Origin: Salinivirgaceae bacterium
Lineage (GTDB): Bacteria; Bacteroidota; Bacteroidia; Bacteroidales; SZUA-534
Assembly (NCBI GenBank): GCA_016284875.1
Contig: JAEEPS010000011.1
Location: 1 to 53,557, forward strand
Direction: 5' to 3'
DNA: 53,557 bases
The notes beneath the pieces were generated by a model. It had not been told where the DNA came from, did no database searches, and worked only from the letters and a program-made list of their open reading frames with translations. A program made the translations under genes and the position numbers. Below, in pieces: positions 1-53,557 of the stretch. Position 1 is the stretch's first letter, and each line of letters starts with the position of its first letter.

Positions 1-2
1 TC

Positions 3-209
3 TCGCTCGACGCTTTCCGCCAGAGTATGGACGGCATTTTCACCACGTCGGTCTGCGATGACACAATCGATGAATCGCCAATGGTTTACAAGCCGATGGA
101 CGAGATTATGGAACTTATCCGCGACACTGCCGACGTTGTGGATATTATCAAGCCCATTTACAACTTCAAAGCCAGCGGCGAACTGCCGTGGAGGAAGAAG
201 GAAGCGTAG
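3..209 (+). CDS. rtcB: RNA-splicing ligase RtcB, C-terminal fragment
   Basis: Only the last 68 codons are inside the window; the gene runs off the left edge in frame 3. The visible tail (SMDGIF, IDESPMVYKPMDEI, then IIKPIYNFKA) is the typical RtcB C-terminus, including the conserved DESP-YK segment and the NFKA ending close to the stop. RtcB joins RNA 2',3'-cyclic phosphate or 3'-phosphate ends to 5'-OH ends, using GTP and Mn2+, in tRNA splicing and RNA repair. The catalytic Cys/His metal site lies upstream and cannot be checked here. It is followed directly by an array of structured RNAs, which makes a repair role likely. The family call rests on C-terminal sequence only. Confidence 0.85.
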   Translation, partial: SLDAFRQSMDGIFTTSVCDDTIDESPMVYKPMDEIMELIRDTADVVDIIKPIYNFKASGELPWRKKEA

Positions 210-263
210 ATTTTGGAAGGGAAATGCGTTTTTTTTTCGAAAAAGATTGAAAATATTTTCAGT

Positions 264-300
264 TACGCAAAAAGGCTGCATAGTGGGTATTTTCCTTTGC
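264..300 (+). promoter_or_regulatory. Operator/promoter module before the RNA array
   Basis: TTACGCA (264-270) and TGCATAG (278-284) form an imperfect inverted repeat with a 7-nt spacer. It is followed 12 nt later by TTTG (297-300) in TTCCTTTG, a weak match to the Bacteroidota -7 box TAnnTTTG. The block aligns base for base, without gaps, with the module before the WYL gene (3485-3521). Transcription would start near 305, 35 nt before the first hairpin. The likely ligand is the WYL protein (inference). Nothing gene-like lies between 210 and 339. Confidence 0.65.
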
Positions 301-339
301 AGCGCAATTCGATAGAAAACGGTTGCTAATAAATATGGG

Positions 340-461
340 ATGACGGACTAAACGAGTCTTACTTCGTGTTCAATAGGCCGTTTGAGCAGGATATTTTCGT
401 GCAAGCGAAATGTTCCTTGTTCGAAGGGCGGTCAGAAAAATAGATTCGCAATTTCCGTCAT
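340..461 (+). ncRNA. Two-tier hairpin RNA, element 1
   Basis: The outer stem is 8 bp and perfect: ATGACGGA (340-347) with TCCGTCAT (454-461). A 5/5 internal loop follows (ctaaa 348-352, caatt 449-453), then a 6-bp inner stem CGAGTC (353-358) with GATTCG (443-448, one G-U pair). The inner stem is followed at once by TTACTTC (359-365). Its 84-nt apical part is the longest of the set and contains a small TTTCG/CGAAA hairpin. The layout is shared by elements 2-5, although the stem sequences differ, which argues for a conserved fold. The plan resembles Y RNAs (lower stem, internal loop, upper stem), but homology is not shown. Confidence 0.6.
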
Positions 462-481
462 TCTTTAAAGTTCTTTAAAAC

Positions 482-567
482 AATTGTGGCCAAAGAGAGA
501 CTTACTTCGACTGAACTATGTGGCTGCGTGCCACGTCTACTGAAATAGTTTCTCAATTACCACAATT
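482..567 (+). ncRNA. Two-tier hairpin RNA, element 2
   Basis: The outer stem is AATTGTGG (482-489) with CCACAATT (560-567). The internal loop is ccaaa (490-494) opposite aatta (555-559). The inner stem is GAGAGAC (495-501) with GTTTCTC (548-554, one G-U). TTACTTCG (502-509) follows the inner stem exactly as in element 1. The element ends 3 nt before the tRNA-like RNA. Confidence 0.6.
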
Positions 568-570
568 TAA

Positions 571-690
571 GAGTGCGGTAGCGCAGTTGGTAGAGCAATA
601 GTTTAAACTATGATATAATTATCTGCAAAGGACTAAATATCATATACTTCTGCACTATGTGTCGCAGGTTCGAACCCTGCCCGCACTCCT
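571..690 (+). ncRNA. tRNA-like RNA with a long hairpin in place of the anticodon loop
   Basis: The acceptor stem is GAGTGCGG (571-578) with CCGCACTC (681-688), 8 bp including a tRNA-His-like extra pair. A D-arm follows (GCGC 581-584, loop AGTTGGTA, GAGC 593-596, one mismatch). The anticodon stem is ATAGT (598-602) with ACTAT (654-658). The variable loop has 5 nt, and the T-arm is perfect (GCAGG, TTCGAAC, CCTGC; 664-680). Instead of a 7-nt anticodon loop there are 51 nt (603-653), which hold an 8-bp stem TATGATAT (609-616) with ATATCATA (637-644) and then ATACTTC (644-650). No CCA is encoded and no anticodon can be read. It could be an RtcB substrate, a tRNA mimic like the tRNA-like module of bacterial YrlA RNAs, or a decoy for anticodon nucleases. 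A decayed tRNA is less likely, because all arms pair. Confidence 0.7.
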
Positions 691-717
691 AATAACGTTC
701 TGAATAATATTGGTTTT

Positions 718-786
718 GTGGGGTCAAGAGAGACATACTTCCCACGAAGAAGATGGCTTTAGGCCCGTGTTTCTCAATTTCCCCAT
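718..786 (+). ncRNA. Two-tier hairpin RNA, element 3
   Basis: The outer stem is TGGGG (719-723) with CCCCA (781-785), extendable by one G-U. The internal loop is tcaa (724-727) opposite aattt (776-780). The inner stem GAGAGAC (728-734) with GTTTCTC (769-775) is identical to that of element 2, while the outer stem differs. ATACTTC (735-741) follows, then a short CCACG/CGTG upper pairing. Confidence 0.6.
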
Positions 787-788
787 TG

Positions 789-856
789 GTGTGAGGTTAG
801 CGTATAAGCCAGGTTTGCCTGTAAAGCGCCCGCGTTGCCAACCAAACACTTTTTTT
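789..856 (+). terminator. Possible terminator inside the RNA array
   Basis: GTGT (789-792) pairs with ACAC (846-849) and GGTT (795-798) with AACC (840-843). A small CAGG-tttg-CCTG hairpin sits between them, and seven T follow (850-856). The stem is weak. If active, it would end a transcript carrying elements 1-3 and the tRNA-like RNA, with read-through into elements 4-5 and the gene at 1067. Confidence 0.3.
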
Positions 857-866
857 AGAAGATAGA

Positions 867-957
867 ATATTAAAAGGTTCAAGGCCGGCATACTCCTATG
901 CTCCAGAATATGAGCAGGACGTGCAACCTGCGCTGTCGGCCAATTACCTTTTAATAT
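867..957 (+). ncRNA. Two-tier hairpin RNA, element 4
   Basis: The outer stem is 11 bp and perfect: ATATTAAAAGG (867-877) with CCTTTTAATAT (947-957). The internal loop is ttcaa (878-882) opposite aatta (942-946). The inner stem is GGCCGGC (883-889) with GTCGGCC (935-941, one G-U). ATACTCC (890-896) stands where the other elements have WTACTTC, so this copy differs at one base. Confidence 0.6.
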
Positions 958-989
958 ATCAGTTTGAACAATAAACATTTAATAATAAT

Positions 990-1051
990 AAGGTTCAAGG
1001 CTGACATACTTCAAAAGTGGATTGTAGTTCTATTTGTCAGCCAATTACCTT
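990..1051 (+). ncRNA. Two-tier hairpin RNA, element 5 (in the leader of the RING gene)
   Basis: The outer stem is AAGG (990-993) with CCTT (1048-1051). The internal loop is ttcaa (994-998) opposite aatta (1043-1047), the same as in element 4. The inner stem GGCTGAC (999-1005) with GTCAGCC (1036-1042) is perfect. ATACTTC (1006-1012) follows. The hairpin ends 15 nt before the ATG at 1067, so it may influence translation of the downstream gene. Confidence 0.6.
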
Positions 1052-1066
1052 TCAAAACTTAATGCT

Positions 1067-3328
1067 ATGGATAACAAGAATTTGACAAAAGTTGCGTTGC
1101 GCTATCGCGCCATTTTTCTCGACATTAACCGCGAGGAAATTGACAATCAGTCGGTTGCCACGGCACCAGTATTGGCGTTTGTGGCTAGGCTGAAGGAAAT
1201 CGGCTATTGCGTCAGCGAGGAACTGATGCACGCGCTCAATGCCGTACCAGTTGACAGCCTGGCCGAAATTACGCTGTGTGTCAACGAAGTGATGGGCACA
1301 AACCTTAATTGGGCACCGCTTGTCAAAGGATGGAATGTGTCTACTGGCGAGTCTGCTATCGACCATATTATAACTCTGTTTGCCAATGTTTTCGGCAAGG
1401 AAGCCGGATTCAAAGGGACAACTTTGCCCTGCGGTCACCTAATTCCAGAAGGCACTTTTCCGCTTGAGCGCTACAATGGCTGCCCATTCTGTGGCACACC
1501 GTTCAAAACGGCCGATTTCGTCTATAAAGGTCAGGCAAGCAAGTTGAAGGAACTGCGGATTTTCACAGCCGACGACCTTCGGCGCGTTTTCGGCACACTA
1601 CTGTCGTCCCCCACTCCGCTCGACGGTTCACAGCGCGACTCGCTAAACATTCTGTTGCAGGAATTTCCGTTGCCCGAAAACCCGAATATCGGTATGAAAG
1701 AGACTGCAATGCTAGTTATTCGTCTGCTGGTGGCTCAAAACAAGGCCGACGAAGCGCAGAAATTGCTGAAAACGCCAACCGACGTACTTCGCTATCTTTG
1801 GTTCGAAAAGACTGGTTATGTGCAAATTATCGAGCCCAAAACACTCGTGGCGCACGCACGGAGACTCTACTCGCATATGTGGAAACCGCTCAGCCGTGGT
1901 GCCGATGCCGCAGTTGAAATGAAAAACAACCTGATGCTGAAATATGACCGTCGGGCGTGCAAGCGCGTGGCTATGTGGCTGAACGACATTCCGATGTCGG
2001 CAAAGCAAGCAGCCGAAAATATGAACCCGAAGCGCGGAATGTGGGTGCGTATGATTCGCGCCCTGCGTTTGGGCGAGTATTCACGTAAAGTTGGTTTCGA
2101 ACACCTGGCTGACATTCTTGATGTATTCTACAAGCAAGATTACACAACGTGGCAGGGACAGGTTGACAAGGCTCGAGCCGCCAACAATGCCGACCAAACT
2201 CTGGCTTTGCTCAAGGAGCGCCCTGGATTGTTTGCCCGTAGTCTTTTTGCTTCGATGTTGCGTTTTGGCAGCGACAAGGCGCTTGCCGCTTTCCGCGATG
2301 TGGCTGATGCTCTTCCGGCACGACTGCTCTTGTCGCTCGACAATTCGGCCGAATTGTATTTCAACACGAATGAGACTCGGATTGCCCGCCCGATAACAGG
2401 TGTAACCCACCAGATTGAGCCAAACAAAATGCTCGCGCTATACGATGACAACGCCCGTGAAGCAATGGTTGAAGCCGTCCGCGAAATATACAAACAGTCG
2501 ATGGCTCGCCGTTTCGCGGAACATACAACAAAGGCAAAAACAATTTATATCGAACCTTCGCTCTACAACATTCCTTTGGCTGTAGGCGACCGTTCGGCTA
2601 CCATTCAGGATGCGTCGTGCGCGCTTATGGGTACGAGATTCCCGATTGAAGGCGACGCCGTACGCCTTTTCCTTCAATGGGGCAAGGGACTGCACGCCCA
2701 GCACCTCGATATGGATTTGAGTTGCCGCATATCGTATGCCAACAAGATATCCGAATGCGCCTATTATAACTTGACGTGCGTTGGTGCAAAGCACTCTGGC
2801 GATATTCGCTCAATTCCCGAAATGGTTGGTACAGCCGAATACATTGAATTGTCGTTGCCCGAACTCGAGGCTGCAGGTGCCCTGTATGCCACATTCACGT
2901 GCAACGCTTACTCGGTAGGCACGCTGTCGCCAAACCTTGTAGTCGGTTGGATGGATTCAGCCAATCAGATGAAAATATCGGGAAAAACTGGCGTGGCTTA
3001 CGACCCGTCGTGCGTTCAGCATATGGTGCGAATTAGCGAAGGTAATCTGTCGAAAGGTCTGGTTTTCGGCATTTTAGATATTGCAAAACGCGAAATAATC
3101 TGGCTCGAAATGCCATTTACAGCGCAGACAATGCGCGGCGCCAACGCCAAATCGATTGAAGCATTACTGCACAAATTGGAAAAGAAAGTAAGTATTGGCG
3201 AATTGCTTGACATTAAAGCCGATGCGCAGAAACTTATGCGTGTTGAAAGTGTCGAAAACGCTGATGAAGCCTACACTTACGAGTGGGCGCTCAACCCTGC
3301 CGATGTGTCAGTGTTGCTTAATGCATAG
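1067..3328 (+). CDS. RING-like / helical / TerD-like protein (MXAN_6230/SCO0854-like)
   Basis: A 753-aa protein. A longer frame opens with TTG at 1034, but that codon lies inside hairpin element 5, so I start at the ATG (MDNKN). Residues 1-110 are helical. A zinc-knuckle/RING-like site follows (LPCGH at 120-124, then CPFCG with Cys139 and Cys142). A long helical region, perhaps HEAT-like, spans about 170-480. The last 250 residues look TerD-like: GDAVRLFLQWGKG, DMDLSC, then AKHSGD and a WMDS strand. From memory it matches large RING-domain proteins named MXAN_6230/SCO0854 family, whose function is unknown. Its place behind rtcB and the RNA array suggests that it binds these RNAs or organises a response to RNA damage (inference). 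It has no signal peptide or membrane segment. Confidence 0.7.
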   Translation: MDNKNLTKVALRYRAIFLDINREEIDNQSVATAPVLAFVARLKEIGYCVSEELMHALNAVPVDSLAEITLCVNEVMGTNLNWAPLVKGWNVSTGESAIDHIITLFANVFGKEAGFKGTTLPCGHLIPEGTFPLERYNGCPFCGTPFKTADFVYKGQASKLKELRIFTADDLRRVFGTLLSSPTPLDGSQRDSLNILLQEFPLPENPNIGMKETAMLVIRLLVAQNKADEAQKLLKTPTDVLRYLWFEKTGYVQIIEPKTLVAHARRLYSHMWKPLSRGADAAVEMKNNLMLKYDRRACKRVAMWLNDIPMSAKQAAENMNPKRGMWVRMIRALRLGEYSRKVGFEHLADILDVFYKQDYTTWQGQVDKARAANNADQTLALLKERPGLFARSLFASMLRFGSDKALAAFRDVADALPARLLLSLDNSAELYFNTNETRIARPITGVTHQIEPNKMLALYDDNAREAMVEAVREIYKQSMARRFAEHTTKAKTIYIEPSLYNIPLAVGDRSATIQDASCALMGTRFPIEGDAVRLFLQWGKGLHAQHLDMDLSCRISYANKISECAYYNLTCVGAKHSGDIRSIPEMVGTAEYIELSLPELEAAGALYATFTCNAYSVGTLSPNLVVGWMDSANQMKISGKTGVAYDPSCVQHMVRISEGNLSKGLVFGILDIAKREIIWLEMPFTAQTMRGANAKSIEALLHKLEKKVSIGELLDIKADAQKLMRVESVENADEAYTYEWALNPADVSVLLNA

Positions 3329-3334
3329 TTGATT

Positions 3335-3388
3335 GGTTGTTGGACATATATCCGCGAATTGTGCGCGGAAGAAGATTGTCCAACAACC
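3335..3388 (+). other. Two-tier hairpin after the RING gene
   Basis: A 12-bp perfect outer stem GGTTGTTGGACA (3335-3346) pairs with TGTCCAACAACC (3377-3388). A 4/7 internal loop follows, then a 6-bp inner stem TCCGCG (3351-3356) with CGCGGA (3364-3369). A pyrimidine-rich stretch (tttcttctctt) comes next, so it may act as a terminator. It lacks the WTACTTC heptamer of the upstream elements but repeats their two-tier plan. Confidence 0.5.
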
Positions 3389-3427
3389 TTTCTTCTCTTC
3401 AGTTTCGAATACGAACGGATTTGTGAC

Positions 3428-3521
3428 ACGCAAGAAGATGCGTAACTGAAATAATTTTTCAAAAAATAATGCATTTTTCCGCGACTACGCAAAAAGACTG
3501 CGTAGTTGTATCGTACCTTTG
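3428..3521 (+). promoter_or_regulatory. Operator/promoter of the WYL gene
   Basis: A perfect inverted repeat ACTACGCA (3484-3491) / TGCGTAGT (3499-3506) with a 7-nt spacer precedes TACCTTTG (3514-3521), an exact TAnnTTTG -7 box. The repeat covers the place where the -33 box would lie, as expected for repression or activation at the promoter. A weaker related site ACGCA (3428-3432) / TGCGT (3439-3443), with a 6-nt spacer, lies 57 bp upstream. The main site matches the module at 264-300 in sequence and spacing. Confidence 0.7.
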
Positions 3522-3546
3522 TGACGGATTTTAAAAATCGAGAGTT

Positions 3547-4566
3547 ATGCCAGCAAACAAAAACGCGCTAATCCGCTATAAGACAATCGATAATTGTCTG
3601 CGAAACAGGTTCCGCCAGTGGACGCTCGACGACCTTGTCGATGCTTGCTGCGCGGCCTTGTACGATGCCGAAGGAATCACCAAGGGCGTGTCGGTGCGCA
3701 CGGTTCAGGGCGACATTCAGATGATGCGTTCCGACAAGTTGGGCTACAACGCGCCAATCGAAGTGTACGACCACAAATATTACCGCTACACCGACAAAGA
3801 CTTCTCAATCACTAATATGCCGCTCTCGCAGAACGACTACGAAATGCTGCGCGAAGCCGTGGATATGCTGCGCGAACTCGAAGGGTTTGAACAGTTTTCC
3901 GAAATGGCCGATGTTGTCAGCCGCCTTCGCGATATGGTGGCTACAAGCCGCAGCAACAGCAAGCCCATTGTCAATTTCGACAGTGTGCCTAACCTGAAAG
4001 GTCTGCGCTTGCTCAATCCGCTCTACAACTACATTGCCAACCGCCAAACGTTGCGCATTATGTATCAGTCGTTTAATGCGCGAAGGCCAACCGAGTACAT
4101 TTTCTTCCCCTATCTGCTGAAAGAGTTCCGCAACCGCTGGTTCGTGTTCGGTGCAAAGGCCGAGAATCTGGTCATTTACAACCTGGCTCTTGACCGTATT
4201 GTGAGCATTGAGCCTTCGGACGAGCCTTTCCGTGATAACCCGAAATTTGACCCCGAGCATTTCTTCGACAATGTGATTGGCGTGACCAAGAACATTGGCA
4301 GCACGCCGCGCACCATCAAGTTTTGGGCAACACCCGAACAGAGCCACTACGTCAGAACCAAGCCTTTGCACCGCTCGCAGCGTCTTGTGCGCGAAAATCC
4401 CGACGGCAGTTGCGTCTTCGCTATCGACGTGGTAATCAACTTCGAAATGTACTCTGTCTTTATGTCGTACGGACCTGGCATTAAAATCATTTACCCGCGA
4501 AACGTGCGCGAACATATGCGTAAAGAATTGAAAGACACTTTGGAACTGTATGACAAAATGGTGTGA
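3547..4566 (+). CDS. WYL-domain transcriptional regulator
   Basis: A 339-aa protein with a DeoR-like winged helix at the N-terminus (about 5-75; SVRTVQGDIQMMRSD is the recognition-helix region). The C-terminal half is a WYL module: an LRIMYQSF strand around residue 160, and the FFPYLLKEFRNRWFVFG block with conserved basic residues. It ends in a WCX-like tail. WYL regulators sense ligands, often nucleic acids or nucleotides, and control defence, DNA-damage or RNA-repair loci. It is transcribed behind the RING gene but has its own promoter with a palindrome, and the same palindrome precedes the RNA array. Autoregulation plus control of the island is therefore likely (inference). Confidence 0.85.
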   Translation: MPANKNALIRYKTIDNCLRNRFRQWTLDDLVDACCAALYDAEGITKGVSVRTVQGDIQMMRSDKLGYNAPIEVYDHKYYRYTDKDFSITNMPLSQNDYEMLREAVDMLRELEGFEQFSEMADVVSRLRDMVATSRSNSKPIVNFDSVPNLKGLRLLNPLYNYIANRQTLRIMYQSFNARRPTEYIFFPYLLKEFRNRWFVFGAKAENLVIYNLALDRIVSIEPSDEPFRDNPKFDPEHFFDNVIGVTKNIGSTPRTIKFWATPEQSHYVRTKPLHRSQRLVRENPDGSCVFAIDVVINFEMYSVFMSYGPGIKIIYPRNVREHMRKELKDTLELYDKMV

Positions 4567-4594
4567 TTTTCTTTTTTAACGGCCTATATAAAAA

Positions 4595-4674
4595 GGGAGC
4601 GGGAGGCTGCGATTCCTCGCTCTACCCCCCGCATAAAGGAACGGGGGGGTCTGCAATAAATGCAGAACGCTCCC
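4595..4674 (+). other. Cloverleaf-like structured sequence
   Basis: A closing 7-bp stem GGGAGCG (4595-4601) / CGCTCCC (4668-4674) encloses three hairpins. These are GAGG (4603-4606)/CCTC (4615-4618) with an 8-nt loop; ACCCCCC (4624-4630) against the G-run 4643-4650; and TCTGCA (4650-4655)/TGCAGA (4661-4666) with a 5-nt loop. The overall shape imitates a tRNA, but no TTCGA loop or other tRNA consensus is present. It starts 28 nt after the WYL stop. It could be a terminator complex, a small RNA or a decayed mobile-element end. Confidence 0.4.
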
Positions 4675-5104
4675 CCCGCACTACAAATGTGCAAATAATT
4701 GTTTAACGAGCAAAATTTTTGTGGTATCTTTATATCAAGTTTACCGCTTGCAGTCAATCTCGAACCATAGTTATTGGCCTCCGACAAACTGTTGGCGGTT
4801 TTCTTGTATATATCCACATTGGTTACATTGAAAGCGTGTACGCCAGTTTGTCTGGTTTGAACTTGTTTTTAATGATTGTTTGGCTGTTTCGATTTCTTTT
4901 CGTACTTTTAGTGTCGAAGTCGTTTCGGACGTTAGGCTTCGGGGTTGCACTATCTGCGGCATCTAGGCATTCGACTTTACAAATTGCCAATTCGACACAA
5001 CAAATTTCTTGTTTTTTTCCTTTTTCAGTGGTTGTAATTAAAGACAATCCGCTGATGCGTTTCTTTGCGATTGCAACCCTATTTCCAAACTTAATGCTGC
5101 AAGC

Positions 5105-5131
5105 AACAAAAAAGCCGAAACAAGTTCGGCT
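5105..5131 (-). terminator. Minus-strand intrinsic terminator
   Basis: AGCCGAA (5113-5119) pairs with TTCGGCT (5125-5131) around a 5-nt loop, and on the minus strand a T-run follows. No minus-strand gene is seen upstream of it before tRNA-Gln, which has its own terminator. It may therefore end an unannotated small RNA. Confidence 0.5.
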
Positions 5132-5186
5132 AAAAAGATAAAGACACCCATCGGCTCGCAGTTCAATTCCGCGAAGTCTGAATGCC

Positions 5187-5208
5187 TGTACGTTTTACAA
5201 AACGTACA
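5187..5208. repeat. Near-perfect palindrome
   Basis: TGTACGTTTT (5187-5196) and AAAACGTACA (5199-5208) are perfect inverted arms separated by AC. The arms are long and the spacer only 2 nt, so a protein-binding site is more likely than a terminator. No adjacent gene explains it. Confidence 0.5.
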
Positions 5209-5387
5209 ACTTTATCGAAAAAAAACAAAACCGCCAATATTGCTTCCGCTCCCGTAACACACGGGTGGAGGTTGGAAAAGAAAGATTAGTAAATATTATT
5301 CCTATTATAAGGCAGAGAACTTCTCGATTTTCTGCGTTACTAAAAATGCAAAAAAAGTAACGCAACTTTCATATTGGCATATTCTCA

Positions 5388-5430
5388 TAAAACAAGAAAG
5401 CCCTGCAAGTTATTCACTTACAAGGCTTTT
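5388..5430 (-). terminator. Terminator of tRNA-Gln
   Basis: AAGCC (5398-5402) pairs with GGCTT (5424-5428) and AAGT (5407-5410) with ACTT (5416-5419). A T-rich tail follows on the minus strand. It lies directly 3' of the tRNA. Confidence 0.6.
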
Positions 5431-5432
5431 TG

Positions 5433-5503
5433 TTGTCGTGGAAGGACTCGAACCCTCACAAGCAGAACCAGAATCTGAGGTGCTACCATTACACTACACG
5501 ACA
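5433..5503 (-). tRNA. tRNA-Gln(CUG)
   Basis: The acceptor stem is TGTCGTG/CACGACA, the D-arm GTGT/GCAC, the anticodon loop TTCTGGT with CTG at 34-36, and the T-arm GAGGG-TTCGAGT-CCTTC. The discriminator base is A and CCA is not encoded. All arms pair, with one mismatch at the base of the anticodon stem. Confidence 0.93.
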
Positions 5504-5605
5504 ATGGTTTTTAACGCTGCAAATATAGCAACTTTATTTATGGTGTAACCACAAATGCGCAACTTTTTGCGGATATTCGTAACGCAAGTTGTAATAAAAT
5601 GAATG

Positions 5606-6979
5606 TCAGCGCATTGCAAGGCGATCCTGTTCTTTTTCGCTTTCGGTCAGCAGGCGGGACAACTGCATATAGCGCCAAACGACAGCCAAAACGAGCGCCA
5701 AAAAGACAATGACGGGCATACGGTAGCGCACCAATGCACCGAAGTTGGCAGTGGTAAGTCCCACAAAAAAAGCGTAGGTAAACACGAAAACCAACGCGGC
5801 AATTAGGAACGGATTGCGCATCACTACGCTGAATATTCGGCGAAGACCGAACTTGAAAAGCAAATAAATGATTAGCAGCATAAGGCCCAACGTCTCGAGC
5901 CCCGAAATGAGCATCAGCACGTTGCGCGATTCCCACACAAACGGACGGAAGACACCTGCCACAATGGCTGCGGGTGCCTTCGACACAAGACCGCCTATGG
6001 TGGGCTCGAACGCGCCAATATCGAAACTGTTGCCGCCGTAGTACTCTTTTTTCAGGTCGTCCTGGATAATGACGGCGGTCTCGATTATCGCGTCGAGCGA
6101 CTGATAGCGCTCATTGGCCAATGAGCCCAAACGCGAGAACAGCCCCACGCCCACAAGCCACATCACGGCCACAATTATGGGAAAAACCAACACTCGGAAC
6201 ATCCGCGAGCGCATCCGATAGACGTAAACAAAACCTATCCACACAAGGCACGCGCCCATTGTTGTGAAAAACGAATACGGACGAATGCTCATACAGACGT
6301 AACTGCAGATTATCAGCAAGATAATGTTGATAAAAATCCGCTTGCGCGATATGAAAAGGCTGTGAACGGCGCAGAAAACGAACATCGACGCCACAAGGCA
6401 CCAACTGTCTTTGAGCAGCGACGACCCCCAAAACACCACCGACGGCACAAAGAGCAAGGCTATGGCGAAGTTGCGGTCGTTGTTGGGGAAGAGTTTGAGC
6501 ATCAGTTTGTAGAACTTCCAAAAACCAATGAAAAGCAAGGCGTTGAGCACGATAATATTGCCCAAAAATGTTTTGAATCCCAACAGGTAGAGCGGCACGT
6601 TGAAGCGGCAGACGGCAAACGAGTTGGGGTCGCGCCAATAGGTGGGCCAACCTGTTGTGCGGTCGAAGGCGGAATGGACTTCGGGCGTGTGCACACCTGC
6701 CATCACTTTCGCGAAAGCGCCGAAATCTTTGTGCGCAAGCCGCTCAATCGACTGCGTGCCCCAATAGTAATAGTGGGTGTCGGTTTCGCCGTAGTGATAG
6801 GTGTAGATTAGCGCAAAGGCAATGCCCGCGAAAATCTTGAGCATCAGGCCGACAGTGAAATAGCGGTAGCAGGGCTCGGCGTCGATATGGTTACGACGAA
6901 CCGACGAGGCTATCCACCACAATATCATCAGATAAAGCGGCACAATCAAGGCATCGGTCAATGTAATTACTTCACGCAT
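5606..6979 (-). CDS. Polytopic membrane protein, possible GT-C-type glycosyltransferase
   Basis: A 457-aa protein with about ten hydrophobic segments. After the second one comes a soluble loop (DTHYYYWGTQSIERL, then a Trp/Tyr-rich stretch TGWPTYWRDPNSF) that recalls the acidic first outer loop of GT-C and O-antigen-type enzymes. SIRPYSFF and LVRYRMPVIVF are further features common in Bacteroidota members of this type. It may use lipid-linked sugars in envelope glycan synthesis. The gene stands alone between tRNA-Gln and purT, so context adds nothing. The function is inferred from topology only; an unrelated transport role is possible. Confidence 0.55.
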   Translation of the reverse strand: MREVITLTDALIVPLYLMILWWIASSVRRNHIDAEPCYRYFTVGLMLKIFAGIAFALIYTYHYGETDTHYYYWGTQSIERLAHKDFGAFAKVMAGVHTPEVHSAFDRTTGWPTYWRDPNSFAVCRFNVPLYLLGFKTFLGNIIVLNALLFIGFWKFYKLMLKLFPNNDRNFAIALLFVPSVVFWGSSLLKDSWCLVASMFVFCAVHSLFISRKRIFINIILLIICSYVCMSIRPYSFFTTMGACLVWIGFVYVYRMRSRMFRVLVFPIIVAVMWLVGVGLFSRLGSLANERYQSLDAIIETAVIIQDDLKKEYYGGNSFDIGAFEPTIGGLVSKAPAAIVAGVFRPFVWESRNVLMLISGLETLGLMLLIIYLLFKFGLRRIFSVVMRNPFLIAALVFVFTYAFFVGLTTANFGALVRYRMPVIVFLALVLAVVWRYMQLSRLLTESEKEQDRLAMR

Positions 6980-7150
6980 TGCTTGTTAAATCATTTTATC
7001 GGCAGTCGGCCACATCGGGCCAACCGCACAAAGATAAACCGATTTGGCGGATTGTTCGCTATTTGTCAACAACTTGATTTTCGACTTTGCTAATCGGGTT
7101 GAACTGTTGAATACATTTGGCTTTCACTTAACTACAAAACCATCGGTAAT

Positions 7151-8332
7151 ATGGAAAAATTTGGAACAATCTTTAAGGAAGGCGGCAAGAAGGCCTTGCT
7201 GTGCGGCTCGGGCGAACTGGGCAAGGAAGTGGCCATCGAACTTCAGCGTTTTGGCATTGAGGTGGTGGCTGTTGACCGCTACGCAAACGCGCCCGCAATG
7301 CAGATTGCGCACCGCTCGTATGTAATCTCAATGCTCGACGGCGAGAAACTGCGCGAGATTATCTACAAGGAACGCCCCGACTACATTATCCCTGAAGTTG
7401 AGGCAATTGCAACGCCAACGCTGGTCGAACTTGAGAAGGAAGGATTCAATGTGATTCCGACGGCACGCGCCACATTCCTGACTATGAACCGCGAGGGAAT
7501 CCGCCGTCTGGCAGCCGAAGAACTGGGGCTGAAGACATCGCCCTATCGGTTTGCGGCAAACTACGACGAGTACCGCGCCGCCATCAAAGAGATTGGCATT
7601 CCGTGCGTGGTGAAGCCGATTATGAGTTCGTCGGGCCACGGCCAAAGTATGGTTAAGTGCGAAGCCGACGTCGACCGCTCGTGGGAAATATCGCAGGCTG
7701 GCGGCCGTGCAGGCGCTGGCAAGGTGATTGTCGAAGGCTTCATCGATTTTGATTATGAGATTACGCTTATGACCATCCGCCACAAGGACGGCACAAGTTT
7801 CCTGAAACCTATCGGCCACTGGCAGAAGGACGGCGACTATCAGGAATCGTGGCAACCGCAGCCTATGACCGACGCCGCTCTGGCAAAGGCGCAGGACATT
7901 GCAAAGAAGATTACCGACGCACTCGGCGGCCGCGGAATCTTTGGCGTGGAAATGTTTGTGAAGGGCGACGACGTGATTTTCAGCGAGGTATCACCGCGTC
8001 CGCACGACACGGGTATGGTGACAATGATTTCGCAGGATTTGTCGGAATTTGCGCTGCACGTGCGCGCCATTCTGGGCCTGCCCATTCCGAACATCGCCTT
8101 CCACGGCCCGTCGGCTTCGAAAGCCGTGGTGGTCTTCGGCGACAGCCAAAATGTGAAGTTCAGCAACCTTGAGGAAACGCTTGCAATGCCCGACACGCAG
8201 ATGAGAATCTTCGGCAAACCCGAAGTTCACGAACACCGCCGTATGGCAGTGCTGCTGGCTCGCGGCAACTCAATTGAAGAAGCCAAAGAGAAGGTTCGCA
8301 AAATGTACGACACGCTGAAGGTGGAAAAATAA
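7151..8332 (+). CDS. purT: Formate-dependent phosphoribosylglycinamide formyltransferase 2
   Basis: A 393-aa ATP-grasp enzyme, the usual family length. It makes formyl-GAR from GAR, formate and ATP in purine synthesis, without tetrahydrofolate. An N-terminal Rossmann-like part ([16 protein letters not shown] near residue 17) is followed by the ATP-grasp core. The diagnostic stretch [20 protein letters not shown], then HDTGMVTM, is present and binds Mg-ATP. It has a clear ATG and is transcribed alone, divergent from the membrane protein at 6979. A terminator lies at 8375-8415. It was transferred to this name with high certainty; PurK was excluded because of the HDTGMVTM block. Confidence 0.95.
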
Positions 8333-8374
8333 GGCATTGGTTGTCAGGTAATTACGAATTACACAGACGATTAT

Positions 8375-8415
8375 AAAAAAGTAGGGTTGCCACGATGTGA
8401 CAACCCTATTTTGCA
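8375..8415. terminator. Bidirectional terminator between purT and the LRR gene
   Basis: TAGGGTTG (8382-8389) and CAACCCTA (8401-8408) are flanked by an A-run on the left and a T-run on the right. It serves the two convergent genes. Confidence 0.75.
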
Positions 8416-8440
8416 TATTATCAATTGGTTAATCTGTTTT

Positions 8441-11400
8441 TTAATTCACAAAAACACGTTTCGCTGTGCTGCCAGTTTTTACAATGTAAACGCCTGGGTT
8501 GTTGATGGTTATTTCCGTTGTCCTCGTAGAGACGCACCATGGCACGTATCTACCAACCAATGCACCCATTGCATCGTAAACAAATATTTCATCCGTAGCA
8601 TTCTTAATTACAATGGTTTTGCCAGTGGCGTAGATGGTTGACTGCGCGGCTGATTGATCGTTGACTGCAGTTGCAAGTTCCCAAACCACGTGGCAGTTTG
8701 AAAAATTCCAATCGTCGTTCCAACTGTCAGGTTGTGAGCTTGCTTCGCATCGGATTGTCAAATTGTAACAGTTAACGAATGCAAGGCTGCCAATGGTCGA
8801 AACCGTTTTCGGAATGTTTATTGTCGATAGTTGGTCGCATTTGGCAAAAGCTTTCCAGCCAATGGCTTTCGCAGTATTTGGAATCGTTGCCGAAGTGAGG
8901 TTGGCGCACCCATGGAATGCCTCGTCGCCGATGCTTGTTACTCCGTTTGGAATGGTAACAGATATTAGGCTGCGGCAGCCATGAAACGTACCGTTTTCAA
9001 TGCTTGCGACGTTTTTCGGAATAGTTACTGACGTCAGGTTAGTACAATTCCAAAAGGCGTAGATTCCGATGCTTGTGACTTCGTCGGGGATGATTATCGA
9101 TTCTAGATTGCCGCAAAAAGCAAACGCGCCGTCGCCAATCGTTCTGACAGAGTTGGGAATGGTTGCCGATGTGAGGCTGTCGCATCGGCAGAATGCTCTG
9201 TCCCCAATGCTGGTGACCGAGTTTGGAATGGACACTGATGCCAGTCGGTTGCAGCCATAGAACGCTTCGTTGCCGATATTTGTCGTTCCGTTGGGAATGT
9301 CAATCTTGGTCAGATTGTTGCAGCCATAAAACGTTCCGTCTTCGATGCTCTTGACTGTTTTCGGCAGGGTTACCGATGTCAGGTTTGTGCAATACCCGAA
9401 TGCGCGGCTGCCAAGGTTGGTAACCCCGTCGGGAATGATTATCGATTTCAGATTACTGCAAAATGCGAATGCGCCGTAACCAATTGTTTTGATGGAGCAG
9501 GGGAGTGTTACGGAATTCAGGTTGTCGAAATTCGAGAACGCGCGTTCGCCGATGCTTGCGACAAGGAAGATTGAAAGGTTGTTTATCGCCACTGATGGAA
9601 TTACAACCTCTGTTGAGTCACGGCTGCCTGCGTAGCTTGTAATTGTCGCAGTGCCGTCGGCATGAAGTTCAAACGAGAAAACGTCTGCCGAACCAGTTGT
9701 GCAGCCCCAAACCTGCGTTCCGCCATTGTTGTTCCACATTTCGCTCCATGTGTTTGGTTTGGCGGGTGAGGCGCAGCAGATGAATGCGTTATTGCTGCCA
9801 TTAAAAGCGTCGGTCTCAATGATTTTTACAGAATAGGGTATGAAAATTGTTTTGAGATTTTTGCAATTGGCAAATGCGTGGTTGTCAATGTGTTCTATGC
9901 TGTTTGGCAGCAGCAGATTATCCAATCCTGACTGTTCGAAAGCGCCTTTCCCGATATGCTTTAGTGTTTGTAAAATTGTGAGAGTTTTCACTTTGGCACA
10001 TCCGCTGAATGCATTGTCGCCAATGTCTGTCACGGGAAAAATCGTGCTGTCTTTAAGAATGGCGCTTGGAATTTTGACCAATTCTGATTCGCCTTTATAC
10101 TTAATTAAAGTGGCTGAATTTCCATGATCATCGGTGTTAAAGCTGAATTCAAACTCCTCATTATCGGATATTTGCAGATTCCATAAAACTTTTGCCGTGA
10201 GGTAGTTCCAGTCGTAATGCCAATTATCGGGAATCGAACTTGCTTCGCAGTAAATTGTCGCATTAGGGCAACGCATGAACGCCGTGGAACCGATAGTTGT
10301 TACCGAAATGGGAATAATTGCAAATTTCAACGAATCGCAAAAAGAGAACGCTGATTTGCCAATGGTCGTAACAGAATTCGGGATGCGTATCGATTCAAGT
10401 GCATTGCAAGCAAAGAATGCCCCGTCGTCAATCACAGTAACTGTTTCTGGAATTTTTATCGATGTTAATGCGTTGCATTGGGAAAACATATCTTGGCCAA
10501 TGGTGGTGATTGTTTCAGGCAAGGTTGCCGATGTAAGTGCTTGGCAGCCGGAGAATACCCCTTTCCCGATGTTTGTTGCGGAATTAGGAATGATTATCGA
10601 TATCACCCCGTAGCAATTGCCGAACGTGTAGTCGCCGATGTTTTTAACCGAATTGGGAATTGTTATCGAAGTCAGACTTTTGCACAGCATGAACGCATAA
10701 TTGCCAATGTCTGTGACGGTGCTGGGAATGGTAATTGAAGTTAGCTCACTGCATTCGGAAAATACTCGTTCACTGATATTTGTGAGAGAATCGGGGAGTG
10801 TTATTGATTCAAGGGCAGAGCAATAACGGAATGCGGAGTTGCCTATGTGTGTGACTGAATTAGGAATGTTTATTGATGTCAGATTATGGCAATTAGTAAA
10901 CGCAAAATCGCCGATTGTAGTAACCGAATTTGGAATGATTATCGAATCAAACGAGCACTGATAGAACGCTGAATCACCGATGCAAGTGACTGATTCTGGA
11001 ATTATTACACAACTTGCATTGCCAGTGTATCGGCTTATGATGGTCTTTTTGTCGTCGACAAAAACAAACAGGTTCTCATCGGTTTTGCCGTTAATATATT
11101 CAGCTCCCCAAGGGCTGCCTTCGGCATGGCCGGAATAGAAGATGTTTTTTATGCCGCAGAACGCGTTTTCGCCAATGTTTATGACGGAATTAGGAATGGT
11201 TACAGAATCCAATTTAAAGCATGCCGAAAATGCGAGTTCGCCAATGTCAGTAACCGAATTGGAAATGGTTACTGAAGTCATGTTGACACAATTTATAAAC
11301 GCTTGTATGCCAATGCTTTTAACCGAATTTGGAATGATTATCGAAGTCAGACTGCCGCAGGAATAGAATGCCCAGTCGCAAATATTTGTAACAGTATAAG

Positions 11401-11590
11401 TTATGCCTTTGTTTTCAACTGTTTCAGGAATCACAAGGTCGCCTTCTGGCTGTGTTCCTGCCTGACTCACAGAAACTTCGTGTTTTTCGGCATCAGTCAC
11501 TGTGTATAGCAAATTGCCGCTAGTAAAATCTTCAGCTAATGCCTGTCCTGCAAATATTGCTGAAAACAAAATGATGAAAAACTTTTTCAT
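8441..11590 (-). CDS. BspA-type leucine-rich-repeat secreted protein with T9SS-like tail
   Basis: A 1049-aa protein. I start at MKKFFIILFSAIFAG, which gives a clean signal peptide ending AGQALA; a start 13 codons upstream would bury it. About 31 repeats of 23 residues (pattern IPNSVTSIGDxAFxxCxxLTSx) form the TpLRR fold. They fall into three blocks of roughly 15, 4 and 12. Each block ends in a cap with C-x-A-S...P...W...W (CEASSIPDNW, CCASPAKPNTW, CEASSQPDSW). The last 65 residues (IYATGKTIVI, FVYDAMGALVGRY, GVYIVKTG) match a type A C-terminal sorting domain of type IX secretion. Proteins of this class mediate adhesion. Its partner is unknown. Confidence 0.9.
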   Translation of the reverse strand: MKKFFIILFSAIFAGQALAEDFTSGNLLYTVTDAEKHEVSVSQAGTQPEGDLVIPETVENKGITYTVTNICDWAFYSCGSLTSIIIPNSVKSIGIQAFINCVNMTSVTISNSVTDIGELAFSACFKLDSVTIPNSVINIGENAFCGIKNIFYSGHAEGSPWGAEYINGKTDENLFVFVDDKKTIISRYTGNASCVIIPESVTCIGDSAFYQCSFDSIIIPNSVTTIGDFAFTNCHNLTSINIPNSVTHIGNSAFRYCSALESITLPDSLTNISERVFSECSELTSITIPSTVTDIGNYAFMLCKSLTSITIPNSVKNIGDYTFGNCYGVISIIIPNSATNIGKGVFSGCQALTSATLPETITTIGQDMFSQCNALTSIKIPETVTVIDDGAFFACNALESIRIPNSVTTIGKSAFSFCDSLKFAIIPISVTTIGSTAFMRCPNATIYCEASSIPDNWHYDWNYLTAKVLWNLQISDNEEFEFSFNTDDHGNSATLIKYKGESELVKIPSAILKDSTIFPVTDIGDNAFSGCAKVKTLTILQTLKHIGKGAFEQSGLDNLLLPNSIEHIDNHAFANCKNLKTIFIPYSVKIIETDAFNGSNNAFICCASPAKPNTWSEMWNNNGGTQVWGCTTGSADVFSFELHADGTATITSYAGSRDSTEVVIPSVAINNLSIFLVASIGERAFSNFDNLNSVTLPCSIKTIGYGAFAFCSNLKSIIIPDGVTNLGSRAFGYCTNLTSVTLPKTVKSIEDGTFYGCNNLTKIDIPNGTTNIGNEAFYGCNRLASVSIPNSVTSIGDRAFCRCDSLTSATIPNSVRTIGDGAFAFCGNLESIIIPDEVTSIGIYAFWNCTNLTSVTIPKNVASIENGTFHGCRSLISVTIPNGVTSIGDEAFHGCANLTSATIPNTAKAIGWKAFAKCDQLSTINIPKTVSTIGSLAFVNCYNLTIRCEASSQPDSWNDDWNFSNCHVVWELATAVNDQSAAQSTIYATGKTIVIKNATDEIFVYDAMGALVGRYVPWCVSTRTTEITINNPGVYIVKTGSTAKRVFVN
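8700..11400 (-). repeat. 69-bp tandem repeat coding for the LRR units
   Basis: Degenerate 69-bp units with a recurrent core (CCAATGnnnGTnACnGAnTTTGGAATG on the plus strand, with variation). They lie entirely inside the reading frame of the LRR protein. The phase matches the 23-residue protein repeat, so recombination between units could change protein length without shifting the frame. Confidence 0.85.
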
Positions 11591-11600
11591 TTTCAATGTG

Positions 11601-12164
11601 TTAATTGTTCTTTGATTGCGAAAATTCACAATTCTGCCACTCTTCCCGCGTCATTCTGTTTATATGTGCCGTGCGGACATCGTTAACAAGCGGAACTTCA
11701 ACATTCTCAAGTGTATGGTGATAGGTGAAGCCGATTTTCTCTTGAACGCGTTTCGATTTGAGGTTGCCATCGTAGTAGCCGCACCAAACGGCGGTGGCGT
11801 TGAGGTCGTCGAAAGCGTGGCGAATCAGTCGGAGAGAGGCTTCGGGTGCATAACCGTGCCCCCAGTGCGGAACGCCAACCCAAAAGCCCAACTCAACTTC
11901 CGTATCGCCAATTGGTGCAATGCCGTCACCATTGAACAGCAACCCGATGCTGCCAATCGGGCGGTCATCAGATTTTAGCGCGATTGCGTAAGTCTCTGGT
12001 TTTGAGAATACAGTGCGGATAATCTCAAGGCTGTTTTCAACGCTTGTGTGCGTCGGCCAGCCAGCAATCGGCCCAACCTGCGGGTCGCGGGCATATAAAT
12101 ATAGGTCTTCGGCGTCGTTGTCGCGCCACGGACGCAGAATCAGTCGTTCGGTTTCAAAAATCAT
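11601..12164 (-). CDS. GNAT acetyltransferase, RimJ/RimL type
   Basis: A 187-aa single-domain protein. It opens with TERLILRPWRDNDAEDL, the classic start of RimJ/RimL-like N-acetyltransferases. It continues with the strand VELGFWVGVPHWGHGYAPEA (acetyl-CoA pyrophosphate loop GHGYA) and ends with the NLKSKRVQEKIGF helix. Such enzymes acetylate protein N-termini or small amines with acetyl-CoA; the substrate here cannot be told. It lies on the minus strand upstream of the LRR gene, only 10 bp from that gene's start, so they may be co-transcribed without a shared function. Confidence 0.88.
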   Translation of the reverse strand: MIFETERLILRPWRDNDAEDLYLYARDPQVGPIAGWPTHTSVENSLEIIRTVFSKPETYAIALKSDDRPIGSIGLLFNGDGIAPIGDTEVELGFWVGVPHWGHGYAPEASLRLIRHAFDDLNATAVWCGYYDGNLKSKRVQEKIGFTYHHTLENVEVPLVNDVRTAHINRMTREEWQNCEFSQSKNN

Positions 12165-12317
12165 GTTTATACAATGTTTAAAAAGTGAGCAAAGCGGCTC
12201 GCCTTATTGCGATGCAATTTGAGCAGAATATTTACTTTTAGCAAATAAATCAGCGGTCAGAGCCGATAAGATTATAACCGTAGGCAGACTGCTTTTTGAA
12301 TCAGATAAAATATTGAT

Positions 12318-12740
12318 ATGGAATTAATTGGAAAATTAGAGGAGGTTCGCCCAGCCATTCAGCGCACAGCAACCTTCACTGTGAGAGAGTTTGTGCTTGA
12401 GGTCGAGAACCAGCGTAACGCGCAGTGGAACGACCATATTTTGTTTCAGGTTTCGAACAACAATGTCGGCTTGCTCGACTCTTTCTCAATCGGTCAGATG
12501 ATTAAGGTTACGTTCGATATTCAAGGCCGCCGCTGGACGGGCCAGGATGGTACGCAGCGTGTATTCAACACGCTGTCGGCGTGGCGTTTGGAGTCTGCCG
12601 AGAACGCTCAAGCAGCCGCACCCACACAGCCTACTGCTGCTCCAACAGCACAACCTGCCGCTGCTCCGACACAACCAGCAGCACCGTCGCAACCTACTCA
12701 AAACGGCGACATTGCGCCAGTTGACGACCTTCCGTTCTAA
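12318..12740 (+). CDS. DUF3127 protein, OB-fold with SSB-like acidic tip
   Basis: A 140-aa protein. Residues 1-90 are a compact beta-rich domain of the DUF3127 type (MELIGKLEEV, FTVREFVLEV, VTFDIQGRRW). An Ala/Pro/Gln-rich linker with repeated AAPTQP follows. The last residues are DDLPF, copying the acidic Asp-Asp-Phe-Pro/Leu-Pro-Phe tip of single-strand DNA-binding proteins, which recruits repair proteins. A single-strand nucleic-acid binding role is a reasonable guess, not shown. It is followed after 10 bp by the MTHFR-like gene and presumably shares its mRNA. Confidence 0.85.
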   Translation: MELIGKLEEVRPAIQRTATFTVREFVLEVENQRNAQWNDHILFQVSNNNVGLLDSFSIGQMIKVTFDIQGRRWTGQDGTQRVFNTLSAWRLESAENAQAAAPTQPTAAPTAQPAAAPTQPAAPSQPTQNGDIAPVDDLPF

Positions 12741-12750
12741 ATCTAGAGGA

Positions 12751-13671
12751 ATGTCAATATCGCTGAAACAGAGGGTCTTAAACTGCGAGTCGGGATTCTT
12801 GTTCTACGGTCTCACGCCCCCGAAAGCCGCAACAGGCGAGGAGAGGGTGCGTGAAATTGCCGACAAGCAGATGGCTCGCGTTCGCAGTCTGAACGTTGAT
12901 GCGCTTATTCTGTACGATTTGCAGGATGAGTCGTCGCGCAATGCTAATCCGCGTCCGTTCCCGTTCAGCGAAACGCTCAAACCAGACGTTTACAGCCGTA
13001 ACTATTTGGTTGATTTGCAGTTGCCGAAGATAATCTACAAAAGTGTCGGCAAATACTCGGCAGGCGAGTTTGCCAATTGGGTGCGCACGGCCGACAACGA
13101 TTTGTCGGTTTTTGTGGGCTCGCCTTCAAAAACACAAGCCGACAGTCTCACTTTGCGCGATGCCTATCAGATTAAAAACGAGCAAAATACCAATATGGTT
13201 CTCGGCGGTGTTACCATTCCCGAGCGTCATCATCTGAAAGGCGACGAGCATCTGCGGCTATTCAGCAAAATCGATAGCGGTTGCCGATTCTTTGTGTCGC
13301 AGTGCGTTTACAGCGTCAACCAAACGCTTGATTTTCTGTCGGATTACTATTACACTGCTATTGAACTGAACCGTCCGTTGGTTCCTGTGATTTTTACTCT
13401 AACGCCTTGTGGCTCAATAAAATCGCTCGAGTTCCTTGACTGGCTCGGAATCGATGTTCCGCATTGGTTGCACAACGACCTTTTGCATTCCGAAAACATT
13501 CTCCGTCAGTCGGTTGACGTGTGTCGCAGCACGGCTGCCGAAATCATCGATTTCTGCCGCGAGAAACACATTCCTATGGGCTTTAACATAGAAAGTGTGG
13601 CTATTAGGAAAGAGGAAATCGAGGCATCGGTCGAGTTGGTTAACGATGTCAGAAAACTGCTCGGGCGGTAG
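12751..13671 (+). CDS. Methylenetetrahydrofolate reductase-like protein
   Basis: A 306-aa protein from the ATG 10 bp after the DUF3127 stop; a longer frame overlapping DUF3127 is a read-through artefact. The fold looks like the FAD-dependent MTHFR TIM barrel. FLFYGLTPPK replaces the usual E-F-S-P-P motif, VDALILYDLQDES stands in the second strand, and HLRLFSKIDSGCRFFVSQCVYSV corresponds to the L-x-x-K-x-x-A-G-A-D-F-x-x-T-Q block. Canonical MetF catalytic residues (the Glu of E-F-S-P-P and the TAHL segment) are altered. Whether it reduces methylene-THF is therefore uncertain; it may act on another pterin or flavin substrate. Confidence 0.7.
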   Translation: MSISLKQRVLNCESGFLFYGLTPPKAATGEERVREIADKQMARVRSLNVDALILYDLQDESSRNANPRPFPFSETLKPDVYSRNYLVDLQLPKIIYKSVGKYSAGEFANWVRTADNDLSVFVGSPSKTQADSLTLRDAYQIKNEQNTNMVLGGVTIPERHHLKGDEHLRLFSKIDSGCRFFVSQCVYSVNQTLDFLSDYYYTAIELNRPLVPVIFTLTPCGSIKSLEFLDWLGIDVPHWLHNDLLHSENILRQSVDVCRSTAAEIIDFCREKHIPMGFNIESVAIRKEEIEASVELVNDVRKLLGR

Positions 13672-13772
13672 TTGTTGATAGGAATCAAATAGAAATCATT
13701 CAGTAATTCAAATAATCAAATCGCTTTCCAATTGTCCGATAGAGAATTATCTTTGCCGCAAAAATTTAGGAT

Positions 13773-14360
13773 ATGAATATTGAATTTTCGAAAAATAACG
13801 GTCAGATTCAGGCAGTTGTGCAGGATAGCCGCACTCTGAAGATTCTTCGCGTGGGCTTTGTCGATGCCGATTGCGTTGCGCGGATGGAAACCGAACAGAA
13901 CGTTTACTTGCTCAATGGCGGAAAACCAGAACTGCTTACAAGCGGTGAGTATAATAAACCGGTGGCAGTCAGTACGTTAACTGCCAATGCCGACGGCACG
14001 GCTGTTGTAATCAAGGCCACACCCGATGGCTCAACCACTGGCGCCGACTCGTTTATGGGCGAGAAAAATATTGCCGACCTTGCGTTTCTCTCTTATCTTC
14101 AAGACTTTATCGAACGTCGCAAACGTGAGATGCCCGAAGGCTCCTACACCACAAAACTGTTCACAAAAGGTATCAACAAAATATCGCAAAAGGTTGGCGA
14201 AGAGGCTGTTGAGACAATCATTGAGGCCACCAACGGCACTCAGGAACAATTCCTTTATGAGAGTGCCGACCTGATTTACCATCTGATTGTCCTGCTCACT
14301 GAAAAGGGCATTCGTATTGAAGATCTTGCACGCGAACTTAAGGCGCGGCATAAAGAATAG
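13773..14360 (+). CDS. hisE: HisIE-like protein with intact HisE and degenerate HisI half
   Basis: A 195-aa protein. The C-terminal half (about 105-193; EGSYTTKLFTKG, QKVGEEAVETIIEA, ESADLIYHLIVLL) is a complete phosphoribosyl-ATP pyrophosphatase, the second step of histidine synthesis. The N-terminal half lines up with phosphoribosyl-AMP cyclohydrolase (QAVVQDSRTLKILRVGFVDAD) but lacks the zinc and magnesium ligands. The D-C-D segment reads NADGTAV, and the C-H-T-G-x-x-S-C block reads STTGADSF. The cyclohydrolase step is probably not done by this protein. No other his gene is nearby. TATCTTTG (13748-13755) is a plausible -7 box, and a terminator follows. Confidence 0.85.
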   Translation: MNIEFSKNNGQIQAVVQDSRTLKILRVGFVDADCVARMETEQNVYLLNGGKPELLTSGEYNKPVAVSTLTANADGTAVVIKATPDGSTTGADSFMGEKNIADLAFLSYLQDFIERRKREMPEGSYTTKLFTKGINKISQKVGEEAVETIIEATNGTQEQFLYESADLIYHLIVLLTEKGIRIEDLARELKARHKE

Positions 14361-14382
14361 AACGCGACGTAAACAAAAACAC

Positions 14383-14424
14383 AAACGCAAAGCCGTGGTT
14401 TCCATTCGCTTTGCGTTTTTTTTG
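14383..14424 (+). terminator. Terminator after hisE
   Basis: AAACGCAAAGC (14383-14393) pairs perfectly with GCTTTGCGTTT (14408-14418), followed by a T-run. Confidence 0.85.
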
Positions 14425-14483
14425 TGCCAACCATCACTCTTTTTCCCTATATTTGAGAATTCTAACTAAAAACTAAACTTAAT

Positions 14484-15647
14484 ATGAACAAGTATCTAAA
14501 GCACCTTTTGTGCGGTGCGTTGGCAGTAGGTTTTCTGGCATCGTGCAATCAGAATTCAAAAACATTCACAATCGAAGGTACAGTTGACGAAGGAATCACT
14601 GACACTGCCTATTTCGTCTACATCGGTGATTCAAATTTCAATATTGGTCTTGATAGACTTTGCGATACAATCATTGTGAAAGACAAGAAGTTCAGTTATT
14701 CAGTCGATTGGGATTACCCAACATGGATTTACCTGCAGGCCATTTTCAAAGACGGATCGGTTTGCAATGCGGTTGTTAATTTTGTTCTTGTTCCTGGCGA
14801 AAAAGCCAAACTGAAAGTGTGCAACGGATTCTATGAACTCAATGGTGCTTCCGGATTCTACCAGCAGTGGGGCAATTACACGAAATTTAAAAATGAGAAT
14901 GAGTACACAAAAGAGCGTGATGAACTATATAGTCAATATCGCGAAAATAATGAGTTGCAGAAAGATACCAATTGGGTAAATGCATATATGAATGCTGTTG
15001 AAAATATTGGTAAAAGCACGGAAGAGTATATTACAGCACACAACAATGAAGAAGCACCATTTGTTTACGAATTATTAATAGGTGGTGGATTCTCGATAGA
15101 TAAACTGCTTGACACTTTGGCCGCACCTGAATTTAAAAATGGTCGGTTTAAGACTTTGGTCGATTTGTGTGTTGAGAATCAGAAACAGATGAAAGAATAT
15201 ATGGCACAACTGGCTGAAAAGCAGAAGGCTACTGCCGTTGGCTCAATGTTTAAGGATTTTGCCGCCGAATACAATGGCAAGACAACCAAACTGTCTGATT
15301 TTGTGGGCAAAGGCAAGTATGTGTTGGTCGATTTCTGGGCAAGTTGGTGTGGACCATGCCGTGCCGAAATTCCAAATCTAGTCAAAGTTTATGACAGTTA
15401 TAAAAATAAGAATGTCAATGTCTTGGGAGTTACGGTAGGTGATCGTCCTGAGGATAGCGAGCAAGCCATGAAGGATTTGGGCGTCAACTATCCGCAAATC
15501 TTGAACACCCCCGACAGTTGCGCCGACCTGTATGGCATCAATGGCATTCCGCACATCATTCTTTTCGGCCCAGACGGAACAATTCTTGAACGTGACTTGC
15601 GCGGCGAGGAAATTGAGAACGCGCTCCGCAAGTATTTGGGATTGTAA
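14484..15647 (+). CDS. Thioredoxin-fold lipoprotein (DUF4369 plus TlpA-like)
   Basis: A 387-aa protein with a lipoprotein signal (FLASC, Cys21), so probably anchored in the outer or inner membrane facing the periplasm. Residues about 28-130 are a DUF4369-like beta domain, followed by a helical middle. The last 140 residues are a TlpA/ResA-type thioredoxin domain with WASWCGPC (Cys289 and Cys292) and the cis-Pro loop GIPHIILF. It probably reduces or exchanges disulfides in exported proteins. A -7 box TATATTTG lies at 14448-14455. The partner gene is unknown, and the gene is monocistronic. Confidence 0.88.
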   Translation: MNKYLKHLLCGALAVGFLASCNQNSKTFTIEGTVDEGITDTAYFVYIGDSNFNIGLDRLCDTIIVKDKKFSYSVDWDYPTWIYLQAIFKDGSVCNAVVNFVLVPGEKAKLKVCNGFYELNGASGFYQQWGNYTKFKNENEYTKERDELYSQYRENNELQKDTNWVNAYMNAVENIGKSTEEYITAHNNEEAPFVYELLIGGGFSIDKLLDTLAAPEFKNGRFKTLVDLCVENQKQMKEYMAQLAEKQKATAVGSMFKDFAAEYNGKTTKLSDFVGKGKYVLVDFWASWCGPCRAEIPNLVKVYDSYKNKNVNVLGVTVGDRPEDSEQAMKDLGVNYPQILNTPDSCADLYGINGIPHIILFGPDGTILERDLRGEEIENALRKYLGL

Positions 15648-15714
15648 GATTTATGTGTGATAATTATGCGGGGATTAGTTTGTCCGCATTAGTTGAAAGA
15701 CAAACCATCGCAAA

Positions 15715-15746
15715 CAAAAAAGCACCCTCATCGGGTGCTTTTTCTA
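15715..15746. terminator. Bidirectional terminator
   Basis: AGCACCC (15721-15727) and GGGTGCT (15733-15739) surround a 5-nt loop, with A-run and T-run on the two sides. It serves the convergent thioredoxin-like and mdh genes. Confidence 0.9.
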
Positions 15747-15762
15747 TCTGAACTTATCGGTA

Positions 15763-16704
15763 TTAAACAAGTTTCAAATCTTTCAGTGCATTCACGTTGC
15801 CGCGAACCGACTCGGCGCTGGCTTTGAATTTGGCTTTCTCGTCGGCATTCAGGTCGAGTTCAACAATCTTCTCGATACCATTCTTACCCAAGATTACCGG
15901 AACGCCAATGCAAATATCCTTCTCGCCGTACTCGCCCTCGAGCAGAACAGAGCAAGGAATCATCTTCTTCTGGTCGTGGATGATAGACTCAACAACGAAT
16001 GCTCCGGCTGCACCTGGTGCGTACCAAGCCGATGTGCCAAGCAGGCCAGTCAGCGTTGCGCCGCCAACCATTGTCGATTTAACAACCTCGTCGAGTTTTT
16101 CAGCGCTCAAGAAGTTGGTTACAGGCATTCCTTTGTAGGTTGCGAAACGAGCCATAGGAATCATTGTGGTGTCGCCGTGGCCGCCGATAACAAAACCATC
16201 AACCTCGTTGGCGTTGCAGCCAAGAGCCTGCGACAGGAAGTATTTGAAGCGCGAACTATCGAGTGCGCCACCCATACCAATCACACGGTTTTTCGGCAAC
16301 TTGAGAGCCTTGAGTGCAAGGTAGGTCATTGTGTCCATCGGGTTCGAGATGCAGACGATGATAGCGTTTGGCGAGTACTTCAGAAGGTTTTCGGCAACGC
16401 CCTTAACAATGCCGGCGTTAACACCAAGAAGTTCCTCACGGGTCATACCCGGCTTACGTGGAATACCCGAAGTGATTACGCAAACATCAGAATTGGCAGT
16501 TTTGGCGTAATCGTTGGTGCAGCCAACCAGACGGGTGTCGAAACCCAGCAGTTGTGCTGTCTGCATCATATCCATTGCCTTGCCTTCCGAAATGCCCTCT
16601 TTGATGTCGAGCATTACAACCTCATCGGCTACCTCATTGAATGCAAGCACATTGGCGCATGTAGCACCCACATTGCCTGCTCCTACTACTGTTACTTTAC
16701 TCAT
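15763..16704 (-). CDS. mdh: Malate dehydrogenase (LDH-like type)
   Basis: A 313-aa NAD-dependent malate dehydrogenase that interconverts malate and oxaloacetate in the TCA cycle and reductive fumarate branch. The N-terminal Rossmann motif VVGAGNVGATCANVL is present. MLDIKEG carries the NAD-selecting Asp. The active-site loop is GIPRKPGMTREELL, with the arginines of the LDH-like group. ISNPMDTMTYLA and the catalytic His in GGHGDTTMIP follow. Length and motifs fit the family. It is monocistronic; a CAAATATA sequence at 16757-16764 reads as TATATTTG on the minus strand and may be its -7 box. Confidence 0.95.
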   Translation of the reverse strand: MSKVTVVGAGNVGATCANVLAFNEVADEVVMLDIKEGISEGKAMDMMQTAQLLGFDTRLVGCTNDYAKTANSDVCVITSGIPRKPGMTREELLGVNAGIVKGVAENLLKYSPNAIIVCISNPMDTMTYLALKALKLPKNRVIGMGGALDSSRFKYFLSQALGCNANEVDGFVIGGHGDTTMIPMARFATYKGMPVTNFLSAEKLDEVVKSTMVGGATLTGLLGTSAWYAPGAAGAFVVESIIHDQKKMIPCSVLLEGEYGEKDICIGVPVILGKNGIEKIVELDLNADEKAKFKASAESVRGNVNALKDLKLV

Positions 16705-17019
16705 AACTATAATTTTTTTAACAAAATCAATTTTCCGCCTTTCTAAAAAAGGTTCGCAAATATATAAAATTTAGGAATAAGGATTCAGTAATTAGTTGTT
16801 CTGATTTTTAATTCAATTGACAGTTGCAAATTGACAATTGAGAATTGAAAGTATCCAATAACACCTAATATTATAGTACCTATTACCTGACACCCAATAC
16901 CTAGTGCCCAATGCCTAGTGCCTGCACCAATCACCTACATAATCAGCCCCTTGTCCCCTCAACCCATACTTTTTTTCAAAAAAAATCACATTCCCTCTTG
17001 CACATATCATTTTTGAATT
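16705..17019. repeat. Intergenic low-complexity stretch
   Basis: A 398-bp gap between mdh and the ABC operon. Besides the two promoters it holds degenerate short repeats: a run around AATTGACAATTGAGAATTG (16813-16848), and a run of CCTA/ACCT/TGCC words (about 16860-16935). No coding or structured element was recognised. Confidence 0.6.
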
Positions 17020-17053
17020 TACTTTTGTACTGTTATATCACACTATAACAGTA
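16998..17053 (+). promoter_or_regulatory. Promoter and GntR-type operator of the ABC operon
   Basis: TTG (16998-17000), 19 nt, then TACTTTTG (17020-17027) is an ideal Bacteroidota promoter. Directly downstream, over the expected start of transcription, lies a perfect inverted repeat TACTGTTATA (17028-17037) / TATAACAGTA (17044-17053) with a 6-nt spacer. The last gene of the operon encodes a YtrA-like GntR regulator, the obvious candidate to bind here. Confidence 0.85.
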
Positions 17054-17102
17054 TAACAACAAAACGAAATTTGAAACAGTAAACCTCTAAACATTAATAG
17101 GT

Positions 17103-17900
17103 ATGATACACGTAGAAAACCTGAACTTCGCTTATTCGAAGAAAAAGACAGTCTTCAATGGCTTGAACCTTGACATTCCGACGGGCGGTATAACCGGAAT
17201 TCTGGGCCCCAACGGCGCTGGAAAAACCACGCTCTTGAAACTCTTGACCGGACTGATGTTCCCCAAAGCGGGCACCATCAGCGTGATGGGCGACACGCCG
17301 GGCGACCGCCTGCCGCGATTCCTTGAGGAACTCTACTATGTGCCCGACGAGTTTATGATTCCCGCCATAAAAGGCTCGCGTTTTGCCGAACTCTACAAAC
17401 CGTTCTATCCGAGGTTCGACTCGGCGCAGTTCGACCGCCTGCTGACCGATTTTGAGGTGGAAACCGACGCGAAACTCAACAAAACGTCGCTCGGACAGAA
17501 GAAGAAGTTTATGGTGGCCTTTGCGCTGGCAACCAACTGCCGTCTGCTGGTGTTCGATGAGCCGACAAACGGAATGGACATTCCCGCCAAAAACGTCTTC
17601 CGCAAGGTGGCGGCTGGCTCGCTGCACGACGACCAACTGATGCTAATCTCAACCCACCAAGTGGCCGACATCAGCCGCCTGATTGACCGCGTGCTGATTA
17701 TCGACCGCGGACAGGTTCTGCTCAACAGCACCACTTGGGACATTAGCCAACGCTACGCCTTTGTCACAACAGGCTCGGCCGACGGCGCGCTCTACGCCGA
17801 AGAAGCCCCTGGCGGCTTCCGTGCTGTGGTTCCCGCCAACGGCGAGCAAACCGAAATCGACCTTGAACTGCTGTTCAATGCGCGGAAGAATTTGAAATAA
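17103..17900 (+). CDS. ABC transporter ATP-binding protein
   Basis: A 265-aa ATPase of an ABC-2-type system. Walker A is GPNGAGKTT (residues 35-43). The signature is the divergent TSLGQKKK, Walker B is LLVFDEPTNGMD, and the H-loop is ISTHQV. It couples ATP hydrolysis to the movement of a substrate by membrane partners encoded just downstream. A C-terminal extension of about 50 residues is typical of regulatory tails in antibiotic or lantibiotic export ATPases. It is first in an operon of eight genes under a GntR-type operator. The substrate cannot be read from sequence; envelope-stress or peptide export is suggested by analogy with ytr-type operons. Confidence 0.92.
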   Translation: MIHVENLNFAYSKKKTVFNGLNLDIPTGGITGILGPNGAGKTTLLKLLTGLMFPKAGTISVMGDTPGDRLPRFLEELYYVPDEFMIPAIKGSRFAELYKPFYPRFDSAQFDRLLTDFEVETDAKLNKTSLGQKKKFMVAFALATNCRLLVFDEPTNGMDIPAKNVFRKVAAGSLHDDQLMLISTHQVADISRLIDRVLIIDRGQVLLNSTTWDISQRYAFVTTGSADGALYAEEAPGGFRAVVPANGEQTEIDLELLFNARKNLK

Positions 17901-18019
17901 AAGTTGAGTCGCTTCGCTTGTTGAGATGTTTATCCCGATAGCCATCGGGGGCTTCGCTGTTGAGAAATTGACAACTAAAACTCTAAACTCTTACCACTAA
18001 ACTCTAAACATTTACAACT

Positions 18020-18631
18020 ATGAACACTAATTTCGATAAGCAACGTTTTGTCAAGTGCCTGAAATACCGGCTGACCGACCGATTTATGATTCTTTATTCC
18101 ATTTTGGCGTTGGTTTGCTGTCTGCCTATGATAGCCGTGGTTTTTGCCACAGGCGTAACGTCTTTTCCGCTGCTGATGTCGTGCTTATATATATCGCTAT
18201 TCGGTATGGTGCTGGCAAACAATAAGCATTTTGAAACATTACTACCGGCCACTGCATTTGAGAAATTCGCAAGTTTCTGCACTGCAATGTTCATTTATAT
18301 GGGTGCTGTTTTTGCAATTGTTGGCTCAGCAACACTTCTGCTGGAGGCCACAGGAATGCAGCGCAACCCTGATTTTTTGAATATCAGATTTGGTTACGCG
18401 CTGATGGTGGTTATTATGGTAATGCCGCTTGGCATAATGGCTGGCAACCTGCGACGTGTCAACTCGCAGATAGCTGGTCTTGCCATTCTACCGTCAATGT
18501 TTGTAGGTGTCGCACTGTTTTATCTGACTTGGCGGTTCAACTCGCTTGGAATGCTTTTGGCTATAGCCGTTGTTGGGCTTGTGCTGTGGTATTTGGCCTA
18601 TCGTAGCTACTGCCGCCGGGAAGTGTGCTAA
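18020..18631 (+). CDS. ABC-associated membrane protein, paralogue 1
   Basis: A 203-aa protein with about six hydrophobic segments. It is the most divergent of six tandem relatives but keeps the N-terminal F-x-x-x-RFVKCLKYRL pattern and the motif LLPATAFEKF (near residue 75), which matches P-A-S-W-x-E-K in the others. It lacks their A-D-G-F motif. A role as membrane subunit of the ATPase encoded upstream is likely. A simple-sequence repeat separates it from the next gene. Confidence 0.65.
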   Translation: MNTNFDKQRFVKCLKYRLTDRFMILYSILALVCCLPMIAVVFATGVTSFPLLMSCLYISLFGMVLANNKHFETLLPATAFEKFASFCTAMFIYMGAVFAIVGSATLLLEATGMQRNPDFLNIRFGYALMVVIMVMPLGIMAGNLRRVNSQIAGLAILPSMFVGVALFYLTWRFNSLGMLLAIAVVGLVLWYLAYRSYCRREVC

Positions 18632-18715
18632 TTTAGGATTTAGGATTTAGGATTTAGGAATTAGAAATTAGGATTAGGAATTAGAAATTCAACCTGTTCA
18701 ACTTGTTCAACCTAT
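18632..18715 (+). repeat. TTTAGGA simple repeat and related words
   Basis: Four consecutive copies of ATTTAGG-type 7-mers (18632-18660) pass into AATTAGAAATTAGG words and then three CAACCTGTTCAACTTG-like units. It lies between two operon genes. Similar words occur in other leaders of this window. Confidence 0.7.
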
Positions 18716-18729
18716 TCAACTTTTAAACT

Positions 18730-19386
18730 ATGAATCAAACATTCAGCATAAAACGTTTTTTGCAGTACTTGCGATTCTTCCTATCATACAATTCGGGTTT
18801 AATTCTTATGTGTGTGATTATTTTGGCAATATCCACTTTGTGCTCATTGACAGGTGCACACAAATATGTTGTGTTTGTGTATATGGCGATGATAATGGTA
18901 TTGGAATATATGTTCGCACCAATGTATGCCAAAAACATAAACGTCTTCAGTGGCTGTAAGACGATAGAATTCCTTGTTTCCGCTTCGCTGCTCGAAAAAT
19001 ATGTGGCCAAAAACCTTCTGGCGGTTCTGATGCTTCTGATTCCGTTTGGCATTCACGCGGCGGCCTGCGCCTATGGTTTTAACGGTATAACTCGCTATTT
19101 TGCTGATGGTTTTGAATTGGGAACAATTGCCAACGGACTGTTTATGGTGTGGCTGTTTCCTGCGTTTTGGAAATTAATTTCGTGGGGGGCAACATTCGTT
19201 TTGCACGACACATTGAATGTACAAGTATTTTCCTTAGTTAGTTTTCTGTTCATTTACCTATTCCTGACGCTCTATAACAGTGTCAGCCAATATCCGGCTA
19301 CAAAGTCTGCAATATTTTTTGCTGTGGCAATTGCCCTTCTGATTATCGATTATTTCATATACAAAAAGAATGATGCTGCTTTATGA
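18730..19386 (+). CDS. ABC-associated membrane protein, paralogue 2
   Basis: A 218-aa protein with six hydrophobic segments. It begins MNQTFSIKRFLQYLRFF, carries SASLLEKYVAKNLL near residue 80 and RYFADGFELG near residue 118, the two motifs shared along the tandem array. Its stop overlaps the start of the next gene in ATGA, so translation is coupled. It is presumably a permease subunit of the ABC system. Confidence 0.7.
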   Translation: MNQTFSIKRFLQYLRFFLSYNSGLILMCVIILAISTLCSLTGAHKYVVFVYMAMIMVLEYMFAPMYAKNINVFSGCKTIEFLVSASLLEKYVAKNLLAVLMLLIPFGIHAAACAYGFNGITRYFADGFELGTIANGLFMVWLFPAFWKLISWGATFVLHDTLNVQVFSLVSFLFIYLFLTLYNSVSQYPATKSAIFFAVAIALLIIDYFIYKKNDAAL

Positions 19387-20048
19387 ATCAAACCTTTAAC
19401 ATAAAACGCTTTCTTCGCTACACGCGATATATCATATCGGCAAACCGGTGGTATTATGGAATATTGCTGGTGTTGTGTATAGTGGCCGCTTTGTTCCCGG
19501 GTTTCTATGCTTCTGGTAGTGTCGGATTACTATATATCATTCCGTTGGTTGCGGCGATTGCGCCAACTATTGATTCCCCGATACTCGCATCACAACACGG
19601 CCGCGAGATTTCAATTCCTGCATCCTGGCTAGAAAAAATCATTATCGACTATGCCACACGCTTATGGCTATTTTTCATCGAATTTGGCGTTCACGCAGTT
19701 TGTGTTGCACTTGGCGCAAATAGGGCAACGAGCTATTTTGCCGATGGATTTCAGTTTGCAAACATTGCGTTCTTCTTGCTTTACGTGAGCCTTTGGATGT
19801 TCATTATGTATTGTTTTTACGCGGAAAAAAACTGGCGAGGAAAGGGACAAATAAGTCAGTCAAGACTTGCTTTTACTTGGTGGGGGGCTATAATATTCAA
19901 TTTTGCGTTTAACTTCGGATTTAACGGATATAGTTTTTTCAATCATTTCGCACCTCATTCGTCCACAACCATTGCTATTATGCTTGTTGTCGCTTTGGTA
20001 TTATTTGTTACGGCAGCGATTCTTTTCCGCAAACGAAATGGAAATTAA
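19383..20048 (+). CDS. ABC-associated membrane protein, paralogue 3
   Basis: A 221-aa protein. The start MNQTFNIKRFLRYTRYIIS is nearly identical to paralogue 4, and the DNA of both starts is almost the same over about 60 bp. It shows IPASWLEKIIIDYATRLW and SYFADGFQFA. Six hydrophobic segments are predicted, with a short basic C-terminus. It arose by tandem duplication (inference from similarity and order). Confidence 0.7.
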   Translation: MNQTFNIKRFLRYTRYIISANRWYYGILLVLCIVAALFPGFYASGSVGLLYIIPLVAAIAPTIDSPILASQHGREISIPASWLEKIIIDYATRLWLFFIEFGVHAVCVALGANRATSYFADGFQFANIAFFLLYVSLWMFIMYCFYAEKNWRGKGQISQSRLAFTWWGAIIFNFAFNFGFNGYSFFNHFAPHSSTTIAIMLVVALVLFVTAAILFRKRNGN

Positions 20049-20052
20049 GTCT

Positions 20053-20706
20053 ATGAATCAGATATTTAACATAAGACGCTTCCTTCGCTACACGCGATAT
20101 ATCATATCGGCAAACCGATGGTATTATGGTGTATGGTTGGTGTTCTTCACAATTCCGGCAACGGTGCTGTCGCTTTGTAGAGTTACGGATTGGTTGGTAG
20201 CTGGATTAGTCGGCGCAGCAACATTCTGTTTGAGCATTGTGCCAACCTACGAATTGACCAAGTTGAGTGGTTGGGAGCGGCAATTGACCGTTCCGGCTTC
20301 GTGGTTCGAGAAACTGATTGTTGAGATTGCCGCCCGCTATTGGGTGTTGATTGTTCCGTTTTGCATTCACGCCATTGGTTATGCTTTCGGATTTAACGGA
20401 ATCAGTTCGGTGTTTGCCGATGGTTTTTCTGTCGAAACCTTTGCCATAGTGCTAGTGTGTACGACGCTATATTTTTGGATTTATATGTTTTACAAAGGAA
20501 GGCAAAGAAATCCGATTACAGGGAATATAATCAGCGCAACACCTTTATATACAATACCTTTGGGTGTGTTTGTTGGTTTTTTCCTGATGTTGAGCTGGGT
20601 GCACCTTTATAAAGAATCACCAATAGCCAACAGCATATCGTTATTGTTAAGCGTAGTCTTTTTTATGGCCGCCATAATTACGTATCCTAAAAAAAAAGCC
20701 AAATAA
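20053..20706 (+). CDS. ABC-associated membrane protein, paralogue 4
   Basis: A 217-aa protein starting at the ATG at 20053 (MNQIFNIRRFLRYTRYIIS), 4 bp after the previous stop. A longer frame reaching into paralogue 3 is rejected. It shares VPASWFEKLIVEIAARYW and SVFADGFSVE with its neighbours. Its first 45 residues resemble paralogue 3, but the following FFTIPATVLSLC segment resembles paralogue 5. This suggests gene conversion or stepwise duplication. Confidence 0.7.
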   Translation: MNQIFNIRRFLRYTRYIISANRWYYGVWLVFFTIPATVLSLCRVTDWLVAGLVGAATFCLSIVPTYELTKLSGWERQLTVPASWFEKLIVEIAARYWVLIVPFCIHAIGYAFGFNGISSVFADGFSVETFAIVLVCTTLYFWIYMFYKGRQRNPITGNIISATPLYTIPLGVFVGFFLMLSWVHLYKESPIANSISLLLSVVFFMAAIITYPKKKAK

Positions 20707-20717
20707 ACCTTTGAGTT

Positions 20718-21362
20718 ATGAATCAAATCTTTAACATAAAACGATTCCTTCGCTACACGCGGTTTGTCCTGTCGATGAACCGGTGGTACTACGGCATTCT
20801 GATGGTGTTCTTCACAATCCCGGCCACAGTGCTGTCGCTTTGCGGAGTTGCTGATTGGCTGGTGGCTGGATTGGTTGCTTGGTCAATTGGTACTATGAAT
20901 GTTGCCCCATTCGCTGATGTGGCAAAGTTTGGTGGTCGTGCGCGGTTGCTGATTATTCCCGCTTCGTGGCTCGAAAAACTTGTGCTGGAGTACACTGTAA
21001 GGTTTTGGCCGTTAGTGATTCCGTTCGGATTGCACGCAGCGGGCTACGCCATTGGACTTAACAGCGTTTCAGGCTATTTTGCCGATGGTTTTGAAAAAGA
21101 AAGATTGCTTGAAATAATATTCTGGATGGCCTATTTTATGGTCTGTCTATCATTTGATTCTGGCAAGCGGCGCAACAACCCACTTTTAGGAATAAAACAA
21201 ATTCAAACCAATTGGTTTATAGCAATAGACATAGGTTTTATGATGTTTTTATCAGCGCAAGTTCTCCCATTTTACAGGATGATTCCTGCATTCATATTGC
21301 TATCAATTAGCGCATTAGCAATTTTAGTTTCATTGGCGTTTTATCGCCGCAAGCACGCATAA
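20718..21362 (+). CDS. ABC-associated membrane protein, paralogue 5
   Basis: A 214-aa protein: MNQIFNIKRFLRYTRFVLS, IPASWLEKLVLEYTVRFW, GYFADGFEKE. It has the same six-segment pattern. The FFTIPATVLSLCGVADWLVAG stretch is almost the same as in paralogue 4. It is preceded by gagttATG, as is paralogue 6. Confidence 0.7.
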   Translation: MNQIFNIKRFLRYTRFVLSMNRWYYGILMVFFTIPATVLSLCGVADWLVAGLVAWSIGTMNVAPFADVAKFGGRARLLIIPASWLEKLVLEYTVRFWPLVIPFGLHAAGYAIGLNSVSGYFADGFEKERLLEIIFWMAYFMVCLSFDSGKRRNNPLLGIKQIQTNWFIAIDIGFMMFLSAQVLPFYRMIPAFILLSISALAILVSLAFYRRKHA

Positions 21363-21378
21363 AATAAACTTTTGAGTT

Positions 21379-22026
21379 ATGAATCAGATATTTAACATCA
21401 AACGATTTTTACGGTACGCAATCAGTTATTTGCTGATAAACAAGTGGTATCTGCTGATTATGGCAGTGCTGTTTATGGTTCCGGCCACAGTGCTGTCGGT
21501 GTTGTCAACCCCTGAGCCCGACGGTGTGCGTTTCCTGCTGGCTTTTGGCGTGATAGCGGTGGCTTGTCGCAGTAATCTGCCTGACAGCTCAATGCGTCAT
21601 TTGGTTGCCGAATCGTCGGTAGTCGAGAAGTTCGTCACCGAAACAATTATCAAAATCGTCTATGTGGGAATTCCGTTTGCAGTCCACGCAGTGCTGGCCA
21701 AACAACTTTTCACTGACGGTTTCGAAGTTGATTATCTTATTCTTTTGTGGGCTATGATCTGGGCCGTAACTGCCTTGCTGACACCAAAATATGGTTCAAT
21801 CAACACTGAATCGGCAAGAAATAAGATACAAAGAGTCTTGATTTGTCTGTATTGCTTCACGTATATGTCGTTATTTCTTGAGCGTCACTCGTATCGCCCA
21901 TTAGTTGCAACTATGCCGTATTCACTTTGGGTAAAGATTGTGCTGCTTGTGGTGGGCACGGTGCTGCTTGTGTTGTCGTACCGCCTTTTCAATAAGCGCT
22001 ACGTCGATTACAATAAAGATGAATAA
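21379..22026 (+). CDS. ABC-associated membrane protein, paralogue 6
   Basis: A 215-aa protein: MNQIFNIKRFLRYAISYLL, FMVPATVLSVLS, AESSVVEKFVTETI (the P-A-S-W-x-E-K motif in a relaxed form) and LFTDGFEVDY. It is the most diverged of paralogues 2-6. It is followed after 67 bp by the GntR regulator. Confidence 0.7.
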   Translation: MNQIFNIKRFLRYAISYLLINKWYLLIMAVLFMVPATVLSVLSTPEPDGVRFLLAFGVIAVACRSNLPDSSMRHLVAESSVVEKFVTETIIKIVYVGIPFAVHAVLAKQLFTDGFEVDYLILLWAMIWAVTALLTPKYGSINTESARNKIQRVLICLYCFTYMSLFLERHSYRPLVATMPYSLWVKIVLLVVGTVLLVLSYRLFNKRYVDYNKDE

Positions 22027-22093
22027 AGGTCAATATATCAGTGAATTATGCTTTGGACAAGGAAATCTAAACTCTAAACTTCAAAACTTTTAA

Positions 22094-22450
22094 ATGGAAT
22101 TTAAAGAGCAAAAAGGGATATTTCAGCAGATTGCCGACCGCATTTGCGACCGCATATTGCAGGGCGAGTTGAAGGCGGGCGACAAACTGGAGTCGGTGCG
22201 CGAATTGGCGGTATCCATTGGTGTGAACCAAAACACCATTATGCGCACCTACAGCGAGTTGCTGCGCGACGGCATTTTGAGCAACCAACGCGGCATTGGG
22301 TTCTTTGTTGCGCCCGAGGCCCGCGACATAATCCTGGCCAAACGCCGCAACGAATTCTTCAACAACGATTTGCCACACATTGCCCGTCAGGCGAGGTTGC
22401 TGAATATTTCGGCAGAGGAGATTGTTGAGAGATTGAAAATTGAAAGTTGA
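22094..22450 (+). CDS. GntR-family regulator, YtrA-like
   Basis: A 118-aa protein. Residues 8-75 are a GntR winged helix (IFQQIADRICDRILQG, KLESVRELAVSIGVNQNTIMRTYSELL). Only a short helical tail of about 45 residues follows instead of a large effector domain, which defines the YtrA type. YtrA regulators usually repress an ABC operon that includes their own gene. The perfect inverted repeat at 17028-17053 over the operon's promoter is the likely target. Having the regulator last rather than first in the operon is a little unusual. Confidence 0.9.
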   Translation: MEFKEQKGIFQQIADRICDRILQGELKAGDKLESVRELAVSIGVNQNTIMRTYSELLRDGILSNQRGIGFFVAPEARDIILAKRRNEFFNNDLPHIARQARLLNISAEEIVERLKIES

Positions 22451-22507
22451 AAGGCATAAGGCAAAAGGGATAAGGAATAAGTGAAATGTAAATAAATAAT
22501 AATGAAA

Positions 22508-22545
22508 ACTTAAAGGACTGTGGTCTGATGTCCGTAGTCTTAAGT
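22508..22545 (+). other. Hairpin downstream of the GntR gene
   Basis: ACTTAA (22508-22513) pairs with TTAAGT (22540-22545) and GACT (22516-22519) with AGTC (22536-22539). No T-run follows, so termination is doubtful; an mRNA 3' end or leader structure of the next gene is possible. Confidence 0.35.
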
Positions 22546-22585
22546 CAAAATAAAAACCTATTAAACTTTTAAAAATTAAATAATT

Positions 22586-23221
22586 ATGAAAAGATTAAGA
22601 TTTTTTCTGATGGTGGCTGTAGCAATGGTGGCCACAAGTGTGAACGCTCAACCGGGCGGTTCAAAGTCGAATTTGCTGTTCGCAAACGCAAGTATTCCTG
22701 CCGATGCCCGCTGCGAACTGAAGTCGGGCATAATCAAGTACGAAGCAGTGACTCAGGGTATTAAGGTGGAAACCACATCGTATTTCGACGACTACGGCAA
22801 GAAGCAGGCCGCTGTAGCCGTGGTGAACCAGGGATTGGTGCAAACCGAAACCAAAACACTGCAGTTCGAGGACACAATTTATCAAATCAATGTGGGTATG
22901 AAGATGGGACAGAAGGTGGTTTCGCCAGAAAAACCAATTAACTATCTGCAACTTACGCCTGATGTTATCGAAAAATACAAAATTCAAGAGCTGGGCACCG
23001 AAACTGTGGCTGGCCGTCAGTGCACAAGGTATTCGGAGCAGACATCGCAGATGGGGCAGACCGTCAACGTTGAGGTGTGGGTGTGGAAAGGCATTGCTCT
23101 GAAGACGGTTATGAAGTTGGGTGACACGGAGATTGTGAGCCAGACCGCCACCGAAATTCAGGAAAACCCCACCATTGACCCGGAAATGTTCGAGATTCCA
23201 GAAGGTGTGACAATGATGTAA
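22586..23221 (+). CDS. Secreted protein of unknown function, tandem copy 1
   Basis: A 211-aa protein with a signal peptide (MKRLRFFLMVAVAMVATSVNA, cut before QPGG). The mature part is beta-rich: ELKSGIIKYEAVTQG, a YFDDYGKKQ segment, TVAGRQCTRYSEQ, EVWVWKGIALKT and a PTIDPEMFEIPEGV ending. It resembles DUF4412-type periplasmic proteins, but I do not recognise a defined family. It is followed by a terminator and a close paralogue. It is probably periplasmic or surface exposed; the function is unknown. Confidence 0.7.
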   Translation: MKRLRFFLMVAVAMVATSVNAQPGGSKSNLLFANASIPADARCELKSGIIKYEAVTQGIKVETTSYFDDYGKKQAAVAVVNQGLVQTETKTLQFEDTIYQINVGMKMGQKVVSPEKPINYLQLTPDVIEKYKIQELGTETVAGRQCTRYSEQTSQMGQTVNVEVWVWKGIALKTVMKLGDTEIVSQTATEIQENPTIDPEMFEIPEGVTMM

Positions 23222-23249
23222 AAATCATAGCTTTACTAACAAACAACTA

Positions 23250-23293
23250 ACCTCCGCCGTCAGAGTTTCGTGCTTTGGCGGCGGTTTATTTTT
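23250..23293 (+). terminator. Terminator between the two secreted paralogues
   Basis: A GC-rich stem, CCTCCGCC against GGCGGCGG with one mismatch, followed by TTTATTTTT. The two paralogues therefore seem to be separate transcripts. Confidence 0.7.
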
Positions 23294-23390
23294 ACCGCTC
23301 AAGCATATTTATGTCTACGCAACCAATTCTATTTTCAAAGCGTCTATAAGATTGATAACAAAAACTAATTAATAACTTATTTTTCTAATT

Positions 23391-24029
23391 ATGAAAAAAA
23401 TAGGATTTTTTCTGATGGTGGCTGCGACAATGATGGCCACAAGTGTGAACGCTCAACCAGGTGGTTCAAAATCGAATCTGCCGCTTGCGAATGCTTCGGT
23501 GCCCGCCGACGCCCGTTATGAGTTGAAGTCGGGCATAATCAAGTACGAAGGTGTGTCGCAAGGCAAGAAGGCGGAAGTCACGCAGTATTTCGACGATTAT
23601 GGCAAGAAGCAAACAGTTGTTACCGTGATGGAACATGGCTCGGAGAAAAAAGAGGTCAAAATAATACAGTTCGAGGACACCGTTTACACAATCATTGATA
23701 AGATGGGCATGAAGATTGTTTCACCTGAAAAAAGCATTAACTATCTGCAACTTACGTCTGATGTCATCAAGAAAAACAAAATTCAGGAACTGGGCACCGG
23801 AACTGTGGCTGGCCGTCAGTGCACGAGATATTCGGAGAAGATGAAACTAATGTTGCGGACCAACGACGTTGAGGTGTGGGTATGGAAAGGCATTTCGCTG
23901 AAGTCGGTTACGAAGTCGGGTGACAAGGAGATTGAGAACCAGACCGCCACCGAAGTCCAGGAAAACCCCACCATTGACCCGAAAGTGTTCGAGATTCCGG
24001 CTGACGTTAAAATCAGGGTAATGAATTAG
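23391..24029 (+). CDS. Secreted protein of unknown function, tandem copy 2
   Basis: A 212-aa paralogue of the preceding gene. The signal peptide, QPGGSKSNL, the KSGIIKYE core, TVAGRQCTRYSE, EVWVWKGI and the NPTIDPKVFEIP tail are shared. The segment between residues 65 and 110 and the MKLMLRTND stretch are clearly different. This pattern (conserved core, variable patches) suggests paralogues with divergent binding surfaces. Confidence 0.7.
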   Translation: MKKIGFFLMVAATMMATSVNAQPGGSKSNLPLANASVPADARYELKSGIIKYEGVSQGKKAEVTQYFDDYGKKQTVVTVMEHGSEKKEVKIIQFEDTVYTIIDKMGMKIVSPEKSINYLQLTSDVIKKNKIQELGTGTVAGRQCTRYSEKMKLMLRTNDVEVWVWKGISLKSVTKSGDKEIENQTATEVQENPTIDPKVFEIPADVKIRVMN

Positions 24030-24145
24030 GGACTAGCAAACAACTAACTAAAAATGCCAATCTAAAGCATTGTTGAAAAGAAAGTCGGAGGTTCAATGTC
24101 GCACCATCTAAATAAAAGAGTACTTTCGCAGAAAAATTCAACGAT

Positions 24146-25183
24146 ATGAACTTTTTAGACAGAAACGAATTCAACTTCGCACCAGCACCTCAAGTGCTGG
24201 AAGCGCTTAAAAATTTTGATACACAGAAACTTGGTTTCTACACTCGAATCTACGATGAAGGCAAGAAGAGTATTTTTTCAGTTTTCCTTTCGGAGGAATA
24301 CGGGATTGACGAGAAGCAGATTATGCTCGGCTACGGTGGCGAAGACCTGCTGAAAGAAGCCGTTCACTACTTCCTGACCTTGCCCGACCACAATCGGCTG
24401 ATGCTGGTGCCGAAATTCTCGTGGTGGTACTACAAGTCGATTGCCGACGAAGTTGACGGCCAGACAGTTCAGTATCCGCTCTACGAAGACGGCGACACTT
24501 ACCGCTACGACCTTGACGCGCTCAAGAAGATGCTGCACGAGTTGAACCCGAAAATTCTGCTTCTGGCGTCGCCCAACAACCCGACAGGCAACGCACTCAC
24601 ACCCGAACAAATCGAGAATCTTCTGCAGGAAGCCCCGAAAACAACTTATATAATTATCGACGAAGCGTATGCTTCATACGTGAACCGCGACAGCAGTTAC
24701 ATTAAACGTTTGGTCGATGAGTTCCCTAATCTGCTGATTGTCCGTACGTTGAGCAAATTCTATGGTCTGCCGGGATTGCGGATGGGATTCGGATTCACTG
24801 GCAACGGACTTGGCAAGTTCAACCGCTTCGGCAACAAGTATTTAGGCTACAACCGCATTTCGGAAGACTTGGCCATTGCGGCGCTCAAAGCCACCGACTA
24901 CTACCGCAACATTGCCGACAGCATGAACGCCGACCGCCAGCGCTATGAGCAGGAAATTGGCGCGCTCACAGGCTTCAAGGTTTACAAGTCGCAGGCCAAC
25001 TTCATTCTGATAAAGTACCCGATTGAACTGAAAGAATCGCTGCAAACAGCCTTACAAGCAGAAGATTACAAGATTAAGTTCATGAACGAGCCCGACATTA
25101 ACACGCACCTGCGCATTACGCTCGGCCGCCCCGAACAGAACCGAATCGTTATCGACACCATTAAAAAAGTGGCCACGAAATGA
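24146..25183 (+). CDS. HisC-like PLP aminotransferase
   Basis: A 345-aa fold-type I aminotransferase. It has GYGGEDLL (phosphate cup), the SPNNPTGNALTPEQI block, IIDEAYASY and RTLSKFYGLPGLRMGF, in which Lys204 should bind PLP. It resembles histidinol-phosphate aminotransferase. However, it overlaps by 4 bp a cytidylyltransferase and heads a surface-glycan cluster, not a his operon. A role in making a phosphorylated amino-alcohol (or aminoalkyl phosphonate) for later CMP-activation is a reasonable guess. True HisC activity is not excluded, since hisE lies 10 kb away and no other hisC is visible. Confidence 0.8.
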   Translation: MNFLDRNEFNFAPAPQVLEALKNFDTQKLGFYTRIYDEGKKSIFSVFLSEEYGIDEKQIMLGYGGEDLLKEAVHYFLTLPDHNRLMLVPKFSWWYYKSIADEVDGQTVQYPLYEDGDTYRYDLDALKKMLHELNPKILLLASPNNPTGNALTPEQIENLLQEAPKTTYIIIDEAYASYVNRDSSYIKRLVDEFPNLLIVRTLSKFYGLPGLRMGFGFTGNGLGKFNRFGNKYLGYNRISEDLAIAALKATDYYRNIADSMNADRQRYEQEIGALTGFKVYKSQANFILIKYPIELKESLQTALQAEDYKIKFMNEPDINTHLRITLGRPEQNRIVIDTIKKVATK

Positions 25184-25899
25184 AAGCCGTAATCCTTGCC
25201 GCAGGCACCGCGTCGCGCCTTCGTCCGCTCACAGCCAGCACCCCGAAATGCCTTTTGAAGGTGAACGGGAAGACACTTCTGGAGCGTACTTTGTACAATT
25301 TTATAAGTAATGGAATAACTGATTTCCTGATAGTTACTGGGTATTTGCAGGAAATGATTATAGACTTTGTTAAGAAGAATTATCCCGATTTGAACGTGAA
25401 GTTTCTCTACAACAAGGACTACGCCACAACCAACAATATTTATTCGCTCTTTCTAGCCGAAGAGTTTGCATGCGGCAACGATTTCATCCTGTCCGACAGC
25501 GACATACTCTTCTCAAAGGACATAATTGCAGCGCTTCTTGCCGACAAAAATCCCGATGTGCTTGCAATGAATCGTCACGAGTTGGGCGAAGAAGAAATAA
25601 AAATCATTTCCGATGCCGACCGCAATGTGCTTGAAATCAGCAAAGTATGCTCAATCGAAAACGCTGTGGGCGAATCGGTTGGACTTGAAAAAATGTCGGT
25701 CAACTATTCAGCCGCTTTGTACAAAGAACTGCACCAAATGATTGACCATGAAGGACTTTCAAACGTTTTCTACGAGAAGGCTTTTGAGCGTCTGATTCCG
25801 CACGGGCACATTTTTAAATATCTCGACACCACAAACTTCTTCTCGATGGAAATCGACACAGTGGAAGATTACGAGCGAGTTAAAGATTTGAAAATTTGA
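25180..25899 (+). CDS. LicC/PntC-like cytidylyltransferase
   Basis: A 239-aa nucleotidyltransferase with the signature AVILAAGTASRLRPLT and K-C-L-L-K-V-N-G-K at the start. DSDILFS binds the metal, and the YSAALYKEL and FFSMEIDTVEDYERV blocks are typical of phosphocholine or aminoethylphosphonate cytidylyltransferases. It should form a CDP- or CMP-activated head group from CTP. Its start overlaps the aminotransferase stop (ATGA), and a glycerophosphotransferase-like gene follows 13 bp later, so the three probably form one short pathway. Confidence 0.8.
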   Translation: MKAVILAAGTASRLRPLTASTPKCLLKVNGKTLLERTLYNFISNGITDFLIVTGYLQEMIIDFVKKNYPDLNVKFLYNKDYATTNNIYSLFLAEEFACGNDFILSDSDILFSKDIIAALLADKNPDVLAMNRHELGEEEIKIISDADRNVLEISKVCSIENAVGESVGLEKMSVNYSAALYKELHQMIDHEGLSNVFYEKAFERLIPHGHIFKYLDTTNFFSMEIDTVEDYERVKDLKI

Positions 25900-25912
25900 A
25901 AGTTAAACTATA

Positions 25913-26962
25913 ATGAAAATAGTACTTTTTTGCGAGAACAAATACGCGATAGACATTCTGAACCCGATTCAGGAAGAAGCACAAAAAGATTCTGAAAATC
26001 AGATTCTTTGGTACGTTCACAAAAAGCGAATCCCCGACTTTCCGTTGAAAGACGAAGTGAAATACACCAATTCAATTCAGGAAATCTACGATTTCAAACC
26101 TGAAGCCGTTTTCGTTCCTGGAAACATAGTGCCATACTACCTTTCGGGTGTGAAAATCCAGATTTTCCATGGTTATGCCGCCGAGAAGAAGGACCATTGG
26201 GTTATTCGCCGCTATTTCGACACCTATTTCACTCAAGGACCGTTTTTCACCGCTGGATTCGAGCGTCTTGCAAAAAAATACAAGGATTTTGAAGTGTTGG
26301 AGACTGGATGGCCCCGTCAGGACTGGATTTTTCACCACAAGAACGATTTCGAGCAGCAGAAGCAGGAACTTCTCAAAAAGTACGGCAAAAAAGAACTTGT
26401 GCTTTACGCTCCGACATTCTCGCCAAGCTTGACATCGCTGCCAAAATTCAAGGACGGACTTGTTGATTTTGTTAACAATCAGGATGTTCTGTTGATTCTG
26501 AAATTCCATCCGCTCACCAAGAAAGAATGGATGGACGAGTACAGGCAACTCGCATCGGAGCAGAAAAACATGCTTTGGATTGAAGATTATACCGTCACAA
26601 AGTATATGCTGATGGCTGATGCGATGATAAGCGACACAAGTTCAACAATTTACGAGTTCCTTCTTTTGGATAAGCCGGTCATCACTCTCGATGCCGTTGC
26701 AAAAGACATCTACTGGAAAAACATCACTGACCCGATGCAACTTTCAAAGGCTTACGACGAGATTAAAACCGACCCGAAACTGACCGAACTTCGCCAATGG
26801 GTTATTAAAAACTACGACCCGTACACCGATGGCAAGGTGGCTCAAAGAATGCTTGAGGGCGCCAAAGACTTCATTGCGCGCCACGGAGTTCCCGAAAAGC
26901 GCAAACTTAATCTTTGGCGTAAATACACGAGTATCAAGACGTTCGGAAAAATCAAGAAATAG
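25913..26962 (+). CDS. CDP-glycerol glycerophosphotransferase-like protein
   Basis: A 349-aa GT-B-like enzyme similar to TagB/TagF-type polymer transferases. It has IFHGYAAEKKDHWV with the early His, ETGWPRQDW, APTFSPSLTSLPKF, LKFHPLTKK (HPxxK-like), and the conserved MISDTSSTIYEFLLLDKPVI, which fits the CDP-head-group site. It has no membrane segment and is probably membrane-associated from the cytoplasm. It would move a phospho-alcohol from its CDP form to a glycan or lipid. Context supports use of the product of the preceding cytidylyltransferase. Confidence 0.82.
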   Translation: MKIVLFCENKYAIDILNPIQEEAQKDSENQILWYVHKKRIPDFPLKDEVKYTNSIQEIYDFKPEAVFVPGNIVPYYLSGVKIQIFHGYAAEKKDHWVIRRYFDTYFTQGPFFTAGFERLAKKYKDFEVLETGWPRQDWIFHHKNDFEQQKQELLKKYGKKELVLYAPTFSPSLTSLPKFKDGLVDFVNNQDVLLILKFHPLTKKEWMDEYRQLASEQKNMLWIEDYTVTKYMLMADAMISDTSSTIYEFLLLDKPVITLDAVAKDIYWKNITDPMQLSKAYDEIKTDPKLTELRQWVIKNYDPYTDGKVAQRMLEGAKDFIARHGVPEKRKLNLWRKYTSIKTFGKIKK

Positions 26963-26964
26963 CA

Positions 26965-27747
26965 ATGGACGAGAATAAGATTTCGGTTGTAATAAATACC
27001 TACAACGAGGAAAACTCGCTGGGCGAGATATTGGAATATCTGAAGGATTTCGACGAGATTCTTGTTTGTGATATGGAGAGTACCGACAACACCGTCAAGA
27101 TTGCCGAGGAGTTTGGTTGCCGCGTGGTGACTTTTCCGAAGGGGAACTACAATATTGCCGAGCCAGCGCGCGATTTTGCCATCCATTCGGCTAAATATCC
27201 GTGGGTTCTTGTTGTCGATGCTGACGAGATAATTCCTTCAGCATTAAAGGATTATCTATACAATTATATTAAAACCGAAAATCCAGCCGCAGGCTTGTTC
27301 ATTGCGAGGAAGAATTTTGTCATGAACTGTTTCGTGAAGAATTCTTATCCTGATTATCAGTCGCGTTTCTTCCAGAAAGACAAGATTACATGGCCGCCTT
27401 ATGTTCATTCAAGGCCGATAATTGATGGTCCGACAGAGAAAATTCCATCATCGAACCAGGAATTGGCGATGATTCACAAATCGATGACTTTGCATACCAA
27501 AATTGCCAAAATGAACCTTTACACTTCAAACGAAATTGAGAAGAGGAAAGGGGAGAAGGTTGGAATTTTGGGAATTTTCGCGAAATGCACATTCCGATTC
27601 ATCAAGAGTTACATCTTCAAAGGCGGTATTTTTCAGGGTATTTCAGGGCTCGTACTGTCGATTAACGAGGCCAATTACAAATTTTACACACTGGTTAAGA
27701 TTTGGGAGCACAACAATGCCGAAAAGTATATGAACAATACTAAATAG
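26965..27747 (+). CDS. Family 2 glycosyltransferase (WaaE/KdtX-like)
   Basis: A 260-aa GT-A enzyme. VVINTYNEENSL opens it, VCDMESTDNT and VLVVDADEII hold the metal-binding acidic residues, and SRFFQKDKITWPPYVH follows. This matches the WaaE/KdtX-type enzymes that add a sugar to LPS core. It starts 3 bp after the previous stop, so it is co-transcribed, and it meets the next gene tail to tail with 6 bp between the stops. Confidence 0.88.
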   Translation: MDENKISVVINTYNEENSLGEILEYLKDFDEILVCDMESTDNTVKIAEEFGCRVVTFPKGNYNIAEPARDFAIHSAKYPWVLVVDADEIIPSALKDYLYNYIKTENPAAGLFIARKNFVMNCFVKNSYPDYQSRFFQKDKITWPPYVHSRPIIDGPTEKIPSSNQELAMIHKSMTLHTKIAKMNLYTSNEIEKRKGEKVGILGIFAKCTFRFIKSYIFKGGIFQGISGLVLSINEANYKFYTLVKIWEHNNAEKYMNNTK

Positions 27748-27753
27748 GTTGTC

Positions 27754-28542
27754 TTACAAATACTTATCAATGCCGTTTTTGCACCGAGTGAGTTTGTTCT
27801 CAATCACTTTTTTAATCGCCTCATTGTGAGTCAGTTCGTTCTCTTTCGAAGATTCTTTGTGGTAGAGGTGGAAGCAGATGCCGCCGTTTTTGAGGAATTT
27901 TTTCTTCACCCCCGCAAAGTGCAGGCGGTAGGCTAGTTCGCCGTCCTCATGTCCCCACGATGTCAGGTCTTCGTTGTAGCCGTTCACTCTGATAATGTCG
28001 TCTTTCCAGAACGCCATGTTGCAGCCTCGCAACTTGTTGATTCTTTTTCCATAGCGCGGAGCGAAAACTTTTTGCAGAGGTTTAATGCGCAAAGAATTCA
28101 AAATGTGGCTTCTCTGCATGTATTTGAATTTTGGTTTGATGCTCTGATTATCAAACATTTTCTGCGTTCCGTCGGGCATGAGATATACTCTGCTCCCGCA
28201 TACAAAATAACCCTTTTCGGCAAGCCGGATGTGGTCTTCTACAAAATGCTTTTCAAAAATGATGTCGCCGTCCGATTGTATTATGTAGTCGCCAGTGCAG
28301 CGGGCAAAAGCCTTGTTGCGGATTTGGCAAAGTTGGAAACCATTGTCCTCGTGCCAGACATGAACGATTTTTACATTCGAATTATCCGCGATTTTTTTTA
28401 TCAAGTCAGCAGTTTCTGCAGTGGAACCATCATCGGCAATGACAATCTCATCTGGCGCAACAGTCTGGTTTAGTGCACTTTTTAAGCATAATTCAAGATA
28501 TTTTGGTGAGTTGTATGTTGAGATTACGAGTGATGTTTTCAT
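27754..28542 (-). CDS. Family 2 glycosyltransferase with galactosyltransferase-like C-terminal domain
   Basis: A 262-aa GT-A enzyme. SLVISTYNSPKYLELCLKS starts it and QSDGDIIFEKHFVEDH is the D-x-D site. GCNMAFWKDDIIRVNGYNEDLTSWGHEDGELAYRL is the C-terminal acceptor domain seen in chondroitin-synthase-like and bacterial surface-glycan enzymes. It probably builds an envelope polysaccharide or LPS core. It is convergent with the preceding cluster and separated by 129 bp from the next minus-strand gene. Confidence 0.9.
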   Translation of the reverse strand: MKTSLVISTYNSPKYLELCLKSALNQTVAPDEIVIADDGSTAETADLIKKIADNSNVKIVHVWHEDNGFQLCQIRNKAFARCTGDYIIQSDGDIIFEKHFVEDHIRLAEKGYFVCGSRVYLMPDGTQKMFDNQSIKPKFKYMQRSHILNSLRIKPLQKVFAPRYGKRINKLRGCNMAFWKDDIIRVNGYNEDLTSWGHEDGELAYRLHFAGVKKKFLKNGGICFHLYHKESSKENELTHNEAIKKVIENKLTRCKNGIDKYL

Positions 28543-28671
28543 TGTGTTTTAATCTTGAATCATGGCGCTAAGATAAACATTTGTGGTATGCCGGAAAGCA
28601 ATATGCACATTATTAAACGATATGTGACTTGCTTTTGTAACTTGCTTTATATTAGCGGATTCGTGCGTAAA

Positions 28672-30519
28672 TCATCTCTTGTAAAAATCACCAATCTCGT
28701 GAATTTTCTCATTCAGAGCGGCATAGTCGATTGAGTCTTGTGGCAACTCGTTAAGGTGAGCGTCGGTTGCGAAGAAATAACCCGACGGGCGCTTTTCGTA
28801 GATGTGATTTTGGTGAAGAAACGCGAAATTCTTGCGGCTGCCGACCAGCATCCAATCGCGCAAGGTGCTGTCCGATAGTATTTTGCCGCTGCCAAAATCT
28901 TCGCAATTATTTTCAAGGCCCAGATACTGTTTCAACAAAGTGGGGCAAATATCATAATGTGATGTGCGATAATTTATTGTTGAAGGCTGGCAATCAGGCG
29001 AATACATTACAAGATTTGTTCCGATTTGCGCATCGGAGAAGTTGCCGTTGTGCCCCCAGAATCCCTTGCCATTATCATCGAATTCTTGCCCATGGTCGCC
29101 GCAAATCATAATAATCGAATTCTTCAGAAGTCCTTTGTCTTCAATCTTTTGCATAACCATTTCCACAAGAGAATCCACCTGATAGACGGCGTTTCGATAG
29201 AGGTTGAAAAACGGCTCAATAGCCATCTCTTTGTTGAGGAGTTTGGTGTAGTCGGCGAATTTCCACGACGGCTGAAATTTCCATAGGCGCTCTTCCGGCA
29301 TCTCGTACGAATGGGCAAGGTCGTAGAAAAGCCAGGCAAAAAGCGGTTTTTCGGTGTCGGCGCTGTCGATGTACCGGATAAAATTTTGTGTCAGGTTGCA
29401 GTCGCGGTCGTAAACGGTTTTGCCCTCGGTTTCTGTGGTTATATCCGGAAAAACATGGAAAAGAACGCGGTTGAAAGCCGGATTTCGCAGTGTGGCGCTT
29501 GGAAATGTCTGCACATCGTAGTCCAAAGTTTTAAGCCTGTCAACAAAAACGGGACTGATGTTATTCATCTCAAAATCTTGCCAATAGAACGACGACAGCG
29601 AAGTGAAAATCGTAAAGATGCTTCCTTTTGTGCCGTTGCTCGAACTGACATGATTGGTGTATCTGACGCATTTGTTGGAGAAATCCATGATATTGGGCGT
29701 GTTCTCCGCGTTGAAGGTCCGCCGGTTCCATGCGTCGATGACTATAAGAAAGATGTTCGGAGGAGTTATCGAGTCGTTCCAGACAAGTTCCTTTTTGGGG
29801 TAGTTGAGGGTTCCGTCGTCAGTCTTTTCCTCTTGTATTTTCTTCAGGTCGATAAATCCATATTTGTCAAAATTCGTGTTCGCGCTTGTCGGATAATAAT
29901 AGGGTATGGCTTCGGTGCATTTAATTATTGTGCTGTTGAGCGATGCCGAGCAATAGGCGTAAATGCCGTTTGCAGAAATAACGCAGAGCGAAAGCACGAC
30001 TATCGGCTTCCATGCCTTGTATTTCCTTCCGAAGATTTTTGACGATTTGAGAACCAGAAAGATGTTTATGGCGACGATGGCTGCGGCTGCGGCGAACGAT
30101 TTCAGTTTCAAACTGATGTCGAAAACAAAAATCTGACCGGCCGCCGGACCTGTCAAAAGGCTTAATACAAAGCCGTTTATGTGGAATCGGTAGAAGGCGA
30201 AAACAAAATAATCGATGATGACAACGATTTGCAAAATGGCGGCAATCACGGCAAATACAATGTCGGCGATGGTGTCTTTTTTGAGAAGAATGCGCAGCAA
30301 AAAGTTTATGATGCCGGGCACGAGCATTACAATCGCGCTGTGGCAGATGGCCGATAAAATAATGTATAGAACCGCAAAAAAATAGAGTTCAACGCCGCAG
30401 TTGGCGATGGTTGTCAAAATCAGTGCCACGCATAGTAACAGCGTGGCTATAAGATAGTTAGTGAATGATATTCGAAGATTGTCTTTCATCGTTTCCTTTT
30501 CTGGTTTTGCAGAAACCAT
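28672..30519 (-). CDS. YejM/PbgA-like membrane sulfatase-fold protein
   Basis: A 615-aa protein with five N-terminal membrane segments (about 15-185), then an alkaline-phosphatase-superfamily domain in the periplasm. The domain includes FLIVIDAWNRRTFNAENTPN, the nucleophile region SSSNGTKGSIFTIFTSL, and the diagnostic GDHGQEFDDNGKGFWGHNGNF that is nearly that of E. coli YejM. YejM controls LPS synthesis by acting on LapB rather than as an enzyme; some relatives hydrolyse or transfer phospho-groups. An internal Met at residue 11 is an equally good start. The gene begins 11 bp after the LtaS-like gene, so the two form an operon. Confidence 0.85.
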   Translation of the reverse strand: MVSAKPEKETMKDNLRISFTNYLIATLLLCVALILTTIANCGVELYFFAVLYIILSAICHSAIVMLVPGIINFLLRILLKKDTIADIVFAVIAAILQIVVIIDYFVFAFYRFHINGFVLSLLTGPAAGQIFVFDISLKLKSFAAAAAIVAINIFLVLKSSKIFGRKYKAWKPIVVLSLCVISANGIYAYCSASLNSTIIKCTEAIPYYYPTSANTNFDKYGFIDLKKIQEEKTDDGTLNYPKKELVWNDSITPPNIFLIVIDAWNRRTFNAENTPNIMDFSNKCVRYTNHVSSSNGTKGSIFTIFTSLSSFYWQDFEMNNISPVFVDRLKTLDYDVQTFPSATLRNPAFNRVLFHVFPDITTETEGKTVYDRDCNLTQNFIRYIDSADTEKPLFAWLFYDLAHSYEMPEERLWKFQPSWKFADYTKLLNKEMAIEPFFNLYRNAVYQVDSLVEMVMQKIEDKGLLKNSIIMICGDHGQEFDDNGKGFWGHNGNFSDAQIGTNLVMYSPDCQPSTINYRTSHYDICPTLLKQYLGLENNCEDFGSGKILSDSTLRDWMLVGSRKNFAFLHQNHIYEKRPSGYFFATDAHLNELPQDSIDYAALNEKIHEIGDFYKR

Positions 30520-30530
30520 TCCGTCAAGAT

Positions 30531-32465
30531 TTATTCTTTCACGGTCAAATCATTATCAATCATTCGTGCGTGATATTGCTGAATTTCAGCCTTCAACAGA
30601 TTTAGCATCTTATCTTCTTGTTGTGGAAACTGCCCAATAAGATTGTTTTCCAAAAATACATCTTCGGCAGGTTTGAAAAGCCCGGTCTCTTTCAGTCCGT
30701 CGAATTGGAGGAACAATCCATCCATTTCGATTTGGTAGAGCGGCTCGCTGAAATTCACTACGTAACCTGTTGTGTCAGAGGCATCGAAATAGGAATTGCC
30801 AAAGGCGATGTACGGCTTGTCAAAATTCAGATAGTCCAAAATTGTTGGCGTGATGTCGGTTTGGCAGAACAGTTTTTCGGAGATTTTTTTTATGCCGCCT
30901 TCGTGATAAAATACAATCGGCACTTTGAAAACGTTGCGGTCAGTGACGTACTCGGGACTTAAATTTTTGTTGGTGTGGTCAGCCGTGATGACAAAAAGTG
31001 TGTTCTTGAACCATGGATATTCCTTCATCTTGTTGAAAAACAGCCTAATGGCATTGTCGGTGTATTGAATGCACTTTGTTATTGGATGCGGACCTTCTTT
31101 GAATTGCTCCTTATACCTTTCGGGAATGCGGAACGGACTATGAGATGTGGCAGAAAAACAAGCAGTTACAAATGGCTGCGGAATCTCGCCCATGCTTTTG
31201 GCGTAGTATTGCAAAAACTCCTCGTCCCAAATTGCCCAGTGGCCGTCGAAATCATCCATCGCATTGAAACTCGAATCGTTACAATATTCAGTCATGCCGT
31301 AATAGTCCTGAAAACCAGCCAGGCGCGAGAAATGCAGAAAGCCCATGCTTCCGTTGGGCGCGCCATGGTAAAATGCTGAATAATAGCCTTTTTGCTTTAG
31401 GAGCGATGCAATGCTGTTCACCTTGTTGTTTGAGTACATCCCCATAAAAAAGTGGTCGGTGAGGTAAGGAATTCCCGCCAGAATCGACGGCATCGCGTCA
31501 ATCGACTTGCGTCCTGTGGCAAACGAGTGAGTGAATGTAAGTCCTTCATTATAAAGCGAATCCAAAAACGGAGTGTAGCCTTCGTTGCCATTGAAAAATC
31601 CCGAATATTCCTTTCCGAAACTCTCTAGAATCAGAATCACCACGTTCATGTTTTTGAACTCGCCTTCGGGCTGCGGATTATGGACTGGCGAGTAGATTGC
31701 CTCCAATTCGCTTTGCGGAAAATACTCTGGATTGGTGAACGATATTTTGCCGATTGTGCGGAAGATGCAGTACGGCGTGTTGAGGACGATGGCCGACTCG
31801 TTGCTTTTTTTGATGTACTCGTTGGCGTTGTTCATGTTCATCGGTCGGTGGTCGTTGTCGATAAAGAACGAGCCGCGGATTCCAGCCATAAAAAGGTAGA
31901 TGCAGAACAGTGTCGCGGGCAGTGTCTTAAGACTGTATCTTTTTGAGGTAAAGTCAGTTGCCGCAACTTTCGGATTGTAATAAAACTTGATGACGGCAAA
32001 AATCAGAGCGGCGGCGGCAATGGTCAGATACCAATAATCGATGAGTCCGCCGAAGAAGATTCCCGCCAGATTGTTCTCGTTGGCAAATTCGTGAAAGAAC
32101 GAAAAATTGGTGCGGCGCGAGTTGAACGGGAAGAATGCCGAGTCGAAAATATTAGCCGCAACTCCTATCGATACAGGTATGATAAACAGATATTTAACCA
32201 CTTTCCGATACCGCTCGCCAAAGACGAATTTGAACGGCAGAATCATCATAATCAGGCACGGAAACGTGAGATAGAAAATGGCGGCGAAGTCGTATTTTAT
32301 GCCACCTCTGAAAAGTGTCAGATAATGAGACAGTTCGATTCCGCTGTAGAACGTCTGGTTGGCGGCAACGAAAATCACGCGGCACAGGAAAAAGATTGCA
32401 AACGCGAGAGCGTAATTCACCGCGTATTGCATTATCGGATGCTTAATTATCTGTTTTACTGGCAT
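30531..32465 (-). CDS. LtaS-like phosphoglycerol/phosphoethanolamine transferase family protein
   Basis: A 644-aa protein with about five membrane segments up to residue 190, then a sulfatase-type domain. NVVILILESFGKEYSGFF gives the metal-binding Glu, SFATGRKSIDAMPSILAG the nucleophile (Thr or Ser), and VITADHTNKN the Asp-His metal ligands. The family moves phosphoglycerol or phosphoethanolamine from lipids to glycans. In Gram-negative bacteria it decorates periplasmic glucans or LPS. It lies immediately upstream of the YejM-like gene and opposite the surface-glycan cluster. The exact donor and acceptor are unknown. Confidence 0.85.
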   Translation of the reverse strand: MPVKQIIKHPIMQYAVNYALAFAIFFLCRVIFVAANQTFYSGIELSHYLTLFRGGIKYDFAAIFYLTFPCLIMMILPFKFVFGERYRKVVKYLFIIPVSIGVAANIFDSAFFPFNSRRTNFSFFHEFANENNLAGIFFGGLIDYWYLTIAAAALIFAVIKFYYNPKVAATDFTSKRYSLKTLPATLFCIYLFMAGIRGSFFIDNDHRPMNMNNANEYIKKSNESAIVLNTPYCIFRTIGKISFTNPEYFPQSELEAIYSPVHNPQPEGEFKNMNVVILILESFGKEYSGFFNGNEGYTPFLDSLYNEGLTFTHSFATGRKSIDAMPSILAGIPYLTDHFFMGMYSNNKVNSIASLLKQKGYYSAFYHGAPNGSMGFLHFSRLAGFQDYYGMTEYCNDSSFNAMDDFDGHWAIWDEEFLQYYAKSMGEIPQPFVTACFSATSHSPFRIPERYKEQFKEGPHPITKCIQYTDNAIRLFFNKMKEYPWFKNTLFVITADHTNKNLSPEYVTDRNVFKVPIVFYHEGGIKKISEKLFCQTDITPTILDYLNFDKPYIAFGNSYFDASDTTGYVVNFSEPLYQIEMDGLFLQFDGLKETGLFKPAEDVFLENNLIGQFPQQEDKMLNLLKAEIQQYHARMIDNDLTVKE

Positions 32466-32682
32466 TTCAATGTAAAATTCACGCTTTAATTATCGCATTG
32501 CTAAAGCGCCGATTCATAAGGCAAAGGTAAAATTCGTTTAATTAATAGGTGAACTTTAGTTGGCAAATAATCGTTGGGTTTCGCGAATAAAATCAGAATA
32601 AAAAAAGTAAAAAATACTTTTTCAACTCATTTTCGTTAGCGATATTTGTGTAATTTTGGATAAACACTTAATCGGGAACGAA

Positions 32683-34122
32683 ATGAAACAACTTAATAGA
32701 CACACCGCCGAGGCCAAAACCTACACCGAAAAGGTGATTCAGTTTGGCGAGGGCAACTTTTTGCGCGCTTTCGCGGATTGGATTATCTGGCGGACCAACC
32801 AGGTGACTGATTTCAATGCGTCGGTGGTGGTGGTACAGCCGCGCGCGGGCGGAAAAGTTGAGATGCTCAACGCTCAAGACGGCCTTTATCACCTTAACCT
32901 TCAAGGACTTGATGACGGAAAGACGGTTGACACCATTGATTTGATTGACGTTGTAAGCCGCGGCATTGACCCGTACAAAGATTTCGACGCCTACCTGCGC
33001 CTGGCCGAGCAGCCCGAGATGCGGTTCATAATCTCGAACACCACCGAAGCGGGCATTGCCTTCGACCCCGCGTGCAAGTTCACCGACAAGCCCGCGCTCT
33101 CGTTTCCTGGCAAACTGGTGCAGTTGCTCTACCACCGTTTCGAGCATTTCAAGGGCGATGTCTCGAAGGGCTTCATTATTCTGCCGTGCGAACTTATCTT
33201 TCATAACGGCAAACACCTGAAAGAGTGCATTTTGCAATATATCGACCATTGGAATCTTGGCAACGGGTTCAAAACGTGGTTCGAGACGGCGTGCGCGGTT
33301 TACAGTACGCTTGTCGACCGCATTGTGCCTGGCTATCCGAAAGACAACGCCGACGCGATTAAGGAACGTATTGGTTTTGATGACAATCAGTTGGTTGTGG
33401 GCGAAGTTTTCCACCTGTGGGTGATTGAAGCGCCTGAATCGCTTTCGCGAGAGTTCCCTGCCGACAAAGCGGGGCTGCACGTGCATTTTGTGCCGTCGGA
33501 GGCGCCGTACCACGAGCGCAAAGTGACGCTCTTGAACGGACCGCACACGGTGCTGTCGCCTGTGGGTTATTTGAGCGGACTCGACACTGTGCGCGAATGC
33601 TGCAGCGATGAACTTGTGGGCCAATTTGTTGATAAAGTGATGTTTGATGAACTTCTGCCCACACTGAATCTTCCCGAAGACGAACTGCGAAAATTTGCGC
33701 TCGACGTGAAAGACCGCTTCAATAATCCGTTTGTAAAACATTATGTGACAAGCATTATGCTCAACTCGTTCCCGAAATTCAAGACGCGCGACTTACCAGG
33801 TTTGAAAATCTATCTGGAACGCAAGGGCAGCCTTCCAAAGGGCCTTGTGTTTGGTCTGGCGGCCATTTGCACCTATTATAAAGGCGGCTTCCGCGGCACC
33901 GATGAAATTGTGCCCAACGACGCGCCCGAAATCTTGAATTTACTCGAAACACTTTGGGCTACAAGCAGTTGCGCCGAAGTGGCGAAAGGCGTTCTGGGCG
34001 CCAAAGACCTTATCTGGGGCGAGAACTTGAATCTTATTCCAGGACTTACCGACCTGTTAACCAGCGATTTGGAAATGATTCAAAAAGACGGAATGAGGGC
34101 CGCAGTGAAATCAATTTTGTAA
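32683..34122 (+). CDS. uxaB: Tagaturonate reductase (altronate oxidoreductase)
   Basis: A 479-aa member of the mannitol/altronate dehydrogenase group. It reduces D-tagaturonate to D-altronate with NADH. VIQFGEGNFLRAFADWIIWR is the NAD-binding start and HLWVIEAP the substrate region. NGPHTVLSPVGYLSG and the YVTSIMLNSFPKF block complete the family pattern. I start at the ATG at 32683: a TTG-initiated extension overlaps TAATTTTG (32651-32658), a likely -7 box. It is the first gene of the operon and is followed 2 bp later by uxaA. In this context it is probably a step in L-galactose use. Confidence 0.92.
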   Translation: MKQLNRHTAEAKTYTEKVIQFGEGNFLRAFADWIIWRTNQVTDFNASVVVVQPRAGGKVEMLNAQDGLYHLNLQGLDDGKTVDTIDLIDVVSRGIDPYKDFDAYLRLAEQPEMRFIISNTTEAGIAFDPACKFTDKPALSFPGKLVQLLYHRFEHFKGDVSKGFIILPCELIFHNGKHLKECILQYIDHWNLGNGFKTWFETACAVYSTLVDRIVPGYPKDNADAIKERIGFDDNQLVVGEVFHLWVIEAPESLSREFPADKAGLHVHFVPSEAPYHERKVTLLNGPHTVLSPVGYLSGLDTVRECCSDELVGQFVDKVMFDELLPTLNLPEDELRKFALDVKDRFNNPFVKHYVTSIMLNSFPKFKTRDLPGLKIYLERKGSLPKGLVFGLAAICTYYKGGFRGTDEIVPNDAPEILNLLETLWATSSCAEVAKGVLGAKDLIWGENLNLIPGLTDLLTSDLEMIQKDGMRAAVKSIL

Positions 34123-34124
34123 AG

Positions 34125-35618
34125 ATGGCACAGTATATCCAAATAAATCCCGCCGACAACGTGGCCGTGGCGCTCGCACCGCTCAAGGCTGGCACCCGAA
34201 TCGACCTGAACGGAGGAATCGTCCTGAAAAACGACATTCCAGCGGGGCACAAGTTTGCGCTCTGCAATCTCGCTCAAGGCGAAAATGTTGTGAAGTACGG
34301 TTTTCCAATCGGGCACCTTACCGATGGTGTTGCCGCGGGCTCGCATATCGACCATAATATTCTGAAAACCAATCTTGAAGGTGTGTCGGATTACACCTAC
34401 GAGCCGAAACTAGCAGAGGTCGCGTCCACAGCAGTAAAACGCTCATTTAAAGGCTTTAAGCGTGCAAATGGCACAGTGGGCACAAGGAATCAGATTTGGA
34501 TAATTCCGACGGTGGGCTGCGTGAACGGCATTGCGCAAAAACTTGCCGAACGTTTCCGTGCCGAAATCGCTGGGCGCGAAGGCTATGTTGACGCAGTTGT
34601 GGCTTTTCCGCACAACTATGGATGCTCGCAACTTGGTGAAGACCACCAAAATACTCGGATTGTACTACGCAATATGGTTCGCCACCCCAACGCTGGCGGC
34701 GTGCTGGTTGTCGGTCTCGGCTGCGAGAACAACCAACTTTCGGCTTTCCGCGAACTCGTTGGTGAGGTTGATGACAAACGTGTGAAAATGTTTGAATCAC
34801 AGAAGGTTGATGGCGACGAATTGGAATACGGACTCGGGCTACTGCGCGAGATTTTCGCTGTTTGCTCAACCGATGTCCGCGAAGATGTGCCCGCCGCCGA
34901 ATTGCGTGTGGGGCTGAAATGCGGCGGTTCCGACGGGCTGTCGGGCATAACCGCCAATCCGCTTCTGGGTACGTTCAGCGATTGGATTGTGGCGCAAGGT
35001 GGAACGACCGTCCTGACCGAAGTGCCCGAAATGTTCGGCGCCGAAACACTCCTGATGAACCGCTGCCAAAACCGCGCGACTTTCGACAAGACCGTCGCCT
35101 TAATCAACGATTTCAAGAACTACTTTATCGCTAATAATCAGCCAGTTTACGAGAATCCGTCGCCAGGAAACAAGGCTGGCGGCATATCGACACTCGAAGA
35201 AAAATCGCTCGGCTGCACGCAGAAATGTGGCACAAGCACAGTCCGCGATGTGCTGCGCTACGGACAAATAATTGAGGGCAAAGGACTTAACTTACTTTCG
35301 GCACCAGGCAACGACCTTGTAGCAAGCACCGCGCTGGCCGCAAGTGGCTGTCAATTAGTGCTTTTCACTACTGGCCGCGGAACGCCGTTCGGGACGTTCG
35401 TGCCAACGCTGAAAATCGCGACCAACACGCCATTATATCGCGGAAAGCCGAACTGGATTGACTTCAACGCGGGTGTGATTGCCGATGGCGAGCCGATGGA
35501 CAAGATGGCCGAAAGGTTTATCGATTTTGTGATTGCGGTGGCCAGCGGCCAGGCGGTCAACAACGAGAAGAACGGGTATCGCGAGTTTGCGATTTTTAAA
35601 ACTGGGGTGACACTTTAG
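34125..35618 (+). CDS. uxaA: Altronate dehydratase
   Basis: A 497-aa enzyme that dehydrates D-altronate to 2-keto-3-deoxy-D-gluconate. The N-terminal SAF domain (1-75; DIPAGHKFALCNL) is followed by the catalytic domain with GTRNQIWIIPTVGCVNGIA, FPHNYGCSQLGEDH, GLKCGGSDGLSGITANP, EKSLGCTQKCG, and the C-terminal FTTGRGTPFGTFVPT. Conserved Cys residues may hold an iron centre. The start was set at the ATG 2 bp after uxaB; a frame reaching into uxaB is rejected. Confidence 0.93.
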   Translation: MAQYIQINPADNVAVALAPLKAGTRIDLNGGIVLKNDIPAGHKFALCNLAQGENVVKYGFPIGHLTDGVAAGSHIDHNILKTNLEGVSDYTYEPKLAEVASTAVKRSFKGFKRANGTVGTRNQIWIIPTVGCVNGIAQKLAERFRAEIAGREGYVDAVVAFPHNYGCSQLGEDHQNTRIVLRNMVRHPNAGGVLVVGLGCENNQLSAFRELVGEVDDKRVKMFESQKVDGDELEYGLGLLREIFAVCSTDVREDVPAAELRVGLKCGGSDGLSGITANPLLGTFSDWIVAQGGTTVLTEVPEMFGAETLLMNRCQNRATFDKTVALINDFKNYFIANNQPVYENPSPGNKAGGISTLEEKSLGCTQKCGTSTVRDVLRYGQIIEGKGLNLLSAPGNDLVASTALAASGCQLVLFTTGRGTPFGTFVPTLKIATNTPLYRGKPNWIDFNAGVIADGEPMDKMAERFIDFVIAVASGQAVNNEKNGYREFAIFKTGVTL

Positions 35619-35678
35619 CGGTGTGCACTGATTGATAGGTATTTATAAGAGTATTTGAATTAATTTTTTAAAAATTTC

Positions 35679-35692
35679 CCGCCGTAAGGCGG
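35679..35692 (+). other. GNRA-capped hairpin before the TfoX-N gene
   Basis: CCGCC (35679-35683) and GGCGG (35688-35692) enclose the tetraloop GTAA, 11 nt before the start codon at 35704. No T-run follows, so it is more likely an mRNA stability or processing element than a terminator. Confidence 0.45.
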
Positions 35693-35703
35693 CAACAAAA
35701 ACG

Positions 35704-36024
35704 ATGGCTTCAGATAAGAACTTTTTGGATTACGTGCTTGACCAACTTTCGGCACTCGATGGCGTGACCTACCGCGCAATGATGGGTGAATACATTCTGT
35801 ATTTCAATGGCCGCATTTTTGGCGGAATCTACGATAATCGCTTGCTAATCAAGCCTGTGCCTGCAGCGTTGAGGCTCATTTCTGATGTCCGCTATGCCGA
35901 ACCATACGAAGGCGCTAAACCAATGATTATCACCGATATAGTTGATAATAGCGATGCGTTCTGCAATCTTGTCAGGCAGATGTACGACGAACTTCCAGAA
36001 GTGAAACCGAAGAAAAAGAAGTGA
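35704..36024 (+). CDS. TfoX N-terminal domain protein
   Basis: A 106-aa single-domain protein of the TfoX_N type. FLDYVLDQLSALDGVTYRAMMGEYILYFNGRIFGGIYDNRLLIK is the typical core, with the strand pattern G-x-Y-x-x-x-L-x-x-K. The C-terminus is a Lys run. In gamma-proteobacteria TfoX governs competence; solitary N-domains in Bacteroidota have unknown roles. It lies inside the sugar operon with 2 bp to the next gene, where it has no obvious metabolic task. Confidence 0.85.
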   Translation: MASDKNFLDYVLDQLSALDGVTYRAMMGEYILYFNGRIFGGIYDNRLLIKPVPAALRLISDVRYAEPYEGAKPMIITDIVDNSDAFCNLVRQMYDELPEVKPKKKK

Positions 36025-36026
36025 TT

Positions 36027-36956
36027 ATGAACATTATAGACGCACATAGCCACCTTTGGCTGAAACAGGACACCGTGGTCGACGGGCAGCGGATTTACAC
36101 CACAACCCGCGGTCGCTCAATGTTTTTCGATGGCGAACGCCAGATGCTACCGCCGTTTATGGCCGACGGACGCAACACCGCCGAAATTTTTCTTGCCAAT
36201 ATGGACTATGCGCAGGTGGGCGGGGCCGTTGTGGTTCAGGAAGTTATTGACGGTTGCCAAAACGATTACCTTGCCGAAGTGGCGCAAAAATACCCCGAAC
36301 GCTTCTTCGTCTGCGGAATGCCGCGGCTTGGTTTGGAATCGGTCGAAGCCGAAAAACTGATTACCGCCGACGATATTTTGAGCGATGTCAAAACCTTGTA
36401 TTCGCGTGGTTTTAAAGGAATTGCGATTCCTGGACACCGCGTGTGCCGTCCGTTGGCCGACCTTCTGCCAGCAATGAAGTTTATGGAAGCGAACCAAATG
36501 ATTTTCTCTATGTGCCTTGCCGATGATGCACGGCAGATTGCAGAATTTCAACAACTTATAACAGAATGTCCGAACTTGAAAATCGCAATCGGACACTTTG
36601 GGCTGGCAACCAGTGCGAATTGGAAAAATCAGATTCTTTTGGCTCGGAATCAGAATGTTTATATTGAGTCGGGCGGCATTACCTGGCTGTATAACAGCGA
36701 GTTCTATCCGTTCAAAGGTGCAGTCGAGGCCATTCGCGAGGCGGCCGATTTGGTTGGCATTGAAAAACTGATGTGGGGCAGCGACTATCCGCGCACCATT
36801 TGCGCCATAACCTATCGGATGTCGTATGATTTTGTACTGAAAACCAACGAGTTGACCGACTCGCAAAAATCGGCCTTCCTTGGCGAAAACGCTGTCAGAT
36901 TCTACGGATTCAAGAATCTGCCAAAGTTGCCGTACATTAAAAATATGTCAGAGTAA
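36027..36956 (+). CDS. Amidohydrolase, probable sugar-acid lactonase
   Basis: A 309-aa metal-dependent TIM-barrel hydrolase. IDAHSHLWL gives the first His pair, RFFVCGMPRLG and IAIGHFG further ligands, and the C-terminal MWGSDYPRT the last Asp. It belongs to the group with L-fuconolactonase and 2-pyrone-4,6-dicarboxylate hydrolase. In this operon it should open L-galactono- (or L-fucono-) lactone to the free acid. I chose the ATG 2 bp after the TfoX stop over an in-frame GTG two codons earlier. Substrate is inferred from neighbours. Confidence 0.85.
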   Translation: MNIIDAHSHLWLKQDTVVDGQRIYTTTRGRSMFFDGERQMLPPFMADGRNTAEIFLANMDYAQVGGAVVVQEVIDGCQNDYLAEVAQKYPERFFVCGMPRLGLESVEAEKLITADDILSDVKTLYSRGFKGIAIPGHRVCRPLADLLPAMKFMEANQMIFSMCLADDARQIAEFQQLITECPNLKIAIGHFGLATSANWKNQILLARNQNVYIESGGITWLYNSEFYPFKGAVEAIREAADLVGIEKLMWGSDYPRTICAITYRMSYDFVLKTNELTDSQKSAFLGENAVRFYGFKNLPKLPYIKNMSE

Positions 36957-36975
36957 CACATTAAATATCAAACAA

Positions 36976-37968
36976 ATGAAAGCAATTCAAATTACAAAAC
37001 CAGGCTTGGCAGAGATTGTTGAGTGTGACAAGCCTGTTCTGAAATCGGGCGAGGTGCTGCTGAAACTCGGCTACGTGGGCTTTTGCGGTTCCGACCTGAA
37101 CACCTATCGCGGCGGAAACGCAATGGTGACGTTCCCACGCATTCCTGGGCACGAAATCGGCGCAACCATTGTCGAAACTGCCGCCGATGTGCCGTCGCAA
37201 CTAAAAGCGGGCCAGGTGGTTACGGTGAATCCTTACACCAACTGCGGCCATTGTGCGTCGTGCCGCCGCGGGCGCGTGAATGCTTGCGAGAACAACGAAA
37301 CGCTTGGCGTTCAACGCAATGGCGCGATGCAGGAATACATTGCCCTGCCGTGGCAGAAAATCATTCCGTGCGGCTCGGTTTCGCTGCGCGATGCGGCTTT
37401 GATTGAGCCGATGAGCGTCGGTTTTCACGCTGTCGACCGTGGCAGAGTAACTGATACTGACATAGTTATGGTAATCGGCTGCGGAATGGTTGGTTTGGGT
37501 GCAGTGGTGCGTGCCGTGATGCGCGGCGCAACCGTCATTGCCGCCGACCTCGACGATGAGAAACTCGCCATTGCCCGTTCGCTTGGTGCGAAATTCACCT
37601 ACAACACCGCCACCGAATGGAATCTGCCGTCGCCTGATGTTGTGATTGAGGCCGTTGGTGCGGCGCCTACCTATCATTTGGCCGTCAATCGCGTGGCGTT
37701 CACAGGGCGCATTGTCTGCATTGGCTATGCAAAAAGCGATATTGAGCTGACAACCAGTCTGTTCGTGAAGAAAGAACTCGACATTATGGGCTCGCGTAAC
37801 GCCAATCCGTCTGATTTTGAGGCGGTTATTAAATATTTGACAAACTCGGGCGCGCCCGTCGAGAAATTTATCAGCCGCATAATCGAGCCGCAACAGGCCG
37901 ACGAAGCGCTGAAAACCTGGGCCGAAGCACCTGGAAAAGTGTTCAGAATCCTTGTAAAATGGGATTGA
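36976..37968 (+). CDS. Zinc-dependent dehydrogenase, probable L-galactonate 5-dehydrogenase
   Basis: A 330-aa medium-chain dehydrogenase. GFCGSDLNTYRGG (catalytic Cys and Asp), PGHEIG (His-Glu), the structural zinc Cys set in NCGHCASCRRGRVNACEN, and the NAD loop VIGCGMVGLGAV are all present. E. coli LgoD, from the same family, oxidises L-galactonate to D-tagaturonate, which is exactly the substrate of the UxaB encoded upstream. That role is my reading of the context; L-idonate or sorbitol dehydrogenase activity would look similar. The start is the ATG 19 bp after the lactonase. Confidence 0.82.
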   Translation: MKAIQITKPGLAEIVECDKPVLKSGEVLLKLGYVGFCGSDLNTYRGGNAMVTFPRIPGHEIGATIVETAADVPSQLKAGQVVTVNPYTNCGHCASCRRGRVNACENNETLGVQRNGAMQEYIALPWQKIIPCGSVSLRDAALIEPMSVGFHAVDRGRVTDTDIVMVIGCGMVGLGAVVRAVMRGATVIAADLDDEKLAIARSLGAKFTYNTATEWNLPSPDVVIEAVGAAPTYHLAVNRVAFTGRIVCIGYAKSDIELTTSLFVKKELDIMGSRNANPSDFEAVIKYLTNSGAPVEKFISRIIEPQQADEALKTWAEAPGKVFRILVKWD

Positions 37969-37992
37969 TTATAAATTAGTTATATCGATACA

Positions 37993-38940
37993 ATGAAACA
38001 GAGAAATCTTGGAAAAACGGGCTTGAAGTTGTCGGCTTTGGGCTTTGGCGCGTCGAGTCTGGGTGGCGTTTTCCACTCGTTGAACGAGGCCGACGGCATT
38101 CGCGCGGTGCACACTGCGGTTGAGAACGGAATCAACTTTATCGACGTGTCGCCGTATTACGGCCACCTGAAGGCGGAAATGGTTCTGGGAAAGGCGCTTA
38201 AAGAGATTCCGCGCGACAAATTCATTCTTTCGACAAAGGTTGGGCGCTACGGCAAAGACGGCGTGAACACGTGGGATTATTCCGCCCGCCGCGCCCACGA
38301 CAGCGTTTTTGAAAGTATGGAACGGCTCAATGTTGATTATATCGACATTATCAACGTGCACGATATTGAGTTTCAGGCTGCGATGCCTGGCGGTCTGCAA
38401 AAGATTGTAGATGAGACACTTCCTGCTCTTGTCGAACTTCGCGAAAAGGGCGTTGTGGGGCACGTCGGCATAACCGATTTGCAACTCGAGAACCTGAAAT
38501 GGGTTGTCGAGCACTCGCCCGAAGGCACTGTTGAGAGCGTTCTGAACTTCTGCCACTACTGTCTTTGCGATGACAAACTTATTGATTTTCTGGACTTTTT
38601 CGAGAGTCGTGGCATTGGTGTGATAAATGCTAGTCCGCTGTCGATGGGGCTGCTCACAATGCGCGGCGCACCCGATTGGCACCCTGCACCGAAGGCCCTG
38701 CGCGACGCTTGCGCCGAAGCGGCACGTTATTGTGATTCAATTGGTTACCCGATAGAAAAACTCGCAATGCAGTATAGCCTTGGCAACAGCCGCATTGCTT
38801 CGAACCTGTTCTCGACAACCAATCCGCAGAATGTTCTGAAAAATATTGATTTTGTAAAAGAACCTGCTGATGCTGAAGTAGTTGCAAAAGTTCGCGAAAT
38901 CATTGGCAATCAGTTCCGCGTAAGTTGGAAAAACTCGTAA
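37993..38940 (+). CDS. Aldo/keto reductase, L-galactose (L-fucose) dehydrogenase-like
   Basis: A 315-aa NAD(P)-dependent TIM-barrel enzyme: LGKTGLKLSALGFGASSLGG, IDVSPYYGHLKAEMVLG (with the catalytic Tyr), ILSTKVGRYG (Lys), and IDIINVHDIEF (His). The pattern is close to plant L-galactose dehydrogenase and bacterial L-fucose dehydrogenases, which oxidise the C1 hydroxyl to a lactone. With the lactonase and L-galactonate-type dehydrogenase next to it, the first step of oxidative L-galactose use is the best assignment. Confidence 0.85.
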   Translation: MKQRNLGKTGLKLSALGFGASSLGGVFHSLNEADGIRAVHTAVENGINFIDVSPYYGHLKAEMVLGKALKEIPRDKFILSTKVGRYGKDGVNTWDYSARRAHDSVFESMERLNVDYIDIINVHDIEFQAAMPGGLQKIVDETLPALVELREKGVVGHVGITDLQLENLKWVVEHSPEGTVESVLNFCHYCLCDDKLIDFLDFFESRGIGVINASPLSMGLLTMRGAPDWHPAPKALRDACAEAARYCDSIGYPIEKLAMQYSLGNSRIASNLFSTTNPQNVLKNIDFVKEPADAEVVAKVREIIGNQFRVSWKNS

Positions 38941-38976
38941 ACACCACATTTATAACCACTAAACACAACAATAAAA

Positions 38977-40233
38977 ATGAAGACAATCGAGAAAAAACAC
39001 CTTCTGCCATTCTGCCTTGTGACGGTTTTGTTTCTGCTTTGGGGAATGGCTAACAATATGACTGACACTCTGTTAAGTGCCTTCAAGCGCATAATGTCGA
39101 TGACCGACACGCAGACATCGCTCATTCAGTTTGCGTTCTACGGGTCGTACTTCTGTTTTGCGCTGCCCGCTGCGCTTTTCATCCGTAAGTACAGTTACAA
39201 AAGCGGTGTCATTTTGGGCCTTGTGCTCTACGCCGCGGGCGCCATTCTGTTTTTCCCCGCGTCGAAGGCTGCATCATATGCTTTCTACTTGATAGCCATA
39301 TACATATTGGCTGGCGGATGCTCAATTTTGGAAACCACGGCCAACCCGTATATTCTATCGATGGGTTCGCCAGAAACGGCCACTCGAAGGCTTAATATCG
39401 CACAGGCGTTCAATCCGTTAGGCTCGATAACTGGCATTCTTATGAGTCAGTTTTTCATTCTTTCGCAACTCTCGAGCGCCACAGCATCCGACCGCGCCGC
39501 AATGACGCAGAGCGACCTGACATCGATGCAGGCGCACGAGTTGAATGCCATCACAGGTACCTATATGACGCTTGGTTTTGTGCTTTTGGCCATTATGGTT
39601 GTGATGCTTCTGGTGCGTATGCCCGAAGGCGGCGATGACAGTCGCGACAGCGTGAAGGAATCGTTTAAACGATTGATTAAGAATAAGAAATACGTGTTTG
39701 GCGTTGTGGCGCAGTTCTTCTATGTGGGCGCACAAATCTGTGTTTGGTCGTTCACCATCCGCATTGTGATGCAGGAACTTGGCTTGCTCGAAGCCGATGC
39801 TGCCACCATCTATCTTATTAGTATTATTTGCTTTAGCGCAGCACGGTTCATCTTCACCTGGCTGATGAAATGGATTCAACCGTCGAAACTGCTACTGTGG
39901 GCGTCGGCCGCCGATATTGTTCTGTGTCTGATAGTTGCGTTGTGCAGCGGTACTGGTGCAGTCTGCATTGCGGCGCTCATCGGCGTTAGTTTCTTTATGT
40001 CGCTGATGTTCCCAACCATCTACGGCATCGCGCTCGAGAATGTGGGTGCCGACGCGAAAATTGGTGCTTCAGGCTTGATAATGGCCATTTTAGGTGGTGC
40101 GCTTCTTCCGCCGCTTCAGGGAGTCATTTCCGATGCAACAAACATCAACATCTCGTATCTGGTGCCGATGGTTTGCTTTGTGGTGGTGCTGATTTACGCA
40201 AGGTACGTTGGACGGCAAGTGAAAAAAGCATAA
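38977..40233 (+). CDS. fucP: L-fucose:H+ symporter-like MFS permease
   Basis: A 418-aa twelve-segment MFS carrier. The N-terminus FCLVTVLFLLWGMANNMTDTLLSAFKRIM is diagnostic of the FucP group (Asn-Asn-Met and the acidic residue in helix 1). YILAGGCSILETTANPYILSMGS carries the Glu needed for proton coupling, and the FMSLMFPTIYGIALE segment is typical. E. coli FucP accepts L-fucose, L-galactose and D-arabinose, in line with the enzymes of this operon. A strong terminator follows. Confidence 0.92.
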   Translation: MKTIEKKHLLPFCLVTVLFLLWGMANNMTDTLLSAFKRIMSMTDTQTSLIQFAFYGSYFCFALPAALFIRKYSYKSGVILGLVLYAAGAILFFPASKAASYAFYLIAIYILAGGCSILETTANPYILSMGSPETATRRLNIAQAFNPLGSITGILMSQFFILSQLSSATASDRAAMTQSDLTSMQAHELNAITGTYMTLGFVLLAIMVVMLLVRMPEGGDDSRDSVKESFKRLIKNKKYVFGVVAQFFYVGAQICVWSFTIRIVMQELGLLEADAATIYLISIICFSAARFIFTWLMKWIQPSKLLLWASAADIVLCLIVALCSGTGAVCIAALIGVSFFMSLMFPTIYGIALENVGADAKIGASGLIMAILGGALLPPLQGVISDATNINISYLVPMVCFVVVLIYARYVGRQVKKA

Positions 40234-40259
40234 AAAACGGGGCTTTTGCCCCGTTTTTT
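40232..40259. terminator. Bidirectional terminator
   Basis: ACGGGGC and GCCCCGT around a TTTT loop, with A-run and T-run on the two sides. It overlaps the stop codon of the convergent heptosyltransferase gene. Confidence 0.92.
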
Positions 40260-41244
40260 ATTTCAGTATCTTTTCTACAATCATTTCTGCCGTTATCTTG
40301 TTGAGACATTGATATTTGTCGTTCAACCGACACTCCTTGTTGCCGTAAATTGAGCATGGGCGACAGGGGAGAGGAATCTGCACGGCATCGGTTTCGTCCT
40401 GATTAAAACCGAAGAATCCCGCTGCGGGATGTGTCGCGCCCCAAACCGAAACGGCTCTTGTGCCGACGAGCGAGGCCAGATGCATGTTCGCGCTGTCCAT
40501 CGACAGCATGCAGTCGAGTTCCGCAATCAAAGTCAGTTCGTTTTTCAAGCCGCCCGACTTTCCGACAAGGCTGACAACGTTTTGATATTTGTCCTGCCAC
40601 TGCTCCAAAACTGCTTTTTCTTTCTCGCCAAATCCGAACAGGAAAACCTGCAAACCTTTTTCCGACAATAATTTAACAACTTTTTCGGTTGTTTCGAGCG
40701 GCAGAATTTTGCCTTTGTGTGCGGCAAAAGGTGCAACGCCTATTTTTCCGCTTTTCCCAGATTTTGAGGTTTTCGGAAAGTTCAATTCAAAATCGAAACC
40801 GAGTTTTTCCAGCACATCCTGATAACGTACAAAGGTAGTTTTCAGAGGTTTGCAGTTTTCGGCTCCTTTTGTCGTGAGGCGTTTCTTGTCGCTGCGGCCT
40901 TTGTCAATCCTAACAGTCTTTATTCCAGCCAAAGATGCTCTGAATTTCAGATATTTAGTCCTCAAAACATCGTGAAAATCAGCGTAGGCGTCAAAATCTT
41001 TTTGCTTTATTTCGCAGAAGAGTCGGTTAAGACCAGAAAAACCATCATAGTCCTTTTTTAAGTCGATGCCCCAAAACTTCACGTTTTCAGGAAGTTGTGA
41101 GAAAATCGGCTCAAAATTCTTGCGGCTCAAAAAAACAATTTCCAAATCTTTGTATTTCTGCGCCAGCGACCAAACCACGGGCACACACATAGCCACGTCG
41201 CCCATGGCGGAAAACCGAGTTATCAGCAATCGCTTGATTTCCAT
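40258..41244 (-). CDS. Family 9 glycosyltransferase (heptosyltransferase-like)
   Basis: A 328-aa GT-B enzyme. LLITRFSAMGDVAMCVPVVWSL is the classic opening, GVAPFAAHKGK marks the donor-domain start, and MDSANMHLASLVGTRAVSVWGATHP is the donor nucleotide site. These enzymes add heptose or a similar sugar to LPS inner core. The start shares one base with the stop of the DUF4254 gene (TAATG), so the two are translationally coupled, a pairing I know as common in Bacteroidota. Confidence 0.9.
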   Translation of the reverse strand: MEIKRLLITRFSAMGDVAMCVPVVWSLAQKYKDLEIVFLSRKNFEPIFSQLPENVKFWGIDLKKDYDGFSGLNRLFCEIKQKDFDAYADFHDVLRTKYLKFRASLAGIKTVRIDKGRSDKKRLTTKGAENCKPLKTTFVRYQDVLEKLGFDFELNFPKTSKSGKSGKIGVAPFAAHKGKILPLETTEKVVKLLSEKGLQVFLFGFGEKEKAVLEQWQDKYQNVVSLVGKSGGLKNELTLIAELDCMLSMDSANMHLASLVGTRAVSVWGATHPAAGFFGFNQDETDAVQIPLPCRPCSIYGNKECRLNDKYQCLNKITAEMIVEKILK

Positions 41245-41849
41245 TATTTTGCGCCGTAGAGAACGGGGTTCAGATTCGGGTCGTTATACATCTTCATCTG
41301 TTTGTAGACTTTCATGTATTTTTTGCCCGAAGCAATATCGTCCAGAAGTTGGTCGATGGCGGTGCCGAGGTCTTTTTTCTGCTCCAAAAGAACGTTCAAC
41401 TTGTTTTGGCACTGTGCTTTATGCTCTGTCGAGACATCGGTGCGCATAACCTGCTCCTGCATGTGGTAGATTTTCAGAGCCAGAATGCTGAAGCGGTCAA
41501 CGGCCCAAGCAGGTGATTCAGTGTTGATTACGGCGTTGCCAGCCACTTTCACATCTTTGTATTTGTCAAGGAAATAACTGTCGATAAGTTCCACAAGGTC
41601 AGTACGGTCCTGGTTGCTCTTGTCGATGCGGCGTTTGATTTTGAGCGCCTCCACAGGGTCGATTTCGGGATTGCGGATAATGTCCTCCAAGTGCCATTGA
41701 ACGGTGTCAATCCAGTTTTTGAGGTAGAGGTAATACTCTATGGTTTTGATTTCAAACGGATTAGCGATTGGGGTGTCCACATCGTCGTGTTTATGATAAT
41801 CGGCAATCGACTGCTCGAAAATTTTCCAAGATGATTCTGTAAATGTCAT
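41244..41849 (-). CDS. DUF4254 protein
   Basis: A 201-aa all-helical, charged protein without signal or membrane segment: HKHDDVDTPIANPF, YLYLKNWIDTVQWHLEDIIRNP, AVDRFSILALKIYHM. This is the DUF4254 pattern. Function is not known. Its coupling to the heptosyltransferase gene suggests a role in LPS core assembly, for example as a chaperone or sugar-nucleotide handling protein (inference). Confidence 0.85.
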   Translation of the reverse strand: MTFTESSWKIFEQSIADYHKHDDVDTPIANPFEIKTIEYYLYLKNWIDTVQWHLEDIIRNPEIDPVEALKIKRRIDKSNQDRTDLVELIDSYFLDKYKDVKVAGNAVINTESPAWAVDRFSILALKIYHMQEQVMRTDVSTEHKAQCQNKLNVLLEQKKDLGTAIDQLLDDIASGKKYMKVYKQMKMYNDPNLNPVLYGAK

Positions 41850-41921
41850 AGTTATCTGTTTTTAATGTTTTTGTTGGGCAAAAGTAGCAAAAGTTGTTTG
41901 TCATGCTGCTATCTGTTGACA

Positions 41922-42836
41922 TCAGATGTTATTTTGTATAAACCGCAGTTCCTGCTCTAGCATTTCGGTTTTGCGCATATGGTAGCCCGCGGCTAGAGCC
42001 GTCTTTATGGGGTTCGTGTAGATGGCGTCGATTTCCATCGTGCGGCGGTTGTCGAAATCGAGTTTCATACTTGGGCTGTAGGGCGTCATTCGGTCGGTCA
42101 TTGCAAGCATTTTGTCAACAAACTCACGCTCAAATGGGGCACCGCAGGCGGCAGCGGCGTCAACCACTTCGTTCATCAGGTCGGTTACGAGTTGGCGTGT
42201 TGCGGCAAAGGCCATCAGGCGGTCGGTTGATGTGTTCAGCGCCACGGTCAGGCCGTTGTAGGGGATGTTCCAGACGAGTTTGCGCCAGCGCATCTCTTGC
42301 AGGTTCTGTGTGATGGTGCACGGGATTTGGGCTTCGTCGAAGTCGGTTTTTATTTGCGACAGCACGTCGGGCGCGCACTTTTGGTATTCGCCAATGGTGA
42401 TGGCGCCATAATCGGCGTGGCGGATGTGGCCCTTGCCAACTCTCGACGAGCAGATGAACGCGGCCGCGCCCGCAATGGGTTGATCGGGCAGGGCGGATGC
42501 CAGTTTCTGCTCAAGTCTGAGTCCGTTCTGCACCAATATAATAATGGTGTCGCTCAAGAGCAGCGGCGGCAGCAATTGCGGCAGAAGGTGGTTTTGTGTC
42601 GATTTCAAACCAACCAGCACGACATTGCATTTTGGCATATCGGCCGTTGATTTGTAGGCATTTATCGGATTGATGACAAAATCGCCGTTCACCGAGTCAA
42701 CTTGTAATCCGCGTGCGGCAACGTGTTCATATTCAGTGTTGAACAGAAAGTGAACGTCTTTGCCCGAGTTGGCAAGCCGTCCGCCATAGTATCCGCCAAT
42801 GGCGCCAGTGCCGACAATTGCGTATTTGAGATTCAT
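41922..42836 (-). CDS. panE: 2-dehydropantoate 2-reductase family protein
   Basis: A 304-aa ketopantoate reductase. It has the N-terminal NADP motif AIVGTGAIGGYYGGRLANSG, then VLVGLKSTQNH, ILVQNGLRLE and the C-terminal MRWRKLVWNIPYNGLTVAL with the catalytic Lys. It makes pantoate for coenzyme A. The family also contains paralogues of other specificity, so the pantothenate role is likely but not certain. It stands alone, 86 bp from tRNA-Pro's terminator zone. Confidence 0.85.
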   Translation of the reverse strand: MNLKYAIVGTGAIGGYYGGRLANSGKDVHFLFNTEYEHVAARGLQVDSVNGDFVINPINAYKSTADMPKCNVVLVGLKSTQNHLLPQLLPPLLLSDTIIILVQNGLRLEQKLASALPDQPIAGAAAFICSSRVGKGHIRHADYGAITIGEYQKCAPDVLSQIKTDFDEAQIPCTITQNLQEMRWRKLVWNIPYNGLTVALNTSTDRLMAFAATRQLVTDLMNEVVDAAAACGAPFEREFVDKMLAMTDRMTPYSPSMKLDFDNRRTMEIDAIYTNPIKTALAAGYHMRKTEMLEQELRFIQNNI

Positions 42837-42900
42837 TGTTTGCAGAGTTTGTGATGACAGGTGATGTTTGATTGCCGATTCAAGAATAATGCTTCCTATA

Positions 42901-42930
42901 AATAGAAAAAGCCTTGATTAACAAGGCTTT
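42901..42930 (-). terminator. Terminator of tRNA-Pro
   Basis: AAGCCTTG (42909-42916) and CAAGGCTT (42922-42929) around a 5-nt loop; a T-run follows on the minus strand. Confidence 0.88.
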
Positions 42931-42932
42931 TG

Positions 42933-43006
42933 TCGGGGTGATCCGACTCGAACGGACGACCACTTGCACCCCATGCAAGTACGCTAGCCAACTGCGCCAC
43001 ACCCCG
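42933..43006 (-). tRNA. tRNA-Pro(GGG)
   Basis: The acceptor is CGGGGTG/CACCCCG with the C1-G72 pair usual in bacterial tRNA-Pro. The D-arm is GCGC/GCGT, the anticodon arm CTTGC-ATGGGGT-GCAAG with GGG at 34-36, and the T-arm GTCCG-TTCGAGT-CGGAT. The discriminator is A, and CCA is not encoded. Between it and trxB (43007-43159) only a promoter-like TAAGTTTG (43133-43140) is seen. Confidence 0.95.
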
Positions 43007-43159
43007 TGGTTTTTGTTGGTGCAAATGTATCAATAGGCAGACATCTTGCAAAACTTTTTTTACAGAATTATTCTGTTAATTTTCTGTTAGCACTACCGCC
43101 GCCGTGTCCGCCACAAAAACGGAATCTCTTTATAAGTTTGTCTGCAAATTATTTCGATT

Positions 43160-44098
43160 ATGGAAACAGAAAAAGTAAAAGTCTTGATAATTGGTTCAGG
43201 ACCAGCAGGTTATACGACGGCAATCTACGCTTCGCGCGCTAATCTCTCACCTGTTTTGGTGACAGGATTGCAGGCAGGCGGTCAACTGACGCAAACAACT
43301 GAAATTGAGAATTTTCCAGGCTATCCGAATGGTGTTGACGGAAATCAGATGATGGAGGAGTTCCGCCAGCAGGCCGAGCGTTTGGGAACCGACATTCGTT
43401 TTGGCACGGTCACAAAGGTGGATTTTGCCGATGGCCGTCATTTGGTCACAGTCGATGATGAGAAACTGATTGATGCCGAGGCTGTTATAATTGCCACGGG
43501 TGCAACGGCCAAATATCTTGGACTGCCGTCGGAGGAGAAATATCGCGGAAGCGGTGTTTCGGCTTGTGCCACGTGCGACGGATTTTTCTACCGCAAAAAA
43601 GATGTTGCGGTGGTTGGCGGCGGCGACACCGCCTGCGAAGAGGCCACTTATCTGGCTCACCTTTGCAACAAGGTGTATATGATTGTGCGCAAAAACTTTC
43701 TGCGTGCGTCGAAGGCGATGCAGGAGCGCGTGATGAACACCCCGAATATCGAAATCTTGTTCGAACACAATACTTTAGACTTGTTTGGCGATGGTGTGGT
43801 TGAGGGTGCCAACCTGGTTTATCGTCAGGGAACGCCCGATGAGCAGCGCCGTCAGATTAAGATTGACGGATTCTTCCTTGCCATTGGTCACCACCCGAAT
43901 AGTGCTGTTTTTCAGCCGTTTGTGAAGACCGATGAGGACGGATACATCATCACTGAGCCAAACTCGTCGCGCACTAATGTGCCAGGAGTTTTTGCTTGTG
44001 GCGATGTGATGGACCGCACCTACCGTCAGGCTATTGTGGCTGCGGGTTCGGGCTGCAAGGCTGCTCTCGATGCTGAACGTTATTTGTTGAGTAAGTGA
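43160..44098 (+). CDS. trxB: Thioredoxin reductase
   Basis: A 312-aa FAD/NADPH enzyme that reduces thioredoxin. It has the FAD motif IIGSGPAGYTTAIYASRANL, the redox pair in CATCDGFF, the NADPH motif VVGGGDTACEEATYL, and the C-terminal FAD site GVFACGDVMDRTYRQAIVAAGSGC. Length and motifs are standard. It is preceded by TAAGTTTG, a good -7 box, and followed by a repeat-rich gap before malQ. Confidence 0.95.
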   Translation: METEKVKVLIIGSGPAGYTTAIYASRANLSPVLVTGLQAGGQLTQTTEIENFPGYPNGVDGNQMMEEFRQQAERLGTDIRFGTVTKVDFADGRHLVTVDDEKLIDAEAVIIATGATAKYLGLPSEEKYRGSGVSACATCDGFFYRKKDVAVVGGGDTACEEATYLAHLCNKVYMIVRKNFLRASKAMQERVMNTPNIEILFEHNTLDLFGDGVVEGANLVYRQGTPDEQRRQIKIDGFFLAIGHHPNSAVFQPFVKTDEDGYIITEPNSSRTNVPGVFACGDVMDRTYRQAIVAAGSGCKAALDAERYLLSK

Positions 44099-44100
44099 GT

Positions 44101-44250
44101 AAAGTGGAGAGAGTAAAGAGTAAAGAGTAAAGAGCAATGTTGTTGATAATCAGTGATGAATCTTCTAAACCATCTAAACCTTCTCAACAGCGAAGCGTTT
44201 AAACTTCTAAACAAAAACTTATAACTTATTAACTTACAACTTATAACTAA
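44101..44250 (+). repeat. Low-complexity leader of malQ
   Basis: It contains GAGTAAA words (44110-44133), then TCTAAACC words and ACTTATAACTTA words. It includes TTCTCAACAGCGAAGC (44181-44196), whose exact reverse complement occurs at 17951-17966 in the ABC operon. Confidence 0.65.
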
Positions 44251-44253
44251 CTT

Positions 44254-46968
44254 ATGGTATACCATTTCGATTGTTATTGCCCAACCCAATGGGGACAGAA
44301 GTTGGTTGTTACTGGCTCGTCTAAAGAGTTGGGGATGTGGGATTTGGACAATGTGTTGCCGCTTGAGTGCTGCGATTTGAATCGCTGGCGGGCAACCATT
44401 GAATGTGAGTGTGCGGAAATGGTTTATTATAAGTATGTTGTTGTGGATGAGCAGAATAAACAACATACAATGGAGGTGGGCCGTGTGCGTGTTTTGCCAA
44501 ACGTGCCGCAGGGCGCGTCCGTTTGCCGCTGCATCGATACTTGGCAGGAGTTGCCGAAGGAGCAAGCCGCCTATCTCAGTTCTGCTTTTACGAACGTGCT
44601 TTTCCCAGCCAACAGCAGTTTTGCTGACAAACCGCAACGCAAGCGCCTTTCGGGCCGCCAACTCGAACTGACATGCTGCGTGCCGATGCTCAAACCAACG
44701 CAATTTGTCTGCTTGACAGGCAATTGCGCCCAGTTAGGCAATTGGTTCGAGATGTTGCCGATGTCGGTCGGGAAATATGCAATGTGGCATATCAGACTGT
44801 CATTGAATGACTTACCGTCGGAATTTGAGTATAAATATGTTGTCAAAGATACTGCTGATGAATCGTTCGTCTATTGGCAGCCAGGGGCAAACCACAGATT
44901 TGCAGATACTTATCCGCAGTCACCAGCGGTTTTTCGCATCGATGACGGGGTGCTTCAACTTGCCAGCGAAAAGGTTCGTTTTGCTGGTGTCAACGTACCA
45001 GTTTTCTCACTGCGCACTGCCGACAGTTGCGGTGTGGGCGATTTCAGCGACTTGAAAAAACTCATCGATTGGGCGGCTCGGGTAGGACTGAAGATGATTC
45101 AGATTTTGCCTATAAACGACACAATATCAACATATTCGTTCCTAGATTCGTATCCCTATAATGCCATTTCGGTATTCGCGCTCAATCCGCTTTTTATCGA
45201 CATTTTTAAAATAGGTAAACTGACTGATAGTCAGGCGCAAAAGAAATATGAAAACGCGGCACGGGAACTAAATGAAGCGCCCGATGTTGATTACGAAAAA
45301 GTTATCCGCTTGAAACTCGATTATTGCCGAGCCGTGTTCACTCAGAATATGTCGGCAATTGTTGAAAGCGATGATTTTGTGCGCTTTATGAAGCAAAACG
45401 CATCGTGGCTTGAGCCTTATGCAGCGTTTAGTGTATTGCGTGACAAGCACCATACTGGCGATTTCAATAGTTGGGGTAAATATGCAAAGTATTCAGAGCG
45501 CGAGGTGCGCAAGATGTTCAAGCCCGATTCACCCGATTATGCCAGCGTAACTTTTTGGTGTTATGTGCAATACGAAATCGACCGCCAGTTGCGTGAGGCC
45601 GCAGCCCACGCACGCCGTTGTGGCATAATTTTGAAGGGCGATATTCCAATCGGTATCAGCCGCTGCAGTGTTGACGCGTGGTGTGCGCCCGAACTCTATA
45701 ACTTTGACGGTCAGGCAGGTGCACCGCCCGATTTCTTCTCTGACTATGGTCAGAATTGGGGTTTCCCGACCTACAACTGGGAGCGGATGGCGCAGGACGG
45801 CTACGCTTGGTGGCGCAACCGTTTGGCGAAGATGAACAGTTATTTCGACGCCTACCGCATCGACCATATTTTGGGATTTTTCCGCATATGGGAAATCCCG
45901 ACAACCGCTGTGCACGGCATTCTGGGCCATTTCAGCCCATCGCTGCCGCTGTCGGAGGCCGAACTGTTTGAGCACGGCATTGTCATCGATTATGCTGATG
46001 CCTGCATTCCGACAACCGATGCCGAAACAATTGCCAAACTGTTTGGAAATCAGGCTGAAAAAGTGAAGAAAACCTATCTCGACCGTCAACCTGACGGACT
46101 TTTCAGACTGAAACCAGAATATGCTACACAACGGATGATTTACAATAAGATAGTCGGTACAAGTGACCCCGATTCACTGTCGCGGCAGAAGAAGCAACTG
46201 CTTCACGGACTGCTCACTGTGGCCGCCGACGTGCTGCTGCTAAAAGACGAGGCCACAGGCGGCTACCATCCGCGCATCGATTTGCAGAAAACATCGTCAT
46301 ACGCGCGTCTGCCGAAGCCTACCCAACAGTTGTTAGACGCTGTTTACGAGGATTATTTCTATCACCGTCACGATGCGTTCTGGCGTCACGAGGCCGAAGT
46401 GAAACTGTCGGCGCTGCTCAAGGCGAGCGATATGTTGGTTTGCGGCGAAGATTTGGGAATGATTCCTAACTGCGTGAAACCCGTGATGGACGAGTTGGGC
46501 ATCTTGAGCCTTGAAATCCAGCGGATGCCGAAAACGTTTACTGAATTTGCTGATTTGCAAGAGATTCCGTACACATCGGTATGCGCCACATCAACCCACG
46601 ACATCTCAACCATCAGGGGCTGGTGGGAAGAGAATGCCGAATCGACGCAGCGCTACTATAATAACTGGCTGAAACAGAAAGGAAAAGCACCGAAAAAGGC
46701 GACTGTCGATATTTGCAAAATGATAATTGACAATCATTTGCAATCGCCAGCAATGTGCGTGATGATACCAATTCAGGATTTCTTCGCGCTGAATCCCGAT
46801 TTCCGTGTGGAAAATCCTGAACAAGAGCGCATTAACGTGCCAGCCAATCCGCGCAACTATTGGAAATACAGGATGCACATCGGCATTGAAACACTACTGA
46901 AAGCGCGGAAATTCAATGGCGCTATCGGTGAAATGTTGAAGGAGTCGGGTAGGAGGGTAAATGGTTGA
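44254..46968 (+). CDS. malQ: 4-alpha-glucanotransferase with two N-terminal starch-binding modules
   Basis: A 904-aa GH77 enzyme (amylomaltase) that moves alpha-1,4-glucan segments, used in glycogen and maltodextrin metabolism. Residues about 1-105 and 135-245 are two CBM20-type starch-binding modules (each with a G-x-W-D/N-W pattern and a KYVV strand: GMWDLDNVLP, and LGNWFEMLPM). The catalytic barrel follows (SLRTADSCGVGDFSDLKKLID, GDIPIGISRCSVDAW, the nucleophile region in YFDAYRIDHILGFFRIW, and the acid/base Glu in VCGEDLGMIPNCV). Two CBM20s resemble plant DPE2 and are common in Bacteroidota. Confidence 0.93.
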   Translation: MVYHFDCYCPTQWGQKLVVTGSSKELGMWDLDNVLPLECCDLNRWRATIECECAEMVYYKYVVVDEQNKQHTMEVGRVRVLPNVPQGASVCRCIDTWQELPKEQAAYLSSAFTNVLFPANSSFADKPQRKRLSGRQLELTCCVPMLKPTQFVCLTGNCAQLGNWFEMLPMSVGKYAMWHIRLSLNDLPSEFEYKYVVKDTADESFVYWQPGANHRFADTYPQSPAVFRIDDGVLQLASEKVRFAGVNVPVFSLRTADSCGVGDFSDLKKLIDWAARVGLKMIQILPINDTISTYSFLDSYPYNAISVFALNPLFIDIFKIGKLTDSQAQKKYENAARELNEAPDVDYEKVIRLKLDYCRAVFTQNMSAIVESDDFVRFMKQNASWLEPYAAFSVLRDKHHTGDFNSWGKYAKYSEREVRKMFKPDSPDYASVTFWCYVQYEIDRQLREAAAHARRCGIILKGDIPIGISRCSVDAWCAPELYNFDGQAGAPPDFFSDYGQNWGFPTYNWERMAQDGYAWWRNRLAKMNSYFDAYRIDHILGFFRIWEIPTTAVHGILGHFSPSLPLSEAELFEHGIVIDYADACIPTTDAETIAKLFGNQAEKVKKTYLDRQPDGLFRLKPEYATQRMIYNKIVGTSDPDSLSRQKKQLLHGLLTVAADVLLLKDEATGGYHPRIDLQKTSSYARLPKPTQQLLDAVYEDYFYHRHDAFWRHEAEVKLSALLKASDMLVCGEDLGMIPNCVKPVMDELGILSLEIQRMPKTFTEFADLQEIPYTSVCATSTHDISTIRGWWEENAESTQRYYNNWLKQKGKAPKKATVDICKMIIDNHLQSPAMCVMIPIQDFFALNPDFRVENPEQERINVPANPRNYWKYRMHIGIETLLKARKFNGAIGEMLKESGRRVNG

Positions 46969-46996
46969 GTGATATGGCAATACGATGATTTTGTAG

Positions 46997-48022
46997 ATGG
47001 CGACGAAATTCAAAATATATGTAATCAGACCTGTGCGCGATATCATTGTGTACTGGTTGCTGCGTTCCATAATTTTTATGAGTCGCTTCTTGCCGCGCAA
47101 GTTTCTGCTGGCTTGGCACGGATTCGCATCCCGTATTTTTTATCTGTTCATGGGGCGTACGCGCCGAATAATTGAGAAGAATCTCGAACTTGCATACGGG
47201 CCTGAAAAACAGACAGGTGAATATCGCGAATTTGGTCGGCAGGTGTTTGTGTCGATAGCCAAAACCTTTACTGATTACGCCATTTTCAGCAAGAAAAAAA
47301 CTCGCGAGCAGTTCTCCAAATATTTCAAAATCAACGGCGAAGATAATCTGCAAAAAGCCTATAACTCGGGCAAGGGCGTCATTTGCCTTGTGCCGCATAC
47401 CCATGGTTGGGAGTTTTCGGCCATTTTGCCGCCTATTATGGGGTACAAGACAACAGGTGTGAGCAGCCGCATCAAAAGTCGTGCTCTCGACCGATTGATG
47501 GTGCGCTTGCGCGAGTCGCGCGGAATGCGTGATGTGGAGCGTTATCATTGTTATAACACATTGGTTGACAGGCTGAAAGATGGCGGATGTCTGATAATGA
47601 TGATTGACCACGACAGTAAGAGCATTAAAGGTGAATTCTTGCAATTCTTTGGCCATCAAGCATATACGCCGATTGGTTGCGCTCGGTTAGTTGTTGACAC
47701 TGGCGCCGCTGTGGTGCCGATGTACACCATTCGCGACAGCAAGACCAACACATACACGTTCGAGATTCTGCCAGAAATACCATTTGTCATGAAGCCCGAC
47801 GCAACTGAAACTATTAGATACAATACGCAGATTTACAACGATTTGATTGAATCGATTGTAAGAAAATATCCACAGCAGTGGGTTTGGATGCAGGAACGTT
47901 GGAAAACCACGCCCGAAGTTCTAAATTGGTATCTTGAGAGGAAAGCCGCCGAGCGAAAGGCGGAGGAGTTGGAATGTCAAAAGAGTGGTAAAGTCAGAGT
48001 TGAAAAACGCTATGGTTATTAA
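46997..48022 (+). CDS. LpxL/HtrB-like lysophospholipid acyltransferase
   Basis: A 341-aa inner-membrane acyltransferase. An N-terminal anchor (about 15-30) is followed by IEKNLELAYG, the catalytic HTHGWE (H-x4-E) near residue 135, and the block LIMMIDHDSKSIKGEFLQFFG, then CARLVVDTGAAVVPMY. WVWMQERWKTTP ends the domain, and the C-terminal charged tail is longer than usual. It adds a secondary acyl chain to lipid A. It starts 28 bp after malQ and precedes xseB. Confidence 0.88.
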   Translation: MATKFKIYVIRPVRDIIVYWLLRSIIFMSRFLPRKFLLAWHGFASRIFYLFMGRTRRIIEKNLELAYGPEKQTGEYREFGRQVFVSIAKTFTDYAIFSKKKTREQFSKYFKINGEDNLQKAYNSGKGVICLVPHTHGWEFSAILPPIMGYKTTGVSSRIKSRALDRLMVRLRESRGMRDVERYHCYNTLVDRLKDGGCLIMMIDHDSKSIKGEFLQFFGHQAYTPIGCARLVVDTGAAVVPMYTIRDSKTNTYTFEILPEIPFVMKPDATETIRYNTQIYNDLIESIVRKYPQQWVWMQERWKTTPEVLNWYLERKAAERKAEELECQKSGKVRVEKRYGY

Positions 48023-48049
48023 ATGCAAACAAAATAAAATCAAATAGTT

Positions 48050-48247
48050 ATGGCAACAAAGTTCTCTTACGAAAAGACTATCGAGGAAATTGAATCGATA
48101 GTTGACGACATCGAAAACAACCGCTTGGACATCGACCAACTAGCCGATGCCGTTGTTCGCGTATCGGATTTGCTGAAAAAATGCAAGCAGAAACTATCTG
48201 ATACAAAGAAGGTTGTGGATGATATGAACAGTGATGGAAAAGCGTAA
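48050..48247 (+). CDS. xseB: Exodeoxyribonuclease VII small subunit
   Basis: A 65-aa helical protein: FSYEKTIEEIESIVDDIENN, LDIDQLADAVVRVSDLLKKCKQKL. This is the two-helix XseB hairpin with the usual length. It binds XseA to form the nuclease that trims single-stranded DNA. No xseA is in the window. It lies 27 bp after the acyltransferase stop and converges with the kinase-like gene. Confidence 0.88.
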   Translation: MATKFSYEKTIEEIESIVDDIENNRLDIDQLADAVVRVSDLLKKCKQKLSDTKKVVDDMNSDGKA

Positions 48248-48258
48248 AGAGACTTTTT

Positions 48259-49074
48259 CTACAAGCACTCACAAAGACGCTCAAAGGCATCTTTCATGAT
48301 GGTAATCTGTTGACCACGTTTTTCAAATTGTACTCGTAGAATGTCGGCAAATTGCCATGCCACACCACCTACAAATCCGATTGGTAAATTATTGATATTT
48401 AGGGGTTCTATATGCTTTTCGATGAATTGTTCGAATGCCTTTGAGACTAAATGATTGATTTCTGGTTCAGCAATATTTGTGCTTGCAAATGATACAAAAC
48501 CAGCCAGATAACTGTTTATGGGATTGGCGGAGTAGATGCTTTTTATAAGTTCGGCAGGCGTTTGTCCGGCATACTCGAAGAATCGCTTGCATAAGTTTGC
48601 TGAAAATTCGCCACGAATGGCTTTGGAAATCAGTTCTTTCCCAATATAAGCACCGCTACCTTCGTCACCAAGCAGATAGCCCAATGATGGTGTCTGATGT
48701 TCAATTAGTTGGCCATTGTAATAGCCGGCAGCCGCGCCAGTTCCTAAAATAGCGGCAATGCCAGGTTTGTTGCCAAACAAGGCAATGGCAGCCCCTTCCA
48801 AATCGCTGAAAACCTGAACGTTGTTGCAATTGAAAACCGAGCGCAGAGTGTCGCCAACAATTTCCTTGTTGGCTTTGGCGGCACACCCTGCACCAAACCA
48901 TAAAATGCTGTCAACAGGCTTTGATGTTTGAGATAATATTGTGGTGCATAGCGCGGAAAGGGTAGTGGCTAGAGAACTGTTTGGGTTGAATCCGCTCGTT
49001 TCAATTGTGAGCAACTGACTGTCAATTAGCCCCCATTTGCATTTTGTGCCGCCAGCTTCAACAACAATTTTCAT
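48259..49074 (-). CDS. BadF/BadG-type ATPase, GlcNAc-kinase-like
   Basis: A 271-aa ASKHA-fold ATPase. VVEAGGTKCKWGLID is the phosphate-1 loop, FGAGCAA and FSDLEGAAIALFG are the sugar-kinase core, LGTGAAAGYYNG and PSLGYLLGDEGSGAYIGKELI the ATP and zinc-like region, and GFVGGVAWQFADIL the C-terminal part. It resembles N-acetylglucosamine kinase-type proteins, so phosphorylation of an amino sugar from recycled peptidoglycan is likely. The start at 49074 keeps it from overlapping the upstream gene; a 12-codon longer form is not needed. Confidence 0.8.
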   Translation of the reverse strand: MKIVVEAGGTKCKWGLIDSQLLTIETSGFNPNSSLATTLSALCTTILSQTSKPVDSILWFGAGCAAKANKEIVGDTLRSVFNCNNVQVFSDLEGAAIALFGNKPGIAAILGTGAAAGYYNGQLIEHQTPSLGYLLGDEGSGAYIGKELISKAIRGEFSANLCKRFFEYAGQTPAELIKSIYSANPINSYLAGFVSFASTNIAEPEINHLVSKAFEQFIEKHIEPLNINNLPIGFVGGVAWQFADILRVQFEKRGQQITIMKDAFERLCECL

Positions 49075-49099
49075 TATCAGTTGATTTTCTCGAAATCTA

Positions 49100-50131
49100 T
49101 CAATCTTCAATCTTGATTCTCACCGCTGCAAAACGCCGCAATCCATCATCGCTCAAGCATTTGCAGGCCTCCTCATAACTGGCGGCGTTGTCAACAATGG
49201 TGTCGAACAACTGCCAGCGGTAGCCCGACAGCAGCGACTCCTCAACCCAATACGAAAATTCGGTATGCGGATTCAAGTATTCCAACTTCTTCATTCTCAA
49301 ATACATCGGCAGTCCGTCAGAAACGTCGCGCCAGGTGTCGGCAAAGGCGTAGTCGAATTTTTCGGCGGGCATTTGCTTTTCGGCGTACTCAAAAGCGTCG
49401 GCACAGACTATTCTAACCTTTTCAGGATGAACAAATTGCGGCAAAATGTGAGTCTTGAATAGTTCAATCACATCTTTTGAGCGCTCAATAATGGTTATGC
49501 TCTCCACATTCGGCTTTAAATGAACAAGATATGGGTAGTAGCCCATTCCCAGACCAAACGTAGCAACCTTGCCGTGTGCCGCCTCAACAGCAAAGCGGAT
49601 GGTGGCCGTCTCGTTGGGCTTTATAGCCATCCACTCGTGGCCGTCCTCGTGAACGGCAGGATAACTGAAATCGCTGTCGAAGAAGCCTATGCGCTGAATC
49701 TCCTTGAAGTCGGTGTCGAGAATCATCTCGTCGCAGACAAACGCCTCGTAGGCTTTGTAGTGCTCATATTTCAACTCCCAGCGGCCAAATTTCACGTTCG
49801 GAATGCGGATGTTTTTGTAGTACGGGTCCTCGGCGTAGGCTTTGGCATCGAGTTTGACAACCGAACGGCGGAAATATTCGTCGAGCAGGATGCGGTCGTC
49901 GGGGTTTTCATCGGGATTGAGCCCGCAGAAACCGCTGAGCAGTGCGGTGTAGATGGCCTCGTCGGGCAGCAGTCCGCCAGGGTTCGATTCCTCCATCAAC
50001 TCCTTGGTTATCAGGCGCGGATTTTGGTCCAAATAGTCGCAGAGCATCCACGCGTAATCGTTGTTGCGCTGGCGGATTCTCTTCAGTTCCTCAATTTTCG
50101 ACTTGTCGCTTTCTCCGAGTATTTTGTTCAT
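49100..50131 (-). CDS. Class I methyltransferase-fold protein of unknown role
   Basis: A 343-aa soluble protein. The first 160 residues are helical and charged without a known family. VATFGLGMGYYPYLVHL, then ITIIERSKDVIELF is a SAM-binding Rossmann start with its acidic second strand. IVCADAFEYAEK and FDYAFADTWRDVSDGLPMYL fit motifs II and III as in spermidine-synthase-like folds. The residue pattern supports SAM or dcSAM binding, but no substrate can be named. It is minus-strand and close to the porin-like gene (17 bp). Confidence 0.65.
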   Translation of the reverse strand: MNKILGESDKSKIEELKRIRQRNNDYAWMLCDYLDQNPRLITKELMEESNPGGLLPDEAIYTALLSGFCGLNPDENPDDRILLDEYFRRSVVKLDAKAYAEDPYYKNIRIPNVKFGRWELKYEHYKAYEAFVCDEMILDTDFKEIQRIGFFDSDFSYPAVHEDGHEWMAIKPNETATIRFAVEAAHGKVATFGLGMGYYPYLVHLKPNVESITIIERSKDVIELFKTHILPQFVHPEKVRIVCADAFEYAEKQMPAEKFDYAFADTWRDVSDGLPMYLRMKKLEYLNPHTEFSYWVEESLLSGYRWQLFDTIVDNAASYEEACKCLSDDGLRRFAAVRIKIED

Positions 50132-50148
50132 TATCAGTTTTGTACCGA

Positions 50149-51420
50149 TTAGAAATTGAACACAGCCGCAACTATGAAGCGGTAGTTTCCAACGTTATAG
50201 TCCGACTCGTAGTGGTATTTTTCTCCATCGTCGACACGTTTGCCGTAGGCGGCGTTGGTGTACTCAACTTCGCCGAAAAAGTTCAGATAATCAGTCGGGT
50301 AGAATCCAACACGCGGCTGCACGCGCCATACATATTCAATGTCGAATCCACGGCCAAAGACGGTGGCGTTTGCGTCAACATCATCGCCAAAATTGTTGTT
50401 GCGGCCATAGCCCACAAACAAACCAGGGCGGCAGACACCTTTTGTGCGGCCCAAATCGGCCCAAATGGTTGTGGTGCCCAAGTTGCTGTATTTATATTTG
50501 TTATCAGTTTGCAGGCTGCTCTCAATGTAGCCGCCCATCAATCCCTGCTCAAACAGGTTATCGCCATAAATACCTTGGAAACGAATGCTTAACTCGCTAA
50601 CATTAACCTTGCCGAAAACAGAAACTGATGTTGAGCCAATTTTTGTATCGGTCTTGTAAGTTTTGTATTCGTTGGTAACGGTAACTTCGGTTCTCGGCTG
50701 AAGCAGAACGTAGTTCACCATCGCGCCAAGCAGCAGATTGTCAGTGCGGTAGCAGAGTTGCGCATTGAGTTCTGGCACACAACTGTTGCGCAAGTATTTG
50801 GTGCTTCCGCCTTCGGGGCCAGTGGCTTTGTTGTCGAGTTGGAAAGCGGCTATTTCGCTCAACTCAAGTCCGCCAAAGTATTGAGTATAACGTGCTTGCA
50901 CGTAGCGAGAGTAGGGGTGGAACGGAATGCCCATATTGAGCGGGCGAGTGCCAGGCATCACCTCGTGAGCCACCATCGGATGCCAGTATTGTCCCAGCAG
51001 CAAGTTCGATTTCTGCCAACGCATATTTAAATAAGCGTGGCGCAGGCGCAACATATTGATTCCGCCGTCGGTGGCACCAGTGAAATCGCCTTCCAGATAG
51101 CCCGAAATCTTGGCGTTGAGCGCATCGGGCGCACTGATTTTCATACCAATACGTGCAGTGATGGCAAGAGCATTATTACTAGGCTGAGCGTTGATATCAT
51201 TGCCTTCATCGTCGAGTTTTTTCGGTGCGGGATAGAAGAGCATCTGCTCCTCGCGCGCACTCACCACCTCGCGGGTGTCCATATAGAACTGCGGGTCGAT
51301 GAATCCGCTCATTTTGTAGGTCCATTGTGGTTCCGAAACATCGGTTTTTGGTGCGTCCTGAGCCGCGGCAGCGACTGCCAGAGTGCTAAAAATGGCTAAT
51401 GCCGATAGTTGTCTAATCAT
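50149..51420 (-). CDS. Outer-membrane beta-barrel (porin-like) protein
   Basis: A 423-aa protein from the ATG that begins MIRQLSALAIFSTLAVAAAAQ, a clean signal peptide; a start 12 codons upstream is rejected. The mature part has many alternating amphipathic strands (IRLRHAYLNMRWQKSNLLLGQYWHP, QARYTQYFGGLELSEIA). It ends in Phe (YRFIVAAVFNF), as outer-membrane barrels do for BAM recognition. It resembles phosphate-porin-type or OprO-type proteins (MLRLRHAYLN ... LLLGQ), but the solute is unknown. Confidence 0.8.
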   Translation of the reverse strand: MIRQLSALAIFSTLAVAAAAQDAPKTDVSEPQWTYKMSGFIDPQFYMDTREVVSAREEQMLFYPAPKKLDDEGNDINAQPSNNALAITARIGMKISAPDALNAKISGYLEGDFTGATDGGINMLRLRHAYLNMRWQKSNLLLGQYWHPMVAHEVMPGTRPLNMGIPFHPYSRYVQARYTQYFGGLELSEIAAFQLDNKATGPEGGSTKYLRNSCVPELNAQLCYRTDNLLLGAMVNYVLLQPRTEVTVTNEYKTYKTDTKIGSTSVSVFGKVNVSELSIRFQGIYGDNLFEQGLMGGYIESSLQTDNKYKYSNLGTTTIWADLGRTKGVCRPGLFVGYGRNNNFGDDVDANATVFGRGFDIEYVWRVQPRVGFYPTDYLNFFGEVEYTNAAYGKRVDDGEKYHYESDYNVGNYRFIVAAVFNF

Positions 51421-51550
51421 AAGTTTTACAAATAAATTGCTGTTTTGTTGGCGCAAATAAAGTGAAAATGCGCATTAAATGCCATACGTTTTATGCGGTT
51501 TTTCGAGATGACCTTTTTTGACGCAGATTGAACGAATTGTGCTGCAAAAA

Positions 51551-53557
51551 TCACTCAATAAACCCCTTCCGACGCAGCAGATTCTTCGGGTCGGGTTGGC
51601 GGCCGCGGAAGTTAACGTAGAGAGTCATCGGGTCGTCGGTGAAGCCGCGCTCCAGAATGTTGCGGCGAAGGCTGGTAGCCACTTCGCGGTTGAAGACGTC
51701 GCCCGTCTCCTTGAAGGCGGCAAACACATCGGCATCCAGAACAGCCGACCAAGTATAACTGTAATAGCCTGCCTCATAGCCAGTTGTGAAGATGTGGCTG
51801 AAGTTGGTGCTTCGGTAGCGGACGATTATCTGAGGAATCATTCCCATACGCTCCATCGAGGCCTTCTCAAATGCCTCTACATCAATCGAATCGGTGGTTG
51901 TGACCATATGATAGTCCATATCAAGTATTGTGGCCGACAGCAGTTCTGTCATCACAAAACCCTGATTGAAGGTCGATGCGCGCTGAAGGCTTTCAATCAG
52001 CGAGTCGGGAATTGTTTCGCCAGTCAGGTAATGCTTTGCGTATGAGCGCATTACCTCGGGTTCGTAGCACCAGTTTTCCATCAGTTGTGACGGCATCTCA
52101 ACAAAATCGCGCGGCACGCTTGTGCCCGACAGACTTTCGTAGGTGCATTTCGAGAGGAATCCGTGCAGAGCGTGGCCAAACTCGTGGAAAAGCGTCTCCA
52201 CTTCGTCCATCGTCAGCAGCGAAGGCTTGTCGGCAGTGGGTTTGGTGAAGTTGCAGACATTGCAAATCACTGGCCTATGGTCAACACCGTCCTTCACATA
52301 TTGCTCGCTGATGTTGTTCATCCACGCGCCGCCGCGTTTTCCTGCACGTGGGAAGTAATCGCCGTAGAAAATGCCCAGCAGCGAGCCGTCGGCATCCATA
52401 ACCTTAAACACTTCAACGTCAGGATTATAAACTGGCATTCCCGAAAGTTTTTCGAACTTTAAACCATAGAGTTTTGTTGCCAAGTCGAACACTCCCTGGC
52501 GCACGTTCTCAAGTTTGAAATATGGTTTTAAGGCCTCTTCGTCGAGATTGTATTTCTCGCGGCGCAGTTTCTCGGCGTAGAACCACCAGTCCCACGGCTC
52601 AAGTTTCTCACCGCGACCTTCAGCATCCATAAGTTTTTGAAGTTCAGCGGCTTCCTTTTTAGCCTGCGCCAACGACGGCTCCCAAACCGAAGGCAGGAAA
52701 TCTATCACATTTTTAGAGTTTTTGGCCATCGATGTCTCGAGAATCATGTCGGCAGGATTGTCAAAACCGAACATTTTCGCTTTTTCGACACGCAGCCTAA
52801 CCGTTTGATTGATAACCGATTTATTATCATACTCGTTATTGTTGTTGCCGCGCATTGTGTAGGCGATGAGCAGTTCCTTGCGCAGTTGGCGGTTCGTACA
52901 ATATTGAAGCACAGGGATAAAACTCGATTTCTGCGTTGTGAAGAGCCATTTGCCAGGCTGCCCAGCGGCAGCGGCTTCTTCGGCGGCAGCGTTCTTAACA
53001 TCTTGCGGCAGGCCGTCCAGTTCTTGCTCATTGTCAATCCATTTCTGATAGGCATTGGTTTCAGCCAAAACATTGCCGCCGAATTTGATATCGAGCAAGC
53101 CTAACTCTTTGTTAATCTCGCGCAGGCGGGCTTTCTGCTCATCGGAAAGGTTAGCGCCGCTGCGAACGAAACTCTGATATCTCTTTTCGAGCAACCGCAT
53201 CTGTTCATGATTGAGATTGAGCGAATCACGCTTGTCGTAAACAGCCTTGATTCGTTTGAAGAGCGCAGCGTTCAGAGTGATATTGTCAGAATGGTCGGAA
53301 AGCAAAGGCGAAACCTTCTCAGCAATGGCATCCATATCATCATTTGTATCAGCCGAATAGAGATTAAAAAAGACGCTGCTCACACGGTCGAGCATGGCGC
53401 CAGAATACTCAAGCGCTTCGATGGTGTTGGCGAAAGTCGGCGGTTCGGGATTGTTTGCAATTGCTTCTATTTCAAGCGAATCCTGCCGCATTCCTTCAAT
53501 AAAGGCGGGCATATAATGCTCGGTTTTAATCTTGTCGAATGGCGGCACACCATAGGG
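51551..53557 (-). CDS. M3-family peptidyl-dipeptidase (Dcp-like), 5' end cut off
   Basis: At least 668 residues are visible; the gene continues past the right edge (frame reads P-Y-G-V-P-P-F at the cut). The zinc site HEFGHALHGF sits about two thirds along, followed by the third-ligand helix with EMPSQLMENW. SGTSVPRDFVEMPSQ and YSYTWSAVLDADVFAAF are typical of Dcp/oligopeptidase A. The family cuts dipeptides from the C-terminus of peptides. A signal peptide, if any, would lie outside the window, so cytoplasm versus periplasm cannot be decided. Confidence 0.93.
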   Translation of the reverse strand, partial: PYGVPPFDKIKTEHYMPAFIEGMRQDSLEIEAIANNPEPPTFANTIEALEYSGAMLDRVSSVFFNLYSADTNDDMDAIAEKVSPLLSDHSDNITLNAALFKRIKAVYDKRDSLNLNHEQMRLLEKRYQSFVRSGANLSDEQKARLREINKELGLLDIKFGGNVLAETNAYQKWIDNEQELDGLPQDVKNAAAEEAAAAGQPGKWLFTTQKSSFIPVLQYCTNRQLRKELLIAYTMRGNNNNEYDNKSVINQTVRLRVEKAKMFGFDNPADMILETSMAKNSKNVIDFLPSVWEPSLAQAKKEAAELQKLMDAEGRGEKLEPWDWWFYAEKLRREKYNLDEEALKPYFKLENVRQGVFDLATKLYGLKFEKLSGMPVYNPDVEVFKVMDADGSLLGIFYGDYFPRAGKRGGAWMNNISEQYVKDGVDHRPVICNVCNFTKPTADKPSLLTMDEVETLFHEFGHALHGFLSKCTYESLSGTSVPRDFVEMPSQLMENWCYEPEVMRSYAKHYLTGETIPDSLIESLQRASTFNQGFVMTELLSATILDMDYHMVTTTDSIDVEAFEKASMERMGMIPQIIVRYRSTNFSHIFTTGYEAGYYSYTWSAVLDADVFAAFKETGDVFNREVATSLRRNILERGFTDDPMTLYVNFRGRQPDPKNLLRRKGFIE

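Follow-up and report, generated by a model that had tools for sequence, protein, structure and literature searches.

A shared RNA module links hairpins and tRNA-like RNAs to a RING-like/TerD protein family at a candidate RNA-repair locus

The first 4,566 nucleotides (1-4566) of the window (the whole stretch of 53,557 nucleotides that was analysed, from a contig of a Salinivirgaceae bacterium) carry, all on the + strand, the end of an rtcB gene, an array of small RNAs, the gene of a 753-residue RING-like/TerD protein and the gene of a WYL regulator. Five hairpins and one tRNA-like RNA of the array have one element in common, an 8-bp helix between a CAA/AAUU internal loop and the motif UACUUC, which covaries among relatives, occurs in two circular permutations and is found almost exclusively in the genomic company of one protein family. 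One class of the RNAs has the fold of a tRNA, tRNA-like RNAs are tied to the presence of rtcB, and copies of one operator precede both the array and the regulator gene. The interpretation that we favour, tentatively, is that of an RNA-repair locus, in which the module would dock the RING/TerD protein, tRNA look-alikes would bait cutting enzymes, RtcB would reseal the products and the WYL protein would switch the system on.

Organization of the locus

The array is preceded by the C-terminal end of rtcB (3..209), the remainder of which lies on another contig of this genome, C107: the window piece continues an RtcB frame that is open at the end of C107, with an exact overlap of 127 nt between the contig ends and identity of all 41 residues encoded in both. 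The C107 part scores over the cut-off for RtcB (PF01139), the window part being joined to it by the overlap. Upstream of rtcB on C107 there is a gene for an AAA ATPase (PF00004, 87.6 bits), and before that gene an operator copy with one mismatch. An operator common to the array and the WYL gene had been noticed in a sequence-only reading of this DNA, and its copies are indeed located at 263..283 (TTACGCA-N7-TGCATAG, followed by a promoter-like TTTTCCTTTG box at 290-299) and at 3485..3505 (CTACGCA-N7-TGCGTAG, followed by TACCTTTG).

The same reading had counted six structured RNAs, five hairpins and one tRNA-like RNA; all six are present in the window, and the common element is found in every one. 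Module hairpin 1 (340..461; GGACUAA-8bp-UACUUC ... 8bp'-AAUUUCC) has a long apical domain, pairs at 7 of the 8 helix positions (z -4.9), and was missed by covariance model R1 and by the strict scan described below; hairpins 2 (483..566, z -4.7), 3 (716..787, z -3.3), 4 (871..953, z -4.9) and 5 (987..1054, z -4.2) are matched by the covariance model. The tRNA-like RNA (571..688), with an acceptor, a D arm, an anticodon stem and a T arm, has its anticodon loop replaced by a permuted module (609..650, 8 of 8 pairs), in the order 8bp' strand (609-616), AAUUAUC, loop, GGACUAA, 8bp strand (637-644) and UACUUC (645-650). A further hairpin without the module (786..850; z -0.7, a stability not above that of shuffles) has a similar sequence in relative L011. 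Downstream of the array are the gene of the RING-like/helical-repeat/TerD protein (1067..3328), the predicted binder of the module, a strong terminator-like hairpin (3335..3388), and the gene of a 339-residue transcriptional regulator (3547..4566), the WYL and WCX domains of which both score over their cut-offs.

A common element in hairpins and tRNA-like RNAs

The 5' half of a hairpin consists of an outer stem ending in GG, a linker ending in AA (CAA, UAA or AAA), one strand of the 8-bp helix and UACUUC (or UACUCC); the 3' half consists of a variable apical domain, the other strand, AAUU, and NCC closing the outer stem. The module is a closed stem in the hairpins, and stands circularly permuted in place of the anticodon loop in the tRNA-like RNA; since the parts are the same and only their order is permuted, the two kinds of RNA open one ring in two ways.

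Relatives of the protein, 212 in number, were found by one scan of genome contigs, and the loci used are the best 80 of these 212; addition of the window and of a 49%-identical relative in genome G186 gives a set of 82. When selected by anchors only (UACUYC plus AAUUNCC, pairing being no criterion), an anchor pair is found upstream of the RING gene in 74 of these 82 loci. The 116 anchor pairs, a few of which join wrong partners, reduce to 81 distinct stems upon removal of repeats, in which the eight helix positions pair in 90% of cells, compared to 60% when reshuffled and 23-40% when slid; a G at t-14 and AA at t-10/-9, which were not selected for, are present in 81 of 81. Among 66 aligned hairpins (out of 70 with short loops; L022:6626-6700, L051, L063 and L066:6812-6904 were omitted without a strict rule), 96% of cells are paired versus 64.9% in shuffles, the helix covariation score is 0.854 versus 0.241 and is reached by none of 500 shuffles, and RNAalifold recovers the same eight pairs unprompted. 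A pairing-based scan of the best 80 of 212 detects the element in 68 of the 80 loci, at most 1.8 kb upstream of the gene, with two other matches on either strand; the remaining 12 of these 80 have no hairpin at 7 of 8 pairs.

Specificity of the element was also apparent from a covariance model scan of 247 genomes of the order, using stricter filters that lose weak matches: exactly three genomes have matches, the three that possess a close RING gene, and all seven matches adjoin that gene. Two genomes with a 26-27% identical relative of the protein have no match under these filters. The number of RNAs differs greatly between loci, from about nine over 1 kb in L019 and L024 to one or two hairpins in many others, and in many of the latter the last hairpin is close to the start codon; 46 of the best 80 of 212 loci have a hairpin AAUU motif that begins 16-35 nt ahead of the RING match. 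A search of the window array against Rfam 15 matched the tRNA family only, with no Y RNA family, and the loci of 21 relatives matched tRNA, one LSU piece, tmRNA and permuted tmRNA, again with no Y RNA family.

tRNA-like RNAs and the apical domains of the hairpins

The tRNA-like RNA of the window scores 45.7 bits with the tRNA model of Rfam, and ARAGORN makes no tRNA call for it. The tRNA-like RNAs of class A (112-133 nt in the aligned set) keep the acceptor, D, anticodon and T stems, and in all 20 that were aligned the module replaces the anticodon loop that a functional tRNA would have. In this alignment (A6), which was hand-picked and leaves out L034, L036, L073 and genus g178 (see below), 24 of the 30 pairs undergo double changes, the covariation score is 0.589 versus 0.188 (reached by none of 500 shuffles), and pairing amounts to 99% in the acceptor, 96% in the D stem, 91% in the anticodon stem, 89% in the 8-bp helix, 100% in the T stem and 80% in the short outer helix. 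RNAs of class B, judged by eye, are about 90 nt long and consist of an acceptor, a T arm and, where the D and anticodon arms would be, the module. There are also tRNA-like RNAs without the module in L018, L024 and L060, and several tRNA-like RNAs each in L019 and L024. Covariation in the array, on which the sequence-only reading had made its proposal depend, is strong in the hairpin helix (66 sequences) as well as in the tRNA-like fold (20 sequences); its other expectation, that homologues of the protein lie beside structured RNAs, is borne out by the anchors in 74 of 82 loci (best 80 of 212, window and G186) and, with a relaxed 3' motif, in 8 of 8 loci of genus g178.

Most apical domains have no identifiable resemblance. 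A set of 94 distinct domains was obtained from 109 hairpin matches (at least 7 pairs, 12-130 nt, repeats removed; the 23S-like domain mentioned below is not among them). The strict form of an anticodon arm (5 bp, a 7-nt loop, U33 and a purine at 37) is taken by seven of the 94 as against 0.8 expected, a count reached in none of 300 shuffles; one of the seven is the apical arm of hairpin 5 of the window (GUGGA-UUGUAGU-UCUAU), and L010 has the identical apical sequence. Likeness in sequence to tRNAs is weak overall (7 of 94, 2.3 expected), and one of the 94 resembles part of an rRNA operon. The T-arm sequence GGTTCGAGTCC is carried by module hairpins of L172, L174, L178 and L179, four of the eight loci of genus g178. 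Part of a hairpin of L024, the helix of which pairs at 6 of 8 positions only, matches positions 1074-1162 of the LSU rRNA model of Rfam with 70.9 bits, a segment that we take to be the L11/GTPase-centre region. In Rhodococcus phage Weasels2, one hairpin appears by eye to have a circularly permuted tRNA as its apical domain, its module having been found by scan. The earlier suggestion that the RNAs are bait, sensor or guide gains from these look-alikes of anticodon arms, T arms and a 23S piece, and is weakened by the 87 of 94 tops that fail the strict anticodon-arm test.

The RING/TerD protein

The 753-residue protein has a TerD fold, in keeping with the label first given to it. Its RING-like region, a likely zinc finger, scores 24.1 bits with PF14447 (cut-off 27), relatives in Variovorax and Streptomyces score over this cut-off, and residues C122, H124, C139 and C142 are at least 90% conserved in 40 aligned sequences. 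Similarity to NCBIfam family NF041916 extends over most of the length of the protein (E 1e-49), at 169.4 bits of the 600 required of an equivalog, making it a divergent branch of the MXAN_6230/SCO0854 RING family (169 bits versus cut-off 600); the name and description of that entry mention no RNA partner. Homology to TROVE proteins by sequence finds no support: Pfam gives no TROVE domain match in the window protein up to E 1, and hhalign against 13 TROVE proteins of the phylum gives a probability of 0.2 with a shallow profile, equal to the reversed control. Foldseek at E 1e-3 returned nothing for either the whole model or its helical part.

Association with rtcB and the WYL regulator

The gene rtcB is located upstream in 13 of the best 80 of 212 loci; the other 67 have no rtcB within the flank, which is shorter than 3.5 kb upstream in 18 of the 80. 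In L010, the protein of which is 97% identical to that of the window, an AAA/DUF4143 ATPase gene occupies the place of rtcB, and adjacency of rtcB as a constant feature was rejected on the count of 13 among the best 80 of 212. The upstream RtcB proteins belong to two lineages, that of the window (91% identical in L011) and the L019 type (73-100% identical to that of L019; 12 loci including L019 among the best 80 of 212), and a third lineage is found downstream in genus g178, so that three lineages occur in two gene orders.

A tRNA-mimicking RNA domain lies beside rtcB, and the two are associated among the 62 loci (from the best 80 of 212) that have at least 3.5 kb upstream: tRNA-like RNAs are present in 11 of 11 loci with rtcB versus 5 of 51 without, and in 12 of 15 loci with WYL versus 4 of 47 others, and WYL is present in 9 of 11 loci with rtcB versus 6 of 51 others, the p-values of these associations ignoring shared ancestry and being inflated by the relatedness of the loci. 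Hand additions to the tRNA-like set leave the counts unchanged, L034 and L036 being already included and L073 and L006r lying outside the 62 loci. The tie to RNA ligation that had been read from the window alone is thus real with respect to tRNA-like RNAs (11 of 11 versus 5 of 51) and facultative with respect to the locus type (13 of the best 80 of 212, with L010 among those that lack it).

The operator CTACGCA-N7-TGCGTAG occurs 25 times with at most one mismatch in the best 80 of 212 loci, versus 0-1 times for 12 shuffled palindromes, and 34 times with at most two mismatches, versus 0-12 times. Both the WYL gene and the operator recur in relatives, including those of the more distant genus g178. 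Locus L059, of a Prevotella ihumii isolate, has both, together with a tRNA-like RNA and, judged by eye, three hairpins. The WYL protein likely controls these operators, and may do so by sensing damage.

Distribution among distant relatives

Genus g178 is a more distant genus of the same class, represented by ten genomes, of which eight were fetched with longer flanks. Its protein is 50-53% identical to that of the window, and module hairpins are found in 8 of 8 loci with a relaxed 3' motif; a scan with the 3' motif of the Bacteroidales detects the permuted element in 7 of 10 loci and a plain hairpin in none. A WYL gene (45-47% identity) is present in 6 of 8 loci, and 3 of 8 have downstream an rtcB gene whose product shows about 31% identity to the L019 type and which is preceded in all three by an operator of its own with 1-2 mismatches. 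Relatives at 24-29% identity over part or most of the protein have in their vicinity rtcR in Variovorax, a gene for an RNA ligase in Vibrio, and rtcB together with tRNAs in Rhodococcus phage Weasels2.

A strict scan of the surroundings of 15 RING genes (8 of 8 pairs, an outer stem, and TACTYC or TTCCTTC; 100 shuffles each) finds four modules in the window (of its five hairpins), three in L123, two in L130, and one each in L129, L131, L172 and L178; the modules beside the gene include three in Weasels2, two in Niallia, one in Vibrio and one in a gut phage contig. Gene ends in L130 and L131 were set from the tblastn match, and the range used for L130 contains a stop codon. The shuffles average 0.00-0.02 matches, with at most one, and there is a single displaced-helix match, in L125. 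The scan finds no module at L124 (Variovorax), L125 (Streptomyces), L180 (Mycobacterium phage), L181 (Ruegeria phage), L182 (Salicola phage), L183 (Lactobacillus phage), L184 (Deinococcus) and the 27% identical relative L008; these eight of the 15 genes are mostly distant relatives. As leads only, two hairpins at about 7 of 8 pairs can be seen by eye in the Lactobacillus phage, and the flanks of the Ruegeria and Mycobacterium phage genes resemble arrays with other motifs. In the Rhodococcus phage, Niallia and Vibrio, module hairpins are located downstream of the gene.

Of 247 genomes drawn from the order, 3 have a close RING gene, which is lacking in the only other member of the window's genus among them; in the draw from the phylum, such a gene is present in 11 of 395 genomes, namely that of the window and ten of one genus. 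Relatives of the protein were also found in 23 plasmid records and in phage records, 5 with the window protein as query and 11 with that of Weasels2. A scan of viral contigs with the window protein gave no match, and with the Rhodococcus phage protein gave one contig, identical to the query. Such patchy spread, together with the plasmid and phage records, fits an accessory, exchanged system.

Possible functions of the RNAs and their protein

That all the RNAs bear a constant stem, which keeps company exclusively with one protein family and survives in two permutations, suggests a putative docking site, likely for the neighbouring RING/TerD protein. The tRNA and rRNA parts on display, the tie of tRNA-like RNAs to rtcB and the RNA-repair neighbours of distant relatives suggest a particle that handles damage to translation RNAs, in which tRNA look-alike parts would likely be bait for enzymes that cut such RNAs, RtcB would reseal the cut RNA, and the WYL protein would probably switch the set on. 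Bait is given first rank on account of the separate display of anticodon arms, T arms and a 23S piece. Another function, that of an adaptor, follows closely, since the tRNA-like RNAs lack an anticodon loop, which makes the cut that real tRNAs receive there impossible: the module would hold the RING/TerD protein while the exposed tRNA-like part steered the particle to enzymes of tRNA processing, degradation or repair (RtcB or an exonuclease). Retention of the acceptor, D and T arms with loss of the anticodon loop suits recruitment of enzymes that bind the tRNA body better than luring of anticodon nucleases, and the tie of tRNA-like RNAs to rtcB is in line with it, as are two precedents in PMC7790460: the YrlA RNA, which has a tRNA-like domain, yields no fragments under the nuclease studied, and Rsr of Deinococcus is tethered to PNPase by a Y RNA. 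An adaptor is nonetheless the less likely of the two, leaving unexplained the look-alikes of anticodon arms, T arms and 23S rRNA on separate hairpins.

The single hairpin of many loci, and the position of a hairpin AAUU motif 16-35 nt before the RING match in 46 of the best 80 of 212, would also suit autoregulation, the last hairpin being near the start codon in many loci with one or two hairpins; the RING/TerD protein would then repress its own mRNA by way of the hairpins as cis-acting leader elements, and the tRNA-like RNAs would be later additions. This is improbable in view of arrays of about nine RNAs over 1 kb (L019, L024), of the covarying tRNA folds that arrays contain, and of the module hairpins downstream of the gene in the Rhodococcus phage, Niallia and Vibrio. 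Still less probable is that rtcB is a chance neighbour of an array and a RING protein unrelated to RNA repair, as might be supposed from the 67 of the best 80 of 212 relatives, the closest one included, that have no rtcB nearby: three RtcB lineages in two positions, the same operator before the downstream rtcB of g178 in 3 of 3 cases, the 11 of 11 tie of rtcB to tRNA-like RNAs, and the occurrence of rtcR, of rtcB or of a gene for an RNA ligase in the neighbourhood of distant homologues all argue for a connection. RtcB is a tRNA splicing enzyme, and the insert is located in the anticodon loop on an anticodon stem kept at 91%, as would befit an intron, removal of which followed by resealing by RtcB would yield a working tRNA. 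However, what is left after removal of the module varies in length and forms no anticodon loop of a constant 7 nt (by eye), class B RNAs have neither D nor anticodon arms (by eye), and the same module is carried by plain hairpins; splicing was rejected, the exon junctions not being constant (by eye), and has very little probability.

Under the bait reading, the arrays would amount to an inventory of the RNAs that are attacked in these cells and phages. A wider generalization, more speculative than the bait reading itself, is that these loci encode a new class of ribonucleoprotein in bacteria and phages, in which RING/TerD proteins bear a library of RNAs on one plug, with a different part of the translation machinery on each; the class might span Bacteroidota, Bacillota, Vibrio and phages of Actinobacteria, and its tRNA bodies, anticodon arms, T arms and 23S piece might together be a panel of decoys by which toxins that cut RNA are detected or absorbed and repair by RtcB is called in. 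Whichever function applies, one type of locus offers many natural RNA variants on a constant stem, and attraction by each displayed part is directly testable.

Comparison with known systems

A literature search found no paper naming MXAN_6230 or SCO0854, and among titles and the beginnings of abstracts none that joins this protein family with RtcB-linked small RNAs; the 2016 article of Burroughs and Aravind may already cover parts of this system. According to PMC7824862, jumbo phages have RtcB, TROVE and TerD genes, and actinobacterial phages have TerD as standalone genes.

Like intron-containing or permuted tRNA genes, the tRNA-like RNAs have a tRNA fold interrupted in the anticodon loop; unlike them, they have no anticodon, their insert is the element of the plain hairpins, and there are several per locus in some relatives. 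SPFH/Band-7-RtcB systems with a tRNA-like RNA, reportedly described by Burroughs and Aravind in 2016, likewise combine an RNA ligase, a scaffold protein and a tRNA-like RNA, but the scaffold candidate here is a RING/TerD protein, and no SPFH domain was matched among the five window proteins scanned.

The resemblance to Ro60/Rsr-Y RNA (YrlA)-RtcB/RtcA operons is that of an RNA ligase locus with a protein of RNA-binding type, helical repeats followed by a C-terminal beta domain, and small RNAs that mimic tRNAs. The differences are the lack of a TROVE domain by Pfam or by comparison with a shallow profile, an array RNA matched in Rfam only as tRNA, arrays of up to about nine RNAs built on one module in two circular permutations, and, in those Bacteroidota loci that have a regulator, the WYL protein and its operator. 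By this analogy the locus may work in outline like Ro60-Y RNA-RtcB, with another protein and another RNA family; if so, it would be a further protein-plus-tRNA-mimic particle tied to RNA repair beside Ro60-Y RNA, built on an RNA element absent from Rfam.

On contig C107 of the same genome, which carries the remainder of rtcB, the ligase gene is preceded on its 5' side by a gene for an AAA ATPase (3424-5091) and a copy of the operator (3237). Relatives of this ATPase, 47-57% identical to it, are encoded at two places in locus L011 and on the Segatella plasmid L126. The WYL protein is matched over its N-terminal part only (130-144 amino acids, 61-66% identity) in four loci with relatives of the RING/TerD protein (L018, L019, L024 and L044), and a degenerate copy of the operator lies upstream of the partial match in L019 and L024.

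Among the RNAs of the window is placed a hairpin that lacks the module (786-850), the stability of which is no greater than that of shuffled sequences; L011 has a similar counterpart. The anticodon loop of a 188-nt tRNA-like RNA in L036 (approximately 6724-6911) seems to contain two tandem copies of the module.

Relatives of the RING protein are also encoded by phages. The gut phage contig L131 possesses, at 710-1610, tRNAs and a tmRNA match (94 bits), the latter overlapped by a permuted-tmRNA match barely above the cut-off. In Ruegeria phage RpAliso (L181), which has an annotated tRNA-Gln of 122 nt (446-567), the RING relative is preceded by 1.8 kb without annotated genes (1411-3244), containing several T-arm-like sequences; this region has the appearance of a further array whose motifs are different.
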